Assembly: GCF_011058215.1 (NCBI RefSeq)
Contig: NZ_JAALFG010000001.1
Span: forward strand, 625,001-689,000
From: Devosia aurantiaca
Lineage (GTDB): Bacteria; Pseudomonadota; Alphaproteobacteria; Rhizobiales; Devosiaceae
DNA: 64,000 bases
Reading direction: 5' to 3'
The number at the start of each line of letters is the position of its first letter. The stretch's first letter is position 1. A model generated the notes under the pieces. That model was not told where the DNA came from, searched no databases, and worked only from the letters and a program-made list of their open reading frames with translations. The position numbers and the translations under genes are program-made. Of this stretch, positions 1 through 64,000 are shown piece by piece.

Positions 1-320
1 TCGAAGCGCTGATGGCCGGCGCTGGCGCGATGGAGGAGCTAGAGGCTGCGCCGACCTCGGCCCTGACCTATATCAAGATCGGCCTGGGGCCGGAGGCCTT
101 CAAGCCAAGCAGTTTCGCGCTGCCCGAGGACATGGATGTCATGGCGCTTGCTGACGAAGTCGGGCGGCGCATGCAAGGACATATCGAACTCTTTCTCATG
201 CGCGACACGCCGATGCCCGCACGCCTGATGCCGCTGAAAACGCAGAGGTTTTCGGGCGCCTACGATCATCTTGCACGCGTCCCCGAGTGGACGCTTGTGG
301 ATGGCGAGGAAGAGCCATGA
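1..320 (+). CDS. addB: AddB C-terminal fragment (helicase-nuclease subunit)
   Basis: This is the last 106 codons or so of a gene that begins before the window; the frame is open from the first bases to TGA at 318-320. AddB is the second nuclease subunit of the AddAB double-strand-break repair complex, the alphaproteobacterial counterpart of RecBCD. The call rests mainly on position: the stop overlaps the start of addA (ATGA at 317-320), the usual addB-addA operon. The visible tail (ending VDGEEEP) carries no catalytic motif; the 4Fe-4S cysteine region would lie upstream or is not visible. No promoter can be seen because the gene is cut by the window edge. Confidence 0.75.
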   Translation, partial: EALMAGAGAMEELEAAPTSALTYIKIGLGPEAFKPSSFALPEDMDVMALADEVGRRMQGHIELFLMRDTPMPARLMPLKTQRFSGAYDHLARVPEWTLVDGEEEP

Positions 321-3300
321 GCGAGCGCGGCAGGCTTGTCGTTCCCTCCAACACCAGCAGAAACCAGGCCCGCGCCAGCGACCCTGCCTATTCGATCTGG
401 GTGGAGGCCAATGCCGGCTCCGGCAAGACCTATGTGCTAACCCACCGCGTGCTGCGCCTCTTGCTCGCCGGGGTGCGGCCGCAATCGATACTCTGCCTGA
501 CCTATACCAAGGCGGCCGCAGCAGAAATGCGCCGCCGCGTGGGCGATCGGCTGGCGGGCTGGGCGGTTGCGGACGAACGCAAATTAGCGACTGAAATTAA
601 CGACTTGGTTGGTTCGTGGCCCGAAGAGAAAATGTTGGAGGATGCTCGGACCCTGTTTGCCCGGGCGCTGGAGACCCCGGGCGGTCTGCGGATCCTCACG
701 ATCCACGCCTTCTGCGAAGCGGTGCTGCACCGCTTTCCGATCGAAGCCGGGGTGCCGTTCGATTTCGCGGTGATCGAGGACGATCGCCAGATCAATATGG
801 TCTTGGCAGCCAAGGAAAAAGTGCTCGCCGAAGGGCTCAAGGGAGGCGAGCATGCCGGGGCCGTCGAAGTGCTGTTCGGGCTTCTCAGCGACGACGCTAT
901 CGCCAAGGCGATCAACTCGGCCCTGAGCGAAGGGGCACGGCTTGATGCAGTGCTCCAAAGCGTGGAAGCTTCAAAGAACCGGCTCAGGAAGCATGTGGGC
1001 TTTGACGGATCGTCGATCGAGAGTCTCACTCACGAGGCAATTGCTGGCACCCTGCTAACCTCGGACGTGCTCAAGCGTGTTCAAGCGGCGTGCAAGGGCA
1101 AGTACGATGACCTCGACTGCGAAAACCTGACGGCTGATGCCCTCCGCAAAGCTTTTTCACCGACAAGGGCACGCCGCGCGGCCGGCTCATGAGCAAGGCC
1201 GAGATCACGGCCAATCCGGATTTGCATGACCTGCTGCTTGCCGAACAGGAGCGGCTGGTGCGGCTCGATGAGCGCGTCACCTCCGCGCTTCTCGTGCAGC
1301 GCAGCGAGGCCCTGCTCGACGTGTTGCAGGCCATTCGCAAGCGCTACGAGGACGACAAGCGCCGGCACTCGCTGCTCGACTTCGACGACCTGATCGAAAA
1401 GCTCGGCGACCTTTTTGCCGACCGGGCGCTCGGGCCCTGGGTGCAGTACAAGCTCGATGCCGGTATCGACCATATCCTGGTCGATGAATCGCAGGACACC
1501 AATGCGCGACAATGGCGGGTGGTGCGGGCGCTGGCCGACGAGTTTTTACCGGCGCCGGGGCGGTCAGCCGGCCGCGCTCGCTGTTTGCCGTAGGGGACCA
1601 GAAACAGTCGATCTATTCCTTCCAGGGCGCGCAGCCGGTGCTGTTCGGCGAGACCGGTCGCGAGATGGCGCGGCGGGCGCGGGAAGCGGAAAAGCAGTTC
1701 GAGGCGGTCAAGCTCCATACGAGCTTCCGGACCCTCCAGGGTATTCTGGATGCGGTGGATCGGGTCACTGACCGGCCCGATATTCAACAGGCTTTGCTGT
1801 CGGTGGATAAGGTGATCCACCAGGCGGCGCGGACGCAGGCGGGGGGACGGTGACGCTCTGGCCGCCGGTCCAGGACGTCAAGTATGAACGAACAACAACG
1901 GAATGGCCGCAGGCGCCGGTCGAGGCGGAGCAGAGTGCCCAGCGGCAGGTCGCGACCCGCATCGCGACCGAGATCAAGAACTGGATCGACAACGGCCGCA
2001 TGCTTGGCGACCGCGACCGGGCGGTGGTTGCCGACGATGTTCTGATCCTCGTGCAAAAGCGCGGTGCCCTGTTCCAGGAAATCATCCGCGCCCTGCGCAA
2101 TGCCGACCTGCCGACGCCCGGCGCCGACCGGCTGACGGTCACCGGGCACATCGCCGTGCTCGATCTTTTGGCGCTGATCGACGTGCTCCTGAACCCGGCC
2201 GAGGATCTGCAACTGGCCGCGCTCTTGCGTTCGCCGCTCTTCGACGTCAGCGAGGACGATCTTTTCGCGCTGGCACATGGGCGCGAGCGGCAGAGCCTTT
2301 GGGAAGCGCTCTTCGCTTCTTCCATTCCATCGGCCGAGATCGCCGCCGAGGCCCTCGGCCGCTGGCGTGGCGCGCTCAGCCGGGAGCGGCCATTCGAGTT
2401 CCTGACCCATGTTCTTTATACCGAAGGCGGGCTGAAGCGCTTTCATGCGCGGCTCGGCACCGAGGTGGACGAGGTCCTGTCCGAACTCTTGGAACTGGCG
2501 CTGGCGCATGAGCAGAACGAGCAGCCTTCGCTTCAGGGCTTTGCCGCCGAAATGCGGCGCCGCACGGTGACAATCAAGCGCGAACTGGCCGAAAGCGGCG
2601 GTGGCGTGCGGGTCATGACCGTGCACGGCGCCAAGGGCCTTGAGGCCCCGATCGTCATCCTGGCCGATGCCACCACTAAGCCTTCGGTGCAGATGACCGG
2701 CAAGCCGGTCTATCTGCTGAACGAGGCGCCCGGCCCCATGCTGATCCATGCCTCTGCCAAGGACCAGCACACGGTCGAAACCGTCACCATCAAGGATGAG
2801 GCGGACGCAACGCTGCTCGAGGAATATTGGCGCCGCCTCTATGTCGCGATGACCCGTGCCGAGGACGAACTCTATCTGACCGGCACGCTGAGCGCGTCAA
2901 AGACGGTGGACAAGCAACTCGACGGCTCCTGGTACCAGGCGGTGGAACAGGCGCTGGAGGCCGACCTTCATCCTGTCACCGACGATGGCATGCTGGTCGC
3001 TCGCGTCTTCCCTCGGCTCGAACCCGCACGCCGGTCGGGTCGCGGCTCTGTCCCGTCGAGCAGCCACCAGCCGCTTATTCTGGCCCCTGTGCCGCCCCCA
3101 CCAGTGCTGCCGATCGTATCGCCCTCGCGCGTCGGCGTCGAAGCGGCGCCCTTCCGGCTATTGCAAAGCGTGGCCGAGGAAGTTCGCGATGCCGAGGCCG
3201 CGCGCAAGGAGGGGCTAGCGCTTCATGCCTTGCTGCAGCATCTGGGCCGGGTCGAGCGCCCGCAATGGCGGCAGGTCGCGCCGCGTGCCTTGGAAACGCT

Positions 3301-3714
3301 GTTGCCGGAATTTCCCGAACTTCACCAGCGGGTGACAGCCAAAGCCATCGCCATCCTCGACCGGCTCGACTTCCAGTACATTTTGGATCCGACAGCCGGG
3401 CCGAAGTGCCGTTTTTGTTCGATCTCCTGCGCAATGGTGAGCCGGTGCGGGTTTCCGGGCGTATCGACCGGCTGGTGGTTGACGACAGCAAGGTCTTGGT
3501 GGTGGATTACAAATCCGACGCCAAGGCGCCCCGGTCGGTCGCCGATGTGCCGAGGAACTATATAACCCAGATCGGATTATATGCACTGGTTGCAGGTCAG
3601 CTGTTCCCCGGACGGAAAGTGGAAGCGGCAATCCTGTGGACAGAGTTGGAATCGCTGATGAATTTGCCTGCGGGGCTCATGGAGGCGGCCCGCGCGGACT
3701 TCACCCTCAGGTGA
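317..3714 (+). CDS. addA: AddA helicase/nuclease subunit, broken by four frameshifts
   Basis: AddA is the UvrD-like helicase and nuclease of the AddAB end-resection complex. Walker A AGSGKT lies at residues 33-38 from ATG 317. A superfamily I motif (VMTVHGAKGLEAP) is near 2615-2650. The C-terminal PD-(D/E)XK nuclease is marked by GRIDRL and VVDYKSD near 3455-3520. The reading frame must shift four times, each time as if one base were missing: T5 at 1153-1157, T5 at 1543-1547, G6 at 1841-1846 and T4 at 3381-3384. Adding one base at each run gives a continuous protein of about 1133 residues, the normal family length, with good conservation across every join. The start overlaps the addB stop. 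I read it as a functional gene with sequencing errors; a true pseudogene is the less likely alternative. Confidence 0.9.
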
Positions 3715-3872
3715 GCGATCTTGCCGGGAGGCTGGACAGATACCAGCTTTGGGAGCAAAGAGACCGCCGCTTTCCGGACCGGGCGTCCCGCCCCTTTCGG
3801 TGACATGTTTTTGCGTTTCAGTGGCAGAGTGGCAGTCACAAAGGCTGAAGCGCATTTCAAAGGCACAAAACC

Positions 3873-4196
3873 ATGACTAAAGCCGTATCCGAAGCCACCT
3901 TCGGCCAGGAAGTCCTCAGCTCCAGCGAGCCCGTTTTGGTGGATTTCTGGGCGGAATGGTGTGGCCCCTGCCGCGCGATCGCGCCCGTGCTCGAGCAGCT
4001 CTCGACCGAGCTCGAAGGCAAAGTGAAGATCGTCAAGCTCAATGTCGACGAGAACCCATCGCTCGCCGCCCAATATGGCGTGCGCTCGATCCCGACCATG
4101 ATCCTCTTCAAGGGCGGCCAGGCCGCCGACATGAAGATCGGCGCCGGCACGCCCAAGGCAGGTCTGACCAAATGGCTCGAGGGCCACGCGGCCTAA
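3873..4196 (+). CDS. trxA: Thioredoxin 1
   Basis: A 107-residue cytoplasmic thioredoxin with the WCGPC active site (Cys30, Cys33) and the cis-proline motif SIPT near residue 74. It reduces protein disulfides, for instance in ribonucleotide reductase, using electrons from thioredoxin reductase. Length and motifs match the classical single-domain family, and no signal peptide is present. A 158-bp gap separates it from addA, so it probably has its own promoter, although addA-trxA adjacency is common in Hyphomicrobiales. A strong intrinsic terminator follows at 4219-4253. No anomaly was seen. Confidence 0.97.
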
Positions 4197-4217
4197 GGGG
4201 TTTCGCAGGGGAGTTTT

Positions 4218-4253
4218 AAAACACCGCCGGGGGCAGCCCTGGCGGTGTTTTTG
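4218..4253 (+). terminator. Intrinsic terminator after trxA
   Basis: An inverted repeat ACACCGCC / GGCGGTGT (arms near 4221-4228 and 4241-4248) encloses a G/C-rich loop and is followed by a T-rich tract. It starts about 20 bp after the trxA stop. Confidence 0.9.
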
Positions 4254-4322
4254 TTTGAGTGCGCGGGATGAGGCACCCCCTTCCGAGCGACGCTAGGCTC
4301 GTCCCTCGCCAAGCTCTGCTTG

Positions 4323-4344
4323 CCTTCCCCTCTGAGGGGGAAGG
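4323..4344. repeat. Short GC palindrome related to the dispersed intergenic repeats
   Basis: CCTTCCCC (4323-4330) pairs with GGGGAAGG (4337-4344). The arms resemble the C/T-rich palindromes seen near 20.4, 23.3, 34.2, 36.0 and 40.7 kb. It lies inside an open frame upstream of phoH, which argues that phoH starts downstream of it. Confidence 0.55.
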
Positions 4345-4480
4345 TGGGCACCGAGTATGCTGCAGCCTTGACTCCGGGGGTGCTGTCACAAAATATCTAC
4401 AGACACTGCACCGAAAACGTCCTAGCCTCGTTACCGCCTCGACCGCGCATGGGGCGCTGTCCATTGGAGCCAAAGAAAGT

Positions 4481-5554
4481 TTGAGCAGGCACTTGCCACC
4501 TACCGCAGACAACGCCCTCGCATCGCAACTCGAACTCGCCTTTGATGACAATCGCCTGGCGGCTCAGCTTTACGGCGATTTCGACCAGAACCTTGCCCTT
4601 GTCGAACAGCGCCTTGCGGTGACGGCGACGCCGCGGGGCAACCATGTGCTGCTCAAGGGCGCGGCCTCCAAGGTCGATCAGGCGCGTCGCGTGCTGGAAT
4701 CGCTCTATGCCAATCTCGAAGATGGCCGGACCGTCGATATCGCCGATGTCGATGCGGTGATCCGCATGGTGGAAACCGAGGATTCGCAGCTGTCGCTGCC
4801 GACGCTGGAACGGCGCGGCAAGGTGCGGATGGCCCAGATTGCCACCCGTAAGTCGACGATCCTCGCCCGCACGCCGGCGCAGGACGCCTATATGCGCGCC
4901 ATGGAGCGCAGCGAACTGGTCTTCGGCGTCGGCCCTGCCGGGACCGGCAAGACCTATCTTGCCGTGGCCCACGCCGCATCGCTCTTGGAACGCGGCGACA
5001 TCAACCGCATCATCCTTTCCCGCCCGGCCGTCGAAGCCGGCGAGCGCCTGGGCTTTTTGCCCGGCGACATGAAGGAAAAGGTCGACCCCTACCTGCGTCC
5101 GCTCTACGACGCGCTTTACGACATGATGAAGCCCGAAAACGTCGAGCGCTGCATCACCTCGGGCATTATCGAAGTGGCGCCGCTCGCCTTCATGCGCGGC
5201 CGCACCTTGGCCAATGCCGTGGTCATCCTCGACGAGGCGCAGAACACGACCTCGATGCAGATGAAGATGTTTCTGACCCGCCTAGGCGAGAACTCGAAAA
5301 TGATCGTCACCGGTGACCCGACCCAGGTCGACTTGCCGCGCGGCGAGCGCTCGGGTCTCGTTGAGGCGGTCAATCTCCTCGATGGCGTCGAAAGCGTCCA
5401 TATTTCGCGCTTCGACGACAAGGACGTGGTGCGCCACGCTCTCGTCGGTCGCATCGTGCGCGCCTACGAGGCCGACACGGCGCGCCGCATCGCCGACAAG
5501 GAAGGCGACCGGCAGGGCCTTGAGCGCGTTCTCGGCGCCGCACCGCGGAGCTGA
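4481..5554 (+). CDS. phoH: PhoH-like ATPase
   Basis: A P-loop ATPase of the PhoH/YbeZ family, thought to act with YbeY in RNA and ribosome metabolism. Walker A (GPAGTGKT) is near residue 150 and Walker B (VVILDEAQN) near 246. A KH-like N-terminal segment begins with LELAFDDNRLAAQLYG, the usual family beginning. The frame is open from 4259, but that extension crosses a palindromic repeat and has no family-like sequence. TTG 4481, with GGAG and GAAAG upstream, gives 357 residues, the normal size; the exact start is uncertain. ybeY follows 9 bp downstream, the conserved phoH-ybeY-corC order. miaB, often upstream, is absent here. Confidence 0.92.
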   Translation: MSRHLPPTADNALASQLELAFDDNRLAAQLYGDFDQNLALVEQRLAVTATPRGNHVLLKGAASKVDQARRVLESLYANLEDGRTVDIADVDAVIRMVETEDSQLSLPTLERRGKVRMAQIATRKSTILARTPAQDAYMRAMERSELVFGVGPAGTGKTYLAVAHAASLLERGDINRIILSRPAVEAGERLGFLPGDMKEKVDPYLRPLYDALYDMMKPENVERCITSGIIEVAPLAFMRGRTLANAVVILDEAQNTTSMQMKMFLTRLGENSKMIVTGDPTQVDLPRGERSGLVEAVNLLDGVESVHISRFDDKDVVRHALVGRIVRAYEADTARRIADKEGDRQGLERVLGAAPRS

Positions 5555-5563
5555 GGCGCGATC

Positions 5564-6040
5564 ATGCCTGCAACACCTCCCCTGGAAGTTGCCGTCATCC
5601 GCAATGTGGATGGCTGGCCCGAGCATTTCGACGCGCTGGCGGAAAAAGCAGTGTTTGCCGCGCTGGCCGGTTCGAAGGCCAGGCTCAAGGGCGCGGCCGA
5701 GATTTCGGTGCTGCTCACCGATGACGAAGAGCAGCGCGAGCTCAACCGGCAATGGCGCGGCAAGGACAGCGCCACCAATGTCTTGAGTTTTCCCCAGATC
5801 GAGCCGTTCGGGCCGGTCATGGGCCTTCTAGGCGACATCACCATGGCGCGCGAAACGCTGGAGCGCGAGGCGGCCGATCTGGGCAAAAGTCTCGACGACC
5901 ATTTCACCCACCTTATGGTGCATGGCTTTCTCCACATTTTGGGCTATGATCACCTCGACGATGCAGAGGCGCTTCAGATGGAAGGGCTCGAAACCCAGAT
6001 ATTGGCTGGGCTCGGCATCGACGATCCCTATGCCGATTGA
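5564..6040 (+). CDS. ybeY: Endoribonuclease YbeY (rRNA maturation factor)
   Basis: A 158-residue metal-dependent RNase that acts in 16S rRNA 3' end maturation and ribosome quality control. The zinc site HGFLHILGYDH supplies His120, His124 and His130, spaced as in the family (HxxxHxxxxxH). The central GxGTDV-like region is represented by SATNVLSFPQ. The gene follows phoH by 9 bp and precedes the CorC-like gene, so the three probably form one operon. Length is typical and nothing is missing. Confidence 0.96.
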   Translation: MPATPPLEVAVIRNVDGWPEHFDALAEKAVFAALAGSKARLKGAAEISVLLTDDEEQRELNRQWRGKDSATNVLSFPQIEPFGPVMGLLGDITMARETLEREAADLGKSLDDHFTHLMVHGFLHILGYDHLDDAEALQMEGLETQILAGLGIDDPYAD

Positions 6041-6121
6041 CGGCGCTGCAGGGAACTCCTGCAGCCGGGGTCCATTGCTTCTTCGGTTTCAACCAGAGCC
6101 GCTTTGCTTACGCGGCACGAG

Positions 6122-7156
6122 ATGATGAACGACACTGACAACAAGGCCCTTCGGGCGGCTGAAAACCCCGAGCCTCCTTCTAGTCCCGCCTCCGCTGCAG
6201 CGCGGGGGCCAAGCATCTGGAACCGCATCAAGGGCCTCGCGGCCCTGCGCACGGTTTCGCTTCGCGACGACCTTCAGGTCGCGCTTGATGAAAAGGGCAG
6301 CGCCGAAACCGCTGACTTTTCCGAAAGCGAACGCATTATTCTCCAGAATGTGCTCAAGCTCTCGAAAGTGTCGGTCGACGACGTCATGGTCGAGCGTTCC
6401 GACATGCAGGCCGTGCCCGCCGACATCAATCTGGGCGTGCTGATCGATCGCTTCCGCCAGGTCGGCCACTCACGCCTGCCGGTCTATGAGGGCGAGCTCG
6501 ACAATATCTTGGGCTTCATCCACATCAAGGATGCCATGTCGCGGATCACCGAGCAGGTGACCGATCCCGAAAAGGATGTGCCGGTGCGCCTGCTTTCGGC
6601 GGCGCTGAAGCAGAAGATCGGCAAGCTCAACATCATGCGCACGGCCATGTTCGTGCCCACTTTCATGCCGGCCGCGGACTTGCTGCAGCAGATGCGTGCC
6701 AGCCGCACCCACATGGCCATCGTCGTCGACGAATATGGCGGCACCGATGGCCTCGTGACCATCGAGGACCTGCTCGAAGCAGTGGTCGGCGAGATCGAGG
6801 ACGAGCACGACGTCACCGAAGCGGCGCTGATCCGCAAGGTCGGCGAGGACACCTATATCGCCAATGCCCGCGCCGAACTCGAAGACGTGCAGGCGCTGAT
6901 CGGTCCCGATTTCGATCCGGGCGAATTTGCCGAAGAGGTGGATACGATCGGTGGTCTCGTTTTCGACCTTGCCGGCCACGTGCCCAAGCGCGGCGAGCGC
7001 ATATTGGGCCTCGACGGTTTCGAGTTTGAAGTGCTGGCGGCTGACAGCCGCCGCATCAAGCGGTTGCGCATTCGCCGCAAGCGCGAGGTCGTGGAAGAAC
7101 CGCTGGCGATCACCGATCAGCGCACCGAGGAAGAAAAGGCTGCGGCGGCGGAGTAA
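6122..7156 (+). CDS. CorC/HlyC-family CBS-domain protein
   Basis: A soluble protein of about 344 residues with two CBS domains (roughly residues 75-195) and a C-terminal CorC_HlyC transporter-associated domain (roughly 215-300). Annotated relatives are called hemolysin-like or magnesium/cobalt efflux protein CorC. Unlike membrane paralogues it has no N-terminal DUF21 helices, which fits the YbeX/CorC subgroup linked to ybeY. ATG 6122 (or 6125) is preferred over an upstream TTG at 6104; no strong Shine-Dalgarno distinguishes them. It is the last gene of phoH-ybeY-corC, and lnt, frequently next, is absent. Its stop abuts the stop of the convergent ferric reductase gene. Confidence 0.9.
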   Translation: MMNDTDNKALRAAENPEPPSSPASAAARGPSIWNRIKGLAALRTVSLRDDLQVALDEKGSAETADFSESERIILQNVLKLSKVSVDDVMVERSDMQAVPADINLGVLIDRFRQVGHSRLPVYEGELDNILGFIHIKDAMSRITEQVTDPEKDVPVRLLSAALKQKIGKLNIMRTAMFVPTFMPAADLLQQMRASRTHMAIVVDEYGGTDGLVTIEDLLEAVVGEIEDEHDVTEAALIRKVGEDTYIANARAELEDVQALIGPDFDPGEFAEEVDTIGGLVFDLAGHVPKRGERILGLDGFEFEVLAADSRRIKRLRIRRKREVVEEPLAITDQRTEEEKAAAAE

Positions 7157-7966
7157 CTACTCTGCGGCTGCGCGCGCCGCCTCCCACTCGTCAGTGGCAA
7201 TCTGCCGCTGGCGAGCAAGGCGCAGATCTTCGTCCTGCTTGGGACAGGAACTGCAATAGGTGCCGGGAAATGCCAGATAGTCCATGCAGCATCCCTTGCG
7301 GGCGGTGATCAGGACGTCGTGCCCGTCATGGAGCGTGATCTTTTCGAGATTGCCGTGGCCGGTGAGACCCATGGACGAAAGCCACAGGTCGCAGAGCCGC
7401 TGCTTTTCCGCGATCCCGATGCTGGGGTCGTAATGATCGAGCCGGGTCATCAGGCCCAGCATGCGATCGGTCAGGAGCCGCAGCGCCGGGATGCGCTTGA
7501 GCTTGGTGACGGTGTTGATCTCGGCCAGCACGGTTTCGGCCATGGCGCGCAGTTCACGGCCGGCCAGCGCCACGAGCCCGTCGGTGGAGCCGGTGCGCTG
7601 GGGCGCCGCTTCCAGCCGATAGCCATTGATGTCGATGTTCTGCCGTGACTGGCTGAGTAGGGTTAAATCCGGCAGCGCCCGGTGCACGTGGACGCCGATG
7701 GCGGCAAGATAGGCCGGCTGCCACATGAGGTTGGTCCAGAGCCGCACCGAATAGAAGGGCTGCCCGGCATGGGGATAGGTTTCCTCGAGCCGTGCGTAGA
7801 GCGTGCGCAAAAAATCGCCGTTGTCGAGCCCGGCCCGATGCCAGCCCGGCAGGTGGCCGCCCGGCGCGCCCTTCAAGAAACCGGTCGCTTGGGCACCGGC
7901 CGCGATGAAGCGGGTCAGCGCCACATCGTCCTGGGCAGGGGCAAAAAGGTAGTTGCGAGCCGTCAC
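7157..7966 (-). CDS. Siderophore ferric iron reductase, FhuF-like
   Basis: A 269-residue protein ending in a CC-x10-C-x2-C motif (KGCCMDYL...YCSSCPK, near residues 223-237), the 2Fe-2S ligand pattern of FhuF-type siderophore-iron reductases. It resembles the AHA_1954 subgroup. The likely role is to reduce Fe(III) bound to a hydroxamate-type siderophore in the cytoplasm. No siderophore receptor, transporter or synthetase gene is adjacent, so it is a stand-alone copy. It is convergent with the corC-like gene with no spacer. I could not identify an iron-regulatory box in the 147 bp upstream. Confidence 0.85.
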   Translation of the reverse strand: MTARNYLFAPAQDDVALTRFIAAGAQATGFLKGAPGGHLPGWHRAGLDNGDFLRTLYARLEETYPHAGQPFYSVRLWTNLMWQPAYLAAIGVHVHRALPDLTLLSQSRQNIDINGYRLEAAPQRTGSTDGLVALAGRELRAMAETVLAEINTVTKLKRIPALRLLTDRMLGLMTRLDHYDPSIGIAEKQRLCDLWLSSMGLTGHGNLEKITLHDGHDVLITARKGCCMDYLAFPGTYCSSCPKQDEDLRLARQRQIATDEWEAARAAAE

Positions 7967-8146
7967 GGTTTCATTCCCCTGGAGGGCGAACGACCTCTAG
8001 CGCAATAAACCGGACAAGAAAAGTCCGCTTCTCTGATCGGGCTTTCCCCATAGGGGGCCCGGGTTTTTCCCCATGCCCCTCTTCACCACCCTGCGGCACC
8101 GGCGGGTGGAGATTTGAGGGACGACCAACTGCCCTGGAGGCCAGCG

Positions 8147-8575
8147 ATGGTTTTCAGCAGAACCGGATGGGCCAAAGACCAGAACGGCACCGTGGCTTTG
8201 GAATTTGCCATCCTGACCCCGGTGTTTTTGCTCATGCTCACCGGCATGCTCGCCTATGGCATCTATTTCGGCGCGGCCCATGCGCTCGGGCAATTGGCGG
8301 CCGATGCGGCGCGCACGGCCATCGCTGGGCAGGACGAGCGGGAGCGAAATGCTCTTGTCGCTGCCTTTATCGGACAAAATGCCGGGGCCTATCTGCTGCT
8401 TGATCCCCGCAAGCTCAGCTACGAGATTGGCGATAATCCCAAGGATCCCAATCAATATGTGGTGCGGCTGCGCTATGACGCGACGGAGCTGCCGATCTGG
8501 AACCTTTATCCGCCGTTGCCGCTGCCCAGCACGCAAATCGTCAACGGCGCCACCATCCGCCGGGGCGGGATATGA
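8147..8575 (+). CDS. TadE-like pilus assembly / pseudopilin family protein
   Basis: A 142-residue protein with an N-terminal hydrophobic helix preceded by NGTVALEFAILTPVF, the TadE-like signature (Glu at +5 of a prepilin-like segment). TadE proteins are minor pseudopilins of tight-adherence (Flp) pili. ATG 8147 has a GGAGG Shine-Dalgarno about 7 bp upstream; an earlier TTG at 8114 lacks one. Its stop overlaps the start of the TadG-like gene (ATGA at 8572). No cpaB-F, tadABC or flp gene lies nearby. Confidence 0.85.
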   Translation: MVFSRTGWAKDQNGTVALEFAILTPVFLLMLTGMLAYGIYFGAAHALGQLAADAARTAIAGQDERERNALVAAFIGQNAGAYLLLDPRKLSYEIGDNPKDPNQYVVRLRYDATELPIWNLYPPLPLPSTQIVNGATIRRGGI

Positions 8576-10212
8576 GGCTGCGGCACTTCCTGCGGGATTG
8601 CTCGGGCAATATGGCGATCCTTTTTGCCCTGGGCTTTTCGGCGGCAGCGACGATGTCGGTTCTGGTGATCGACACGGCCTCGCTCTACGGGGAGCGCCGG
8701 CAATTGCAGGCCGCCGTCGATCTGGCTGCCATCTATGCCGTCGCCGATACGTCGAGAGCCGAGGCGCGGGCGCAGGCGAGCCTTGCGGATGCGGGGCTTC
8801 TTGTGCCGGGGAGCAGGGATGGGTTGACGGTCACGACGGGCAATTACGACCCGACAGAACCCGTCATCGCTGCCCGCTTCCAACCGGGCAGGCTGCCGGC
8901 CAATGCTGTGCGCGTGGTGCTGCAACGCAAGGGCACCCTGCATTTTTCGGCGCAGATTCTGGGCGCACCAACGCTTGGCGCTAGCGGCATCGCCGCCGTC
9001 ACCCCGGAGGTTTCCTTCTCGGTGGGGTCGCGGCTGGCGAGCCTCAATGGTGGCATCGCCAATGCACTTCTGAGCAAACTCACCGGCACGACGGTCAACC
9101 TTTCAGTGCTGGACTACAATGCCCTCGCCGCTGCCCGCATCGATGCTTTTGCGTTTCTCGATGCCCTTGCCACCCAGCTCAACGTCACCGCGGGGAGCTA
9201 CAACGATGTGCTGGCCGCCGAGGCACGGAGCGGCACGATTGCTGCGGCGCTCGCGACGCTGACGACCGGGTCGACGCGAACCGCGCTGCAAAATCTGACG
9301 CTGGCGGGACGCGGCAACAAGGTGCCGCTTGCGGAGCTGTTTTCACTGGGCGACCTGGGCAAGCTCGCGCTCGGCAGCGAAGGCGCCATGGCGGGACTAT
9401 CGCTTTCCGCCATGGAAGTGCTGTCCGCGGCGGCAGCGCTTGCCGATGGCGATCGGCAGGCATCGCTGGTCCTGGGCGCCAATGTTCCCGGCCTCGTCAG
9501 TCTCGGGCTCGATCTTGCGATAGGCCAGCCACCACAGGGCAGTGGATGGTTCGCTATCGGCCCGGTCGGCACTGTCTTGCGGACGGCGCAAGTGCGGTTA
9601 CGGTTGCGAGCCAAGCTCCTGGGTGGTCCGGTGCTGCTGGGTGCCGCTGTGAACCTGCCGCTCTGGCTCGACCTCGCTTCGGCCGAAGCGCGCGTCGTCT
9701 CGGCAACCTGCCCCACGGAAACCAGTGCCGGCACCGCCCGCATCGAAGTCTTGCCCGGCGGCACGACGATGGCGCTGGGCGAGCTTGCCGATAGCGTCTT
9801 CCGCAATTTCGGCACGGCGCCAGCGGTGGGCTCGGTGCGCCTCATCGATCTGCTGCTGCTCCGGGTCACCGGCTCGGCTCAGATCGAGGCGAAGCAGACC
9901 ACGCCCTTGCGGCTAGACTTTACCTCTGCAGAGATCACGCAGGGCGCGGTCAAGACGGCGCGCAGCCAGACCATGGCGACGGCTTTGGCGCAATCGCTTC
10001 TTTCCGGCATGACGATCGAGGTCGATGTGCTCGGTCTTGGCCTTTCGCCTTCATCCGTTATTGCGCAGGCCGTTCGCGCCCTGATCATGCCGCTGGCACC
10101 GACGCTGGACATGACAATCAATGCCGCCCTCGCCACCCTCGGGCTAGGCGTCGGCGAAGCGGATATTCGCGTCTATGGCGTGCGCTGCCACAAGGCTGTG
10201 CTGGTCGGCTAA
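8572..10212 (+). CDS. TadG-like protein
   Basis: A 546-residue protein that starts with NMAILFALGFSAAATMSVLVIDTASLYG, the N-terminal TadE/TadG-like membrane segment (putative Flp pilus assembly TadG). It continues as a long Ala/Leu/Thr-rich region that is presumably periplasmic. I saw no clear von Willebrand A domain. It is translationally coupled to the TadE-like gene upstream. The pair probably assembles at the envelope, but the absence of tad ATPase and secretin genes makes the function unclear. Confidence 0.8.
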   Translation: MRLRHFLRDCSGNMAILFALGFSAAATMSVLVIDTASLYGERRQLQAAVDLAAIYAVADTSRAEARAQASLADAGLLVPGSRDGLTVTTGNYDPTEPVIAARFQPGRLPANAVRVVLQRKGTLHFSAQILGAPTLGASGIAAVTPEVSFSVGSRLASLNGGIANALLSKLTGTTVNLSVLDYNALAAARIDAFAFLDALATQLNVTAGSYNDVLAAEARSGTIAAALATLTTGSTRTALQNLTLAGRGNKVPLAELFSLGDLGKLALGSEGAMAGLSLSAMEVLSAAAALADGDRQASLVLGANVPGLVSLGLDLAIGQPPQGSGWFAIGPVGTVLRTAQVRLRLRAKLLGGPVLLGAAVNLPLWLDLASAEARVVSATCPTETSAGTARIEVLPGGTTMALGELADSVFRNFGTAPAVGSVRLIDLLLLRVTGSAQIEAKQTTPLRLDFTSAEITQGAVKTARSQTMATALAQSLLSGMTIEVDVLGLGLSPSSVIAQAVRALIMPLAPTLDMTINAALATLGLGVGEADIRVYGVRCHKAVLVG

Positions 10213-10220
10213 CACAGTGC

Positions 10221-10258
10221 TTGACGAGCTGTTCTGGTGTGATAGGTATATAGCACAC
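10221..10258 (+). promoter_or_regulatory. Promoter with operator-like dyad ahead of the GntR-ABC operon
   Basis: TTGACG at 10221-10226 fits a -35 element, and an AT-rich stretch near 10243-10252 can serve as -10. A dyad GTGTG-N12-CACAC (10237-10258, 8 of 11 positions symmetric) overlaps that -10. The GntR start codon lies 15 bp downstream. The layout suits autorepression, which is inferred and not shown. Confidence 0.6.
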
Positions 10259-10273
10259 TAGAGGCAAAGCTTT

Positions 10274-10639
10274 ATGGATGATTTTCACGCCAAGGAGCCG
10301 ATCTTCGTTCAGATCCGGCAACGGCTGATCGAGATGATCCTCCGCGGCCAGGTGAACGAGGGGGATGCTCTCCCCTCCGTTCGCCAGATTGCGGGAGAAC
10401 TTTCAGTCAATCCGTTAACCGTCACCAAGGCTTTCGAGGCCTTGGTCGAAATCGGCGTTGTCGAGAAACGAAGGGGTCTGGGAATGTTCGTTACCACCGG
10501 CGCGCGCCCGGCACTTCTGGCGCATGAACGGGACAAATTCCTGCGCGAAGACTGGCCGCGCATTGCCGCCCAGATAAGGGCGCTGGAGCTCGACATGGAA
10601 ACCTTGATCGATAAGGCCGCTACTGGAGACCGCAAATGA
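10274..10639 (+). CDS. GntR-family regulator, YtrA subfamily
   Basis: A 121-residue protein made almost only of the GntR winged helix (PIFVQIRQRLIEMILRGQ; ALPSVRQIAGELSVNPLTV) plus a short C-terminal helix, the size and shape of YtrA-type repressors. These regulators typically control a downstream ABC transporter, and here the ATPase gene overlaps it by 4 bp. It probably binds the GTGTG-N12-CACAC dyad immediately upstream. The effector is unknown; in Gram-positive YtrA systems cell-wall antibiotics induce the operon. Confidence 0.9.
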   Translation: MDDFHAKEPIFVQIRQRLIEMILRGQVNEGDALPSVRQIAGELSVNPLTVTKAFEALVEIGVVEKRRGLGMFVTTGARPALLAHERDKFLREDWPRIAAQIRALELDMETLIDKAATGDRK

Positions 10640-11532
10640 CCGACATGTCACACGTCGAACCCATCGTTTCGGCCCGCAGCCTGCGCAAGAATTTCGGCCG
10701 CAAGGAAATCCTCCATGGCCTCGATTTCGATATTCCGGCCGGGCGCATCTATGGGCTGATCGGCCATAACGGCGCCGGCAAGACCACGACGCTCAATGCC
10801 ATGCTGGGCCTCACGAGCTATGAAGGCACCATTCGCGTCCTCGGCGAGGATCCCTTCGCCCAGCGCGCCAAGCTTATGGAAAACGTCGCCTTCATCTCCG
10901 ACGTGGCCAGTCTGCCGCGCTTCCTGCGCGTTCGCGAGCTCTTTGCGCTTCTGACCAATATCCACCCCAACTTCAGCCCGGACAAGGCGCGGAGCTTTCT
11001 TGAAGGCACCGACATCAAGCCGGAAATGAAGATCAAAACCCTCTCCAAGGGCATGCTGGCGCAGCTGCACCTGGCAGTGGTCATGGCCATCGATGCCAAG
11101 CTCCTGGTGCTCGACGAGCCGACGCTCGGCCTTGATATCACCTACCGCAAGCGCTTCTATCGACGTCTCCTTGAAGACTACATGACCGAGGAACGGACCC
11201 TGATCATCACCACCCACCAGGTGGACGAGATCGAATTTATGCTTTCCGACATCATGTTCATCCGCGATGGCGCGCTGATCCTCCACATGCAGATGGAAAC
11301 CGTCAGCGAAAAATTCAGCCAGCTGGTGATCAACAGCCCCGAAGATGCCGAGGCGGCACGCGCGCTCAACCCCGTCTACGAGGAAACGCGCTTCGGCCAG
11401 ACTGTCTTTATCTATGAAGGTGCCGATCGCACCGCGCTCGAACCCCTGGGCCGCGTTTCGACACCCACCATGTCGGACCTGTTCGTCGCGCTGATGCAGC
11501 GGCCGACCGCCAACCCGGAGAGTGCTCGATGA
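10636..11532 (+). CDS. ABC transporter ATP-binding protein
   Basis: A 298-residue ATPase with Walker A (GHNGAGKT, about residues 42-49), a signature-like segment LSKGMLAQL, Walker B (LLVLDEPTLGLD) and the H-loop TTHQ. The signature reads LSKGM, a common variant in YtrB/CcmA-like exporters. About 90 C-terminal residues form an extra domain typical of such ATPases. It overlaps both neighbours (ATGA junctions), so regulator, ATPase and permease make one unit. The substrate is unknown, and export or envelope-stress protection is inferred. Confidence 0.92.
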   Translation: MTDMSHVEPIVSARSLRKNFGRKEILHGLDFDIPAGRIYGLIGHNGAGKTTTLNAMLGLTSYEGTIRVLGEDPFAQRAKLMENVAFISDVASLPRFLRVRELFALLTNIHPNFSPDKARSFLEGTDIKPEMKIKTLSKGMLAQLHLAVVMAIDAKLLVLDEPTLGLDITYRKRFYRRLLEDYMTEERTLIITTHQVDEIEFMLSDIMFIRDGALILHMQMETVSEKFSQLVINSPEDAEAARALNPVYEETRFGQTVFIYEGADRTALEPLGRVSTPTMSDLFVALMQRPTANPESAR

Positions 11533-12419
11533 AGGCCTTTATCGCCCTCGTGCGCCGCGAATTCATCGAGCATCGGGGGCCGTTTCTTTATGGCCCGCTG
11601 ATCCTTGTCGCCATAGTCCTGGCGCTGACCATTCTCGCCTTCAGCGTCAACCGGCTCGACACCCGCCTCACCGGCCAGCTGGCGACTGTCGTGCCGACCT
11701 GGGTTTTCGAGGCCGGCTTTGCGGGTCTCGCCGTCGGCTGGATGCTGTATCTGGGCTTCGTGCTGTTCTTTTACTGCGCCGATGGCTTTGCCGCCGACAA
11801 GCGCAACAATGCCATGCTGTTCTGGAAATCCATGCCGGTCAGCGACCTAAAAGTCTTGCTGAGCAAGCTTGCCGCGGCACTGACCATCCTGCCCGGCTCG
11901 GTGTTCGGCGTTGCGCTCTTCAGCATCCTGCTGATGTTCACCGTCGCCTATATCACCACCATGGTGGGTGGCTTGGGCACCGGCGCGCTCCTGGGCAGCA
12001 TCGTCTCCACATACTTTCAGATGGCGCTGGTCTTCCTCGTCGTCCTGGTCTGCGCCCTCCTCTGGTATCTGCCCTATATGGCGCTGGTCGGCGCCCTTGG
12101 CTCGGTGGTCGGCCGCTGGGCCATCCCGCTGACTTTTCTGCTGCCGACGGTAATCTCCGCACTGGAATGGGTGACGCTGGGCGGCATGCATCCCTTTGCC
12201 ACTCGCACCTGGAATTTTCTCAACTATCGCTCGCAGGTGCCGGTGTCGCTCGACTATCTCGAAAGCGTCTTCGACGGCGCGGCGCCGTGGAATTCCGGTC
12301 TCTTCCTCACCGATCTCCTGCAGAAGTTCGACTGGCTGCAGGTGGGGATCGGCGCGGGTTTTGCCGTGATCGTCATCATCATCGCTGCCGAATACCGCCG
12401 CCGTGCGGCTGCCAACTGA
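11529..12419 (+). CDS. ABC transporter permease (ABC-2 like)
   Basis: A 296-residue membrane protein with about six hydrophobic segments, the first at residues 20-40 and the last near 270-290. The order GntR-ATPase-permease is that of YtrA-type operons, with translational coupling to the ATPase gene. No periplasmic binding protein is present, which argues for export. A terminator-like hairpin follows at 12426-12449. The substrate cannot be told from sequence. Confidence 0.88.
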   Translation: MKAFIALVRREFIEHRGPFLYGPLILVAIVLALTILAFSVNRLDTRLTGQLATVVPTWVFEAGFAGLAVGWMLYLGFVLFFYCADGFAADKRNNAMLFWKSMPVSDLKVLLSKLAAALTILPGSVFGVALFSILLMFTVAYITTMVGGLGTGALLGSIVSTYFQMALVFLVVLVCALLWYLPYMALVGALGSVVGRWAIPLTFLLPTVISALEWVTLGGMHPFATRTWNFLNYRSQVPVSLDYLESVFDGAAPWNSGLFLTDLLQKFDWLQVGIGAGFAVIVIIIAAEYRRRAAAN

Positions 12420-12425
12420 CCCTCG

Positions 12426-12449
12426 GGCCGCGCTTCCCGCGCGGCCTTT
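12426..12449 (+). terminator. Terminator after the GntR-ABC operon
   Basis: GGCCGCGC (12426-12433) and GCGCGGCC (12439-12446) form a perfect 8-bp stem with a 5-nt loop, followed by only three T. It is moderately convincing. Confidence 0.6.
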
Positions 12450-12468
12450 GGCCTGCTAGATCGATGCC

Positions 12469-13275
12469 ATGACCCTGCCCACCATCGTCAGCTTCTGGCA
12501 CGGGCCGCTGAGCTGGCTCGAACATTTGTCGATCAAGAGCTTTCGCCGCCACGGCCACAATGTGGCGGTCTATTCCTACGCACCCATCGCCGACCTCCCC
12601 GCCGGCGCCGAATGGCGCGACGCCAGCCAGGTGCTGCCCGAGGACAGGTTGGTGTTCTACAAGGGCAAGGGCACGCCCGGCGTTTTTTCCGACCACTTCC
12701 GCTATGCGGCCCTGCGCGCCGGGCTCGGCATTTATGCCGATCTCGACATCTACTGCCTGCGCCCCTTCGACAATTCGTCAGACTTCATGATGGCCTGGGA
12801 GCGGCCTGGCTCGGTTAACGGCGCCGTTCTTCGCATCCCCAGGGACGCTCCACTTATCGAGGACCTGCTTTCGATTTTCGAGCACCCGCATCGGCCCCTG
12901 TTCGAGCCGCACCTCCCGCCGCTCCGTCGCTGGGAAGTTGCTATTCGCCGCCTCTTCGGAGACCGCGTCTCGCCCGAGCACATGCAGTATGGGGCAACCG
13001 GTCCGATGGCGCTGACCCACTACGTGGCAGCGCATGGGCTGACCGAAAAGGTCTTCCCGGCCACGACCTTTTATCCCGTCCCCTATGAGGGCATTCCGGC
13101 GCTGATGAAGAAGGGTTCGAGCCTCGACGCTGCCATAACGCCGGAAACCCTGGGCATCCACCTTTGGCGGAGCCAACTGACCGACCGCGGGCGAGCGGGG
13201 CTGCCGCTTCCCGAACCAGGCAGCGTGTTGGACGCTCTTTGCATCCGGGAAGGTCTTGATCCCGCGGCGGTCTAG
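12469..13275 (+). CDS. DXD-motif glycosyltransferase (capsular polysaccharide type)
   Basis: A 268-residue protein with the pattern FRYAALRAGLGIYADLDIYCLRPF; Asp91-Leu92-Asp93 is the nucleotide-sugar/metal-binding DXD of the Gly_transf_sug family. Relatives make capsule or surface polysaccharide. There is no membrane segment. It converges with a GT8-type gene (4-bp overlap at the stops) and lies near an O-antigen ligase gene, so a surface-glycan role is likely. Donor and acceptor are unknown. Confidence 0.82.
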   Translation: MTLPTIVSFWHGPLSWLEHLSIKSFRRHGHNVAVYSYAPIADLPAGAEWRDASQVLPEDRLVFYKGKGTPGVFSDHFRYAALRAGLGIYADLDIYCLRPFDNSSDFMMAWERPGSVNGAVLRIPRDAPLIEDLLSIFEHPHRPLFEPHLPPLRRWEVAIRRLFGDRVSPEHMQYGATGPMALTHYVAAHGLTEKVFPATTFYPVPYEGIPALMKKGSSLDAAITPETLGIHLWRSQLTDRGRAGLPLPEPGSVLDALCIREGLDPAAV

Positions 13276-14147
13276 CGACCAAGCCGCAGCGTCTTGCGCC
13301 ACCACCGCTTCCAGCGATGCCGCGCGAAACGGTAAAACAGCTCGTTGGTCATCACGTGTCGGTAAAGCCTGGCAAAGGCTACCGACTGCCGCATACCCGC
13401 AAATACGCCCCAGGGCTTGTTCTCGCCGGTGTAGTGGAGGATTGCGGGGTCCAATCCTTCATGTGCGTGTCTTGCATCCACCGTGTTCCAGCGCCAGGGA
13501 AGTTTCAGCCACTTGCCATGAAAGATCAGGTTCAGCAAATCCTGGTCGTAGTAGATGCGCGCCATGACCCCACTGGCAAAGGCCTCTTCCATCCGCCCGA
13601 TGATGTCGGCGTCCCGCCACTTGGCGGTGTCGATCAGCACCATGCCTGCATTGAAATAATAATTGGCCGGATCAAACAGATCACGATTGCCTTTGAGATC
13701 ACGGCCACCGGTAATGAATGCGCCAATCGTGTCTCGGACCGCAGCGATGGCATTGCCTTGCATGTCGATGTCGAAAAGCGCTTCGATCCTGTCACGCACC
13801 AGCATGTCGCAGTCAAGATATAGGATGCGCTCCACCTCTGGTCCGACGAGGCGGTCCAGCATCAATCTGGCGTAAACGATGTTCGACAGCCGTTTGTTTT
13901 CGGGCATGCGCTTTGCGATGTCGCGAAACATTTCGGACTGGTCGAGATCGTACCAACGCAGTTCAACGGGAAACTCATCGGCAATTGCCGCGAGGTCTTC
14001 GCGATGCTGATCGGTCAGGGTCCGGTGGCACAGGTGAAATATAAGATCGTGGCGGCGAAAAGTGAACAAACAGACCGACCGCATCGTCGCGTAGGCCGGG
14101 GCCCAGAAGTTGTCGTCAAAGGTGAGAGCGATATGGATGGCGTTCAC
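13272..14147 (-). CDS. Glycosyltransferase family 8 protein
   Basis: A 291-residue GT8-type enzyme. The DXD motif is Asp112-Cys-Asp114 in ILYLDCDMLV, and the family GxGKPW-like region appears as LHYTGENKPW near residue 240. GT8 enzymes include LPS glucosyl- and galactosyltransferases (RfaI/RfaJ-like). The C-terminus is rich in Arg, Lys and Trp, which suggests membrane-surface association. Its start overlaps the stop of the O-antigen ligase-like gene, so the two are co-transcribed and probably act on LPS or another surface polysaccharide. Confidence 0.88.
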   Translation of the reverse strand: MNAIHIALTFDDNFWAPAYATMRSVCLFTFRRHDLIFHLCHRTLTDQHREDLAAIADEFPVELRWYDLDQSEMFRDIAKRMPENKRLSNIVYARLMLDRLVGPEVERILYLDCDMLVRDRIEALFDIDMQGNAIAAVRDTIGAFITGGRDLKGNRDLFDPANYYFNAGMVLIDTAKWRDADIIGRMEEAFASGVMARIYYDQDLLNLIFHGKWLKLPWRWNTVDARHAHEGLDPAILHYTGENKPWGVFAGMRQSVAFARLYRHVMTNELFYRFARHRWKRWWRKTLRLGR

Positions 14148-15337
14148 GTCTGATCCTTGTGCGACAGCATGCCGATAAGCGCCAGCATCAGTCCGAACAG
14201 CATTGTCTGGGTCAGAATGCCTATCATGGCATTGGTGAGCCCCATGGTGAAATAGCCCGCGGTGGCCATGAGGCCGATAAACAGTGCATCGGCGCGTCGG
14301 GTGCGCAGGCCGCCGATAAGGGGAGCGAGGATGATCAAGGCATAGCTCAGGAGGCCCAGCGAGCCTGCGATCACGGCAAAATCCGCGATGTCGTTGTGAA
14401 GATGCTGGGAAGGCCTGAAGGGATTGTCAGAGGGGCCAAAGGGCGCGGCCTTGGAGGGGTAGTCGATCATGCCAAAACCGTAGACTGGTGACGCCTGAAA
14501 GGCTCCCCAAGCGGTTTGAAGCATGAACAGGCGCTCGCTGGTCGATCCGTCTTCGGTCGAGCCTGTAAGGACCTGTTGCGCGATATCTGCCAGCTGGAAC
14601 TTTCGACCGCTGAGATCGACGCTGACAAAGGGCGCGGCGAGGACGAGGCACGCAAAGGCAAGACCGAGGCCAAGTGCGATGGCCTTACGGGGTCGCCAAA
14701 TTGCGGCGACATAGAAAACCACGCTGACTGCCGCGAGCACGCAGAAGGCCAAGAGCGGCCCCCGCGACGCCGAAAGCAGCACGGTCGCCAGCGCAAGAAC
14801 CGGTCCCAAGAGCACGATGAAGCGCCAGCGGCTGCGGCTGAAGAGGCCGAGCAGCGACAGAAAGCCGAGAGATACGGCAAGGTCCGCGAGGTGGATCGGG
14901 TTATTGACCGAAAAACCGCCCCTCGGCATCTGCAGCACGAAAACATCGTAGCCGGCGATCAGCGTCGACGCAGTGGTGCCGATCAGCGCCAGAACGCCGA
15001 TACCAAGCGGCGACAAGAGTTGTCGCGGCGCACCGGTAATCAGTCCTGCATAGGGGCCGGCCAGCCACAGCGGCGCGAGGATCAGGATGGCAGCGATATG
15101 CTCGGCGCTGGTGGCGGTGGGGATGAGCGCAAGGAGCAGCAGCAGGCCGGCGCCGTAGATCGCGAGGAAATGCGGTTGCCTGGCGATCTCTCGTGCCCGG
15201 CGGTCAAAGAACAGCGCGATCAGCGCCACCACCATAAGCACGAGGCCGATGATGTTTGCCACTTCCGGAAGCGGGGTGCTGAGCACGAGACCGGCAAACA
15301 GCGCCAAGGCGGCAAGAAGACTGACGAGCTGCGGCAA
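14144..15337 (-). CDS. O-antigen ligase / polymerase family membrane protein
   Basis: A 397-residue protein with ten or more hydrophobic segments and one larger hydrophilic loop (about residues 250-310, containing TSERLFMLQTAWGAF and GFGMIDY). That is the WaaL/Wzy (Wzy_C) layout. Such proteins join or polymerise O-antigen on the periplasmic face of the inner membrane. Ligase and polymerase cannot be told apart from sequence alone. The GT8 gene overlaps its 3' end. It diverges from sitA across 121 bp that hold the Mur-like box. Confidence 0.82.
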   Translation of the reverse strand: MPQLVSLLAALALFAGLVLSTPLPEVANIIGLVLMVVALIALFFDRRAREIARQPHFLAIYGAGLLLLLALIPTATSAEHIAAILILAPLWLAGPYAGLITGAPRQLLSPLGIGVLALIGTTASTLIAGYDVFVLQMPRGGFSVNNPIHLADLAVSLGFLSLLGLFSRSRWRFIVLLGPVLALATVLLSASRGPLLAFCVLAAVSVVFYVAAIWRPRKAIALGLGLAFACLVLAAPFVSVDLSGRKFQLADIAQQVLTGSTEDGSTSERLFMLQTAWGAFQASPVYGFGMIDYPSKAAPFGPSDNPFRPSQHLHNDIADFAVIAGSLGLLSYALIILAPLIGGLRTRRADALFIGLMATAGYFTMGLTNAMIGILTQTMLFGLMLALIGMLSHKDQT

Positions 15338-15409
15338 GGGACCATCCTGTTATCCGTGCCGTTGTGTCGCCTCGGGCTTGCCGCGTCAACTTCCGATCAG
15401 ATCGCTACT

Positions 15410-15424
15410 TGCAAATGATTTGCA
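15410..15424. promoter_or_regulatory. Mur/Fur-type operator upstream of sitA
   Basis: A perfect 7-1-7 palindrome, TGCAAAT-G-ATTTGCA, is centred 42 bp ahead of the sitA start codon. It resembles the TGCAA-type palindromes described for manganese-responsive Mur (Fur family) control of sitABCD and mntH in rhizobia. Manganese-dependent repression is inferred. Confidence 0.72.
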
Positions 15425-15458
15425 GTCGCACTAGCTTTTGGGCAATCAGGAGTGTGAC

Positions 15459-16343
15459 GTGGTTCGCTTTCTCTATGTTCTGGCGCTGGCGCTGGTGTCG
15501 CTGACGCTTCCCACCCAGGCTCAAGATCGCCTTAAGGCTGTGACGAGTTTTACCATTCTGGCCGACATGGCGCGCAATGTGGCGGGTGATGCTGCCGATG
15601 TGGTGTCGATCACCAAGCCCGGTGCCGAAATCCATAATTACCAGCCGACGCCGGGTGATCTGGTGGCGGCGCAGGATGCGGATCTTATTTTGTGGAACGG
15701 GCTCAATCTCGAGCAGTGGTTCGCCCAATTCCTCGACAACCTGCCCGATGTCCCCAGCGTGGTCCTGACTGAAGGCATCGCGCCGATCGGCATCGGGGCC
15801 GGGCCCTATGAAGGCAAGCCCAATCCGCATGCCTGGATGTCGCCGTCCGACGCGCTGATCTATGTCGAAAATATCCGCAAGGCGTTTGTCGCGGCCGATC
15901 CGGCAAACGAGGCGATCTATTCCGCCAATGCTGCGGCTTATGCCGAAGCGATCACCGCGACGGTCGAGCCGATCCGTGCATCGCTGGCGGCGATCCCCGA
16001 GAAGCGGCGGTGGCTGCTGACGTCGGAAGGGGCGTTTGCTTATCTGGCGCGCGATTTCGAGCTTAAGGAGCTTTACCTCTGGCCCATCAATTCGGACCAG
16101 CAGGGCTCGCCGCGGCAGGTGCGCGAGGTGATCGATGCGGTGCGGGCCAATGCGATACCGGTGATCTTTTCGGAATCCACCATTTCGTCCCGGCCGGCCG
16201 AGCAGGTGGCGCGCGAAACCGGCATTGCCTATGGCGGGGTGCTCTATGTGGATTCGCTCTCCGAGCCGGATGGTCCGGTGCCCACCTATCTCGACCTTTT
16301 GCGCGTCACCACCTCGACCATTCTCGAAGGCCTTACGTCATGA
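15459..16343 (+). CDS. sitA: Metal ABC transporter substrate-binding protein (Mn/Zn type)
   Basis: A 294-residue periplasmic cluster 9 solute-binding protein. A signal peptide ([19 protein letters not shown]) is followed by [14 protein letters not shown] and the metal-ligand regions [12 protein letters not shown] and NPHAWMSP, with a late Glu/Asp ligand region near YVDSL. GTG 15459 is chosen because AGGAG lies six bases ahead; an upstream TTG at 15438 would spoil the signal peptide. It starts a four-gene operon with 4-bp overlaps. The Mur-like box points to manganese as the main substrate; zinc or iron is possible. Confidence 0.92.
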
Positions 16344-17206
16344 CCCAAGGCATTGTCGTCAACGACATCACCGTGGCCTATCGCAATGGCACGCTGGCGC
16401 TCAAGCACGCCACATTTTCTTCGCCGCGCGGCTCGATCACGGCGCTGGTTGGCGTCAACGGGGCCGGCAAATCGACGATCTTCAAGGCCATCATGGGCTT
16501 TGTGTCGCTGGTCAACGGCAGCATCACCATTCTGGGTGAGGAAGGCCGCAAGGCGCAGCGCAAGAACCTTGTCGCCTATGTGCCGCAATCGGAGGAAGTC
16601 GACTGGAATTTTCCGGTCCTGGTCGAGGACGTGGTGATGATGGGCCGCTTTGGCCACATGAACATGCTGCGTATCCCGCGCCCGGTCGATCGCGAAAAGG
16701 TCGCGTCGGCATTGGCGCGCGTCAACATGACCGACTTTGCCAAGCGCCAGATCGGCGAGCTTTCGGGCGGGCAGAAAAAGCGCGTGTTTTTGGCGCGGGC
16801 GCTGGCGCAGGAGGGTGAGGTTATTTTGCTCGACGAGCCGTTTACCGGCGTCGATGTGCAGACTGAGGACGCCATCATCGCCCTGCTGCGCGACCTGCGC
16901 GACGAGGGCAAGGTGATCCTTGTATCGACCCATAATTTGGGCTCGGTGCCCGAGTTCTGTGACCGCACAGTCTTGGTCAAGGGCACGGTGCTGGCCTACG
17001 GGCCAACGGAAGATGTGTTCACCCGCGAAAAGCTCGAACAGGCCTTTGGTGGCGTCTTGCGCCATTTCGTCCTGTCGGGGCCGGGCCTTCACGACGATGA
17101 CGATCCGCGGCACCTGTCGGTCTTGACCGACGACGAGCGGCCACTGGTGTTCTACGGCGAAAAGGGCCACGAGGCGCAGCAGAACCGGCGACCGGACGCG
17201 CCATGA
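16340..17206 (+). CDS. sitB: Metal ABC transporter ATP-binding protein
   Basis: A 288-residue ATPase with Walker [10 protein letters not shown], signature LSGGQKKRV, Walker [13 protein letters not shown] and H-loop VSTHN. It matches the ATPase of manganese/zinc importers (SitB/MntB/ZnuC type) in length and motifs. The 40 or so C-terminal residues rich in His, Asp and Arg (LHDDDDPRH) are a hydrophilic tail that is common in this subgroup. It overlaps sitA and sitC by 4 bp each and powers metal uptake at the inner membrane. Confidence 0.94.
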
Positions 17207-18054
17207 TCGACACCCTGATCGAGCCCTTCGGCTACCACTACATGGTCAATGCCATGTGGGTTTCGGCCCTGGTGGGCGCCATCTGCGCCTTCCTTTCGGC
17301 ATATCTCATGCTCAAGGGTTGGTCGCTGATCGGCGATGCCTTGAGCCACTCGATCGTGCCGGGCGTTGCCGGCGCCTATATGCTGGGCCTGCCGTTTTCG
17401 ATCGGCGCATTTTTGTCCGGCGGCATGGCGGCAGCGGCGATGTTGTTTCTGAGCCAGCGCACCAAGCTCAAGGAAGACGCGGTGATCGGGCTGATCTTTA
17501 CCGGCTTTTTCGGGCTGGGGCTCTTCATGGTCTCGATTTCGCCGACGCCGGTGGATGTGCAGTCGATCGTGCTGGGGAACATCCTGGCCATCACGCCCAG
17601 CGAAACCATCCAGCTGGTGATCATTTCCGTGGTGACGCTTGGGGTCATGGCCTTGATCTGGAAGGACCTCATGGTCACGTTTTTCGATGAAAGCCATGCC
17701 CGCTCCATCGGCATTCGGACCCAGCTGTTGCGGATCATCTTCTTCACCCTCCTCAGCGCCGCGACGGTTGCGGCGATGCAGACGGTGGGGGCGTTCCTCG
17801 TCATCGCCATGGTGATCACGCCGGGCGCGACCGCTTATCTTCTGGCCGACCGCTTCTCACGAGTGATCGTTATCGCCGTCTTTGTCGGCACTGCGACATC
17901 CTTTGTCGGCGCTTATGCGAGCTATTTCCTCGATGGCGCAACAGGCGGGATCATCGTCCTGCTGCAGACGCTGGTTTTCCTTGCAGCCTTCGTCTTTGCC
18001 CCCAAGCACGGCATGCTCGCCGCCCGGCGCCGCGTCCGAAAGGAAGCAGCATGA
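17203..18054 (+). CDS. sitC: Metal ABC transporter permease
   Basis: A 283-residue ABC-3 family permease with about eight hydrophobic segments and the conserved stretch [20 protein letters not shown] near residue 38. With SitD it forms the heterodimeric membrane channel of the importer. Overlapping ATGA junctions link it to sitB and sitD. No anomaly. Confidence 0.93.
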
Positions 18055-18884
18055 TCCCGTGGTATGAGATGGCGCTCTGGCCCTTCAGCTTCCCCTTCAT
18101 GGTGCAGGCCATGATCATTGCCGTGCTGGTGGCGGTGCCGACGGCGATGTTGTCCTGCTTCCTCGTGCTCAAGGGCTGGTCGCTGATGGGCGACGCCATC
18201 TCCCATGCCGTGCTGCCCGGCGTGGTGCTGGCCTATATCGTCGGCCTGCCGCTCGGCATCGGCGCCTTCGTCGCCGGCATGGTCTGCGCGCTTTCGGTCG
18301 GGTTCCTCAAGGAGAACAGCCGCATCAAGGAAGATACGGTGATGGGTGTGGTCTTTGCCGGGCTCTTCGGCCTCGGCATCGTCCTCTACACCGCCATCGA
18401 AACCGATGTGCATCTTGACCATATTCTGTTCGGCAACATGCTGGGCGTCGGTGCCTCGGACCTGATCACGGCCGGCATCATTGCTCTCGTGGTGGTGGTC
18501 CTGCTCGGCGCCAAGTGGCGCGACCTCATGCTCTTCATCTTCGATCCGCAGCAGGCCGGCGCCATAGGCCTGCCGACGCAGCTCCTGCATTACGGGCTCC
18601 TGGCGATGATCTCGCTGGCCGTGGTGGGTGCGCTGCAGGCAGTGGGAATCGTGCTGGTGATCGCCCTGCTGATCGCCCCCGGTGCCATTGCCTTTCTGCT
18701 CACCAAGCGCTTTGGCGTCATGCTGTGGCTGGCCATCGCTGTGTCGGTGGTGTGCAGTCTCGTCGGGGTTTATCTCAGCTTTTTCCTCGACAGCGCCCCG
18801 GCGCCCACCATCGTCTTGCTGATGAGCCTTTGCTTTGTCGCCGCTTTCATCCGAACCCAATTACGGGCACCGGCAGCGGCCTGA
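18051..18884 (+). CDS. sitD: Metal ABC transporter permease, second subunit
   Basis: A 277-residue ABC-3 permease paralogous to SitC; both carry the LKGWSL(I/M)GDA(L/I)SH motif followed by VLPG or IVPG. It is the final gene of sitABCD. No convincing U-tract terminator follows; the first hairpin downstream (18925-18950) overlaps the ribosome binding site of the next gene. Confidence 0.93.
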   Translation: MIPWYEMALWPFSFPFMVQAMIIAVLVAVPTAMLSCFLVLKGWSLMGDAISHAVLPGVVLAYIVGLPLGIGAFVAGMVCALSVGFLKENSRIKEDTVMGVVFAGLFGLGIVLYTAIETDVHLDHILFGNMLGVGASDLITAGIIALVVVVLLGAKWRDLMLFIFDPQQAGAIGLPTQLLHYGLLAMISLAVVGALQAVGIVLVIALLIAPGAIAFLLTKRFGVMLWLAIAVSVVCSLVGVYLSFFLDSAPAPTIVLLMSLCFVAAFIRTQLRAPAAA

Positions 18885-18924
18885 TCTACACCGCTTATCC
18901 CCGCGGGATGAGGCGGCGCCAAAC

Positions 18925-18950
18925 TGCGCTCCAGCGAAAACCGGAGCGCA
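18925..18950 (+). promoter_or_regulatory. Hairpin covering the ribosome binding site of the S74 protein gene
   Basis: TGCGCTCC (18925-18932) pairs perfectly with GGAGCGCA (18943-18950) around a 10-nt loop (AGCGAAAACC). The 3' arm contains the GGAG Shine-Dalgarno of the gene that starts at 18953. It could limit translation or act as a weak terminator for sitABCD. Confidence 0.5.
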
Positions 18951-18952
18951 TC

Positions 18953-19990
18953 ATGGACAATACAGCACGCCTCGACCTGCCCTTCATCATGGCGGGGCAG
19001 GCTCTCAAGCACATCACCCACAACGACGCCTTGCAGCGCCTCGATGCCTTGGTGCAGCCGATCGTCGAGAGCTGCCTCGAGACAACGCCGCCGGCGACAC
19101 CATTGCCGGGCGAGAGCTATATCGTGCCCGACGGTGCGAGTGGCGCCTGGGCCGGACACGGTGACGAGATCGCGGCCTTCCAGTCCGGTGCCTGGACATT
19201 CTTTGATCCGGCCGAGGGCTGGCAGGTCTATGATCGCGAGAAGAAAGCTTTGCTGGTTTATTCGGGCACGGCTTGGACCGCCGTGGCCGCCATCGGCAGC
19301 GGGCTGCCAAAACTAGGCGTCAACACCAGCGCCGACACCACGAACCGGCTGGCTGTGGCCTCGGAAGCAACGCTTCTGACGCATGCAGGGGCGAGCCACC
19401 AGCTCAAGCTCAACAAGGCTTCTGCTTCCGATACGGCGAGCCTCCTTTTTCAGTCCAACTGGTCCGGACGGGCCGAGATGGGGCTGATGGGCGACAATCA
19501 ATGGCGCATCAAGGTCAGCGCCGATGGCGCGAACTGGACCGATGCGATCAGCGTCGATGCCGTTTCCGGCGCCGTCAGCATCGGCGGCGTGTTGCGCCCG
19601 GCCAGCGACAACGTCCAGAGCCTGGGCAGCAGCAGCGCGCGTTGGTCCGCCGTATGGTCGGCCACGGGCACGATCCAGACCTCGGATCGGCGCAGCAAGA
19701 CCGCGATCGCGCCTACCGATCTGGGTCTGGCCTTTATCGAAGCGCTGGAGCCGGTGCGCTTTCACTGGCAGGAAGATGACGGCCGCACCCATTACGGTTT
19801 TCTGGCCCAGGAGGTCGCCGCGGCGGTGACGCGCTGCGGCGTGCGCGATTTTGGCGGCCATGTGCTGAGCGACAAGGAAGATGTCGATAGCCTCCAGGCG
19901 CTGCGCTATGATCAGTTCATTGCCCCGCTGGTTGCGGCAGTGCAGGAGCTGGCGGCCCGTGTGCGCGCGCTCGAAGCGGCGGAGGCCTGA
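18953..19990 (+). CDS. DUF2793 / peptidase S74 tail-fibre-like protein
   Basis: A 345-residue protein. The N-terminal part (residues 5-110, LPFIMAGQALKHITHNDALQRLD) is DUF2793-like. The C-terminal 100 residues (TSDRRSKTAIAPTDLGLAFI, then HYGFLAQEV) match the peptidase S74 intramolecular chaperone, which trimerises phage fibres and cleaves itself near the SD pair. A coiled end (AAVQELAARVRALEAAEA) follows. These domains occur in phage or gene-transfer-agent host-interaction proteins, but no other phage gene lies nearby. ATG 18953 with GGAG six bases upstream is preferred. The host role is unknown. Confidence 0.85.
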   Translation: MDNTARLDLPFIMAGQALKHITHNDALQRLDALVQPIVESCLETTPPATPLPGESYIVPDGASGAWAGHGDEIAAFQSGAWTFFDPAEGWQVYDREKKALLVYSGTAWTAVAAIGSGLPKLGVNTSADTTNRLAVASEATLLTHAGASHQLKLNKASASDTASLLFQSNWSGRAEMGLMGDNQWRIKVSADGANWTDAISVDAVSGAVSIGGVLRPASDNVQSLGSSSARWSAVWSATGTIQTSDRRSKTAIAPTDLGLAFIEALEPVRFHWQEDDGRTHYGFLAQEVAAAVTRCGVRDFGGHVLSDKEDVDSLQALRYDQFIAPLVAAVQELAARVRALEAAEA

Positions 19991-20064
19991 CTTTCTCGAG
20001 GGCGGGTGTCGGAGTAGGCTCTTCTTGTTCGTCTCAAGGGTGAACCGAGCAACAGGAGACCAGC

Positions 20065-20421
20065 ATGACCTATGTCCAAGGTTTTATCGCCGCCGTGCCC
20101 GCCGCCAACAAGGAGGCCTATATGGCCCACGCTAAGGAAGCCTCCGAATACTTCCTCAAATGGGGAGCAACGCGCTGCGTCGAGAACTGGGGTGAAGACG
20201 TTCCCAAGGGCGAACTCACCGACTTCCAGCGCTCGGTGCTGGCCAAGGACGACGAGGTGATCGTCTTTTCCTGGGTGGAATATCCCGACAAGGCGACGTG
20301 TGATGCCGCCAGCGAAAAGATGATGAACGATCCTGGCATGGCCAACATGCAGATGCCCTTCGATGGAGCACGTATGATTTATGGTGGGTTTCAGACGATT
20401 TTTGATGTGGGGAATAGGTAG
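20065..20421 (+). CDS. DUF1428 family protein
   Basis: A 118-residue cytoplasmic protein with the family pattern MTYVQGFIAAVP, GATRCVENWGEDVP and MPFDGARMIYGGF. DUF1428 (YbaA-like) proteins have a dimeric alpha-beta barrel fold and no established function. A GGAG-type ribosome binding site precedes ATG 20065 (ACAGGAGACCAGC). It is flanked by the S74 protein gene and a repeat cluster and is probably transcribed alone. Confidence 0.9.
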   Translation: MTYVQGFIAAVPAANKEAYMAHAKEASEYFLKWGATRCVENWGEDVPKGELTDFQRSVLAKDDEVIVFSWVEYPDKATCDAASEKMMNDPGMANMQMPFDGARMIYGGFQTIFDVGNR

Positions 20422-20422
20422 G

Positions 20423-20470
20423 CCCCCACCCGGCCTCCCCTGAAGAAGGGGGAGGAGTTCGGCTGGTGTT
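20423..20470. repeat. Dispersed palindrome, type B1
   Basis: A C/T-rich arm (CCACCCGGCCTCCCC) is mirrored by a G-rich arm (GGGGGAGGAG) and ends in TTCGGCTGGTG. Close relatives lie at 23271-23320 and 35974-36016. Confidence 0.75.
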
Positions 20471-20503
20471 AGGTTGCGCAAAACGAGGTTATGGACCCGG
20501 GAT

Positions 20504-20672
20504 CTCCCTCCCCTTGAGGGGGAGGGTAGCGCAGCTTGGACCGATAGGTCCTAGCGTAGCTGGGTGGGGTGTAGCCCTGGGCGCAGCGCTCGTGACCCCA
20601 CCCCACCCCACCCAGCTTTGCTACGGTTCTGCCAACCTAGCGCAGCTACCCTCCCCATCGAGGGGAGGGAGG
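20504..20672. repeat. Long composite inverted repeat, type B2
   Basis: About 169 bp bounded by CTCCCTCCCCTTGAGGGG on the left and CCCCATCGAGGGGAGGGAG on the right. Inner arms GGGTGGGGT and ACCCCACCC plus short GTAGC/GCTAC pairs allow a long cruciform or hairpin. A second copy lies at 40681-40817. No gene-like sequence is inside. Confidence 0.8.
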
Positions 20673-20699
20673 TGAAGGAGCCGAAGGCTCAGCGTGCCT

Positions 20700-21250
20700 C
20701 TATCGTGGGGCGCGCTTCGCCAAAATCCGCTGCAAGGTCCGCCGGTGCATGTTCAATCGCCTTGCGGTTTCCGAGACGTTGCGGTCGCACAGTTCATAGA
20801 CGCGCTGAATGTGTTCCCAGCGCACCCGGTCGGCGGACATCGGGTTTTCAGGCGGCTCGGGCTTGTCTTCGCCGGTCGCGAGGAGGGCGTTGATGACGTC
20901 GTCGGCGTCGGCGGGCTTGCTGAGATAATCCATGGCCCCAAGCTTCACCGCGGTGACGGCGGTGGCGATATTGCCATAGCCGGTCAGCACCACGGCGCGC
21001 GCGTCGGCGCGCTTCTGATGCAGGGCCGAGACGACGTCGAGTCCATTGCCGTCTTCGAGGCGGAGGTCGACCACGGCGAAGGCGGGGGCTTTTCGGCGAC
21101 CGCGGCGAGGCCATCGGCGACGCTGCCGGCGATGCGCACGTCAAAGCCGCGACGGGCCATGGCGCGTTCGAGGCGCTGGAGGAAGGCGGCGTCGTCGTCG
21201 ACGAGCAGAAGGCTCGGATCGCCCGCCAAAAGTTGTTCGATCGTTTCCAT
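20700..21250 (-). CDS. regA: Response regulator RegA/ActR/PrrA, one frameshift
   Basis: The receiver domain (SLLLVDDDAAFLQRL; phospho-acceptor Asp in FAVVDLRLEDGNG) is joined to the near-invariant RegA helix-turn-helix (ERVRWEH-type, VSETARRLNMHRRTLQRILAKR). The frame breaks at the G5 run 21084-21088; one more base restores EKPPAFAVVDL and a 183-residue protein of normal length. RegA is the global redox response regulator of alphaproteobacteria, controlling respiration, and nitrogen and carbon fixation where present. The kinase gene regB lies 38 bp upstream on the same strand. Fis-like DNA recognition of GCG-N-CGC-type sites is family knowledge. Confidence 0.92.
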
Positions 21251-21288
21251 GCCTCTCACATAGGCGCTCTGGGGGCTTTCGTCAAAAC

Positions 21289-22610
21289 TCAGCTGGGTGA
21301 ACGATCTGTCAAATCTTGGCGCTGCCAGCGAATACTGACCCGCGCATGCTGGGCGCCATCGGCATTGTCGAAGGTTAGGCGCGCGCCGGTCCGCTCGAGA
21401 AGCGTCTTGGCGATGAAAATGCCGAGGCCGAGACCTCCTGGCTGGTGCGCATCGCTGCCGGAAGGATCGCGCGGCCGGCTGGTCAGATAAGGCTCGCCCA
21501 GCCGGGCGATCAGCTCGGGAGCAAAGCCGGGACCGTCATCGGTGATGCGGACGGTGATCGAGGCCGGGTCCCACGCGCTTTCGATGCGCACTGTTTGCCG
21601 CGCGTAGTCGCTGGCATTTTCGATGAGATTGCCGAGCCCGTAGAGCAGCCCGACGCTGCGCGGGAAGATCGGATCGGGGCCGGTGGCGTTTTCGGAATAA
21701 AAAAGGATGACCTTGCCGCGCCCTTCATGGGGGCGGCGACCTCGTCGAGGATGTCGGTGAGCGGCGCCTGGGCAAAAAGATCGGCCGGTTCGCTGCCGAG
21801 GTTACGCAGCTTTGCAAGGATCGCCCGGCAGCGCGCCGACTGGGCGATGATGAGCTCGACGTCTTCGGCGAGCTGGCTGCCGCTTTCCACTTCGGCGCGC
21901 ATTTCCTTGGCGGCAAGGGCGATGGTGGAAAGCGGCGTGCCCAGTTCATGCGCGGCCGCGGCGGCAAGGCCATCGAGCGCCGACAATTGCTCGCGGCGGG
22001 AAAGGGCAAGTTCGGTAGCGGCCAAGGCATCGGCGATCTGGCGCGCATCATGGGCGACGCGATTGGTGTAGGCGGACACAAAGACCACGCCGCAGATGAT
22101 CGAGACCCAGATGCCGATCACATAGATGCGGTTGAAGGTGATGGTCTGCACCGGATCCCAGGGCAGGGGCAGGTGCACCACCGAAATGATGGTGGCGATA
22201 ACGGCGGCGACGCCGGCAATCACCCAGGTCTGGCGCGAGGGCAGGGTGGTGGCTGAAACCGAAACCGGCGCCAGGAGCAGAAGCGCAAAGGGGTTTTCGA
22301 GGCCACCGGTCAGCGCCAGAAGCCCGCCGAGCTGGAACAGGTCGAACACCAGCTGCAGCGCTGCGACACGCGACGACAGGCGGAAATGAGCGCCATAGCG
22401 CAGGACGAGGCCGATATTGAGGGCGGCGGAGAGCCCGATCAGGATCAGGCAGGGCAGGAGCGGCAGCGGGAAGCCGAGGCCCCAGGTGACGAACAGGACG
22501 CCGATGGTTTGCCCCGCGACGGCCAGCCAGCGCAGCACGACCAGGGTTTGGAGCCGCATCGGCCGCCAGCCAGTCGGGAACAGCGCGGATATGGCGGTTT
22601 GCTCGGTCAT
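21289..22610 (-). CDS. regB: Redox sensor histidine kinase RegB/ActS/PrrB, one frameshift
   Basis: About six N-terminal membrane helices contain the quinone-binding heptapeptide GGLENPF. The H-box is AAAAHELGTPLSTIALAAKE, and the redox-active cysteine lies in SARCRAILAKL. The ATPase domain shows DDGPGF and GGLGLGIFIAKTLLERTGA. The frame shifts at the G5 run 21729-21733; one added base turns PMKGAARS into PHEGRGKVIL and gives 440 residues. The protein senses quinone-pool or thiol redox state and phosphorylates RegA. Both partners are adjacent, in the order regB-regA on the minus strand. Confidence 0.92.
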
Positions 22611-22727
22611 CGGGGGCTCATGGGACGCGCGGCCAAAAATTCAAGTTCAAAAAAACGACAGGCACATTCTTGATCCCGACTCTTGCGGGACCACGTTAGG
22701 ACCATCGTGACTGGGAGTTTGAACGAT

Positions 22728-23189
22728 ATGAACACTGCACTGATTAAACCGCAATGGTCTCCCCTGACCATTACCCTCATGGTTATCGGCTTCATCGTCT
22801 TCTGGCCGCTGGGCCTGGCGGTGCTGGGCTACATTCTTTGGGGTGAAAAGTTCGGCGGCTCGGCCGAGCAGGCTCAACGCTACTGGAACAAGGGATGCTC
22901 TTTCGTGCGCAGCAACACCAAGAATACCGGCTTTGGCCGTCCGAACTTTGCCACCTCTTCGGGCAATGCCGCCTTTGACGAATATCGCGCCGAACAGCTG
23001 AAGCGCCTCGAAGAAGAACGTGCCCGCCTCGACGCCGAGATCGACGCCTTCCACGAATATATGGCGAACCTCAACAAGGCCAAGGATCGCGAGGAATTCG
23101 ATCGCTTCATGAACGACCGCCGCGGCAGCCGCCAGGGCTATGGCAACAGCAACACCTCACAAGATAACTGGGGCAACAACAACGGCTAA
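22728..23189 (+). CDS. DUF2852 membrane protein
   Basis: A 153-residue protein with one or two N-terminal helices (LTITLMVIGFIVFWPLGLAVLGYILWG), then a charged coiled region (LKRLEEERARLDAEIDAFHEYM) and a Gly/Asn-rich tail. This is the DUF2852 pattern of alphaproteobacteria; no function is established. ATG 22728 is preferred to an in-frame TTG at 22683. It diverges from regB, so the shared upstream region could be under redox control (inference). A strong terminator follows. Confidence 0.88.
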   Translation: MNTALIKPQWSPLTITLMVIGFIVFWPLGLAVLGYILWGEKFGGSAEQAQRYWNKGCSFVRSNTKNTGFGRPNFATSSGNAAFDEYRAEQLKRLEEERARLDAEIDAFHEYMANLNKAKDREEFDRFMNDRRGSRQGYGNSNTSQDNWGNNNG

Positions 23190-23230
23190 GCCCCGTTGGC
23201 CTCAGACGACCTCCTTCCCTGACGACGACT

Positions 23231-23256
23231 GGCGCCCCGCAAGGGGCGCTTTTTTG
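23231..23256 (+). terminator. Intrinsic terminator after the DUF2852 gene
   Basis: GCGCCCC (23232-23238), loop GCAA, GGGGCGC (23243-23249), then six T. Confidence 0.93.
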
Positions 23257-23270
23257 TGGGGTGTACCAAA

Positions 23271-23320
23271 CCACCCCCACCCCCTCCCCCTTGAGGAGGG
23301 GGAGGAGTTCGGCCGGCGCA
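23271..23320. repeat. Dispersed palindrome, type B1
   Basis: CCACCCCCTCCCCC / GGGGGAGGAG arms around TTGAGGA, followed by TTCGGCCGG. It is nearly identical in plan to 20423-20470. Confidence 0.75.
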
Positions 23321-23400
23321 TATGCTCGATGCCGCAAACTCTACGCCCACAGGTTATCGTACCTGCGCTACACTCCTCGTCTACGATTCTTCGGTCGCCA

Positions 23401-24138
23401 ATGTTCTCCTTTCTCCGCCAGCGCAGCGCGCCGCCTTCGGTGACGCATCTTGACCTCGATGGGGTTTCGACGGCCGTTGCGGTGCGCACCAGCAAGCGCG
23501 CCAAGAGCTTTCGGCTCTCCATTCCCGCGACCGGGCCGTTGCTGACCGTTCCGGAAAAGGCGCGCTGGACCGATGCCGAGGCGTTTCTCCAGCGTCACCG
23601 CCACTGGCTGGCGGCGCGGCTGCCGCGGACGGTCGGGGCGCGGCGGTTAGGAGCGGGGATCGAGCTGCCGCTGCGCGGCGTGCCGCATCAAGTCGTGTCC
23701 ACCGGCGCCTTGCGTGGGCGGGTAGAGGTGGTCGATGGCGACATCCGCGTGCCCGGCGCATCCGAACACCAGCCGCGGCGGCTTTACGATTGGCTGAAGC
23801 GCCAAGCGCTGGACGACCTCGTGCGGCAGAGCCAGATCCATGCCGACCGGCTCGGTGTCGAGGTGAGGCAGGTGCGGTTGCGCAGCCAGTCGAGCCGCTG
23901 GGGGTCGTGCTCATCGACCGGCAACATCAACTACAATTGGCGGCTGATCCTCGCGCCGCCGCATGTGCTCGATTATGTGGCGGCGCATGAAGTGGCCCAT
24001 CTCGTCGAGATGAACCACTCGGCCGCCTTCTGGGCGACGGTCACCCGGACCCTGCCGGACATGGAACGCGGCCGGGCCTGGCTCAAGGCGCATGGACGCG
24101 AGCTGATGAACTGGCAGGCGCCCGGCAGCGACGGTTGA
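23401..24138 (+). CDS. YgjP-like metallopeptidase domain protein
   Basis: A 245-residue protein with HEVAHLVEMNHSAAFW near residues 197-212, the HExxH-x4-NHxxxFW zinc signature of the YgjP/M48-type (SprT-like, DUF45) family. The upstream QSSRWGSCSSTGNINYNWRLI segment is also characteristic. The function is unproven; a predicted cytoplasmic metalloprotease. ATG 23401 is the family-consistent start, since the frame upstream runs through a repeat. A strong shared terminator separates it from the convergent PBP1A gene. Confidence 0.88.
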   Translation: MFSFLRQRSAPPSVTHLDLDGVSTAVAVRTSKRAKSFRLSIPATGPLLTVPEKARWTDAEAFLQRHRHWLAARLPRTVGARRLGAGIELPLRGVPHQVVSTGALRGRVEVVDGDIRVPGASEHQPRRLYDWLKRQALDDLVRQSQIHADRLGVEVRQVRLRSQSSRWGSCSSTGNINYNWRLILAPPHVLDYVAAHEVAHLVEMNHSAAFWATVTRTLPDMERGRAWLKAHGRELMNWQAPGSDG

Positions 24139-24143
24139 AACGA

Positions 24144-24175
24144 AAAGCCCCGGATCGGTGTCCGGGGCTTTGTTT
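24144..24175. terminator. Bidirectional terminator between the YgjP-like gene and PBP1A
   Basis: AAAGCCCCGGA (24144-24154) and TCCGGGGCTTT (24161-24171) form an 11-bp stem with T-rich sequence on the + side and A/T on both flanks. It serves two convergent genes. Confidence 0.9.
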
Positions 24176-26840
24176 TAGTTGCCGAAGATCATGTCCATCA
24201 GCGTTCGCTGCTGTTGCGGCGCGTCGTAGACCACTTGCGGCTGCTGCTGCTGCACCTCGGCGGGCGGCGCGAACTGCTGTGGCTGGGCCTGCTGGAAGCC
24301 CTGCTGCGCTGGCGCGCTCGGCACCCAGACCTGCTGGCCGGTTGCCGGATCGGTGACCAGCGTCATCGGCAGGCCGGTATCCGGGTCGATTGGCGTTGCC
24401 GTGGTCGGCGCCTGCAGTGGGAAGCCGGTGACCGGATCGATGGCCTGGCCATTGGCGTCATAGGTCACCTGCTGCGTCTGGCCAGACGTATCGAGCGGCA
24501 TGCCGGTCTGCGGATCGATCTGCTGGACCGGCAGGCCAGTGGCGGGGTCGATCTGCTGGGTCTGCACCGGTGCGGCGGCACTCTGCAGCGGCTGCATGCC
24601 CTGCATGGGCAGACCCGTAGCCGGATCGATGGCCACGACCTGGCCGGTGGCCGGATCGATCTGCGTCTGCACCGGCTGGCCGGTACCGCCATCGACATAT
24701 TGCACCTGCGGCTGACCGGTGGCGGGGTCGATGATGGGCAGGCCCGTTGCCGGGTCGACCATCTGCTGGGCCACGAGCTGGCCGGAATAGGACCCGCCGG
24801 GGATCGGCGTCGGTTCGCGACCGGCCAGGGCCTTGGTCATGAAGTCCGACCAGATCGCCGCCGGGACGTTGCCGCCCGAAAGCGAAGTGCCCTTGTTGTC
24901 GTCATTGCCGAGCCAGACGCCGGTGACCATGGCCGAGGTATAGCCGACGAAAAGGGCGTCGCGCGATTCCTGCGACGTGCCGGTCTTGCCGCCCATCTCC
25001 CAGGCGCCTATTCGGGGGCGCCCTTGCCGGTACCGACTTCGACGGCGGTCTCCAGCATGTCGTTCATTTCGGCAAGGATGTTGGGATCGATGACGCGTCC
25101 GGGGCCGGCATCGGAGCTTTCATAGAGCACCTTGCCTTCGACGTCGGTGATCTTGGTGATGACATTGGGGATGACCCCCATGCCGCCATTGGCAAAGGGC
25201 GCATAGGCGGAGGTGAGCTCGAGAAGGTTTACTTCCTGCGTGCCGAGCGCGATCGACGGCACCGGCGTCAGCGAGGAGGAAATGCCCATGCGCATGGCCA
25301 CTTCGATCACCTTTTCCGGGGTGACGTCGATGGCGAGGCGCCCGGCAATGGTGTTGAGCGAATAGGCAAGGCCCTGGCGCAGCGTCACCGTGCCGGCATA
25401 TTTGCCATTGGCATTGCGCGGGCTCCAACCATTGTATTCGAACTGCGCATCCTCGGCCAAGGTATCGGGCGTATAGCCCTTTTCCATCGCGGCCATGTAG
25501 ACGAAGGGCTTGAAGGTCGAGCCCGGCTGGCGCTTGGCGGTGACGGCGCGGTTATACTGGCTGGCCTGGTAATCGACGCCGCCCACCATGGCACGCACGG
25601 TGCCATTGACGTCCATCGACACGAGCGCGCCCTGCGTGAAGCCGCGCTTGGGGCCTTCGGTGGCAACCGCTTCGCGGACGATGAACTCGGCGTCCTTTTG
25701 CAGCTTGTAGTCGATCGTGGTCTGGACGATCACGTCCGAGCCTATTTCCCCGATATAGGAGGTCATCAGCGACTCGACCCAGTCGGCCACGTAGGATTCC
25801 GAGCCGGCGATGACGGTGCGCACTTCCTGATCGGGATCGATGCGGGCGGCGTCGGCTTCCTCGCGAGTGATATAGCCTTCCTGCGCCATGGCATTGAGCA
25901 CGATGCGCTGGCGTTCCTTGGCACGCTCGGGATTGGCCTTGGGGTTATAGGCAGATGGAGCTGGCAGGATGCCGACCAGCATGGCGGCCTGGCCCAGCGA
26001 CAGGTTGCGGGCGGAAACGCCGAAATAGGTCTGCGCCGCCGCTTCGATGCCGGTGGCGCCCGAACCGAAATAAACGCGGTTCATATAGAGTTCGAGAATT
26101 TCTTCCTTGGTGAAATTCTGCTCGAGCCAGACGGCAAGGATGGCTTCCTGCACCTTGCGGCCCAGGGTCTGGTCGGGGGTGAGGAAGAGGTTCTTGGCGA
26201 CCTGCTGCGTCAGCGTCGAGGCGCCGCGCGTCACTTCTCGCGCCTGCACCGATTCCACGGCCACGGCCAGAAGACCGATCGGGTCGACGCCGAAATGGCT
26301 CATGAAGCGTCGGTCTTCCGAAGCGATAAAGGCGGCGGGCACGAAGTGCGGCAGTTCGCGGAAGGTCACGGCTTCGCCGCCGGTCTGCCCGCGGTTGGAA
26401 AGCAAGCTACCGTCAGCGGCGAGAATGCGGATATTGGGCGGACGCTCGGGAATGGCCCAGGTGTTGGAAGCCGGAAGCTGCGCGCCGTAGTAAACGATGA
26501 CGCCGATCACGGCGAGGCCGGCCCAGAGGCAGGCGACAAAGCCCCACCAGAGCACACCCATAAGGAAACCGCCGCCGCGCTTCTTCTTGCGCGGACGTGC
26601 CGTTTCGGCCCGGCCGCGACGCGGTGGCCTGCCCTTGCCCTTGGGCGGCTTGCCCCCGCCGCCACCCTTGCCAGCGGTGCCGACGCGATCATCGACCGAA
26701 AAACCGACCGAATGACCCATGGCCGACGAACCGATGGTTGGCTCGACGCGTTCACCCTTGGCCTTGGCGCGTGTTTGCGGCTTGGCCTGGCGGGCGGCTG
26801 GTCTACCTACGCGGTCATCGGCCGAAATGCGGAAATCCAT
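24175..26840 (-). CDS. mrcA: Penicillin-binding protein 1A, one frameshift, repeat-rich tail
   Basis: A class A PBP: glycosyltransferase 51 domain (EDRRFMSHFGVDP, GASTLTQQVAKNLFL) followed by a transpeptidase (SxxK in QPGSTFKPF, SxN in YSLNT, KTGT near 24985). It polymerises and cross-links peptidoglycan. One transmembrane helix (LMGVLWWGFVACLWAGLAVIG) follows a basic Gly/Lys/Arg-rich cytoplasmic segment of about 90 residues. The frame breaks just before KTGT at the G5 run 25014-25018; one base restores APRIGAWEMGGKTGT and about 888 residues. The C-terminal 200 residues are a Gln/Pro-rich extension built from DPATG repeats. The gene appears to be monocistronic. Confidence 0.93.
24331..24759 (-). 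repeat. Ten-copy [IV]DPATG[LQ]P repeat in the PBP1A tail
   Basis: Ten degenerate copies of an eight-residue unit (VDPATGLP, IDPATGQP, IDPQTGMP, IDPVTGFP, IDPDTGLP and similar) occur at irregular spacings of 8-26 residues, separated by Gln-rich linkers. The DNA shows matching recurrences of GGATCGAT/CCGGCCAG. The region lies after the transpeptidase domain, so it should be periplasmic. Confidence 0.85.
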
Positions 26841-27104
26841 TGGGGCAAACCTGTCGAGAAACGGGAACGCTGCTTCATAATCCTGTTCGCCCCTGAGGCA
26901 AACAGATGGCTTTTTGCTCGGGGACTGTTTCGCGCCAGTTCAGCTGTCGCTTCTCCCGCCGCATCCAGCAGCTCATGGGACGCTTCTCCGGGATGATTGT
27001 GGCCGGTTTATGAGGGATTTTGCGGCGCTGATGCGGTTGTGACCGCCCTGCAACAGAGGGCTTGGCGCCTTGCTTGGGTCGCATTTGCAAGGCGAAGAAG
27101 AGCC

Positions 27105-27620
27105 ATGCGCTTTGTCCTGCTCCTCGTCGCCTTCCTGATATCCCTGACCCCGGCTCGCGCGGACGTCATCGACGACGCGCTCAACGCTGCCGCGTCCTAT
27201 CTTGCAGCGGCGTCCCCGCAAATGGCTAAAGACGAGTTTGGCGTCGACGTTGGCGCTTACCGCGACGCTTTGACCTCGGGCAGCTTTACCTCGCGGCACT
27301 GGGGGCAAAGTCTTGCCGTCGATGTCCGGCGCAGCGGCGACGGCGGCGATTGCGCGCGCTTTGCTGCCTTCGTGACCTCGCCGCCGCAAAACGGCGCCAT
27401 TACCCTCAGCCTCTGCCCGCAATTTATCAACGGTGGCACGCTGGAACTGCGCACGCTGACCATTTTGCACGAGATGGTGCATGTGGTTGCCGGCCCGAAC
27501 GAATGTCGCGCCATGGCCTTTGCGGCGCGCGTGGAGTTTTTGGCAACGGGCGGCTTTACCCCGGTTGACCGATATTGGCAGGCGAATGGGTGCGGGGGAT
27601 CGGGGTTTGCGCTGCCCTAG
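27105..27620 (+). CDS. Secreted HExxH protein of unknown function
   Basis: A 171-residue protein with a clear signal peptide (MRFVLLLVAFLISLTPARA). The mature part carries TILHEMVHVVAGPNEC, an HExxH zinc-metalloprotease-like motif, and four cysteines (GDCARF, LCPQF, NECRA, NGCGG) that could form two disulfides. I do not recognise the family. ATG 27105 is chosen for the signal peptide; the frame is open from 26997. It is convergent with hicB, whose stop touches its own. The downstream glutamate ligand expected of a gluzincin could be Glu in RVEFLATGG, which is speculative. Confidence 0.7.
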   Translation: MRFVLLLVAFLISLTPARADVIDDALNAAASYLAAASPQMAKDEFGVDVGAYRDALTSGSFTSRHWGQSLAVDVRRSGDGGDCARFAAFVTSPPQNGAITLSLCPQFINGGTLELRTLTILHEMVHVVAGPNECRAMAFAARVEFLATGGFTPVDRYWQANGCGGSGFALP

Positions 27621-27914
27621 CTACTCCGCCGCCGCATAGTAGCTGGGCGACGGCCTGATCGCGGCGACCACCGCATCTTCCGAGCGGGAGAGGAACTGCG
27701 GATCGTTGCGCAATTGGTCAAGCGTGCGCGGTGTTGGCAGGGCCCCAGACCAGTCTTCGAAAGCAAAATCGAGAGCGGCCGCGGCCTCGGAGATCGCCTC
27801 GTCGAGACTATCGGCGACAGCAATCACTCCGGGCACGTCCGGGAACGATACGCCGTATCCGGAACCCTCGTCCTTGTGAATCAGCCCCAAATAATGGGTA
27901 TCAAGTCGAGCCAT
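27621..27914 (-). CDS. hicB: HicB-family antitoxin
   Basis: A 97-residue protein with the partial RNase H-like HicB fold: YLGLIHKDEGSGYGVSFPDVPGVIAVADSLDEAISEA. HicB neutralises HicA and usually autoregulates. No separate helix-turn-helix or ribbon-helix-helix domain is evident after residue 60, so DNA binding may be absent or cryptic. It follows hicA with a 14-bp overlap, the hicA-hicB order. Confidence 0.88.
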   Translation of the reverse strand: MARLDTHYLGLIHKDEGSGYGVSFPDVPGVIAVADSLDEAISEAAAALDFAFEDWSGALPTPRTLDQLRNDPQFLSRSEDAVVAAIRPSPSYYAAAE

Positions 27915-28110
27915 CGTCCCACCCTGCCTGCTGATATATGGACTTCACAGTGCCGATTGGAATGTCTCTGCGCGGATGGGGCAGGATCACCACACGGCCA
28001 CTTAGCTTATCCCGATATTTATGGTGTGAGCCACGCACGGATACAAGCGCGAAGCCCTCCCGCTCCAAGCGGCGGATGATTTCGCGGCTGTCACGCAAAT
28101 GCTTGGCCAT
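27901..28110 (-). CDS. hicA: HicA-family mRNA interferase toxin
   Basis: A 69-residue basic protein with the dsRBD-like HicA fold: SREIIRRLEREGFALVSVRGSHHKYRD and VILPHPRRDIPIGTVKSIYQQAG. The active-site histidine is in GSHHKY. HicA toxins cleave mRNA when free of HicB. The gene lies immediately upstream of hicB and overlaps it, a typical type II toxin-antitoxin module. No mobile element is seen beside it. Confidence 0.9.
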   Translation of the reverse strand: MAKHLRDSREIIRRLEREGFALVSVRGSHHKYRDKLSGRVVILPHPRRDIPIGTVKSIYQQAGWDDGST

Positions 28111-28146
28111 GCACTATGTCAGCACATGGCCAAACGCCGTCAAGCT

Positions 28147-29168
28147 TTATCGCCAGCCCAGTGCGGGGGCCACATGCTTGAGAATGTTCTCGATGACATG
28201 GGCGTTGTAGTCGACGCCCAGCTGGTTGGGGACGGTCAGCAGGAGCGTGTCGGCTTCAGCGATGGCTTCGTCCTTGCGGAGTTCCTCGATGAGCTTGTCT
28301 GGCTCGGCGGTATAGCCGCGGCCGAAGACGGCGCGCTTTTCAGGCTCGATATAGCCGAATTGATCTTCTTCCGGGCGGCCGGAGCCGAAATACATCCGGT
28401 CCTCGTCGGAAACGAGGGCAAAGATCGAGCGGCTGACCGAAACGCGCGGTTCGTGGGCGTGGCCGGCGTCCTTCCAGGCGGCGCGATAGGCCCGGATCTG
28501 TTCAGCCTGCTGGATGTGAAACGGCTTGCCTGATTCATCGAATTTCAGGGTCGAGGACTGCAGGTGCATGCCCATCTTGGCAGCCCAGATGGCCGTGGCG
28601 TCGCTCGCTGCCCCCACCAGATACGGTCGCGAAGGCCCGGCGCATGGGGCTCGAGCCGCAGCATGCCGGGCGGGTTGGGGAACATGGGCCGCGGGTTGGG
28701 CTGGGCAAAGCCATTACCCTTGATGACTTCGAGGAAAACTTCGGCATGTTGGCGCGCCATGTCCTGGTCGGTCCTGCCCTCTTCAGGGGCAAAGCCGAAA
28801 TAGCGCCAGCCATCGATGACCTGCTCGGGCGAGCCGCGGGAAATGCCCAGTTGCAGGCGGCCACCGGCGATCAGGTCGGCGGCGCCGGCATCTTCGGCCA
28901 TATAGAGCGGGTTCTCGTAGCGCATGTCGATGACCGCCGTACCGAGCTCGATCGACTTGGTCTTGGCGCCTGCGGCCGCGAGAAGCGGGAACGGCGAGGC
29001 AAGCTGGCGGGCAAAATGGTGCACGCGGAAATAGGCGCCATCGGCACCCAGTTCTTCTGCGGCAACCGCAAGGTCGATCGACTGCAGCAGGGCATCACCG
29101 GCCGAGCGCGTGCCGGACTGGGGCGAGGGGCTCCAGTGTCCAAAGCTCAAAAAGCCGATCTTCTTCAT
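28147..29168 (-). CDS. FMN-dependent luciferase-like monooxygenase, one frameshift
   Basis: Bacterial luciferase-like fold: MKKIGFLSFGHWSP at the start, then ELGADGAYFRVHHFARQ and GGRLQLGISRGSPEQV. It resembles the CE1758 group of flavin-dependent oxidoreductases; the substrate is unknown. The frame breaks at the C5 run 28611-28615; one base restores WWGAASDATAIW and a 340-residue protein. It is monocistronic, with hicAB 36 bp downstream on the same strand. Confidence 0.88.
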
Positions 29169-29336
29169 GCCGTGCCTCGCTGCTGCGCCGCTCGATTGCG
29201 GCCCGCTCTAACTAGGCGTTCGTGACCAAGCCAACAAGTGAACACACTTGCATCGCCCGGTGAACAACAGACCGATTGAACCCGCGGAATCCGCCAGGCG
29301 TTAGCAATGCGATGAAAAGCCGAAAGGAGTTCTACG

Positions 29337-29518
29337 ATGACAACGTCAACGCATACGGCGCGCGGTCGCGCCCAGGATCGGGCAAAGGTTGCCGGCGGAC
29401 AGGACCATGAAGTCCGCTATGAGGCGGAAAAGACCGGGGCAAGCAAGCAAGAGGTCAAGGACGCGGTAAAGTCCGAAGGCAATTCGCGCCAGGCGGTCGA
29501 AAAAAGCTCGAGCACTAA
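29337..29518 (+). CDS. DUF3606 small protein, one frameshift
   Basis: A small hydrophilic protein with a DUF3606-like core (DHEVRYEAEKTGASKQEVKDAVKSEGNSRQAVEK). The frame as given runs on into antisense of the next gene. Adding one A to the A6 run 29500-29505 gives VEKKLEH and a stop at 29516-29518, for 60 residues, the usual DUF3606 length. An AAGGAG Shine-Dalgarno lies about eight bases before ATG 29337. A perfect bidirectional terminator follows at once, which supports the corrected end. The function is unknown. Confidence 0.8.
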
Positions 29519-29523
29519 CGAGA

Positions 29524-29547
29524 AAGTCCCCGCCTCGGCGGGGACTT
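29524..29547. terminator. Bidirectional terminator between DUF3606 and alpha/beta hydrolase genes
   Basis: AAGTCCCCGCC (29524-29534) and GGCGGGGACTT (29537-29547) form a perfect 11-bp stem with almost no loop, flanked by A and T residues. It lies between two convergent genes. Confidence 0.88.
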
Positions 29548-29558
29548 CGTTGCGTCTT

Positions 29559-30371
29559 CTACTGCTTGAGGAAAGCGATCAGTTCGCTGTTGAAGCGGTC
29601 GGCGTGGCTGACATTAAAGCCATGCGGCGCGCCTTCGACGACGACCAGCTTGCTGCCTGGGATAGCCTCATGGGTCCGTTGCCCCGAGCCCTCCAGCGGC
29701 ACGATGCCGTCACTGTCGCCATGGATGATCAGGGTGGGCACCGTGATCTTCTTGAGATCCTCGCGGAAATCGGTAGTGCCGAAGGCCTTCATGGCGCCCA
29801 AAGCCGCGGTCTGGTCCGACTGCTGGCAGAGGGCGATGGCTTCCTGGCGCTGCGCCTCGGTGACCTTGAGTTCGCCCTTGGCGGAGAAGAAGTCCTTGGT
29901 AAAGCCATCAAAGAACGTGGCGCGATCGGCCTTGAGACCGTCTTCCATTTCCTTGGCTTTTTCCTTGGTCAGCGGCCCGTCCGGATTGTCCGGGCCCTGC
30001 ATTAGGTAGGGCGGCACGGCGGCTGCGAAGACGACGGAATGAAGCTTGTCTTCGCCATAGTTGGCGACATAGCGCGCCACTTCGCCGCCACCCATGGAAA
30101 AGCCGACCAGCGTCACGTCGGAAAGGTTGCGGCTGTCGATCAGGCCGGCGAGGTCAGCTGCAAGGGTATCGTAGTCATAGCCGTCAGCGGGCTTGTCGGA
30201 GCGGCCGAAGCCACGGCGATCATAGGCTATAACGCGATAGCCCGCTTCGCTCAGTGCCGCGATCTGCGGCTTCCATGCTTCGCCCGAAAGCGGCCAGCCA
30301 TGGATCAGGATCACGGGACGGCCACTGCCGCCATTATCCTGGGTAAAGATGTTGATCGGTTCGTTGGCCAA
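29559..30371 (-). CDS. Alpha/beta hydrolase (non-heme chloroperoxidase-like)
   Basis: A 270-residue alpha/beta hydrolase. Catalytic residues: Ser92 in VGFSMGGGEV, Asp in IHGDSDGIVP, His in EGAPHGFNVSH. The oxyanion HGWPLSG segment and the AYDRRGFGRSDKP block match cofactor-free haloperoxidases/arylesterases. The natural substrate is unknown. It is transcribed alone, with a 107-bp spacer to gyrB upstream on the same strand. Confidence 0.93.
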   Translation of the reverse strand: MANEPINIFTQDNGGSGRPVILIHGWPLSGEAWKPQIAALSEAGYRVIAYDRRGFGRSDKPADGYDYDTLAADLAGLIDSRNLSDVTLVGFSMGGGEVARYVANYGEDKLHSVVFAAAVPPYLMQGPDNPDGPLTKEKAKEMEDGLKADRATFFDGFTKDFFSAKGELKVTEAQRQEAIALCQQSDQTAALGAMKAFGTTDFREDLKKITVPTLIIHGDSDGIVPLEGSGQRTHEAIPGSKLVVVEGAPHGFNVSHADRFNSELIAFLKQ

Positions 30372-30437
30372 GACATTCTCCTTCGTTGGTACGCCAGGAC
30401 CGGCTTAAGCTAACGAGGAAGGCTTTGCGCTGTTCCG

Positions 30438-30471
30438 AAGCGGCGATCACAACCCGGCGTGATCGCCGCTT
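30438..30471. terminator. Strong hairpin after gyrB
   Basis: AAGCGGCGATCAC (30438-30450) and GTGATCGCCGCTT (30459-30471) form a perfect 13-bp stem with an 8-nt loop, 8 bp past the gyrB stop. There is no U-tract, so it may be a processing or attenuating hairpin, not a classic terminator. Confidence 0.65.
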
Positions 30472-30478
30472 GGCGGGG

Positions 30479-32968
<2,490 letters not shown>

Positions 32969-33028
32969 CTAGCGGAATGGGGCTCAAACCCCAAGGAATT
33001 TGCCTGTTTGCGGGCTTTTCGCGGGGGA

Positions 33029-34138
33029 TTACCCTAAGCGCCCGTCCCGCACCGGAATGCGCTGCGCCCGATCCTCCAGCGCCTCGAACAGCACCGCGTC
33101 GGTGCCGGTCAAAAAACACTGCGTCTCGAGCCCGTCCAAAGCCGAAAACAGCGCCCGTCGCCGATCGGGATCGAGATGGGCGGCGATTTCGTCGAGAAGG
33201 AGGAAGGGCACGATGCCGGTCCGCAAACGCACCAGGCGGGCATGGGCGAGGATCAGGCCGATCAGCAGCGCCTTCTGCTCGCCGGTCGAGCCCAAAGCCG
33301 CCGGCATGCGCTTTTGCGCGTGCATGACTTCGAGGTCCACCCGGTGTGGTCCTAATGTGGTGCGTCCGGCCGCTCGATCAAGGAGGCGCAGCGCATGCCA
33401 GCGCTGCGCCATAAGGCTTTCGAGCGCTGCAGACGTCTCGGGCACAGGCCCGGTGTCGAATAGCGGCGTCAGCGCCAGTTCGGCGGCGGGGAAAGAGCCG
33501 TCGTCGAGGCTTTCGGACACCAGCGCCTGAAGGTGCTGGAGGCTATCGGTGCGGTTGAGGTGGATCGAGGCACCAAGCTCGGCCATCTGCGCCTCGACGG
33601 CACTGAGCCAGCGCGGATCACCCTCTTCTTCGAGGAGCTTATTGCGCTGCCGCATCAGCTTTTCGAAGTCGCCGACCGCCGCGGAGTGGGATGGAATAAG
33701 CGTCGTCACCAGCCGGTCGAGGAAGCGCCGCCGCTCGCCCGCGGGACCGGAGAAAAGTCCGTCCATGGCCGGCGTCAGCCAAAGCACGCGCAGGTAGTCG
33801 CTCATGGCTTCAATAGACCGGGCATTGGCGCCATTGATCCGCACCCGTCGCCCGCCATCGGGAGTAGCACCGGTGCCGATATCAGATGGACCATCCCCGG
33901 TTTCGACCGTCGCCGCCACCGCCCAGCCATGGTCCGAGCCATGCTGCTGCAACGTCTCAAAACTCGCGCCGCGCAGGCCCCGGCCCGGCGACAGAACGGA
34001 AATGGCCTCCAGCAGATTGGTCTTGCCCGAGCCATTGGGCCCGGTCAGCACGACGTGGCGCTCGTCCAGATCGAGCGCGGCGGAGGTGTAATTGCGAAAG
34101 GCCGTCAGGCGCAGGCGGGAGATGTGGCGGATCAACAA
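33029..34138 (-). CDS. recF: DNA replication and repair protein RecF
   Basis: A 369-residue SMC-like ATPase that loads RecA at gaps. Walker A GPNGSGKTNLLEAI (about residues 33-46), Walker B LLLDEIAAHLD and the signature-like LGSTGEQKALLIGL are present. No ATG is available at the 5' end; the family-consistent start is TTG 34138 (or TTG 34135). The GAGGGG ahead of it comes from the right-hand edge of a palindromic repeat that begins at the start codon. It lies between dnaN and gyrB in the usual order. Confidence 0.95.
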   Translation of the reverse strand: MLIRHISRLRLTAFRNYTSAALDLDERHVVLTGPNGSGKTNLLEAISVLSPGRGLRGASFETLQQHGSDHGWAVAATVETGDGPSDIGTGATPDGGRRVRINGANARSIEAMSDYLRVLWLTPAMDGLFSGPAGERRRFLDRLVTTLIPSHSAAVGDFEKLMRQRNKLLEEEGDPRWLSAVEAQMAELGASIHLNRTDSLQHLQALVSESLDDGSFPAAELALTPLFDTGPVPETSAALESLMAQRWHALRLLDRAAGRTTLGPHRVDLEVMHAQKRMPAALGSTGEQKALLIGLILAHARLVRLRTGIVPFLLLDEIAAHLDPDRRRALFSALDGLETQCFLTGTDAVLFEALEDRAQRIPVRDGRLG

Positions 34139-34263
34139 GGCCCCTCACCCGGCCTGCGGCCGACCTCTCCCCCAAAGGGAGAGGTGCTGCTGCGCAGCTT
34201 GGGGGCCACTCTTACCTCTCCCTGGGGGAGAGGTCGCCGCCATGCGGCGGGTGAGGGGGCCTT
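34137..34263. repeat. Long inverted repeat between recF and dnaN, type B3
   Basis: Outer arms CCCCTCACCC / GGGTGAGGGG at the ends; inner arms ACCTCTCCC / GGGAGAGGT occur on both halves (near 34163-34184 and 34214-34233). The whole 127 bp can fold as a cruciform. It overlaps the start and supplies the probable ribosome binding site of recF. Confidence 0.82.
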
Positions 34264-34286
34264 CATAAGTGCCGAAATGTGCTCGC

Positions 34287-35411
34287 TCAAACCCGCATCG
34301 GCATCAACACGTAAAGTGCATTTGCCTCGGTGCCCTGTTCCTTGACCAGCGTCGGGGAGTTGGCGTCGTTGAAGAGGAAGACGGCGCTTTCGGAGCGGAT
34401 CTGCTGGATGATGTCGAGGAGGTAGCGGGCATTGAAGCCGATCTCGAAGCCATCGGTGTCGAACTCGACCGCCACTTCTTCGGAAGCGGTGCCGTGGTCC
34501 GGATTGGTGACCGAAAGCTCGAGCAGGCCATCGCGGGCCTGGAGCTTGACGGCCTTGCCGCCGCGGTCGGAGGCAATGGTCGAGACGCGATCGACGGCAA
34601 TGGCGAAGCCGGCCTTGTCGACCATCATCTGCTTGTCGTTGTTCTTGGGTGTCACCCGATCATAATCGGGGAAGGTGCCTTCGATCAGCTTGGACAGCAG
34701 CACGACCGGGCCGACGGTGAAGCGGATCTTGGTGTCGGAAACCTCGACCTTGACGTCGCCATCGACGCCGTCGAGCAGCTTTTGCACTTCGCCCACGGTC
34801 TTTTTGGGCACGATGATGCCGCTCATGCCTTCCGAGCCGGCGGGTGCGGCGATCTCGGCGCGCGCCATTCGGTGGCCGTCGGTGGCCACGGCGCGGAAGA
34901 GGGCGCCGGATTGCGTGTTCTGCACGGCGTGGAAATAGATGCCGTTGAGGTAGTAGCGCGTTTCTTCGTTGGAGATCGCGAACTGCGTGCGCTCGATCAG
35001 CTCGCGAAGCGAGGCGGCGGGCATATCGAATTCATGCGGAAAGGCACCGGACTTCAAATCCGGGAAGCTGTCGGGCGAGAGGCAGGCGAGGTTGAAGCGC
35101 GAGCGGCCGGACGTGAGAACCATGTTCTCGCCGCCATCGGTTTCGAGGCGCACTTCGGCGCCGTCGGAAAGCTTGCGCACGATTTCATAAAGCGTATGCG
35201 CCGGCACCGTCGTCGTGCCCGGCGTCGAGACCATGGCCGGCACGCTTTCGGTCACTTCGATGTCGAGGTCCGTGGCGCGCAGTTCGACCCGGTCGTCACC
35301 GGCCTTGAACAGGACGTTGGCAAGGATCGGATAGGTATTGCGGCGTTCCACCACCCGATGCACATGGCTCAGCGATTTGAGCAGATGATTGCGTTCGAGC
35401 GTGACTTTCAT
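34287..35411 (-). CDS. dnaN: DNA polymerase III beta subunit (sliding clamp)
   Basis: A 374-residue beta clamp that begins [34 protein letters not shown] and ends YVLMPMRV, both characteristic (the C-terminal MPMR motif is universal). Three clamp domains are covered. ATG 35411 is chosen over an in-frame TTG nine bases upstream. It is separated from dnaA by a small secreted-protein gene, an unusual insertion. Confidence 0.97.
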
Positions 35412-35532
35412 GAGCGACAAATCCTGGCATTACGCGACGGCAAAACCCGGCCGGAAGCCGGGCTGGGACGTTTACAGTTTCATCAGAGATTGGCAAGGCC
35501 GGCGCGGCTTTTCGCCCTTGCCAAGCTGTGGA

Positions 35533-35907
35533 CTAGCTCTGGAAATGCACGGTGATGTCGAAGCGCTCACCCGGGCCGGCGCCGAGGGCTTCAAGACCGG
35601 TATAGGGGAGGCAGTTTTCGATGGCTCCGGCGATCGATCGCATCAGCTCGGGATAGCGCCGGGCAATGATCAGGCTCTGCGGCTCGATCGATGGATCGCC
35701 ATCGAGCGTACCGTCGCCGAAAAAGGCGAGGCGCACGGAAACCAGCTTGTCCTCATAACCGGAGGGCAGGCTCCAGCATTGGAGAATCTGGTCCTGCACT
35801 TCGAGCGCGACGGCAAGGGTCTGCTCCACACGCTGCTCCGCAGTCAGCGGCTGGGCTTCGGCAGGAATGGCAAAGGCGGCAAGGAGCGGCAGGATGAATC
35901 GCAACAT
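35533..35907 (-). CDS. Small secreted TolA/TonB C-terminal-like protein
   Basis: A 124-residue protein with a signal peptide ([19 protein letters not shown]). The mature part shows [28 protein letters not shown] and a second cysteine in [11 protein letters not shown], the pattern of TolA/TonB C-terminal-like domains in alphaproteobacteria. No transmembrane anchor or Pro-rich linker is present, so it is not an energy transducer in itself. It lies between dnaA and dnaN on the same strand. The relation to replication genes is probably positional only. ATG 35907 is the start that gives the signal peptide. Confidence 0.7.
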
Positions 35908-35973
35908 GGCTCGCTCTTGTCTGCGTCGCACGGTCTGATCAAGGCACCTGACGAAGGCGTGTGTGGAAAGAGC

Positions 35974-36016
35974 TTCACCCGGCCTCCCCCTGTGGTGGGG
36001 GAGGAGCGAGCTGGTG
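35974..36016. repeat. Dispersed palindrome, type B1, after dnaA
   Basis: CACCCGGCCTCCCCC and GGGGGAGGAG arms flank TGTGGT, ending in GAGCTGGTG. It lies just past the dnaA stop (36021) and could act as its transcript end. Confidence 0.75.
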
Positions 36017-36020
36017 TTTT

Positions 36021-37464
36021 TTATTCTTCGAGCATCCGCTTCAGGAGCTCGATCTCCTGGCCGAGCTCGATGTCGTCCTTGATCATCTGCTCGACCTTAC
36101 GCACCGAGTGGAGGACGGTGGTGTGGTCGCGGCCACCGAAGCGCCGGCCGATTTCGGGCAGCGAGCGGGCGGTAAGGGCCTTGGCCAGATACATGGCGAT
36201 CTGTCGCGGGCGGACCACGTCGCGCGAGCGACGGGCGGAAAGGAGCTCGTTGCGCGGCACCTTATAGTGGCGCGACACGGCCTTGAGGATGTCCTCGATG
36301 CGCACGCGCTTGGCATCGCGGGCGCGGATCAGGTCGGCCAGCGTCTTTTCCGCCAGCGGCACGGTGATCAATTCGCCGGTAAGCTGATTGGCGGCAACGA
36401 GGCGATTGACGGCACCATCGAGATCGCGGCCATGGCTGACCACGGCGCGAGCGACATAATCGATCACTGCGGTCGGGAAGGCCATGCCGAAGCGCGAATT
36501 CACATGCGCGGCGCGGCGCGCTCGACAATGGCGCGGCGGAGATCAAGGTCGAAGGTTGAGATCGGCACGACAAGGCCGCCCGAAAGGCGCGAACGCACGC
36601 GTTCATCGAGCATTTCCAGATCGCGCGGCGGCGCATCGCCAGCCACCACGACCTGCTTGGCGCCGGTCAGCAGCGTGCCCAGCGTATGGCCGAATTCGGT
36701 CGCCGACTTGCCCTGGAGAAACTGCATGTCGTCGATCAGCAGCAGGTCGACCCGGCGCAGCCATTCCTTGAAGCCCAGCGCCGACTGGCGCTGCACGGCC
36801 GTGATGAAATGGTACATGAAGTGGTCGGCGGTGAGATAAACGATGTTCTTGCTCGGATCCGCCGTCTGCACCTGATGGGCGATGGCGTTGAGGAGGTGCG
36901 ATTTTCCGAGGCCAACGGTGGAATGGATATAGACCGGATTGAAGGTCACGGTGTTGTTGGCGGCTGCATTGGCGATCTGCTTGGCAACGCCAAAGGCCAT
37001 TTCGTTGGCTTCGCCGGAAACAAAGCTCTCAAACGTCATGCGCGGGTCGATGGCGCTGCCGGACAGGGCATCGCCCTTGGCGGTTTCGCGAACGAGACGC
37101 GGCGTGGCGGTGGCGGCAACGGGGGCGGGGCGGCGCTTTCGGCAACTGGGGCTTCGCTTACCGCTTCGGCAACAGGGGCAAGTCGGGGGCGGGCCTGGCC
37201 ATTGACGCGCATGGTGACCTGGAGACGCGCCACTTCTGGCACGTCATTGCGGAAGGTCTCGACGATGCGCTCGGCATAGTTGGACTGAACCCAGGAGCAA
37301 AGGAACCGGGTCGGCGCGGACAGGTGCACCGTGTCCTCGACGATTTCTTCAAGCTCGAGCCGGGCAAACCAGGAGGTAAAGACATCTTCGCCGACGGCAG
37401 TCTTGAGCCGCGCCCGCACGCGGTTCCAAAGGTCGCGCTGCGTTTCGGAAGAGCTATCGGACAT
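36021..37464 (-). CDS. dnaA: Chromosomal replication initiator DnaA, two frameshifts
   Basis: Domain I is [26 protein letters not shown]+ motifs are [11 protein letters not shown] (Walker A, with Ser where Thr is usual) and [15 protein letters not shown] (Walker B). Domain IV ends with [22 protein letters not shown], the DnaA-box-binding signature. The frame breaks at G5 37121-37125 (one base restores [22 protein letters not shown]) and again near 36513-36521 (one base joins IVER to [10 protein letters not shown]). Corrected length is about 481 residues from ATG 37464; ATG 37554 would add 30. The gene is essential, so both breaks are almost surely artefacts. Transcription runs toward dnaN, recF and gyrB. 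Confidence 0.95.
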
Positions 37465-37958
37465 GACAGGATTGGTGCCTTTGGGGGAAAGAGTTTGGGA
37501 AGAAGGTGCAGGGCTTGCCCACTGATCCTTTTCCACGGTCGCCTGTCGCATCATTGCTTTTTAGCCCCATAAAGTTGCCCCGGGTCCGCAAAACCCGGGA
37601 TGTTGCCTGTCGCTGATCGTGCCTGATCCCGAAGGATATCAGGCACGGCTTCGCCCTGCCTCCGCCAAGCGGACGCACGTTTTCGTTCGGCGGTTGAGCC
37701 GCCGTTTGCCTATGCTTTTCTCGCGTGAACCCGGCTTGATCAGCCGAAGGACGAAAGGATCGCACCAAATTCAAAATGACGACTGTTGTGCACAGGCGCC
37801 AATCTCTTCTGGCTTTCCTTGAGGAACTGCCCCAGAATCTACCCTACTGATTTGGTCTCTTGCGAGACCCGCCGACTTGGCTTGAAGGGGTCGTTCAATC
37901 CCCTTTTTCCCCGCCGGCCAAAGTACCTTAAATGGCTCGATTTGCCCCCGCAACACGT

Positions 37959-38058
37959 GAATCGTTGAAATAGGGGCTTGACTCAGAAGTGCTCAAAACC
38001 CGGCTCCGGACTCAGTTTTTGTGAGGGCGTGCAAGCCGCTGTGACTCAATGCAGATTC
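37959..38058. promoter_or_regulatory. Cluster of five GANTC (CcrM) methylation sites
   Basis: GAATC at 37959, GACTC at 37980, 38009 and 38043, and GATTC at 38054; a sixth GAATC is at 37835. At this base composition about one site per 280 bp is expected. GANTC is the target of the cell-cycle methyltransferase CcrM in alphaproteobacteria, and methylation state affects dnaA transcription in Caulobacter. Confidence 0.7.
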
Positions 38059-38278
38059 GATCACTTAGCGTCTTTGAGATGGTGAAAAATTAATTTCGTT
38101 CAAGACCGGGATGCGACCTTTTGGCTGCCCGGCCTTTCGTACAGCGACGAAGCTAAGATCTTCGTGGCACTGGAAAAATCCTGTCGTACGCGATCCGTTC
38201 TGGTGCTGGCAGAACCGTCACCAAAGAGACACATGACAGTTGTGTTGCGAAAAAGCTTGCCCGCCGAGGCCAAAGAAA

Positions 38279-38300
38279 ATGGGCTCCGCGAGGAGCCCAT
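38279..38300 (-). terminator. Intrinsic terminator of rpsT
   Basis: On the minus strand ATGGGCTCC, loop TCGC, GGAGCCCAT is followed by TTTCTTT. The stem lies 46 bp past the rpsT stop. Confidence 0.9.
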
Positions 38301-38346
38301 CGGGCAGTTTCGGAAGCGCCAGGCAGGCGCCCGGCAGCAGGGCAGT

Positions 38347-38613
38347 TTAGACCGCCAGGGCCTTCACGCGCGAGTTGAGGCGCGACACCTTGCGGGAGGC
38401 AAGATTGGAATGGACGATGCCCTTGCCAGCAGCGCGGTGGATCTCGGGTTCGGCAGCCTTGAGGGCGGCAAAAGCGGTGGCGTGGTCGCCGGCGGTGATC
38501 GCTTCTTCAACCTTGCGGATAAAGGTGCGCACGCGGCTACGACGCGACTTGTTGATCGCGGTGCGGGCGGCAATCTTGCGGGTCGCCTTCTTGGCTGACG
38601 GCGTATTGGCCAT
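38347..38613 (-). CDS. rpsT: 30S ribosomal protein S20
   Basis: An 88-residue basic protein beginning [39 protein letters not shown]; length and N-terminus match bS20. It binds 16S rRNA early in 30S assembly. The position next to dnaA, with mutM, ubiE and ubiB beyond, is a conserved alphaproteobacterial neighbourhood. Its own terminator lies downstream. Confidence 0.97.
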
Positions 38614-38780
38614 GTTGGTCCTCTTGATCTAACCAAGCCGGATCAGCGCTCAAAGTCGCAGACGTCCGGAGAAAAAATGAAATCGGCGGCACATCGACTG
38701 CCGCCAAGTTGGGCGCGGTATAGGGGAAAGGCGGGGGAGCGTCAATAAGATTCAGGCGGATCCAAGATGCCAAGGCACGG

Positions 38781-38894
38781 AGCCCTCATGGTGAGGTGCG
38801 CAGCGTAGGTAGCCTCGAGCCACGAGGGCGAGAGAGTGGAGACCTGTGTGCCACGCCCTCGTCCTTCGAGGCTTCGCACCTCAGGATGAGGGCT
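38781..38894. repeat. Dispersed palindrome, type A (CTCATGGTGAG family), copy 1
   Basis: AGCCCTCAT (38781-38789) pairs with ATGAGGGCT (38886-38894); inner arms GAGCCACGAGGGCG and CGCCCTCGTCCTTCGAGG also pair. Copy 2 is at 56498-56589. It fills most of the 301-bp gap between rpsT and mutM; the rest holds the rpsT upstream region. Confidence 0.82.
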
Positions 38895-38914
38895 ACTTGG
38901 TGTTCGGCGACCCC

Positions 38915-39799
38915 TCACGGCGCCTTCTGGCACACCGGGCAGTAGAAGGTCGAGCGCCCGGACTGGACGATGCGTTTGACCACGCCGGTGCACAGCGGGG
39001 TCGGACATGGATCGCCCTCTCGGTCATAAACCGCAAAATTGTGCTGGAAATAGCCTTCGCCCGTCGTGCTGCGGAAATCGCGAATGGTCGAGCCGCCGAC
39101 CTCGATGGCCGCGATCAACACTTCCCGGACGGCGGCTGACAGATCCTCCAGCGCCTTTTTGGGTTTTCCGGTCTTGGTCACCAGTCTGCCGGCTGCAACG
39201 GTGGGCAGGATATGGGCGCGATGGAGGGCCTCGGCGACATAGATATTGCCCAGGCCGGCGACGACGCGCTGGTCGAGGAGCGCTGCCTTCATCGGTGCCT
39301 TCTTGCCCTTGAAGGCGGCGGCCATTTCGGCGGCGTTGAAGTCATTGCCGAGCGGCTCGGGGCCGAGGCCTTTCAAATAGGGACTCTGCTCGATGTCGTC
39401 GTAAAGATCGATGAAGCCGAAGCGGCGCGGATCGGCATAGATGAGGTGGCTCTTGCCATGCTGGGGGTGGAACAGCTCCCAGATCATATGGTCGTGCTTG
39501 GGCTCGGTGCCTGGCTCGTAATAGCGCGGCGGCTTGTCGATGCCGTGCTCGGCAAAGCGCCAGGAACCGGTCATGCCGAGATGACTCAAAAGCGTCTTGC
39601 CGTTCGAAAGGCTCATGAGGAGATACTTGGCCCGGCGGCCGACGCGCGTGACGGTCTGCCCCTCAATCCCCTCCTTCAAATTTCGCGGAAACGGAAAGCG
39701 CAGATCCTTGCGGTTGAGCGTCACCGAGAGGATCGTCGCCCCTTCCAGCCAGGGTTCGAGCCCCCGTCGCACCGTTTCCACTTCCGGCAATTCCGGCAT
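38915..39799 (-). CDS. mutM: Formamidopyrimidine-DNA glycosylase
   Basis: A 294-residue Fpg protein. The N-terminus [15 protein letters not shown] provides the catalytic Pro2 and Glu3. The C-terminal zinc finger is [27 protein letters not shown] with four cysteines. It excises 8-oxoguanine. It diverges from ubiE across 97 bp and follows the conserved rpsT-mutM-ubiE order. Confidence 0.97.
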
Positions 39800-39896
39800 C
39801 GCAACTCCTTTTGCCCTGCGCCCCTTTGGGCCATGGGCAATTTCCAGCGCCTTATATATGGTGCGCCCGACCGAGACACGCTATCGGAGCGCCGCC

Positions 39897-40661
39897 ATGA
39901 CCCAGCCCTATGAAACCACCCATTTCGGCGAGCAGACCGTTGCTCTCCAAGACAAGCAGGGCTTGGTCAACAAGGTGTTCCACGACGTCGCCAGCCGCTA
40001 TGACCTGATGAACGATCTGATGAGCGGCGGGGTTCATCGGCTCTGGAAGGATGCGATGGTGGCAGAACTGGCGCCACCCCGCGCCGGCACGCGTCCCTAT
40101 CGCGTGCTCGACATGGCAGGCGGCACCGGCGATGTCGGCGAGCGCATCGTCAACTCCTCGCTCGGCTATGCCGAAGTGGTCGTTTCCGACATCAATGCCG
40201 ATATGCTCCAAGTCGGCGCCGAGCGGGCGCTGAACTGGCGCTATCCGCAGCAGGTGACCTTCACCGAAGCCAATGCCGAAGAGCTGCCCTTCGAGGACAA
40301 GAGCTTCGATGCCTATACGATCGCCTTCGGCATCCGCAACGTGCCGCGTATCCAGAAGGCTTTGGACGAAGCCCATCGCGTTTTGAAGCGTGGCGGGCGC
40401 ATCCTGGTGCTCGAATTCTCGCAGGTCGATATTCCGGGCTTTGACGCCGCCTACCGCATGTACTCGGACACCGTCATACCGCCCATGGGGCGGCTGGTGA
40501 CCGGCGACGCCCAGCCCTACCAGTATTTCATCGAGTCCATCCGCAAGTTCCCCGATCCCCTGACCTTTGACTCCATGGTCGGCAAGGCGGGCTTTAAACG
40601 CGTCAAGCACCAGAGCTTTACGGGCAATATCGCGACGTTGCATTCGGGCTGGAAGCTTTGA
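39897..40661 (+). CDS. ubiE: Ubiquinone/menaquinone methyltransferase UbiE
   Basis: A 254-residue class I SAM-dependent methyltransferase. The SAM motif is [16 protein letters not shown], and the family signatures [20 protein letters not shown] and FGIRNV are present. It performs the C-methylation step of ubiquinone synthesis. ATG 39897 gives the family N-terminus, while upstream in-frame codons run antisense to mutM. ubiB follows after a repeat-filled gap of 186 bp. Confidence 0.97.
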
Positions 40662-40680
40662 GCATTTTGGCACAGGGCCA

Positions 40681-40817
40681 CTCCCTCCCCTTGAGGGGAG
40701 GGTAGCGGCGCTAGGCCGCAAGGCCGTAGCAAAGCGGGGTGGGGTGAACCTTGGCACTGGGGTCGGCATGCATGGCCCCACCCCACCCTCATTCCCTCCC
40801 CATCGAGGGGAGGGAGG
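40681..40817. repeat. Long composite inverted repeat, type B2, between ubiE and ubiB
   Basis: About 137 bp with the same boundaries as 20504-20672: CTCCCTCCCCTTGAGGGG at the left and CCCCATCGAGGGGAGGGAG at the right, with inner GGGTGGGGT / ACCCCACCC arms. The central loop sequence differs from the other copy. Confidence 0.82.
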
Positions 40818-40847
40818 CGCAGGAGCCGCTGACATCGAGGCCATCGC

Positions 40848-42395
40848 TTGAGTTCAATAGCTTCTACCTTCCGTCTCCTCCATGCCGGCTGGGTGCTGGC
40901 GCGCGAGGGCGCTTTTTCCGTGTTGCCGAGCCAGTCACTGCCGCCGATGATGAAGGCCGGTATCGGCCTCGCGCGGCTGGTGGAACGCCGGTCGGTGCGT
41001 GAGACCGGGCGGATCGAGCGGCTGAATACTGCGCTGCACAAGCTTGGACCGTCCTATGTCAAGTTCGGCCAGACTCTGGCCACCCGGCCCGATATCGTCG
41101 GCGCCGAGGCGGCGGCTGATCTTGCCGGCCTCCAGGACCGCATGCCGCCCTTCGCGCCAGCTCTGGTGCCAACGATCCTCAGAGATGCGCTCGGGCCAAA
41201 GGCCGCGCAGCTGCACGACATCACGCCACCGGTTGCCGCGGCCTCGATTGCGCAGGTGCACAAGGCGACGCTGCGCGAACCCGGCGACTCGCCAAAGGTC
41301 GTGGCGGTTAAACTGCTGCGGCCCGGCGTCGCCGAGCGCTTCAACGCCGATACGCAATCGCTTTATGCCGGCGCCCGCCTCGCCGAAACCTTTGCCCGCT
41401 CGTCGCGGCGCTTAAAACCCACCGAAATTGTCCGCACCCTCGACCATTCCATGCGGCTCGAACTCGACCTGCGCCTCGAGGCGGCCGCCATCTCCGAGAT
41501 GAGCGAGAACATCAAGGACGATACCGGTTTCACCATTCCCTCGGTGCAGTGGAACCACGTCGCCCAGAACGTTCTCACCACGACCTGGGTCGATGGCATC
41601 CCGATCCGCGACCATGCCGCCCTCGACAGGGCCGGCATCGATCGCAAGGCGCTAGCGGCAAAGCTGCTGCAGTCCTTTTTGCGCCATGCCATTCGCGACG
41701 GCTTCTTTCATGCCGACATGCATCCGGGCAATCTCTTCGCCGATCCGCGCACCGGCGATGTCATTGCCGTCGATTTCGGCATCATGGGCCGTATCACAAA
41801 ATACGAGCGGCGCTTCCTTGCCGACATCCTATATGGCTTCATTACCCGCAATTATCGCCTCGTGGCGCAGCGCCATTTCGACATCGGCTATGTGCCGGCG
41901 GCGCAATCGGTGGACGATTTCACCCTCGCCATCCGCTCCATCGGCGAACCGCTGCATGGCCGCACCGCCGCCGACATTTCCATGGCCAAGGTTCTGGGTC
42001 AGCTTTTCACCATTACCGAACTTTTCCAGATGCAGTCGCGGCCGGAACTGATCCTCTTACAAAAGTCGATGGTCCTGGTGGAAGGCGTCGCCCGCAACCT
42101 CGATCCCGATCTCGACATCTGGACCGTGGCCGAACCCGTGGTCGGCGACTGGCTGCGGCGCGAAGAAGGCCCGCTCGGCCGCATCGAGGATCTCTCCGGC
42201 CACGTTGCTCGCGTGACCGAAGCTTTGGGTCGCGTGCCCAACCTCATCGCCCAGGCCGAACTCACCATGGCCGAACACCGCGCCATGATGCATCGCCCGC
42301 GCGACGGCATGTTGCGCTTTGCCTTATTGGCAGTATTGGCCATGGCCTTTGTCGCGCTCGGCACCGCGACCTTTGCCGCCCTGCAACTGCTCTGA
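40848..42395 (+). CDS. ubiB: Ubiquinone biosynthesis regulatory kinase-like protein UbiB
   Basis: A 515-residue ABC1/ADCK atypical kinase. The KxGQ motif reads GPSYVKFGQTLATRPDIVG, and the catalytic regions HADMHPGNLF and AVDFGIMGRI are present. Two helices at the C-terminus (LLAVLAMAFVALGTATFAALQLL) anchor it in the membrane. The start is TTG 40848 with GAGG seven bases upstream; no ATG fits. It is needed for ubiquinone production, probably through its ATPase activity. Confidence 0.95.
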   Translation: MSSIASTFRLLHAGWVLAREGAFSVLPSQSLPPMMKAGIGLARLVERRSVRETGRIERLNTALHKLGPSYVKFGQTLATRPDIVGAEAAADLAGLQDRMPPFAPALVPTILRDALGPKAAQLHDITPPVAAASIAQVHKATLREPGDSPKVVAVKLLRPGVAERFNADTQSLYAGARLAETFARSSRRLKPTEIVRTLDHSMRLELDLRLEAAAISEMSENIKDDTGFTIPSVQWNHVAQNVLTTTWVDGIPIRDHAALDRAGIDRKALAAKLLQSFLRHAIRDGFFHADMHPGNLFADPRTGDVIAVDFGIMGRITKYERRFLADILYGFITRNYRLVAQRHFDIGYVPAAQSVDDFTLAIRSIGEPLHGRTAADISMAKVLGQLFTITELFQMQSRPELILLQKSMVLVEGVARNLDPDLDIWTVAEPVVGDWLRREEGPLGRIEDLSGHVARVTEALGRVPNLIAQAELTMAEHRAMMHRPRDGMLRFALLAVLAMAFVALGTATFAALQLL

Positions 42396-42403
42396 GGGAG
42401 CCG

Positions 42404-43008
42404 ATGACCATGCGCACGCTCTGGAAAATCGTGACTGCCACAGGTCTAGCCCTGTCGCTTGCCGGTTGTGTCGATGTCGCGGTCGACGTGGGGCTGACCA
42501 GCTCCACCATGGCGGAGAGGCAACGCTGACGCAGACCATGGTTGCCGACTTTTATGCCATGAAGGGGATGAGCGAAGACCCCGAGCAGCAAAGCGCTGCC
42601 GACGTCTTCTGCCAGGAGGGCGACCTCACCGAGAACGCCGATGGCAGCGCCACCTGCATCATCTCCGAAGTCGGGGCTTTCGCCGATCTCGACCTCGGCC
42701 AGCAGGAGGGCGGCATCACCTTCAGCCCTGCTGGTGACGGGCTCGTCCGCATTGCCATGGCAACTGAAGCGCTGAGCGAAGAAATCAGCGGTGGCGAACC
42801 GCTGGATGCTGAAACTGCAAGCCTTGCCGAAGCGATCTTTATCGGTCGCACTTTCACGCTGAGCTTTTCCGGCGCCGAGATCACCGACACCAATATGACC
42901 TTGAGCGAAGACGCAACTATTGCCACGAAGTCGCTTCCGATCATCGACATCATTAAGGGCGAGATCGAGCTGCCGCAGGAGTTTTACGCCGTGGTACGTG
43001 CGCAATGA
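42404..43008 (+). CDS. Predicted lipoprotein, one frameshift
   Basis: A signal peptide with lipobox (ALSLAGC, acylated Cys near residue 22) precedes a soluble domain of about 180 residues rich in Asp, Glu, Ser and Thr. I do not recognise the family. The frame breaks near 42511-42520; one base (GAGAGG to GAGGAGG) restores [11 protein letters not shown] and 201 residues. GGGAG precedes ATG 42404. Its stop overlaps the dut start, so ubiB, this gene and dut are probably one transcript. In many relatives coaBC occupies this position. Confidence 0.78.
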
Positions 43009-43460
43009 GTGTTGCCGTAACGATCAAATGGCTGCCGCATGGCGAAGGGCTGCCCCTGCCGCATTTTGCTACTGCGCAATCGGCGGGCGCCGACCTGCGC
43101 GCGGCGCTTTCCGCCGATGCCCCGCTGACGCTCGCGTCCGGTATGCGCGCCATCGTGCCCTGCGGCTTCGCCATGGCGCTGCCAGAGGGTCTTGAGGCGC
43201 AGGTACGGCCGCGATCGGGCCTTGCCGCCAAGCATGGCGTCACCGTGCTGAATTCTCCCGGCACGATCGACGCCGATTACCGGGGCGAGGTCATGGTGAT
43301 CTTGATCAATCTGGGCCAGGAGAGTTTTGTGATCGAGCGCGGCGAGCGCATCGCGCAGATGATCGTGGCGCCGGTGGTGCAGCCGGCTTTTGTGGTGGGA
43401 GAGGATCTTGATGCAACGACACGCGGCACGGGCGGCTTCGGTTCTACGGGTCGCTACTAG
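43005..43460 (+). CDS. dut: dUTP diphosphatase
   Basis: A 151-residue trimeric dUTPase with all five motifs: [44 protein letters not shown] and the C-terminal [11 protein letters not shown]. It hydrolyses dUTP to dUMP, keeping uracil out of DNA. It is translationally coupled to the upstream lipoprotein gene, and the DUF2259 gene starts inside its 3' end. Confidence 0.97.
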
Positions 43461-44160
43461 CCTTTTCCTTGCGGCAATTGCTCTTGCCTCCCCTGCCATA
43501 GCGGGCGATCGGGCGCTGATCGATTTCGTCGGCTTTTCCGAAGACTTCCGCTATTTCGCCTTCGAGGAATTCGGTGAGCAGGACGGCTCCGGCTTTGCTT
43601 ACTCCAACGTTTATGTCGTCGATCTCAGCAACGACAGCTGGGTTGTCGGCACGCCTATCCGTGTCCGCGCCGACAGCGAGGAGGAGAAGCTTGCCGCCAT
43701 TCGCGCCAAATCCGCCGAACTGGCCGACAACTATGTGGACGATTTTGGCCTGACCGTTCCGGTGGAAGTCGCCGCGCTGATCGGTGACGGTGTTCCCAAT
43801 ACCGATGCCAAAAGCCTCCGGTTCGGTGCGCCGAGCTACAATCCCGGCAATGTTTCCGGAGATTACACCCTGAGCCTCTCGACGTTTGACACCACAGCCG
43901 CCGAACCCTGCGGCGACTGGTTCGGCACTGGCCCGCTTGGCTATGAGCTGCGCATCTCGGATGCGGGTGCCGAACGGCTGGTGTATCGGGACGACGACCT
44001 GCCCCGCTCGCGCGGCTGTCCGCTCGATTACCGGCTCTATGCCGTCGTCATGCCCTATGGCGGCACGACCATGGGCAATGCCGTGGCCATCGTTTCGGTC
44101 TATCCCGGCGGCTTCGAAGGGCCGGACCGGCGCTTTCTCGCGGTGCCGCTTGGCCTCTGA
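43411..44160 (+). CDS. DUF2259 secreted protein
   Basis: A 249-residue protein with a signal peptide ([17 protein letters not shown]) and the DUF2259 opening [29 protein letters not shown]. These predicted secreted proteins are found in alphaproteobacteria and have no known function. ATG 43411 lies within the end of dut (50-bp overlap, different frame) with GAGAGG upstream. Two cysteines (PCGDW, RGCPL) could pair in the periplasm. Confidence 0.88.
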
Positions 44161-44880
44161 CCCGGCACTCTCGCCCGAAGAAACTCGGCGTTACGCCCGC
44201 CATCTGGTGCTCAAGGGCGTCGGGGGCGCCGGCCAGCAAAAGCTCAAGGCCGCTCGCGTGGCCGTCGTCGGGGCGGGGGGCTCGGCAGCCCGGCGATCGC
44301 CTATCTTGCCGCTGCCGGTATCGGTCGCCTTGGGCTGATCGATCCGGATACGGTGTCGCTCTCGAACCTGCAGCGTCAGGTGATCCACAGCGATGCTACA
44401 GTCGGCCGCTCCAAGACCGAAAGCGCCGCCGAATTCGTCGCGGCCCGCAATCCCTATGTCACGCTGGACCTCCATCCGCTCGCGCTGACGGCCGAGAACG
44501 CCGCCGGAATCCTCGAAAACTACGATCTCGTGCTCGACGGGACCGACAATCTTGTCACCCGCCGTGCCGTTGCCGCGGCCGCCGAAGGCTTGCGCCTACC
44601 GCTGGTCAGCGGCGCTGTGTCGATGTTTTCCGGCCAGCTCACGGTCTTTGCGCCCCATCTTGGCAGTCCGCCGCACCATGCGCTTTACCCGCCGGAGGCC
44701 AGCGACGATGCGCTGCCATCCTGCGAAGCCAATGGCATCATCGGGCCCGTGACCGGGGTTATCGGCACGCTGATGGCCATGGAGGCGATCAAGCTCATCA
44801 TCGGCATCGGCACACCGCTGCTTGGACGGCTCCTGGTTTATGATGCACGCGACGCGAGTTTTTCCGAACTCAGCTACTAA
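44150..44880 (+). CDS. MoeB/ThiF/HesA-family adenylyltransferase, one frameshift
   Basis: E1-like enzyme that adenylates the C-terminal Gly-Gly of MoaD, ThiS or a related sulfur carrier. Motifs: RYARHLVLKGVGGAGQQKL, nucleotide motif GAGGLGSPAIAYLAAAG after correction, NLQRQVIHSD and DGTDNLVTRRAV. The frame breaks at the G6 run 44275-44280; one added G restores GLGSP and about 243 residues. TTG 44150 overlaps the DUF2259 gene; the start is uncertain. The CxxC zinc pairs of E. coli MoeB are missing (HALYPPE replaces YRCLFPE); only Cys in LPSCEANG is kept. Confidence 0.85.
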
Positions 44881-44936
44881 GGGCAACTTCTCGGGCGCCA
44901 AAGCCATTCTCGCAGGACCAGATCTGGGGACTGCAG

Positions 44937-45122
44937 ATGACCGATGACGACCTGACAAGGGAAGAGCGCGCAACGCTCCAAAGCTTTGCCGGTGCGGAAC
45001 AGCCGCAAGACGTTGATCCGCTCCACTTCGATAAGCTTTTGTCGATGGCTCTGCTGGAGCAGAAGGAGGGTGGGCCGGTCTTGACGCAGACCGGCCGCGA
45101 CTATCTCGATGAACGGAAGTAG
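44937..45122 (+). CDS. Small winged-helix-like hypothetical protein
   Basis: A 61-residue acidic protein. The end LLSMALLEQKEGGPVLTQTGRDYL follows the last helix and wing pattern of winged-helix domains, where a Leu-rich helix is followed by LT-x-x-G-x-x-x-L. It lacks an obvious recognition helix before that and is unlikely to be a complete regulator alone. The stop is 3 bp from the convergent fabB stop. The gene is plausible from start, length and context, but function is unknown. Confidence 0.6.
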   Translation: MTDDDLTREERATLQSFAGAEQPQDVDPLHFDKLLSMALLEQKEGGPVLTQTGRDYLDERK

Positions 45123-45125
45123 GTT

Positions 45126-46353
45126 TTAAGCGTCGGGGTGCTTGAACACCAGCGCCGCATTGGTGCCGCCGAAGCCGAACGAGTTCGACAGAACGTATCC
45201 GAGGTCGACATCGTCGCGTCGCTGCCGGATGATCGGCATGTCGGCAAAGGCCGGGTCGAGATTCTCGATATTGGCGCTTTCGGCGATGAAGCGGTGCTTC
45301 ATCATCAGGATCGAATAAATCGATTCATGGACGCCCGTCGCGCCCTGTGAATGACCGGTCAGCGACTTGGTGGCCGAGATCGGCGGGCACTTGTCCTCGT
45401 AGCCGAAAACGGCGCGCAAGGCTTCCATTTCCTTGAGGTCGCCCACCGGGGTCGAGGTGGCGTGCGGATTGATATAGTCTATTGGCGCCTTGACGTTCTG
45501 GAGCGCCATGCGCATGCAGCTCGGCGGCGCCTTCGCCGGACGGGGCGACCATGTCGACGCCATCCGACGTCGCGCCATAACCGACGACTTCAGCCCAGAT
45601 CTTGGCGCCGCGGGCCTTGGCGTGTTCCAGCTCTTCGAGCACCAGCACGCCGGCGCCGCCCGAGATGACGAAACCATCGCGCGCCGCATCATAGCAGCGG
45701 CTGGCCTTGCTCGGATTGTCGTTGAAGTCCGAGCTCATGGCGCCCATAGCGTCGAAAAGGTCGGACAAGGTCCAGTCGAGGTCTTCGTGGCCGCCGGCAA
45801 AGACGATGTCCTGCTTGCCCAGCATGATGGCTTCGGCCGCATTGCCGATGCAGTGCTTGGAGGTCGCGCAGGCCGCGGTGATGGAATAGTTGATGCCCTT
45901 GATGCCAAAGGACGTGGCAAGCGTCGCAGACGCCGTCGATCCCATGGCCTTGGGCACGGCCAGCGGCCCGATGCGCTTGGGCGACTTCTTCTCGCGCGTG
46001 ATGTCGGCAGCTTCGACGATGGTGCGGGTAGAGGCGCCGCCCGACCCCATGACGATGCCGGTCATCGGATTGGTGATGTCGGCTTCGGTCAGGCCCGCAT
46101 CGGCGATGGCCTGCTGCATGGCGAGATAGTTCCACGCCGCGCCACGGCCCATGAAGCGGGTCACGCGGCGATCGAGCTGCTCGAAGGGATCAAGGCGCGG
46201 ATCGCCCTTGACCTGCGAACGAAAGCCCAGCTCGGCATAGTCCTCGGCAAAGATGATGCCCGGCTTGGCGTCGCGCAGGCTCTGCGTCACCTCGTCGAGC
46301 GAATTGCCGATCGAGGAAATGATACCCATCCCGGTTACGACAACTCGTCTCAT
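45126..46353 (-). CDS. fabB: 3-oxoacyl-ACP synthase I (FabB), one frameshift
   Basis: Condensing enzyme of fatty acid synthesis. The catalytic Cys lies in [16 protein letters not shown], and the His residues are in [12 protein letters not shown] and [11 protein letters not shown]. The frame is broken near 45517-45527; unlike the other breaks it behaves as one extra base (or two missing). Removing one base links PSGEGAA to [15 protein letters not shown] and gives about 408 residues, normal for FabB. It follows fabA by 85 bp on the minus strand; together they make unsaturated fatty acids. fabI, usually third in this series in rhizobia, is not downstream. Confidence 0.94.
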
Positions 46354-46438
46354 GCTTTGCTTTTCCTCATAGGTCTTATTAGCGAGCGCTTCTCGTCGGC
46401 GCCCATATAGGTGGCAAACGGCGCAGCTTTAAGGCCGA

Positions 46439-46969
46439 TCAGGCGGAGACCTTCTGGTCGGCCAGCTGCGCGTCGGTAAAGAGACCAACGCGTAAGTCCT
46501 TGGCTTCATAGATCACTTTGCCGTCAGCCTTGACCCAGCCATCGGCAATCCCGAGCGTCAGCCGCGAGCGCATGACGCGCTTGAGGTCGATGCCGTATTC
46601 GACGAGCTTGACGTCATTGGTCACCTGGCCGGTGAACTTGATCTCGCCGCCAAGGGCGCGGCCTTTGCCCGGCTGGCCGATCCAGGAGAGGTAAAAGCCG
46701 GTCATCTGCCAGATGGCATCGAGCCCCAGGCACCCCGGCATCACCGGGTCGCCGATAAAGTGGCACTGGAAGAACCAGAGGTCCGGATTGACGTCGAGCT
46801 CGGCCCGCACTTGGCCCTTGCCGAAAGCGCCGCCGGTCTCGTCGATCTGGGTGATGCGATCAAACATCAGCATGGGAGGGGCGGGCAAGCGCGCGTCGCC
46901 CTGGCCCGGCAATTCGCCGCGGCCATGCGCCAGCAGTTCCTGCTTGTTGAATGCGTTCTGCTGCCTCAT
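46439..46969 (-). CDS. fabA: 3-hydroxydecanoyl-ACP dehydratase/isomerase (FabA)
   Basis: A 176-residue FabA with the active-site His in [20 protein letters not shown] and the Asp in the same segment. It introduces the cis double bond at the C10 stage; FabB then extends it. ATG 46969 ([20 protein letters not shown]) is the family start, although the frame is open to 47266. It diverges from irr across 170 bp, a conserved arrangement in Hyphomicrobiales. Confidence 0.97.
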
Positions 46970-47139
46970 CGCGCCGTTCCCAAGATGCTTCAAAGCCTCG
47001 CTTCGTATAGGGGGCACGGGGAGGGTCAAGCCGAAGAGCCCCGGCTGCTGGGCGCGGCGAGCCGCCGCTTGTCTCAAACCCATCGTCCAAGTATAAGAAA
47101 TCCAGCATTTCGACCACGATAACGAGACCTTCCGGCCCA

Positions 47140-47583
47140 ATGCCCGATCGCAGCCTTGCCGCTCATCCTTCCCACCGCCCCTGCGTGACGGCGGTATTGC
47201 GCATTGCGGGCCTGCGCCCCACACGGCAGCGCGTGGCCCTGGCCGAACTCCTGTTTCATGGTCCACACCGCCATATCAGCGCCGAACAGCTGCATGCCGA
47301 GGCGAGCACGGCCAATGTCAATGTATCGCTGGCAACGATCTACAATACGCTGCACCAGTTCCACGAAGCCGGCCTGCTGCGCGAAGTCGCCATCGACGCC
47401 TCGCGCTCCTATTTCGATACCGATACGTCCGATCACCACCACTTCTTTGTCGAAGACGAGCAGCGGATGATCGATATTCCGGCCGATGCGGTCGAGTTCA
47501 AGACCCTGCCGCGCGCGCCGAGCGGCATGGAAGTGGCCCATGTCGACGTGGTGATCCGCGTTCGCAAGTCGCAGCCTGAGTAA
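47140..47583 (+). CDS. irr: Iron response regulator Irr (Fur family)
   Basis: A 147-residue Fur-family regulator with the DNA-binding domain [31 protein letters not shown] and [12 protein letters not shown]. The heme-binding HHH motif is in [12 protein letters not shown]. The C-terminal CxxC zinc motifs of Fur are absent, as expected of Irr. In rhizobia Irr represses or activates iron and heme genes at low iron and is degraded or inactivated by heme. The N-terminal GCPWHD heme motif of Bradyrhizobium Irr is not present. Neighbouring fabA-fabB match the known irr locus. Confidence 0.93.
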
Positions 47584-47678
47584 TCTGGGGGTCAAGGGCG
47601 TCCGGCTCCGGTCGCCCGTGACAAACCCATCCTGCAAGGCCATAGTGCGCGCCGTTTCAACAGCATCAAGGGTGGCTG

Positions 47679-48524
47679 ATGCCTGTAAAGGTCAGTCTCA
47701 ACGCCTATTTCGAGCGCATCGGTTTTGCCGGCTCCATTGCCCCGACCGTAGCGACGCTTGAAACGCTGCTGGCGCTCCACGCCGCCAGCATCCCGTTTGA
47801 GAACCTTAACCCGCTGACCGGAAGCCCGGTCGCGCTCGATCAACCCGCGCTGGAGCGCAAGCTCCTGGCCGAGCGGCGCGGCGGCTTTTGCTTTGAACAC
47901 AACACGCTCCTGATGCGCGTGCTGGAGGACCTGGACTTTTCCGTTCGGCCGCTGCTGGCGCGTGGTCTTTGGAACAACCCCGATGGCCGCAGTGGTCCGG
48001 CGGGCCACATGGTGCTGCTGATCGACATCATCAATGGCCAGAACTACATCGCCGATGTCGGTTTTGGCGGGCTGACGCTGACGGCGCCGCTGCGGCTGCG
48101 CGCCGATGTCGAACAGGCAACGCCGCATGAAACCTTCCGCCTTGTCGGTGGTGCGCCCGAATGGACGCTCGAGGTCAAGATCGCAGATGACTGGCGCGAC
48201 GTTTTTGCCTTTACCCTCGATGCGGTCGAGCCCGAGCAGCTGGTCGAGGCAGCGCAATTGATGTCGCGCGATCCTGGCATGACTGAGGAGTTGCGGGTTG
48301 CGCTTTCCCCGCCGGGTCGCCGTCTCAAGCTGCGCGACCTGCGATTGACGATCCAGACCAGTGGTGGCGAAGCGGAAAAGCGCGAGCTCGAGAGCATGGA
48401 AGCGCTTCGCTCGGTGCTCAGCGAAGAGTTCGGCCTTACCCTTCCCAATGACGAGCGGCTCGACCTCGCCTTGTCGCGCCTGTTCCCTCTGCCGCCCGAC
48501 ACCCCCGACCAGGCTCCGCTCTGA
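47679..48524 (+). CDS. Arylamine N-acetyltransferase
   Basis: A 281-residue NAT with the cysteine-protease-like triad Cys71 (RRGGFCFEHN), His110 (PAGHMVLL) and Asp126 (IADVGFGG). It transfers acetyl from acetyl-CoA to arylamines or hydrazines. The gene is first of a probable operon NAT-YdeI-DUF1697-ribokinase with gaps of a few bases or overlaps. No tailored regulation is visible. Confidence 0.95.
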   Translation: MPVKVSLNAYFERIGFAGSIAPTVATLETLLALHAASIPFENLNPLTGSPVALDQPALERKLLAERRGGFCFEHNTLLMRVLEDLDFSVRPLLARGLWNNPDGRSGPAGHMVLLIDIINGQNYIADVGFGGLTLTAPLRLRADVEQATPHETFRLVGGAPEWTLEVKIADDWRDVFAFTLDAVEPEQLVEAAQLMSRDPGMTEELRVALSPPGRRLKLRDLRLTIQTSGGEAEKRELESMEALRSVLSEEFGLTLPNDERLDLALSRLFPLPPDTPDQAPL

Positions 48525-48527
48525 ACC

Positions 48528-49127
48528 ATGGCGCCGCCGGTGGAGGTTCGGCTGGACAGGCTGCATGAATTTGCCGATTTCGACAGCTTCTACACCTGGC
48601 TCGAAAAGCATCGCGACCTTGAAGACGAGGTCTGGATCCGCATTTTCAAGAAGAGCACGGGCAAGCCGACGATCACGCCGCTAGAGGCCATCGACGCGGT
48701 GCTTTGTTGGGGCTGGATCGATGCCATCCGCAAGGGCTGGGACGATGAAAGCTTCGTCCAGCGCTATTGCCGCCGGCGGCCCAAGTCTGTCTGGAGCCAG
48801 GTCAACCGCGACAATGTCGAGCGGCTCCTGCAGTCGAACCTCATGACCGAGCACGGCATGGTCCATGTCGAGGCTGCGAAGGCCGATGGCCGCTGGGACG
48901 CAGCTTATGCCATGAGCATGGACCCGCCAGAGGACCTGATGGCAGCGATCAGGCAGACGCCCGGTGCGCTGGCCATGTTCGAACAGCTCTCCTCGCAAAA
49001 CCGCTTCGCCCTTATCTTTCGCACCAATGCGCTCAAGACTGCCGCGGCGCGCGAAAAGAAAGTCAAAGCCTTTGCGCAGATGCTGGCGCGGGGCGAAACC
49101 ATTTATCCGCAGAAAGCCAAGCCATGA
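48528..49127 (+). CDS. YdeI/OmdA-like protein
   Basis: A 199-residue protein of the YdeI/OmpD-associated (OmdA, bacteriocin-protection) family: LCWGWIDAIRKGWDDESFVQRYCRRRPKSVWSQVNRDNVERLL is the characteristic block. It is cytoplasmic with no signal peptide. Some members are linked to antimicrobial-peptide resistance, but biochemical function is not established. It is joined to DUF1697 by an ATGA overlap. Confidence 0.9.
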   Translation: MAPPVEVRLDRLHEFADFDSFYTWLEKHRDLEDEVWIRIFKKSTGKPTITPLEAIDAVLCWGWIDAIRKGWDDESFVQRYCRRRPKSVWSQVNRDNVERLLQSNLMTEHGMVHVEAAKADGRWDAAYAMSMDPPEDLMAAIRQTPGALAMFEQLSSQNRFALIFRTNALKTAAAREKKVKAFAQMLARGETIYPQKAKP

Positions 49128-49660
49128 GCCTTTGGGTCGCCTTCCTCTGTGGCGTCAATATCGGCAAGCGCCAGATGAAGATGGGCGCGCTGCGCTTGCT
49201 TCTCGAAGAAAACGGCTATGGCGACGTCAAGACCATCCTCGCCAGCGGCAATGTGCGCTTCACGACGACGGCCACTGCCGAAGCGATCAAGTCCGATCTT
49301 GAAACCATCATCGCCGCGACCTTCGGCTTCAAGTCCGACGTGATCCTGCGCAGCGGCGAGGAAATGGGAGGGCTTCTGGCCAACCATCCCTTCGCCAGCC
49401 TCGATGCCGAAGCCGATCTTACCCGCCACGTCATCCTTTATGACAAGCCGCTACCGACGGTCGAACTCGAAAGCCGTCCGGGCGACGTCGAAATCCTGCG
49501 CGTCGACGAGCGCGAACTCTATTTTGCCGGATACCGCCAGCCCAATGGCCGCTATACCGAAAATGTAGAGGTCGTGCTCAAACCGCTCGGCAAGGCCATC
49601 GGCAAGACCAATCCCGGTACGATGCGCAACTGGAACACCATGGAGAAGATCCTCAAGTGA
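49124..49660 (+). CDS. DUF1697 family protein
   Basis: A 178-residue protein with the typical opening FLCGVNIGKRQMKMGALRLLLEENGYGDVKTILASGNVRF (family: RgiNVGGkn.., LeaLGf.nV.TyiqSGNvvF). DUF1697 proteins occur widely and have no demonstrated role. The start overlaps the ydeI-like gene and the stop overlaps the ribokinase start, so the genes are translationally coupled. Confidence 0.92.
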   Translation: MSLWVAFLCGVNIGKRQMKMGALRLLLEENGYGDVKTILASGNVRFTTTATAEAIKSDLETIIAATFGFKSDVILRSGEEMGGLLANHPFASLDAEADLTRHVILYDKPLPTVELESRPGDVEILRVDERELYFAGYRQPNGRYTENVEVVLKPLGKAIGKTNPGTMRNWNTMEKILK

Positions 49661-50550
49661 TCACCGTCTTCGGCTCCACCAATCTCGATCAGGTCGGCAC
49701 CGTTTCGCGCCTTCCCAAGCCCGGCGAAACCGTTGCCGGCGGCACCTTCTCGATGGCGCCAGGCGGCAAGGGAGCCAATCAAGCCCTGGCTGCCCGCCGG
49801 GCCGGTGCCCAGGTGCGGCACGTCTCGGCCGTGGGGGACGATGCCTTCGCCGACATGGCGCTGGAACTTCTGAGATCCGGCGGCGTCGATCTTGGGCAGA
49901 TGCGCCAGGCCGAGGCCGCGACCGGCATCGCCATGATCTTCGTCGATGCCGAAGGCGAAAACGTCATCGCCATCCTGCCGGGGGCCAACGGAACGGTGAG
50001 CGCCGCCGATGCCGAAGCGGGTCTTACCCATCTCACCGCGAACGACACCATTCTGGTGCAGCAGGAAGTGCCGCAAGCCGCCACCCGCCGCGCCCTCGAA
50101 ATTGCGCGGGAACGGGGCGCTCGTAGCGTTCTCAACACGGCGCCCTTCTTGCCCGACACGGCAGAGATGGCGCCACTGGCGGACATCGTCGTTGCCAACG
50201 AAACCGAGTTCTCGCTTCTGACCGGACGGCCCATCGCCGAGCTCGACGCCGCCATGGCCGATTGGGTGAAGGAGACGGGACGGAGCATCGTCGTTACGCT
50301 CGGTCCCGATGGTGCTCGCGCCCGCACCCCCGAAGGCGATCTTTCGGTCCCGGCACACAAGGTGAAGCCCGTCGATACTGTGGGCGCAGGCGACACCTTC
50401 TGCGGCTACCTTGCCGCAGGCCTCGACGCCGGACTAAGCCTCGAAGCTGCGCTCCGCCGTGCCGCGGTTGCCGGCAGCCTGGCTTGCCTCAATCCCGGCG
50501 CGCAGCCGGCTATTCCGCTGGCCTCGGCGGTGGATGAGATCGCTGGTTAG
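49657..50550 (+). CDS. rbsK: Ribokinase (PfkB family)
   Basis: A 297-residue sugar kinase. The N-terminal signature is MAPGGKGANQALAARRAGA, and the C-terminal PfkB signature DTVGAGDTFCGYLAAGL carries the catalytic Asp. The NTAPF and NETEF segments are ribokinase-like, so phosphorylation of ribose is likely, although other pentoses or deoxyribose are possible. The start is GTG 49657 overlapping the DUF1697 stop. No ribose transporter is adjacent. A terminator follows. Confidence 0.9.
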   Translation: MITVFGSTNLDQVGTVSRLPKPGETVAGGTFSMAPGGKGANQALAARRAGAQVRHVSAVGDDAFADMALELLRSGGVDLGQMRQAEAATGIAMIFVDAEGENVIAILPGANGTVSAADAEAGLTHLTANDTILVQQEVPQAATRRALEIARERGARSVLNTAPFLPDTAEMAPLADIVVANETEFSLLTGRPIAELDAAMADWVKETGRSIVVTLGPDGARARTPEGDLSVPAHKVKPVDTVGAGDTFCGYLAAGLDAGLSLEAALRRAAVAGSLACLNPGAQPAIPLASAVDEIAG

Positions 50551-50558
50551 CGCAAAGA

Positions 50559-50583
50559 AAAAGCGGGCCGAAGGGCCCGCTTT
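50559..50583. terminator. Bidirectional terminator after rbsK
   Basis: AGCGGGCC (50561-50568) pairs with GGCCCGCT (50573-50580), with AAAA before and TTT after. It lies between two convergent genes. Confidence 0.9.
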
Positions 50584-50603
50584 CTCCGATATCCTCGCTG
50601 CCT

Positions 50604-51515
50604 TTAGCGGCGGTTGATGCTCTGGCGATCCAAGGCATCGCGATCGTCTTCGATCTCGACTTCGGTCTTGCGAACCGTGTCGTTGATCGTTTCCTGACGG
50701 TCCGAAACGTCCTTGCGCAGGGCGATTTCTTCGGTCACGCGCGCTTCCTTGCCGACCACTGCCTGTTCGGCATGCTCTTCGGCTTCGATCGTGCGATCCT
50801 GGAAGGCGATATCGGCATCGCTCACCCGACGGTCGACCGGACGGCGCTCGATGTTGACGCGCTCTTCATGGAGGTTGACATTCTCGCTGACGCCTTCTTC
50901 GCGAATATAGGAGCGCACGCGGACGCGGCCGAGATTGACGTCGCGCTTGCCGACGACGAGGCGCTCGTCGACCACTGGGATCACGTCTTCATCGCTGCGC
51001 GAGGAGAGCGTGTTGTCGCTGGCATAGTCGGCCGAGCCGGCGGCGCCGAACGAACCGGTAGAAGCAGCGGTGGTGGAGCCGGCAGTCGTGCCTGCGCCAT
51101 AGCCAAGGGCTTCGCTGGTGCCGGCCTGGTAGCCGGTCCAGCCTTCCGAACGCCAGCTTTCTTCGCGTTCGTTGAGGTCGATCGAGCCTTCATCGTCGAG
51201 AATGTCGAGGGCGACGTCATAATGGGCGGCAGGCAGGTTGCTGACGGCAACGAGATAGCCGCCGCGGCTCAGGCCCTCGGCATAAGAATAGCGGTCTTCG
51301 TCGGGCATGAAGAAATCGGCAAGGGCGGAGAAGAAGCCCTGGTGTTGTTCGCGGCGCTCGGTGACGGGCGTATCGCTTTCATAGCCGGGCATGAGGCTGA
51401 TGCTGTCGCGGGAGATACCGGCCTCGATCAGGCGATCGACGGCGCGCTGCGCGTCATGCTGGCTGTCGAAAATGGCGGAAAGGGTTGTCGATGCGGTCGC
51501 GGAATACTGGCTCAT
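50604..51515 (-). CDS. YflT-like/DUF2382 stress-response protein
   Basis: A 303-residue protein. The N-terminal 110 residues (AIFDSQHDAQRAVDRLIEAGISRDSISLMP, then VAVSNLPAAHYDVALDILDDEG) look like the general-stress YflT/17M domain. After a Gly/Ser/Thr-rich linker, the C-terminal part (VIPVVDERLVVGKRDVNLGRVRVRSYIREEGVSENVNLHEERVNIERRP) is DUF2382. Family knowledge links both to stress tolerance without a defined mechanism. ATG 51515 is preferred over an upstream in-frame start. The second DUF2382 gene ends 1 bp upstream on the same strand. Confidence 0.87.
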   Translation of the reverse strand: MSQYSATASTTLSAIFDSQHDAQRAVDRLIEAGISRDSISLMPGYESDTPVTERREQHQGFFSALADFFMPDEDRYSYAEGLSRGGYLVAVSNLPAAHYDVALDILDDEGSIDLNEREESWRSEGWTGYQAGTSEALGYGAGTTAGSTTAASTGSFGAAGSADYASDNTLSSRSDEDVIPVVDERLVVGKRDVNLGRVRVRSYIREEGVSENVNLHEERVNIERRPVDRRVSDADIAFQDRTIEAEEHAEQAVVGKEARVTEEIALRKDVSDRQETINDTVRKTEVEIEDDRDALDRQSINRR

Positions 51516-51516
51516 T

Positions 51517-51915
51517 TCAAATATCCTCTTCGATTGGGTTCGATTTGACGTCTTCGCGTTCGATTTTGGCGTGCTGCTTGCGTAGCTCCACCGGCAGTTC
51601 AACGGTTTGGGTGGTCTTGGTCTGACGAATGTGGATTTCTTCCCGAAGCACGAGGCGCTTCTCGACCACGAGGATTTCTTCGACCACGGGAACGATGGTC
51701 ACCCCATCCTCGGTACGAACCGGAGGGGCCGCATCAATCTCGCGATCGAGGCGTACTCGAACAACTTCCACATCCTGCCGCTCCAGCGCCGCCGACACCA
51801 ATTGCTCGGCTGTCTCGGTCTGGGTGGTGACGCGGACCCGGCTCGTAAGCAGGTCACGCTTTTCGATCGTCGCCGTCTCGGTGACGAGCTGAAGAACGTC
51901 TTCTCTGTCTTGCAT
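51517..51915 (-). CDS. DUF2382 domain protein
   Basis: A 132-residue protein with a DUF2382 core: VTIVPVVEEILVVEKRLVLREEIHIRQTKTTQTVELPVELRKQHAKIERED. It has two repeats of the strand-rich unit, the first (VTETATIEKRDLLTSRVRVTTQTET) more diverged. No signal peptide. It is directly followed by the larger YflT/DUF2382 gene, so the two are likely co-expressed and may be duplicates of one domain. Confidence 0.85.
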   Translation of the reverse strand: MQDREDVLQLVTETATIEKRDLLTSRVRVTTQTETAEQLVSAALERQDVEVVRVRLDREIDAAPPVRTEDGVTIVPVVEEILVVEKRLVLREEIHIRQTKTTQTVELPVELRKQHAKIEREDVKSNPIEEDI

Positions 51916-52065
51916 CGGCCCTGTCCGCATCTCAGGACGGGAGGAACGACCACCTGACTCTCAAGTTCCGCGAAAATAATGAGGAACCGGCTTTGTCACC
52001 GTCCCGTCATTTTTAAGAAAACTTTCACCACACCGCGCGAACATCGGCTCAGCAAGGAGTTCGCG

Positions 52066-52340
52066 ATGCGCAAAATCGAAATAGTGGACGCGGTGCGCCT
52101 GCGCTTTCCGGGGCAGAATGCCGATTTCGATCTGGGGTCGAAGTGGGTGCGCTCAGCGTGCTGATGGCGCAGGGCGAGCCGCTCTTGCAGCGCACGGTCT
52201 CGGCAGCCGCGGTCGAACAATTGCGCCCGATCGCCGAGCGATTTCGCTATGCCCTCGTGGCCAGCAGCGCGGGCGAGGGCATGATGGAGGTGAGCCTCAT
52301 CCACTGGTCGCGCCGCCCGCTTCTGCGCGTCGTCAGCTAG
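52066..52340 (+). CDS. Small conserved-looking hypothetical protein, one frameshift
   Basis: A short gene with AAGGAG about seven bases before ATG 52066. The frame breaks at the G4 run 52134-52137; adding one G joins FDLG to VEVGALSVLMAQGEPLLQRTVSAAAVEQLRPIAERF and gives 91 residues. I do not recognise the family. It has no signal peptide or membrane segment and ends RRPLLRVVS. It lies between the DUF2382 genes and infC, convergent with infC at a shared terminator. Confidence 0.65.
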
Positions 52341-52347
52341 AAACCAA

Positions 52348-52376
52348 GAAAAAGCGGGCCTTGCGACCCGCTTTTC
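52348..52376. terminator. Bidirectional terminator between the small gene and infC
   Basis: AAAAGCGGG and CCCGCTTTT arms around a GCCTTGCGA loop, with A-rich and T-rich flanks. It serves infC on the minus strand and the small gene on the plus strand. Confidence 0.9.
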
Positions 52377-52399
52377 AAAATTCTCAGATCCGGCAGCCC

Positions 52400-52936
52400 T
52401 TACTTAGGCGCCAGCACCATGACCATCTGGCGGCCTTCCGAGCGCGGCTGCGACTCGACCTTGGCCACGGCTTCGGTTTGCTCCTTGACCTTGAGCAGCA
52501 GCTGCATGCCCAGATCCTGGTGCGCCATTTCGCGGCCACGGAAACGCATCGTCACCTTGACGCGGTCGCCATCGTCCAAAAACCGTTGCACAGCCTTCAT
52601 CTTGGTTTCGTAGTCATGGGTATCGATGTTCGGCCGCAGCTGAACTTCCTTGACTTCGATGACCTTCTGCTTCTTGCGCGTTTCGGCGGCCTTCTTCTGT
52701 GCCGCGTATTTGTAGCGGCCAAGATCGAGCATCTTGGCAACGGGCGGCTGCGAATTGGCAGCGATCAGCACGAGGTCAAGCCCGGCCTCCTGCGCTTCGG
52801 CCAAAGCATCGCGCGTTCGCACGATGCCGCGGTTTTCACCTTCGGCATCGATAAGCTGGACGTCAGGGCTGGTGATATCCTCATTGGCAAGCGGCCCATC
52901 TTTCTGGGGCGCTACGGGTCTCATGGGACGACGAAT
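52400..52936 (-). CDS. infC: Translation initiation factor IF-3
   Basis: IF-3 of about 178 residues with the linker AAQKKAAETRKKQKVIEVKEVQLRP and the C-terminal domain KMKAVQRFLDDGDRVKVTMRFRGREMAHQDLG. It blocks subunit joining and checks start codons. The annotated-looking ATG at 52924 has no Shine-Dalgarno. The in-frame ATT at 52936 lies eight bases after AAGGAT and gives an IRRPMRPVAP N-terminus. An AUU start is the known autoregulatory feature of infC in E. coli, so I prefer it. It has its own terminator, and no rpmI-rplT follows. Confidence 0.9.
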   Translation of the reverse strand: MRRPMRPVAPQKDGPLANEDITSPDVQLIDAEGENRGIVRTRDALAEAQEAGLDLVLIAANSQPPVAKMLDLGRYKYAAQKKAAETRKKQKVIEVKEVQLRPNIDTHDYETKMKAVQRFLDDGDRVKVTMRFRGREMAHQDLGMQLLLKVKEQTEAVAKVESQPRSEGRQMVMVLAPK

Positions 52937-53088
52937 GGCAAGCGATCCTTGTGTTGTTCAAGCAAAGGGGTGAAGTCGAGGCTAAAATCGTGTTAGCGGC
53001 AGCTAAAGTCAACTGGCCCGGACAGGGATATTCCCTTTGTTGCGCCGGGGAAACTCACTTTCTAACTTATGAGGCGCGGTTTTCGCTC

Positions 53089-53853
53089 ATGAGCTTTACG
53101 CAATCTCTTCGTCTCGCCGTTGGCACAGGGCCCGACCAGCGTGACATCGCCGTCGAACAGCGCACCGGCGGGGCCCCGGGCCTTTTCTGGCTGAGCGGCT
53201 TTCGCTCGGTCATGAGCGGCATCAAAGCGGTGACGCTGGACACATTGGGCGCCGAACATGGCCTGCAGGTGACGCGCTTCGATTATTCCGGCCATGGTCT
53301 GTCGGGCGGCAGCTTCGACGAGGGCACCGTCAGCCGCTGGCTCGAGGAGGCGGAGGCTGTTTTTGCCACCACGAGCGGCCCGCAGATCGTCTGCGGGTCG
53401 TCGATGGGCGGCTGGCTGGCACTGCTCCTGGCGCAGCGACAACTGGCCAAAGGCGCGCCGCTCAAAGGCCTGGTGCTGATTGCGCCGGCAACCGATGCCA
53501 CCGCCACCTTGATCCCCGAGCGCATGACCAAGAAACAGGCGCGCGACCTCGAGCGGCAAGGCTGGTTCGAGCGGGAGAGCCGCTATGGCGACGGCCCTTA
53601 CCGCTACACGCAGGCGCTCGTTGAAGACGGCACAAAGCACCTGCTCTTTGGAAAGGTTATCGAAACCGGCTGCCCGGTGCATATCCTCCAGGGCGCCAAG
53701 GACCCCGACGTGCCCCATGCGCACGCGGCCAAGCTCCTGACCCACATCCTCCACGATCCGGTGACGTTCACGCTAATCCCGGATGGCGATCACCGGCTGA
53801 GCCGGGAAGAAGATTTGGAGCGGCTGCGGGCCGCCGTTTTGGCTATGGTTTGA
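53089..53853 (+). CDS. Alpha/beta hydrolase (ABHD10-like)
   Basis: A 254-residue hydrolase with the nucleophile in VCGSSMGGWLALLLA, an Asp in LQGAKDPDVPHAHA and a His in PDGDHRLSREEDL. The opening FWLSGFRSVMSGIKA and the RFDYSGHGLSGG block resemble ABHD10/BPHL-type carboxylesterases. ATG 53089 fits family length; the open frame upstream is not conserved-looking. It converges with a GNAT gene 8 bp away. The substrate is unknown. Confidence 0.9.
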   Translation: MSFTQSLRLAVGTGPDQRDIAVEQRTGGAPGLFWLSGFRSVMSGIKAVTLDTLGAEHGLQVTRFDYSGHGLSGGSFDEGTVSRWLEEAEAVFATTSGPQIVCGSSMGGWLALLLAQRQLAKGAPLKGLVLIAPATDATATLIPERMTKKQARDLERQGWFERESRYGDGPYRYTQALVEDGTKHLLFGKVIETGCPVHILQGAKDPDVPHAHAAKLLTHILHDPVTFTLIPDGDHRLSREEDLERLRAAVLAMV

Positions 53854-53861
53854 GCGGGAGC

Positions 53862-54515
53862 CTAGCCCCGCACCTTCAACTTCGTGCGCTCTACTCCACC
53901 ATCGCCAAAATTCTCCGGCTGCAACCAGCGTTCGTATTCCTCGCGCAGGGACGGCCACTCGCTGTCGAGGATCGAGAACCAGGCCGTATCGCGGCTTTCG
54001 CCTTTGACGATGCGGTCCTGCCGGGAGAGGCCTTCATGCTGGAAGCCGAAGCGGGCGGCGGCCTTCTTGGAGGGGTCGTTACGATTGTTGCATTTCCACT
54101 CGAAGCGCCGATAGCCGAGGTCGTCGAAGGCGTGGCGGGCGAAAAGAAACAGCGCTTCGGTGGCGAGGCGCGAGCGGGCCATCGCCGGTCCCCAATAGAT
54201 GCCGCCGATCTCAATCGAGGCATGCTCGGGAAAGATCCGCATCCAGGCCTGGCGGCCAACGGCCCTGCCGCTGGCTTTGTCGACTACGGCGACATAACGA
54301 TCGCCGCTGGCATTGGCGCGCTCGACGAAGTCTTCGGCCGCGGCGACGCTGTCCGGCGCATATTCGTAGAGCCAGCGATAGCGCTCCGGCACGCCTTCGC
54401 CATGAGACTGCGCGAAGAGGTCCGCCGCATGGCGCCGTTCCAGCGGCTCGAGGCGCGCATAGCGGCCATCGAGGACGACGCGCTCGGGCGCGCCTTTTGC
54501 CGGCTGCACGGTCAT
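53862..54515 (-). CDS. GNAT acetyltransferase (RimJ/RimL-like)
   Basis: A 217-residue N-acetyltransferase of the Acetyltransf_3 type: ARLEPLERRHAADLF near the start, EIGGIYWGPAMARSRLATEALFL (acetyl-CoA-binding motif region) and KCNNRNDPSKKAAARFGFQHEG at the C-terminal motif. The acceptor could be a protein N-terminus or a small molecule. It is the last gene of a queG-SDR-GNAT operon (4-bp overlap with the SDR gene). Confidence 0.92.
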   Translation of the reverse strand: MTVQPAKGAPERVVLDGRYARLEPLERRHAADLFAQSHGEGVPERYRWLYEYAPDSVAAAEDFVERANASGDRYVAVVDKASGRAVGRQAWMRIFPEHASIEIGGIYWGPAMARSRLATEALFLFARHAFDDLGYRRFEWKCNNRNDPSKKAAARFGFQHEGLSRQDRIVKGESRDTAWFSILDSEWPSLREEYERWLQPENFGDGGVERTKLKVRG

Positions 54516-55375
54516 TCTTCGCTCTCCAGGATTTGCCGCAGGCCCGCGCGGTAGTTCGGATAAAGCATCTCGATGCCGAGCGCCTGCTTGATCGCGAGGT
54601 TGGAGACCCGCTTGTTGTCGCGGTAAAAACTGCGCTGCATGGGCGACATCTCGGTGGTTTCGAAGGGAAGGTCGGGCGGCACCGGCATGCCGATCATTTC
54701 GGCGCCATAGGCGATCACGTCCTGCGGCGGCGTCGGCTCGTCGTCAGCCATGTTGAACGTGCCATCGAGCCGCCGTTCGGCGGCTAGCGCCGTTACACGG
54801 GCAATATCATCGACATGGATGCGGTTGAACACCTGGCCCGGCTTGATCACCCGCCGCGCCGTGCCGTCGCGCAGCTTGTCAAAGGTCGAGCGGCCGGGCC
54901 CATAAATGCCGGCAAGGCGCAGGATGGTGAGAGGCACGCCGCGCTGCACCGCATAATCGCGCCAGGCCTGTTCGGCGAGAACGCGGAGGTCACTGCGCAT
55001 ATTGCGCGGTACGAGGGGCACAGTTTCGTCGATCCAGGCGCCATCGAAATCGCCATAAACGCCGACGGTCGAGTAATAGCAGAGCCATTCGAGCCTGGGT
55101 GCCGCATCGAGCTCTGCCCGATGGTGCAGCAGGACGGGATCGCCATCGTCACCGGGCGCGGCGGAGAGGATGACGTGGGTCACGTGCTCCAGTGCGGCGC
55201 CCACCTCGGATCCGGGTCGCTCGCCGTCGAACACAATGGCATCGACGCCTTCAGCCTGTAGCCGTTCGGCCTTCTCCGCCAATCGCACCGTGCCGCCGAT
55301 GGCAAAGCCGCGCTCCAGCATCGCCTTGACCGCGTGCTGAGACGAGTAGCCCAGCCCGAAAAAGAACGCCTTCAT
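54512..55375 (-). CDS. NAD(P)-dependent epimerase/dehydratase-like SDR (YeeZ type)
   Basis: A 287-residue extended SDR with the nucleotide motif [15 protein letters not shown], a catalytic-type [10 protein letters not shown] segment and [12 protein letters not shown]. It matches the YeeZ-like subgroup of unknown substrate. ATG 55375 forms an ATGA overlap with the queG stop. The usual Tyr-xxx-Lys is not obvious, so catalytic activity is uncertain. Confidence 0.88.
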
Positions 55376-56495
55376 ACCATTCCGCTCCACTCGTCCCGCA
55401 CGGCAGGATCGGTTTCGTTATCGAGGTGCCGCTCCCGCACGGCGCTGGCCTGCTCGGGATCCAACCGCCGCAGCGCCCAGACAGCCGCCCCGCGCACCAG
55501 CGCCGAGGGATCGGCCATCCGCGACAAGACGGAGTTCACGAAGATCTCGCTTTCCGAATTGCCGATGCCAATCAGCACATTGCGCAAGAATCGCTCATGG
55601 CCGATGCGCTTGACCGGCGAGCCGGCAAACAAGGCTCTGAACCCAGCATCGTCGATCGCCACCAGCTCTGCTAAGGCCGGCCGCTCCAGTTCCGGGCGCG
55701 AACGCAGCTTGGCTTCGCGGCTGACGGAGGCGAACTTGTTCCAGGGGCAGACGGCAAGGCAATCGTCGCAGCCATAGATGCGGTTGCCCATGGGCCGACG
55801 GAATTCGCGCGGGATCGGCCCCTTATGCTCGACGCTGTAATAGGCGAGGCACCGGCGCGCATCGAGCCGGAAGGGCGCGGGAAAGGCATTGGTCGGACAG
55901 ACGTCGAGGCAGCGGGTGCAGGAGCCGCAGCTTTCCGGATGCGGCTTGTCGACCGGCAGTTCCGCCGAGGTCAGGATCGCGCCCAAAAACAACCAGGAAC
56001 CCCACTCGCGGCTGACCAGCACGGAGTGCTTGCCCTGCCAGCCAAGGCCTGCCGCCTCGGCCAGCGGCTTTTCCATCAGCGGCGCCGTATCCACAAACAC
56101 TTTGACATCGGCGCCGCCGCGTCGCGCCAGAAGGCCGGCCAATTCCTTGAGCTTGCCCTTGATTATGTCATGGTAATCGCGATTGCGCGCATAGGCCGAA
56201 ATGTTGCCGATGCTTTTTCGGCCAGCAGGTCGAGCGGATTGGTATCGGGGCCGTAATTGACGCCGAGGAGGATGGCGGAGCGCGCCTCTTCCCAGAGCCG
56301 CCGCGGATCGCCGCGCCGTTCCTCGGTTTCGGCCATCCAGGTCATTTCGGCGTGCCAACCCTGTTCGATGGCGTGGCGCAGTTTTTCTGGCAGATCCGGC
56401 CGTGCATCGGTCGTCGCAATTCCGAAAGCGTCAAAGCCCAGCGCGGCAGCACGGCTGCGCAGCTCGGCGACAAGTTTTTCGGTTTGCGTGTTCAA
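55372..56495 (-). CDS. queG: Epoxyqueuosine reductase QueG, one frameshift
   Basis: Cobalamin-dependent iron-sulfur enzyme that makes queuosine in tRNA. Two 4Fe-4S motifs, [16 protein letters not shown] and [13 protein letters not shown], and HEAT-like C-terminal repeats ([22 protein letters not shown]) are present. The frame breaks at the T5 run 56214-56218; one base restores [22 protein letters not shown] and a protein of about 374 residues. The likely start is TTG 56495 ([17 protein letters not shown]); the frame upstream is only palindromic repeat sequence. It heads queG-SDR-GNAT. Confidence 0.93.
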
Positions 56496-56497
56496 GT

Positions 56498-56589
56498 AGA
56501 CCTCATGGTGAGCCTGTCGAACCACGAGGTCGTGGCACAATGCAGGCACGGGCACGACCTCGTCCTTCGACAAGCTCAGGATGAGGTCT
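56498..56589. repeat. Dispersed palindrome, type A (CTCATGGTGAG family), copy 2
   Basis: AGACCTCAT (56498-56506) pairs with ATGAGGTCT (56581-56589); inner arms GAACCACGAGGTCGT and ACGACCTCGTCCTTCGA also pair. It starts 3 bp upstream of the queG start and supplies the GAGGT that acts as its Shine-Dalgarno. Confidence 0.85.
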
Positions 56590-56618
56590 GCTAAAAGACT
56601 TCCTCGTGCTGCAAATCC

Positions 56619-57299
56619 CTAAAAATCGAGATCGGAATAGCCTCGGCTCGGGGGCATGGCTACCACGCGGTCGTTGAGCAGCGTCCGGAAGGCCGGCCGC
56701 GACTTGATGCGGGAGTACCAGTCGCGCGTTTCGCCCGGGATTTTTGACCAGTCGAGGTCGCCCATATAGTCGAGCGTCGAAATGTGGGCCGCAAGGGCGA
56801 AATCGGCGAGGCTCATCGTGTCGCCGCCCAGCCAGTTGCGGCTGGCGAGGAGCCAGTTGAAGTAAAGGAGGTGTTCCTGAAGGTTCGCCTTGGCCGCGCG
56901 CAGCACCGAAGGCTCCGGCGTCGCGCCGCGAATGTCGCGCTTGGCGATCTTTTCCTCGAATAGGTAGCGCGTCACCTCGTCATTAAGCTTGACCAGCACC
57001 CATTCCACCAGCCGCCACATTTCAGCGCGCGACAAAGGATCGGCCGGCAGCAGGCCCTCGACAGTCTCGGGGGCATAAAGGTCTTCGACGGCATGGATAT
57101 TGGCCATGATGCCGATGATCGCCGCTTCCGTTTCGGTGAACATGATGGGCAGCGTCGCCGCTGGATTGAGCTCCAGCAATGCCTCTTCGCGCAGCCATGG
57201 CTTGATCTCATCGAGGTCGAGCGGGACGCCATATTCGGCGCACATCAGCCGGATCAGCCGGGACGCAGGATCGAGGGGATAGTGCACAAGGCTTGGCAT
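56619..57299 (-). CDS. Glutathione S-transferase family protein
   Basis: A 226-residue GST. The N-terminal thioredoxin-like part holds NPAATLPIMFTETEAAIIGI, where Pro in TLP is the conserved cis-Pro. The all-alpha C-terminal part contains the N-capping/hydrophobic-staple segment TMSLADFALAAHISTLDYMGDLDW. The class is not clear; the catalytic Ser or Cys near residue 13 is probably Ser in DPASRLIRLM. It is transcribed alone, diverging from uppP. Confidence 0.9.
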   Translation of the reverse strand: MPSLVHYPLDPASRLIRLMCAEYGVPLDLDEIKPWLREEALLELNPAATLPIMFTETEAAIIGIMANIHAVEDLYAPETVEGLLPADPLSRAEMWRLVEWVLVKLNDEVTRYLFEEKIAKRDIRGATPEPSVLRAAKANLQEHLLYFNWLLASRNWLGGDTMSLADFALAAHISTLDYMGDLDWSKIPGETRDWYSRIKSRPAFRTLLNDRVVAMPPSRGYSDLDF

Positions 57300-57406
57300 T
57301 GGACGCTCTTTTAGGGTGCCGCGGCCGCAATCCCCGCCTTGGCGCCCTGGTCGAACAGGGCTAGAAGCTTGGCCGCAACGGCTATTTTGTTGAGTTAGGG
57401 GATCAG

Positions 57407-58219
57407 ATGAACGCCGATCAAGGTCTTTTTGTGCCGCTGGTCCTCGGAATTCTCGAAGGGCTTACCGAATTCCTGCCGGTAAGCTCAACGGGCCATCTGC
57501 TTCTGGCCGGCCATTTCTTCGGCCTCACCCAGCCGGCGACCTTTATCGTCCTGATCCAGCTCGGCGCCATCCTGGCCGTCGTCACGGTCTATTTTGCGAA
57601 GATCGGGCTGCTGATCCGCGATGCCCTAACCGGAAAGAAGGAAGCCTGGCAGTTTGCCCTTTCGGTCATTCTCGCCTGCTTCCCGGCCGTTATCGCCGGC
57701 GTGCTACTGCGCGAATATATCCAGGGCGAGCTTTGGGAATCGGCAACGCTGATCTGCTGGACCCTGCTGATCGGCGGCGTCATCCTGCTGATCGTCGATC
57801 GCCTGCCGCTCCAGCCGAAGTACGACGATATCTACCGGTTTCCCTGGCATCTAGCGCTGATCGTCGGCTTGTTCCAGATGATCTCGCTGATCCCCGGCGT
57901 TTCGCGCTCCGGCTCGACCGTGGTGGGTGGTATGCTCTTTGGCGCATCGAAGCGCGCGGCTGCAGAATTTACCTTCTTTATCGCGCTGCCGATCATGGTC
58001 GGCGCCTTCGGCTACGATCTCTACAAGAGCCGCGACATGATCGACGGCTCGATCGCGATCAGCGTGGCCATCGGCTTTGCGGCGGCCTTCGTGGTCGGCG
58101 CGCTGGTCGTGCGCTACTTGCTCAACTTCGTGTCCCGCTATGGCTTTGCGCCTTTCGCCTGGTGGCGCATCCTGGTGGGCGCCGCCGGGCTCGTAGCGAT
58201 CTATGCGTTCGGGCGCTGA
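57407..58219 (+). CDS. uppP: Undecaprenyl-diphosphatase
   Basis: A 270-residue membrane enzyme (BacA family) that recycles undecaprenyl pyrophosphate, the lipid carrier of peptidoglycan and O-antigen. Both catalytic signatures are present: GILEGLTEFLPVSSTGHLLL near residues 14-33 and PGVSRSGSTVVGGM near 165-178. About eight transmembrane segments. It diverges from the GST gene and converges with lolA six bases later. Confidence 0.97.
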   Translation: MNADQGLFVPLVLGILEGLTEFLPVSSTGHLLLAGHFFGLTQPATFIVLIQLGAILAVVTVYFAKIGLLIRDALTGKKEAWQFALSVILACFPAVIAGVLLREYIQGELWESATLICWTLLIGGVILLIVDRLPLQPKYDDIYRFPWHLALIVGLFQMISLIPGVSRSGSTVVGGMLFGASKRAAAEFTFFIALPIMVGAFGYDLYKSRDMIDGSIAISVAIGFAAAFVVGALVVRYLLNFVSRYGFAPFAWWRILVGAAGLVAIYAFGR

Positions 58220-58225
58220 GCGCTC

Positions 58226-58855
58226 TTAACGCGGCGGTTCCCGGCCGGAATAGGTGGCAGGGAAGGTGAAGAAGTTGTCGGGGATATCGACATTCTTCTG
58301 CACGTCATAAAGCGAGAAGGTGAGCTCGGCGCCGCTGGGCTCAACCAGCGTCCACTGCGCCAGATCCTTGGTTTCGGTGTCAAAGATCAGCGACACCTGC
58401 ACCGTGCCGGCGACGGTGTTGTCGACCACGGTGATCGACATGTAGCCGTCCGAATTGGTGATGTTGACGACATTGGCAGTGAGGAGATCGATGTTGTCGC
58501 CCAAGAACTGGCGCAGCGGGATCGAGTCCTGCGGATAGGCGTAATAGGTTTCTTCGCGCCGATCGATGACGTAGAAGCCCCGGCCGATCGAGACGATTTC
58601 TTCGCGGCTCGGCGGCGCATAGCGGAAGGCGATCTTGCTGGGGCGCTCGAGAAAGAAAGTTCCTTCCTGACGGCCGCCTTGGGTATCGATCTGCAGGAAC
58701 CGTCCGGCCATGGTCCGGATCGAGGAATTGTAGCTGTTGATCTCGCCGATCAGCGCCTGTTCCTCGGGCGTCAGCGCCCGATCGAGCGCCAGCGCCGGCA
58801 GGGTCGTGGCACAGGCGGCAGCGAAGCCGAACATGAGGGCATGGCGACGGTTCAT
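58226..58855 (-). CDS. lolA: Outer-membrane lipoprotein carrier protein LolA
   Basis: A 209-residue periplasmic chaperone with a signal peptide (RRHALMFGFAAACATTLPALA). The LolA block is RTMAGRFLQIDTQGGRQEGTFFLERPSKIAFRYAPPSREEIVSIGRGFYVIDRR. It carries lipoproteins from LolCDE to the outer membrane. It lies downstream of ftsK on the minus strand, the common ftsK-lolA order, but a strong hairpin separates them. Confidence 0.94.
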   Translation of the reverse strand: MNRRHALMFGFAAACATTLPALALDRALTPEEQALIGEINSYNSSIRTMAGRFLQIDTQGGRQEGTFFLERPSKIAFRYAPPSREEIVSIGRGFYVIDRREETYYAYPQDSIPLRQFLGDNIDLLTANVVNITNSDGYMSITVVDNTVAGTVQVSLIFDTETKDLAQWTLVEPSGAELTFSLYDVQKNVDIPDNFFTFPATYSGREPPR

Positions 58856-58974
58856 GGGCAGACTTTCCTCCGAAAGGGTGACGCTATTGACCCTAGGCTA
58901 TGCAGTAATTGCGGCAAGAGGTGGAAGTTCCGATCACGCGTTGCGGCAGCTGCTGATTGGACATCCCGATACAA

Positions 58975-59002
58975 AACCGCCGGCGCTTTCGCACCGGCGG
59001 TT
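58975..59002 (-). terminator. Terminator after ftsK
   Basis: AACCGCCGG (58975-58983) and CCGGCGGTT (58994-59002) form a 9-bp stem; on the minus strand it is followed by TTTGT. It is 21 bp past the ftsK stop. Confidence 0.88.
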
Positions 59003-59022
59003 CAAATCGACGGGTGATATCG

Positions 59023-61746
59023 TCAGTAGCCGTCGGCGTTGTTGCCGACGAGGATTTCGCGCTTGCCGGCATGGTTGGCCGGGCTGATGACGCCTTCGCG
59101 TTCCATGCGCTCAATCAGGGTTGCCGCCTTGTTGTATCCGACGCCCAGGCGTCGCTGCACATAAGAGGTCGAGGCCTTCTTGTCCGAAAGAACGATGTGC
59201 ACGGCCTTGTCGTAGAGCTCGTCGCCCGAGCCGCCACCGCTTTCGCCCATGGCGTCGGCCGTGATCTCGCCGTCCTCGTCTTCATCCTCGGTGATGTTGT
59301 CGAGATAGTCGGGTGCGCCCTGTGACTTGAGGTGGTTGACCACCGCTTCCACTTCCGCGTCGGAAACGAAGGCGCCGTGGAGGCGCTTGGTGCGGCCGCC
59401 CGAGGCCATGTAGAGCATGTCGCCATTGCCCAGGAGCTGTTCGGCGCCCTGTTCGCCCAGGATGGTGCGCGAGTCGATCTTGGACGTCACCATGAAGGAG
59501 ATACGGGTCGGGAAGTTGGCCTTGATCGTGCCGGTGATGACGTCCACCGACGGGCGTTGCGTGGCAGTGACGATGTGGATGCCGGCGGCGCGGGCCATCT
59601 GTGCGAGGCGCTGGATGGCGCCTTCGATGTCCTTGCCGGCCACCATCATCAGGTCCGCCATTTCGTCGACGATGACGACGATATAGGGCAGGGGCTGCAG
59701 GTCGAACTCTTCGCTCTCAAAGATCGCCTCGCCGGTTTCGCGGTCGAAACCGGTCTGCACCGTGCGAGTGATGACGCGGCCTTCCTTGGCGGCTTCGGCA
59801 ACGCGCTGGTTGAAGCCGTCGATGTTGCGAACGCCAATCTTGCTCATCTTGCGATAGCGATCTTCCATCTCGCGCACCGCCCATTTGAGCGCCACGACCG
59901 CCTTTTGCGGATCGGTGACGACGGGGGTGAGGAGATGCGGAATGCCGTCATAGATGCTCAATTCGAGCATCTTGGGATCGATCATGATCATGCGGCACTG
60001 CTCGGGCGTCATCTGGTAGAGCAGCGACAGGATGAAGGTGTTGATACCCACCGACTTGCCCGAGCCAGTAGTACCGGCGATCAGCAAGTGCGGCATGCGC
60101 GCGAGGTCGGCTATCACCGGTTCGCCGCCGATGGTCTTGCCGAGGCAGATGGGGAGCTTGCCCTTCATCTTCTCGAAGTCGGAGCTGGCCAGCATTTCGC
60201 GGAAGAACACCGTGTCGCGCACCTGGTTGGGCAGCTCGATGCCGATGGCATTGCGGCCGGGGACCACGGCGACGCGGGCGGAGATTGCCGACATGGAGCG
60301 GGCGATGTCGTCGGCCAGCGAAATCACGCGGCTCGACTTGATGCCGGGAGCCGGTTCGAGTTCGAAGAGGGTGACGACGGGGCCGGGACGGACATTGATG
60401 ATGTCGCCCTTGACGCCGAAATCGCCCAGCACTTCTTCCAAACGCCGCGCCATTTCCTCGAGACGCTCGGGGGCATGCTCGGGCGAGGGGCCCTTGTGCT
60501 TGGGTTCGGCAAGAAGGCTCAGCGCCGGCAGCTCGAAACCGCCGGGTTCGTCGAGGAGAGAAGGCTGGGCTTCGCGGAACTGGCGCTGGCCCTGAGCCGG
60601 ACGGGGAGCCGGCGCGGCAACGGCCACTGCGGTGCGCGGTGCTGCCGGATCGATGGGATGAAAGCGCGAGTCGCCGCGCTGGGTGCGGTTGACCACCGGC
60701 ACATCGGCGACGAAGGGGACTTCGTCTTCTTCGGGCTCATCGGGATAGTCGATGGCGGTGTCGTCGTAGTCTGGCTGCGCCTGAATGCGGGCGCTGGGTT
60801 CAAAGCTGGGCTCGACGGCGTGGCTCACCGGCGCATGGATGCGGCGCTGAGGGTTGGCCATCACCAGCTCGCGGTCGACGACCACGGCAGGCGCTTCACG
60901 ATCAAGGCTCGGTTCGGTATGGGCGAACTCGCCGACATCGTCTGCCTGGCGGCGTGCGGCATGCTCGGCCCGGGCACGGCGGAAAGCGGTTCGCATGGAA
61001 TAGCCGAGGTGAACCATGGCGCCCATTGCCACTTCCACCAGCGGATTGGGTTCGCGTTCGTCTTCAAGATCGGCTGCAGCGCTCTTGCGGGAGCCGGCCT
61101 TCGCGGCCTTAACCGGAACGGCGGTGCCGAGGCCCATGGCGATCCAGAACAAGGCCAAGGCGGGTGCCGCGAGGATGATGGCGAACAGGGTCGAGGTCAC
61201 AGCCTGCGGCTGGTCGCCGGCGATCATGCCGGCGAGGTAGCTGAAGAGCATGCCCGCAAGACCGCCAAGGCCGGTTGGCAGCGGCCAGCTATCGGGCATG
61301 GCGATAAAAGAAAACACACCGGCGGCAAGCACGACGGCGCCGAGCCACGCGATCAGCCGCAGGGCAGGGTGGGTGAGGCGATAACGGCGGGCCATGGCCC
61401 AGCCCCAAAGGGCAAGCGGCACGACCATGACGAGACCGGCAAGGCCGAGGAACTGGAACACGAGATCGGCGATCACGGCGCCCGGATAGCCCAGCCAATT
61501 GGCGGCTTTCTTGGCGGTCGCAAGCGACAGCGATGGATCATCCACCGACCAGGAGGCGAGCGAGGCAAGGATCACCGCCGAAATGCCCAGCAGCATCAGC
61601 CCGGCAATGCGCAGCGGGATGCGGATGGCGATGGCGGGTGGGGGCGCAGGCGGAGCCTTGGCCTTGGACTTGCTGGCTGCACCGGCCCGGCTGCGGGGCG
61701 GCACGGGGCGGACATCGTCGATCGTCGGAAGGGGATGGCTGGGCAT
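59023..61746 (-). CDS. ftsK: DNA translocase FtsK
   Basis: A 907-residue septal DNA pump. The N-terminal membrane domain has four to five helices within residues 45-210. A variable Pro/Asp-rich linker follows (about 210-420), then the motor with Walker [13 protein letters not shown] and Walker [14 protein letters not shown]. The C-terminal gamma winged helix is [34 protein letters not shown], which reads KOPS. It couples chromosome dimer resolution to division. No frameshift was seen, and the start [15 protein letters not shown] is plausible. Confidence 0.97.
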
Positions 61747-62059
61747 GTACGCGAACTCTTTGGGCCCACCAAAACCATCAGACCGGGCCGATGGGCTTGA
61801 CCTTAGCGGGCCAGGGTTAATCGCGTGCTAACCATCGCGGATCGAGGTGTGCGGCCCATGCTGTTTGCGAGTGGGAAGCCTCTGTGGCGGGCCAAGAGGA
61901 CATGAGCCGCACGCTTCGAGCCGTCGCCCCTTTCGGGGCGCAAATTGCTCCAGTGGAGCAATTTGAGGCGAGAAGGCCATGAGAGCTGCGCTCGAATGGC
62001 CGGGCCCCAGGCACGGCGTGTTTGGCAGGCGGCACAATGCGCCACCTGCCGGAGTGAGA
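61747..62059. other. ftsK-amtB gap with two tandem hairpins
   Basis: A 313-bp gap without a gene I can support. At 61925-61940 CGCCCC/GGGGCG form a short hairpin. At 61942-61964 AAATTGCTCC-AGT-GGAGCAATTT is a perfect 10-bp stem. The remainder includes the ftsK upstream region and the amtB downstream end. Small open frames here look random. Confidence 0.7.
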
Positions 62060-63451
62060 TCAGTTGTAGGCGCGTTCGCCGTGGGTCGAGAGATCGAGGC
62101 CGTCCGATTCGGAGGCTTCCGAAACCTTGGCGCCGCCAAAGATGGCCTTCACGATCAACATGGCGACGAACGCCACGACGCCGGACCAGACGATGGCAAT
62201 CGCGACACCGGTCAGCTGCACCATGAACTGGCCGCCGATCGAGTAGGCAGCCGCGTCGCCCAGCGGGTAACCGCCGAGGCCGGGTGCTGCGACGATTGCA
62301 GTGCCGAGCGCACCGACAATGCCGCCCACGCCGTGGATGCCGAAGACGTCGAGCGAGTCGTCATACTTGAGCATCGGCTTGAGGTTGACCACGGCCCAGA
62401 GGCAGACGACGCCAGCAATGGCGCCGAGGACGATGGCGCCACCGACACCGGCAAAGCCGGCAGCGGGGGTGATGGCGACGAGGCCGGCAACGGCGCCGGA
62501 AACGGCACCAAGGGCGGAGGCATGACCACGGGTGATCTTTTCGCCGATGACCCAGGCCAGTGCCGCAGCGGCCGGGGCCAGGACGGTGTTTATGAGGGCG
62601 ACGGCGGTCAGGGCGTTGGCTTCGAGGTTGGAGCCGGCATTGAAGCCGAACCAGCCGAACCACAGAAGGCCGGTACCGGCATAAGTCCAGACGAGGTTAT
62701 GGGGAGCGATCGGCTCCTTCATATAGCCAAGGCGCGGCCCGAGAACGATGGCAGCGACAAGGGCTGCAACGCCCGAATTGATGTGAACAACGGTACCGCC
62801 GGCAAAGTCATAGGCGCCCATGCCGAAGAGGAGACCCGGACCCGACCACACCATGTGGGCCATGGGGATATAGGAGAAGGTGAACCAGATGGCGAGGAAG
62901 GCCAGGAGCGCGCCCAGCTTCATGCGCTCTGCAATACCGCCGACGATCAGCGTCGAGGTGATGCAGGCAAAGGTCAGCTGGAAGGTCACGAAGACCAGCT
63001 CAGGTAGTTCGAAACCGGCCGAGAAAGTCGCCGCGGTGGATTCGAGCGTCACGCCATTGAGGAAGAATTTGGAGAAGTCGCCGACAAAGGCCGAAAGGCC
63101 GCCTTCGGTCGGGCCGGCAAAGGCCAGCGAATAGCCGTACGCTACCCAAAGGATCGAGATCATCGAGAAGCCGAGGAACACCTGGGTCAGGACCGAGAGG
63201 ATGTTCTTGGCGCGGACTAGGCCGCCGTAGAAGAGCGCAAGGCCTGGAATGGTCATGACGATGACGACCATGGTGGAAACCAGCATCCAGGCGACGTCGC
63301 CCTTGTCGACGACGGCTGCGGCTTCGGTCGTGGCTTCAGCAACCGATGCGCCGGCTTCGGCCAGCGGCTGGGCCGCGTCCTGGGCAAAGGCTGGCAGGGC
63401 CAGCAGAAGGGAGGCCAGTGCAGCGCCCCCGAGAATTTTTTCTATCTTCAT
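62060..63451 (-). CDS. amtB: Ammonium transporter AmtB
   Basis: A 463-residue transporter with a cleavable signal-like N-terminus (ILGGAALASLLLALPAFAQ) and eleven membrane segments. The conserved pore histidines lie in GTVVHINSGVAAL and DVFGIHGVGGIVG. The AMT signature (DFAGGTVVHI) is clear. It imports ammonium under nitrogen limitation and is blocked by unmodified GlnK. It follows glnK by 23 bp on the same strand and is driven from the sigma-54 promoter upstream of glnK. Confidence 0.97.
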   Translation of the reverse strand: MKIEKILGGAALASLLLALPAFAQDAAQPLAEAGASVAEATTEAAAVVDKGDVAWMLVSTMVVIVMTIPGLALFYGGLVRAKNILSVLTQVFLGFSMISILWVAYGYSLAFAGPTEGGLSAFVGDFSKFFLNGVTLESTAATFSAGFELPELVFVTFQLTFACITSTLIVGGIAERMKLGALLAFLAIWFTFSYIPMAHMVWSGPGLLFGMGAYDFAGGTVVHINSGVAALVAAIVLGPRLGYMKEPIAPHNLVWTYAGTGLLWFGWFGFNAGSNLEANALTAVALINTVLAPAAAALAWVIGEKITRGHASALGAVSGAVAGLVAITPAAGFAGVGGAIVLGAIAGVVCLWAVVNLKPMLKYDDSLDVFGIHGVGGIVGALGTAIVAAPGLGGYPLGDAAAYSIGGQFMVQLTGVAIAIVWSGVVAFVAMLIVKAIFGGAKVSEASESDGLDLSTHGERAYN

Positions 63452-63474
63452 CTGATTGTTTCTCCCGAAGACGC

Positions 63475-63813
63475 TTAAAGGGCTGCTGCGCCGGTTTCGC
63501 CGGTGCGGATGCGGGTGACGGCCAGAAGGTCGAGCACGAAAATCTTGCCGTCGCCGATGCGGCCGGTCTGGGCGGCATCGCGGATGGCGGTGCTCACTGC
63601 GTCGGCCAGCGCGTCATCGACGGCGATCTCGACCTTGAGCTTGGGCAGGAAGTGCACGGCATATTCGGTGCCGCGATAGATTTCCGAATGGCCCTTCTGC
63701 CGGCCGTATCCTTTGACCTCGGTCACGGTCATGCCATGGACATCGAGGGAGTTCAGCGCCTGACGCACTTCCTCGAGCCGCGATGGCTTGATGATGGCTA
63801 CCACAAGTTTCAT
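63475..63813 (-). CDS. glnK: Nitrogen regulatory protein P-II (GlnK)
   Basis: A 112-residue P-II trimer subunit. Tyr51 in the T-loop (GRQKGHSEIYRGTEY) is the uridylylation site, and the signature KIFVLDLLAVTRIRTGETG lies near the C-terminus. It senses 2-oxoglutarate and ATP/ADP and gates AmtB. ATG 63813 is the family start, while the frame stays open to 63879. The glnK-amtB order and the promoter match NtrC-dependent control. Confidence 0.96.
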   Translation of the reverse strand: MKLVVAIIKPSRLEEVRQALNSLDVHGMTVTEVKGYGRQKGHSEIYRGTEYAVHFLPKLKVEIAVDDALADAVSTAIRDAAQTGRIGDGKIFVLDLLAVTRIRTGETGAAAL

Positions 63814-63862
63814 GTGTCCCCCTTGGCGCCAGGACGGCGCATTCTGGTATGGCCAAAAAGGA

Positions 63863-63879
63863 GTCAAGCGCCGTGCCAA
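63863..63879 (-). promoter_or_regulatory. Sigma-54 promoter of glnK-amtB
   Basis: On the minus strand TTGGCACG-GCGC-TTGAC fits YTGGCACG-N4-TTGCW with one mismatch (A for C in the -12 block). It would start transcription about 40 bp before the glnK ATG. Confidence 0.78.
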
Positions 63880-63960
63880 ACTGGAAAAGAAGAATTAGGG
63901 TAAAGAAATCAGTTGGTTAGAAAATATGAAAACTGGTGGCGGCACTGTGATGCAATTTTG

Positions 63961-63977
63961 TGCACACGCATTGTGCT
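63961..63977. promoter_or_regulatory. Probable NtrC enhancer site
   Basis: TGCAC-N7-GTGCT at 63961-63977 matches the 17-bp NtrC dyad TGCAC-N7-GTGCA in nine of ten arm positions. It lies about 85-95 bp upstream of the sigma-54 promoter. An overlapping perfect palindrome GTGCTGG-T-CCAGCAC (63973-63987) is adjacent. Confidence 0.6.
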
Positions 63978-64000
63978 GGTCCAGCACGGATTGCCTAAAT

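Follow-up and report, generated by a model that had tools for sequence, protein, structure and literature searches.

A genus-wide DPxTG repeat tail with a conserved terminal peptide on PBP1A of Devosia

The PBP1A-type class A penicillin-binding proteins (PBPs) of the Hyphomicrobiales have glycosyltransferase and transpeptidase domains and a C-terminal extension in common, and about half of those examined end in a short hydrophobic peptide; Devosia fills the spacer of this extension with DPxTG units. Two described systems offer a comparison for such units. Chignolin is a designed beta-hairpin with DPETG and shares with them the D-P-x-T-G of a tight hairpin turn, although it is an isolated designed peptide and not a repeat. 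Choline- and glucan-binding repeats, which bind glycans, consist of short beta hairpins set in tandem on proteins of the envelope; they carry aromatic residues, whereas the DPxTG units are without them. In Agrobacterium, a member of this order, PBP1a is described as the major synthase for elongation, and a domain figure of the same paper, according to its legend, marks predicted disorder in these enzymes (PMC8546619). This makes a role in localisation plausible, without being evidence of one. The OCRE domain of RBM5, in the accessible part of its description, forms six antiparallel strands from five imperfect octamers and binds proline-rich tails via tyrosines (PMC5127646). A PBP1a tail goes unmentioned in the accessible parts of PMC6107284 and PMC7327166, and literature titles and abstract openings, a body of text in which subscription papers are mostly uncovered, contained no report of DPxTG repeats on a PBP, which is not proof of absence.

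The locus studied here lies on the minus strand of a 64,000-nucleotide stretch of Devosia aurantiaca DNA (the window, to which all positions refer). An N-terminal ORF of 610 aa (25008..26840) encodes a cytoplasmic basic tail, a membrane helix recognized by eye, the glycosyltransferase and the larger part of the transpeptidase. Pfam matched both Transgly (PF00912, E 9.6e-63, over the cut-off) and Transpeptidase (PF00905, E 2.6e-25) in this frame, which stops shortly past GKGAP. A C-terminal ORF of 273 aa (24175..24996) begins just ahead of the KTG motif (KTGTSQ) and carries this motif, the transpeptidase end, the repeat tail and a C-terminal peptide; NCBIfam TIGR02074 covers its residues 2-57. 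Taken alone, the two halves score 506.9 and 58.8 bits against the TIGR02074 cut-off of 508.75 bits, which an unbroken relative (L002) clears at 595.1 bits. With a glycosyltransferase and a transpeptidase that includes KTG, the window protein fits a PBP1A-type class A PBP. The window genome also holds two paralogous PBP loci (L082 and L083).

The ORF map and comparison with a close relative, G036, in which both PBP1A parts lie in one open frame of 931 codons, place a frame break at 24997..25015. All 38 named tail-bearing loci have a single PBP1A frame (one, L036, begins at a contig end). In a rough comparison with G036, based on open frames of at least 120 codons and not on curated genes, 14 of 53 syntenic proteins, PBP1A included, were split between frames. 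The window assembly is indel-rich, and because so many of the compared proteins are broken in it, the PBP1A break is probably assembly noise. Other split frames in the window (1-64000) affect what by eye resembles a sensor kinase (21292-22610) and a response regulator with a receiver domain (20703-21250), and a 1133-aa protein at 317-3711 is likewise split relative to G036.

The repeat spans exactly 24331-24759. The initial annotation had given these limits correctly and had overlooked the PBP1A frame break and the C-terminal peptide past the repeats. A nucleotide repeat search found ten 25-nt copies at spacings of 27-78 nt; Tandem Repeats Finder listed no array over 24331-24759, likely because the spacing of the units is irregular. 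The protein contains ten D-[PG]-x-T-G units, nine of them DPxTG and one DGGTG. The annotation's count of ten irregularly spaced units is therefore borne out, but its motif [IV]DPxTGxP, offered for all ten, fits seven and fails for VDGGTGQP, IDPATGQV and TDPATGQQ. A chance origin of the repeat is excluded: when these 202 residues were shuffled 20,000 times, DPxTG occurred 0.02 times on average and never more than twice in one shuffle, whereas the protein has nine. All ten units start with Asp and none is LPxTG, and the window genome yielded no sortase (PF04203) at E<=0.01; a sortase anchor was accordingly rejected.

In the protein, the units lie behind the KTG and the transpeptidase end, and are followed by a Gln/Pro-rich linker and then by QRTLMDMIFGN. 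This agrees with the earlier description of an ordered, Gln/Pro-rich tail on a class A PBP, and the position behind the transpeptidase points to a periplasmic location. Five parts can be distinguished, all on the minus strand. The N-block (24604..24783) is a conserved core of five putative turn units (24736-24759, 24709-24732, 24673-24696, 24637-24660 and 24607-24630), which are kept in 35-38 of 38 alignment rows. The middle block (24457..24603) has two variable units (24529-24552 and 24496-24519), present in 29 and 24 of the 38 rows. Three further units (24418-24441, 24367-24390 and 24331-24354) make up the C-block (24313..24456), which includes the predicted hairpin MTLVTDPATGQQVWV and is again kept in 35-38 of 38 rows. 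The Gln/Pro-rich linker (24214..24312) contains a Pro-Pro pair, P244 and P245, that is invariant in 38 rows, and the C-terminal peptide QRTLMDMIFGN (24178..24213) combines a conserved end pattern with low dN/dS and a short predicted helix. Spacings of 9, 12, 12 and 10 in the N-block recur in 49 of 75 Devosia genomes, and the C-block motif DxxTG[QE]QVW[VA]P in 64 of 75. Relative to the window, G036 has one extra 33-nt unit in its middle block, and this one-unit difference indicates that units are gained and lost there.

We found the tail in every one of the 75 Devosia genomes, with 4-12 DPxTG copies (most commonly eight) and a length from KTG to the protein end of 192-309 aa. This refutes the possibility, raised by the initial annotation, that the repeat is confined to one strain; an origin of the repeat itself in assembly collapse or expansion is largely refuted by the many independent assemblies that carry the tail. 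The total copy number is not conserved, and the five-unit core largely is. The search of other PBP1As that the annotation had proposed gave positives throughout Devosia. Outside it, 14 genera of the Devosiaceae were represented by 26 PBP1As, none of them with DPxTG; the sample took in 26 of the 61 family genomes that are not Devosia and left out the family's ninth genus (G106). DPxTG was likewise absent from the 27 order loci, of 30 retrieved, whose tail could be read. Three non-Devosia PBP1A ends (L193, L194 and L195) and L137 were left out of the analysis, and L109 is truncated by a contig end. Among loci from named records, 35 of the 38 that bear the tail are labelled Devosia and three are metagenome bins with wider names, and the remaining 41 loci returned by that search contained no DPxTG; these 38 loci and the 75-genome set are partly the same records.

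At E<=0.001 the tail query matched 19 of 397 order genomes, twelve of them Devosia; the seven others were weak matches (26-32% identity, E 2.4e-4 to 8.3e-4). Across the phylum, at E<=1e-5, it matched one of 398 genomes, the window's own. The one weak match inspected, a second locus in a Devosia genome (L136 in G059), resembles nitrite reductase by eye. No plasmid or phage record matched at E<=0.01, and a mobile or phage origin of the tail was rejected.

Conservation within the tail is concentrated on the motif. Over 38 rows, mean identity to the window row was 0.91 at D/P/T/G positions, 0.53 at other positions of the repeat region and 0.41 in the linker. The tail is under purifying selection: pooled over 13 hand-picked close pairs, dN/dS was lowest in the C-terminal peptide (0.055), followed by the transpeptidase (0.08), the N-block (0.12), the C-block and the linker (0.15 each) and the middle block (0.26). 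The residue before DPxTG, counted for 607 units in the 75 genomes, was Ile in 372, Val in 122, Thr in 65, Leu in 24, Tyr in 13, Phe in 6 and another residue in 5; Pro stands two residues past the Gly in 390 of the 607. L017 was omitted from alignments A1 and A3, L036 was omitted from alignment A2 and from the single Pfam scans (leaving 37 of 38 rows), and alignment A4 comprises 22 of the 38 rows.

Modelling of the tail, which the annotation had also suggested, was done with AlphaFold2 in two runs, one for the C-terminal half and one for the tail by itself, with 38 sequences each. The first five units are predicted to fold as a beta-meander, with N-block pLDDT means of 87-93 in both runs and short strands flanking the turns. 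The C-block hairpin reached 85-86 in the tail-alone run, and the terminal peptide formed a short helix in both. The linker was predicted to be disordered (block means 45-56), parts of the middle block were low too, and overall confidence was modest (mean pLDDT 66.4 and 71.5, pTM 0.34 and 0.36). AlphaFold2 folds perfect random repeats confidently but wrongly, according to the accessible part of PMC11795689, and the meander could for this reason be false; the imperfect, irregularly spaced units lessen this concern and do not remove it. The Pro two residues after the Gly in most units is awkward for a regular sheet. At E<=0.001, Foldseek returned nothing from the PDB or from viral models, so that a known fold is neither shown nor excluded; the best structural VIA Z values were 3.3 and 2.8, with no significant neighbour, and searching solved structures by sequence, with the tail or with the N-block profile, produced no hit below E 0.3. 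A repeat block that does fold would be a naturally occurring example of an octapeptide turn repeat turned domain, and a good test of structure predictors on imperfect repeats.

Past the repeats, the end of the protein is more widely shared. The pattern RTLMD[LMI][ILM]FG closes the PBP1A of all 75 Devosia genomes. A more general terminal pattern, in which two hydrophobic residues and two further residues precede [LIM][FLM][GE] close to the C-terminus, was seen in 20 of the 26 PBP1As from other Devosiaceae, for example RTLVDLINDLFGN. Other families of the order showed it in 13 of their 23 PBP1A-type proteins, against two of 384 control C-termini; a looser version gave 19 of 26, 14 of 23 and one of 384. 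Both patterns were defined after the tails had been viewed and the controls were open frames of at least 250 codons not checked as genes, so the contrast is descriptive. The 23 order proteins are the 25 best-per-genome loci minus two without a tail, three of the 30 order loci having given no tail. Ten of the 23 lack the pattern (nine by the looser version), and some of these are perhaps paralogues. Since related peptides end PBP1As that have no repeats, the peptide appears to be older than the repeats. The spacer between transpeptidase and terminal peptide differs freely across lineages, which suggests that the DPxTG block is the Devosia version of a variable spacer. Other lineage-specific ends apparently occur further afield: among L050-L080, PBP1A-type proteins of several cyanobacteria close in motifs like SWRERLKP, whereas Paracoccus has motifs like DDPLTQALRGI, in both cases after low-complexity spacers, and Agitococcus apparently has another such motif.

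We tentatively favour, at somewhat short of even confidence, the reading that the tail is an arm with a conserved docking peptide, in which a partly folded turn-repeat module sets the reach and perhaps binds something. The repeats would then be a lineage-specific spacer or adapter module within a periplasmic C-terminal arm of PBP1A, made up of the repeat module, the Gln/Pro linker and the short hydrophobic peptide. Each [IV]DPxTG unit would be a tight turn that links short beta strands, with the small predicted meander built from the first five units. We infer that the C-terminal peptide may dock PBP1A onto a partner that belongs to the machinery of polar growth or of the envelope, and that the repeats may set how far the peptide reaches and probably add a second binding surface. 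The repeat arm and the C-terminal peptide are in any case two defined elements for deletion or for use as bait. An Lpo-type activator was set aside as the partner, the LppC-like match being absent in the window genome. Of the 75 Devosia genomes, 32 have LppC-like proteins that pass the cut-off with a partial match, at about profile positions 219-400 (e.g. L240 and L241); these are possible PBP1A partners.

The variability of the tail could also mean that length and composition alone matter, and that the tail is a flexible or elastic spacer, a turn-rich and Pro-rich chain that is disordered or spring-like. The range of copy number and of KTG-to-end length would fit this reading, as would the low pLDDT of the linker and of parts of the middle block, and the unrelated low-complexity spacers that PBP1As of other lineages have at the same place. 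The fixed five-unit spacing and the near-invariant D/P/T/G positions, however, exceed what selection for length would need. The dN/dS of the N- and C-blocks likewise goes beyond it, yet the unfolded linker is constrained to a similar degree. A wholly elastic spacer fits poorly with the fixed core spacing and with the confident meander model, itself open to the repeat bias of AlphaFold2, and we regard it as somewhat unlikely, though second in likelihood to the docking arm.

A periplasmic position on a peptidoglycan synthase, together with predicted beta hairpins, would also suit a glycan-binding repeat, in which the hairpin units, by analogy with the choline- and glucan-binding repeats, would bind nascent peptidoglycan or another envelope glycan. 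In Foldseek, C-LytA (E 5.8) and alternansucrase (E 1.8) appeared only as non-significant rows. There are few aromatic residues beside the turns, and among the 19 Pfam families that matched any of the 38 tails at E<=0.1 there was no choline- or glucan-binding family. Glycan binding by the repeats is thus improbable.

The strongest match to a described domain was to OCRE (PF17780), which reached E 1.7e-10 at its best and E<=0.1 in 16 of the 38 tails. Three of the 37 singly scanned tails (L009, L010 and L039) passed the cut-off of 24.7 bits, as did proteins in three of the 75 genomes (G077, G050 and G027), and L010 aligns with the RBM5 OCRE structure 5mf9 at E 0.052; in the window genome, OCRE had no match at E<=1. 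The matches sit mostly at middle units that start with Tyr. The aromatic triplets of OCRE are missing from the 607 units, which have Ile or Val instead; the tail also differs in its spacing of 9-12 and its bacterial periplasmic setting. As to the six-stranded antiparallel twisted sheet of OCRE, the tail has a predicted beta-meander, with no significant PDB match. The window tail resembles OCRE in build, and we claim no membership of the family for it; the resemblance is likely convergence. The plakin (plectin) repeat PF00681 behaved similarly: a stretch containing DPxTG matched in 28 of 38 tails at E<=0.1, and five of the 37 singly scanned tails (L020, L023, L024, L026 and L037) passed the cut-off of 20.5 bits. 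The window tail reached 15.6 bits, below that cut-off, and plectin was rejected for it. The plectin matches listed cover 13-17 of the 39 profile positions, those over the cut-off 13-15. Weak Pfam matches were also obtained to SBDS domain II (23 of 38 tails), DUF4585 (17 of 38) and others. Weak matches to several unrelated families are the behaviour of low-complexity repeats, and because plectin, OCRE, SBDS domain II, DUF4585 and others all match weakly we gave the OCRE-like reading less weight. A more specific version of it would have the five-unit block be an octamer-repeat domain of the bacterial periplasm, with an origin separate from that of the eukaryotic OCRE domains but a similar beta-sheet joined by turns. 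Its ligand would be a proline-rich segment, belonging to a partner or to the tail's own Gln/Pro linker with the invariant Pro-Pro, and together with the C-terminal peptide it would regulate or position PBP1A. We offer this as a speculation with a slim chance of being right.

Repeat drift, in which replication slippage lengthens and shortens a tolerant tail without function, would account for the unit gained or lost between the window and G036 and for the variable middle block, but the presence of the tail in the entire genus and the low dN/dS in every part of it make drift very unlikely. That the repeat is an artefact of collapse or expansion in the window assembly has next to no probability, since 74 other assemblies, single-contig ones included, carry it; given the split proteins and the additional unit of G036, an artefact could at most explain the broken frame and a copy-number difference of one unit.

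The history of the tail does not look like one clean gain. In a tree of the catalytic part of PBP1A, in which Devosia is represented by 15 of its 75 genomes, some of them picked for short or odd frames, the tail-bearing genus as a single clade was rejected (p-AU 0.003), and two four-unit Devosia, G011 and G038, branch outside some tail-less genera. A single clean gain in Devosia is thus unsupported by this tree; the tail may predate the genus and have been lost later in places, it may have multiple origins, or the tree may be wrong. DANG and DATGQP stretches occur in PBP1A tails of other Devosiaceae genera (L103, L110, L115 and L116) and may be precursors of the DPxTG units.

Outside PBP1A, the N-block profile matched five of 385 class genomes, the window's own among them. 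The matches in the others were to a FlgI-like protein, to two portal proteins, to a frame that is seemingly antisense to a gene and to a 721-codon frame with a single unit. In the FlgI-like flagellar P-ring protein (L235), the pair DPSTGQPIIDPATGQP lies where solved FlgI proteins have a junction between two aligned stretches. Two portal-like proteins of one genome (L236 and L239) contain the pair DPATGQPLIDPYTGQP; the Pfam assignment to P22_portal was tested on the L236 stretch alone. The tandem DPxTG pairs in these FlgI-like and P22-portal-like proteins of other Alphaproteobacteria suggest that DPxTG is a generic, reusable turn unit that has been used repeatedly.

The opposite end of the window protein also has a shared feature. 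PBP1A starts with MDFRISADDRVG (26679-26840, minus strand), and a similar start, such as MDLRLSPDDRVG, is visible in 20 of 26 other Devosiaceae loci. A second SVDDRVG stretch is present in the window, and the PBP1A start is a possible short cytoplasmic binding motif.
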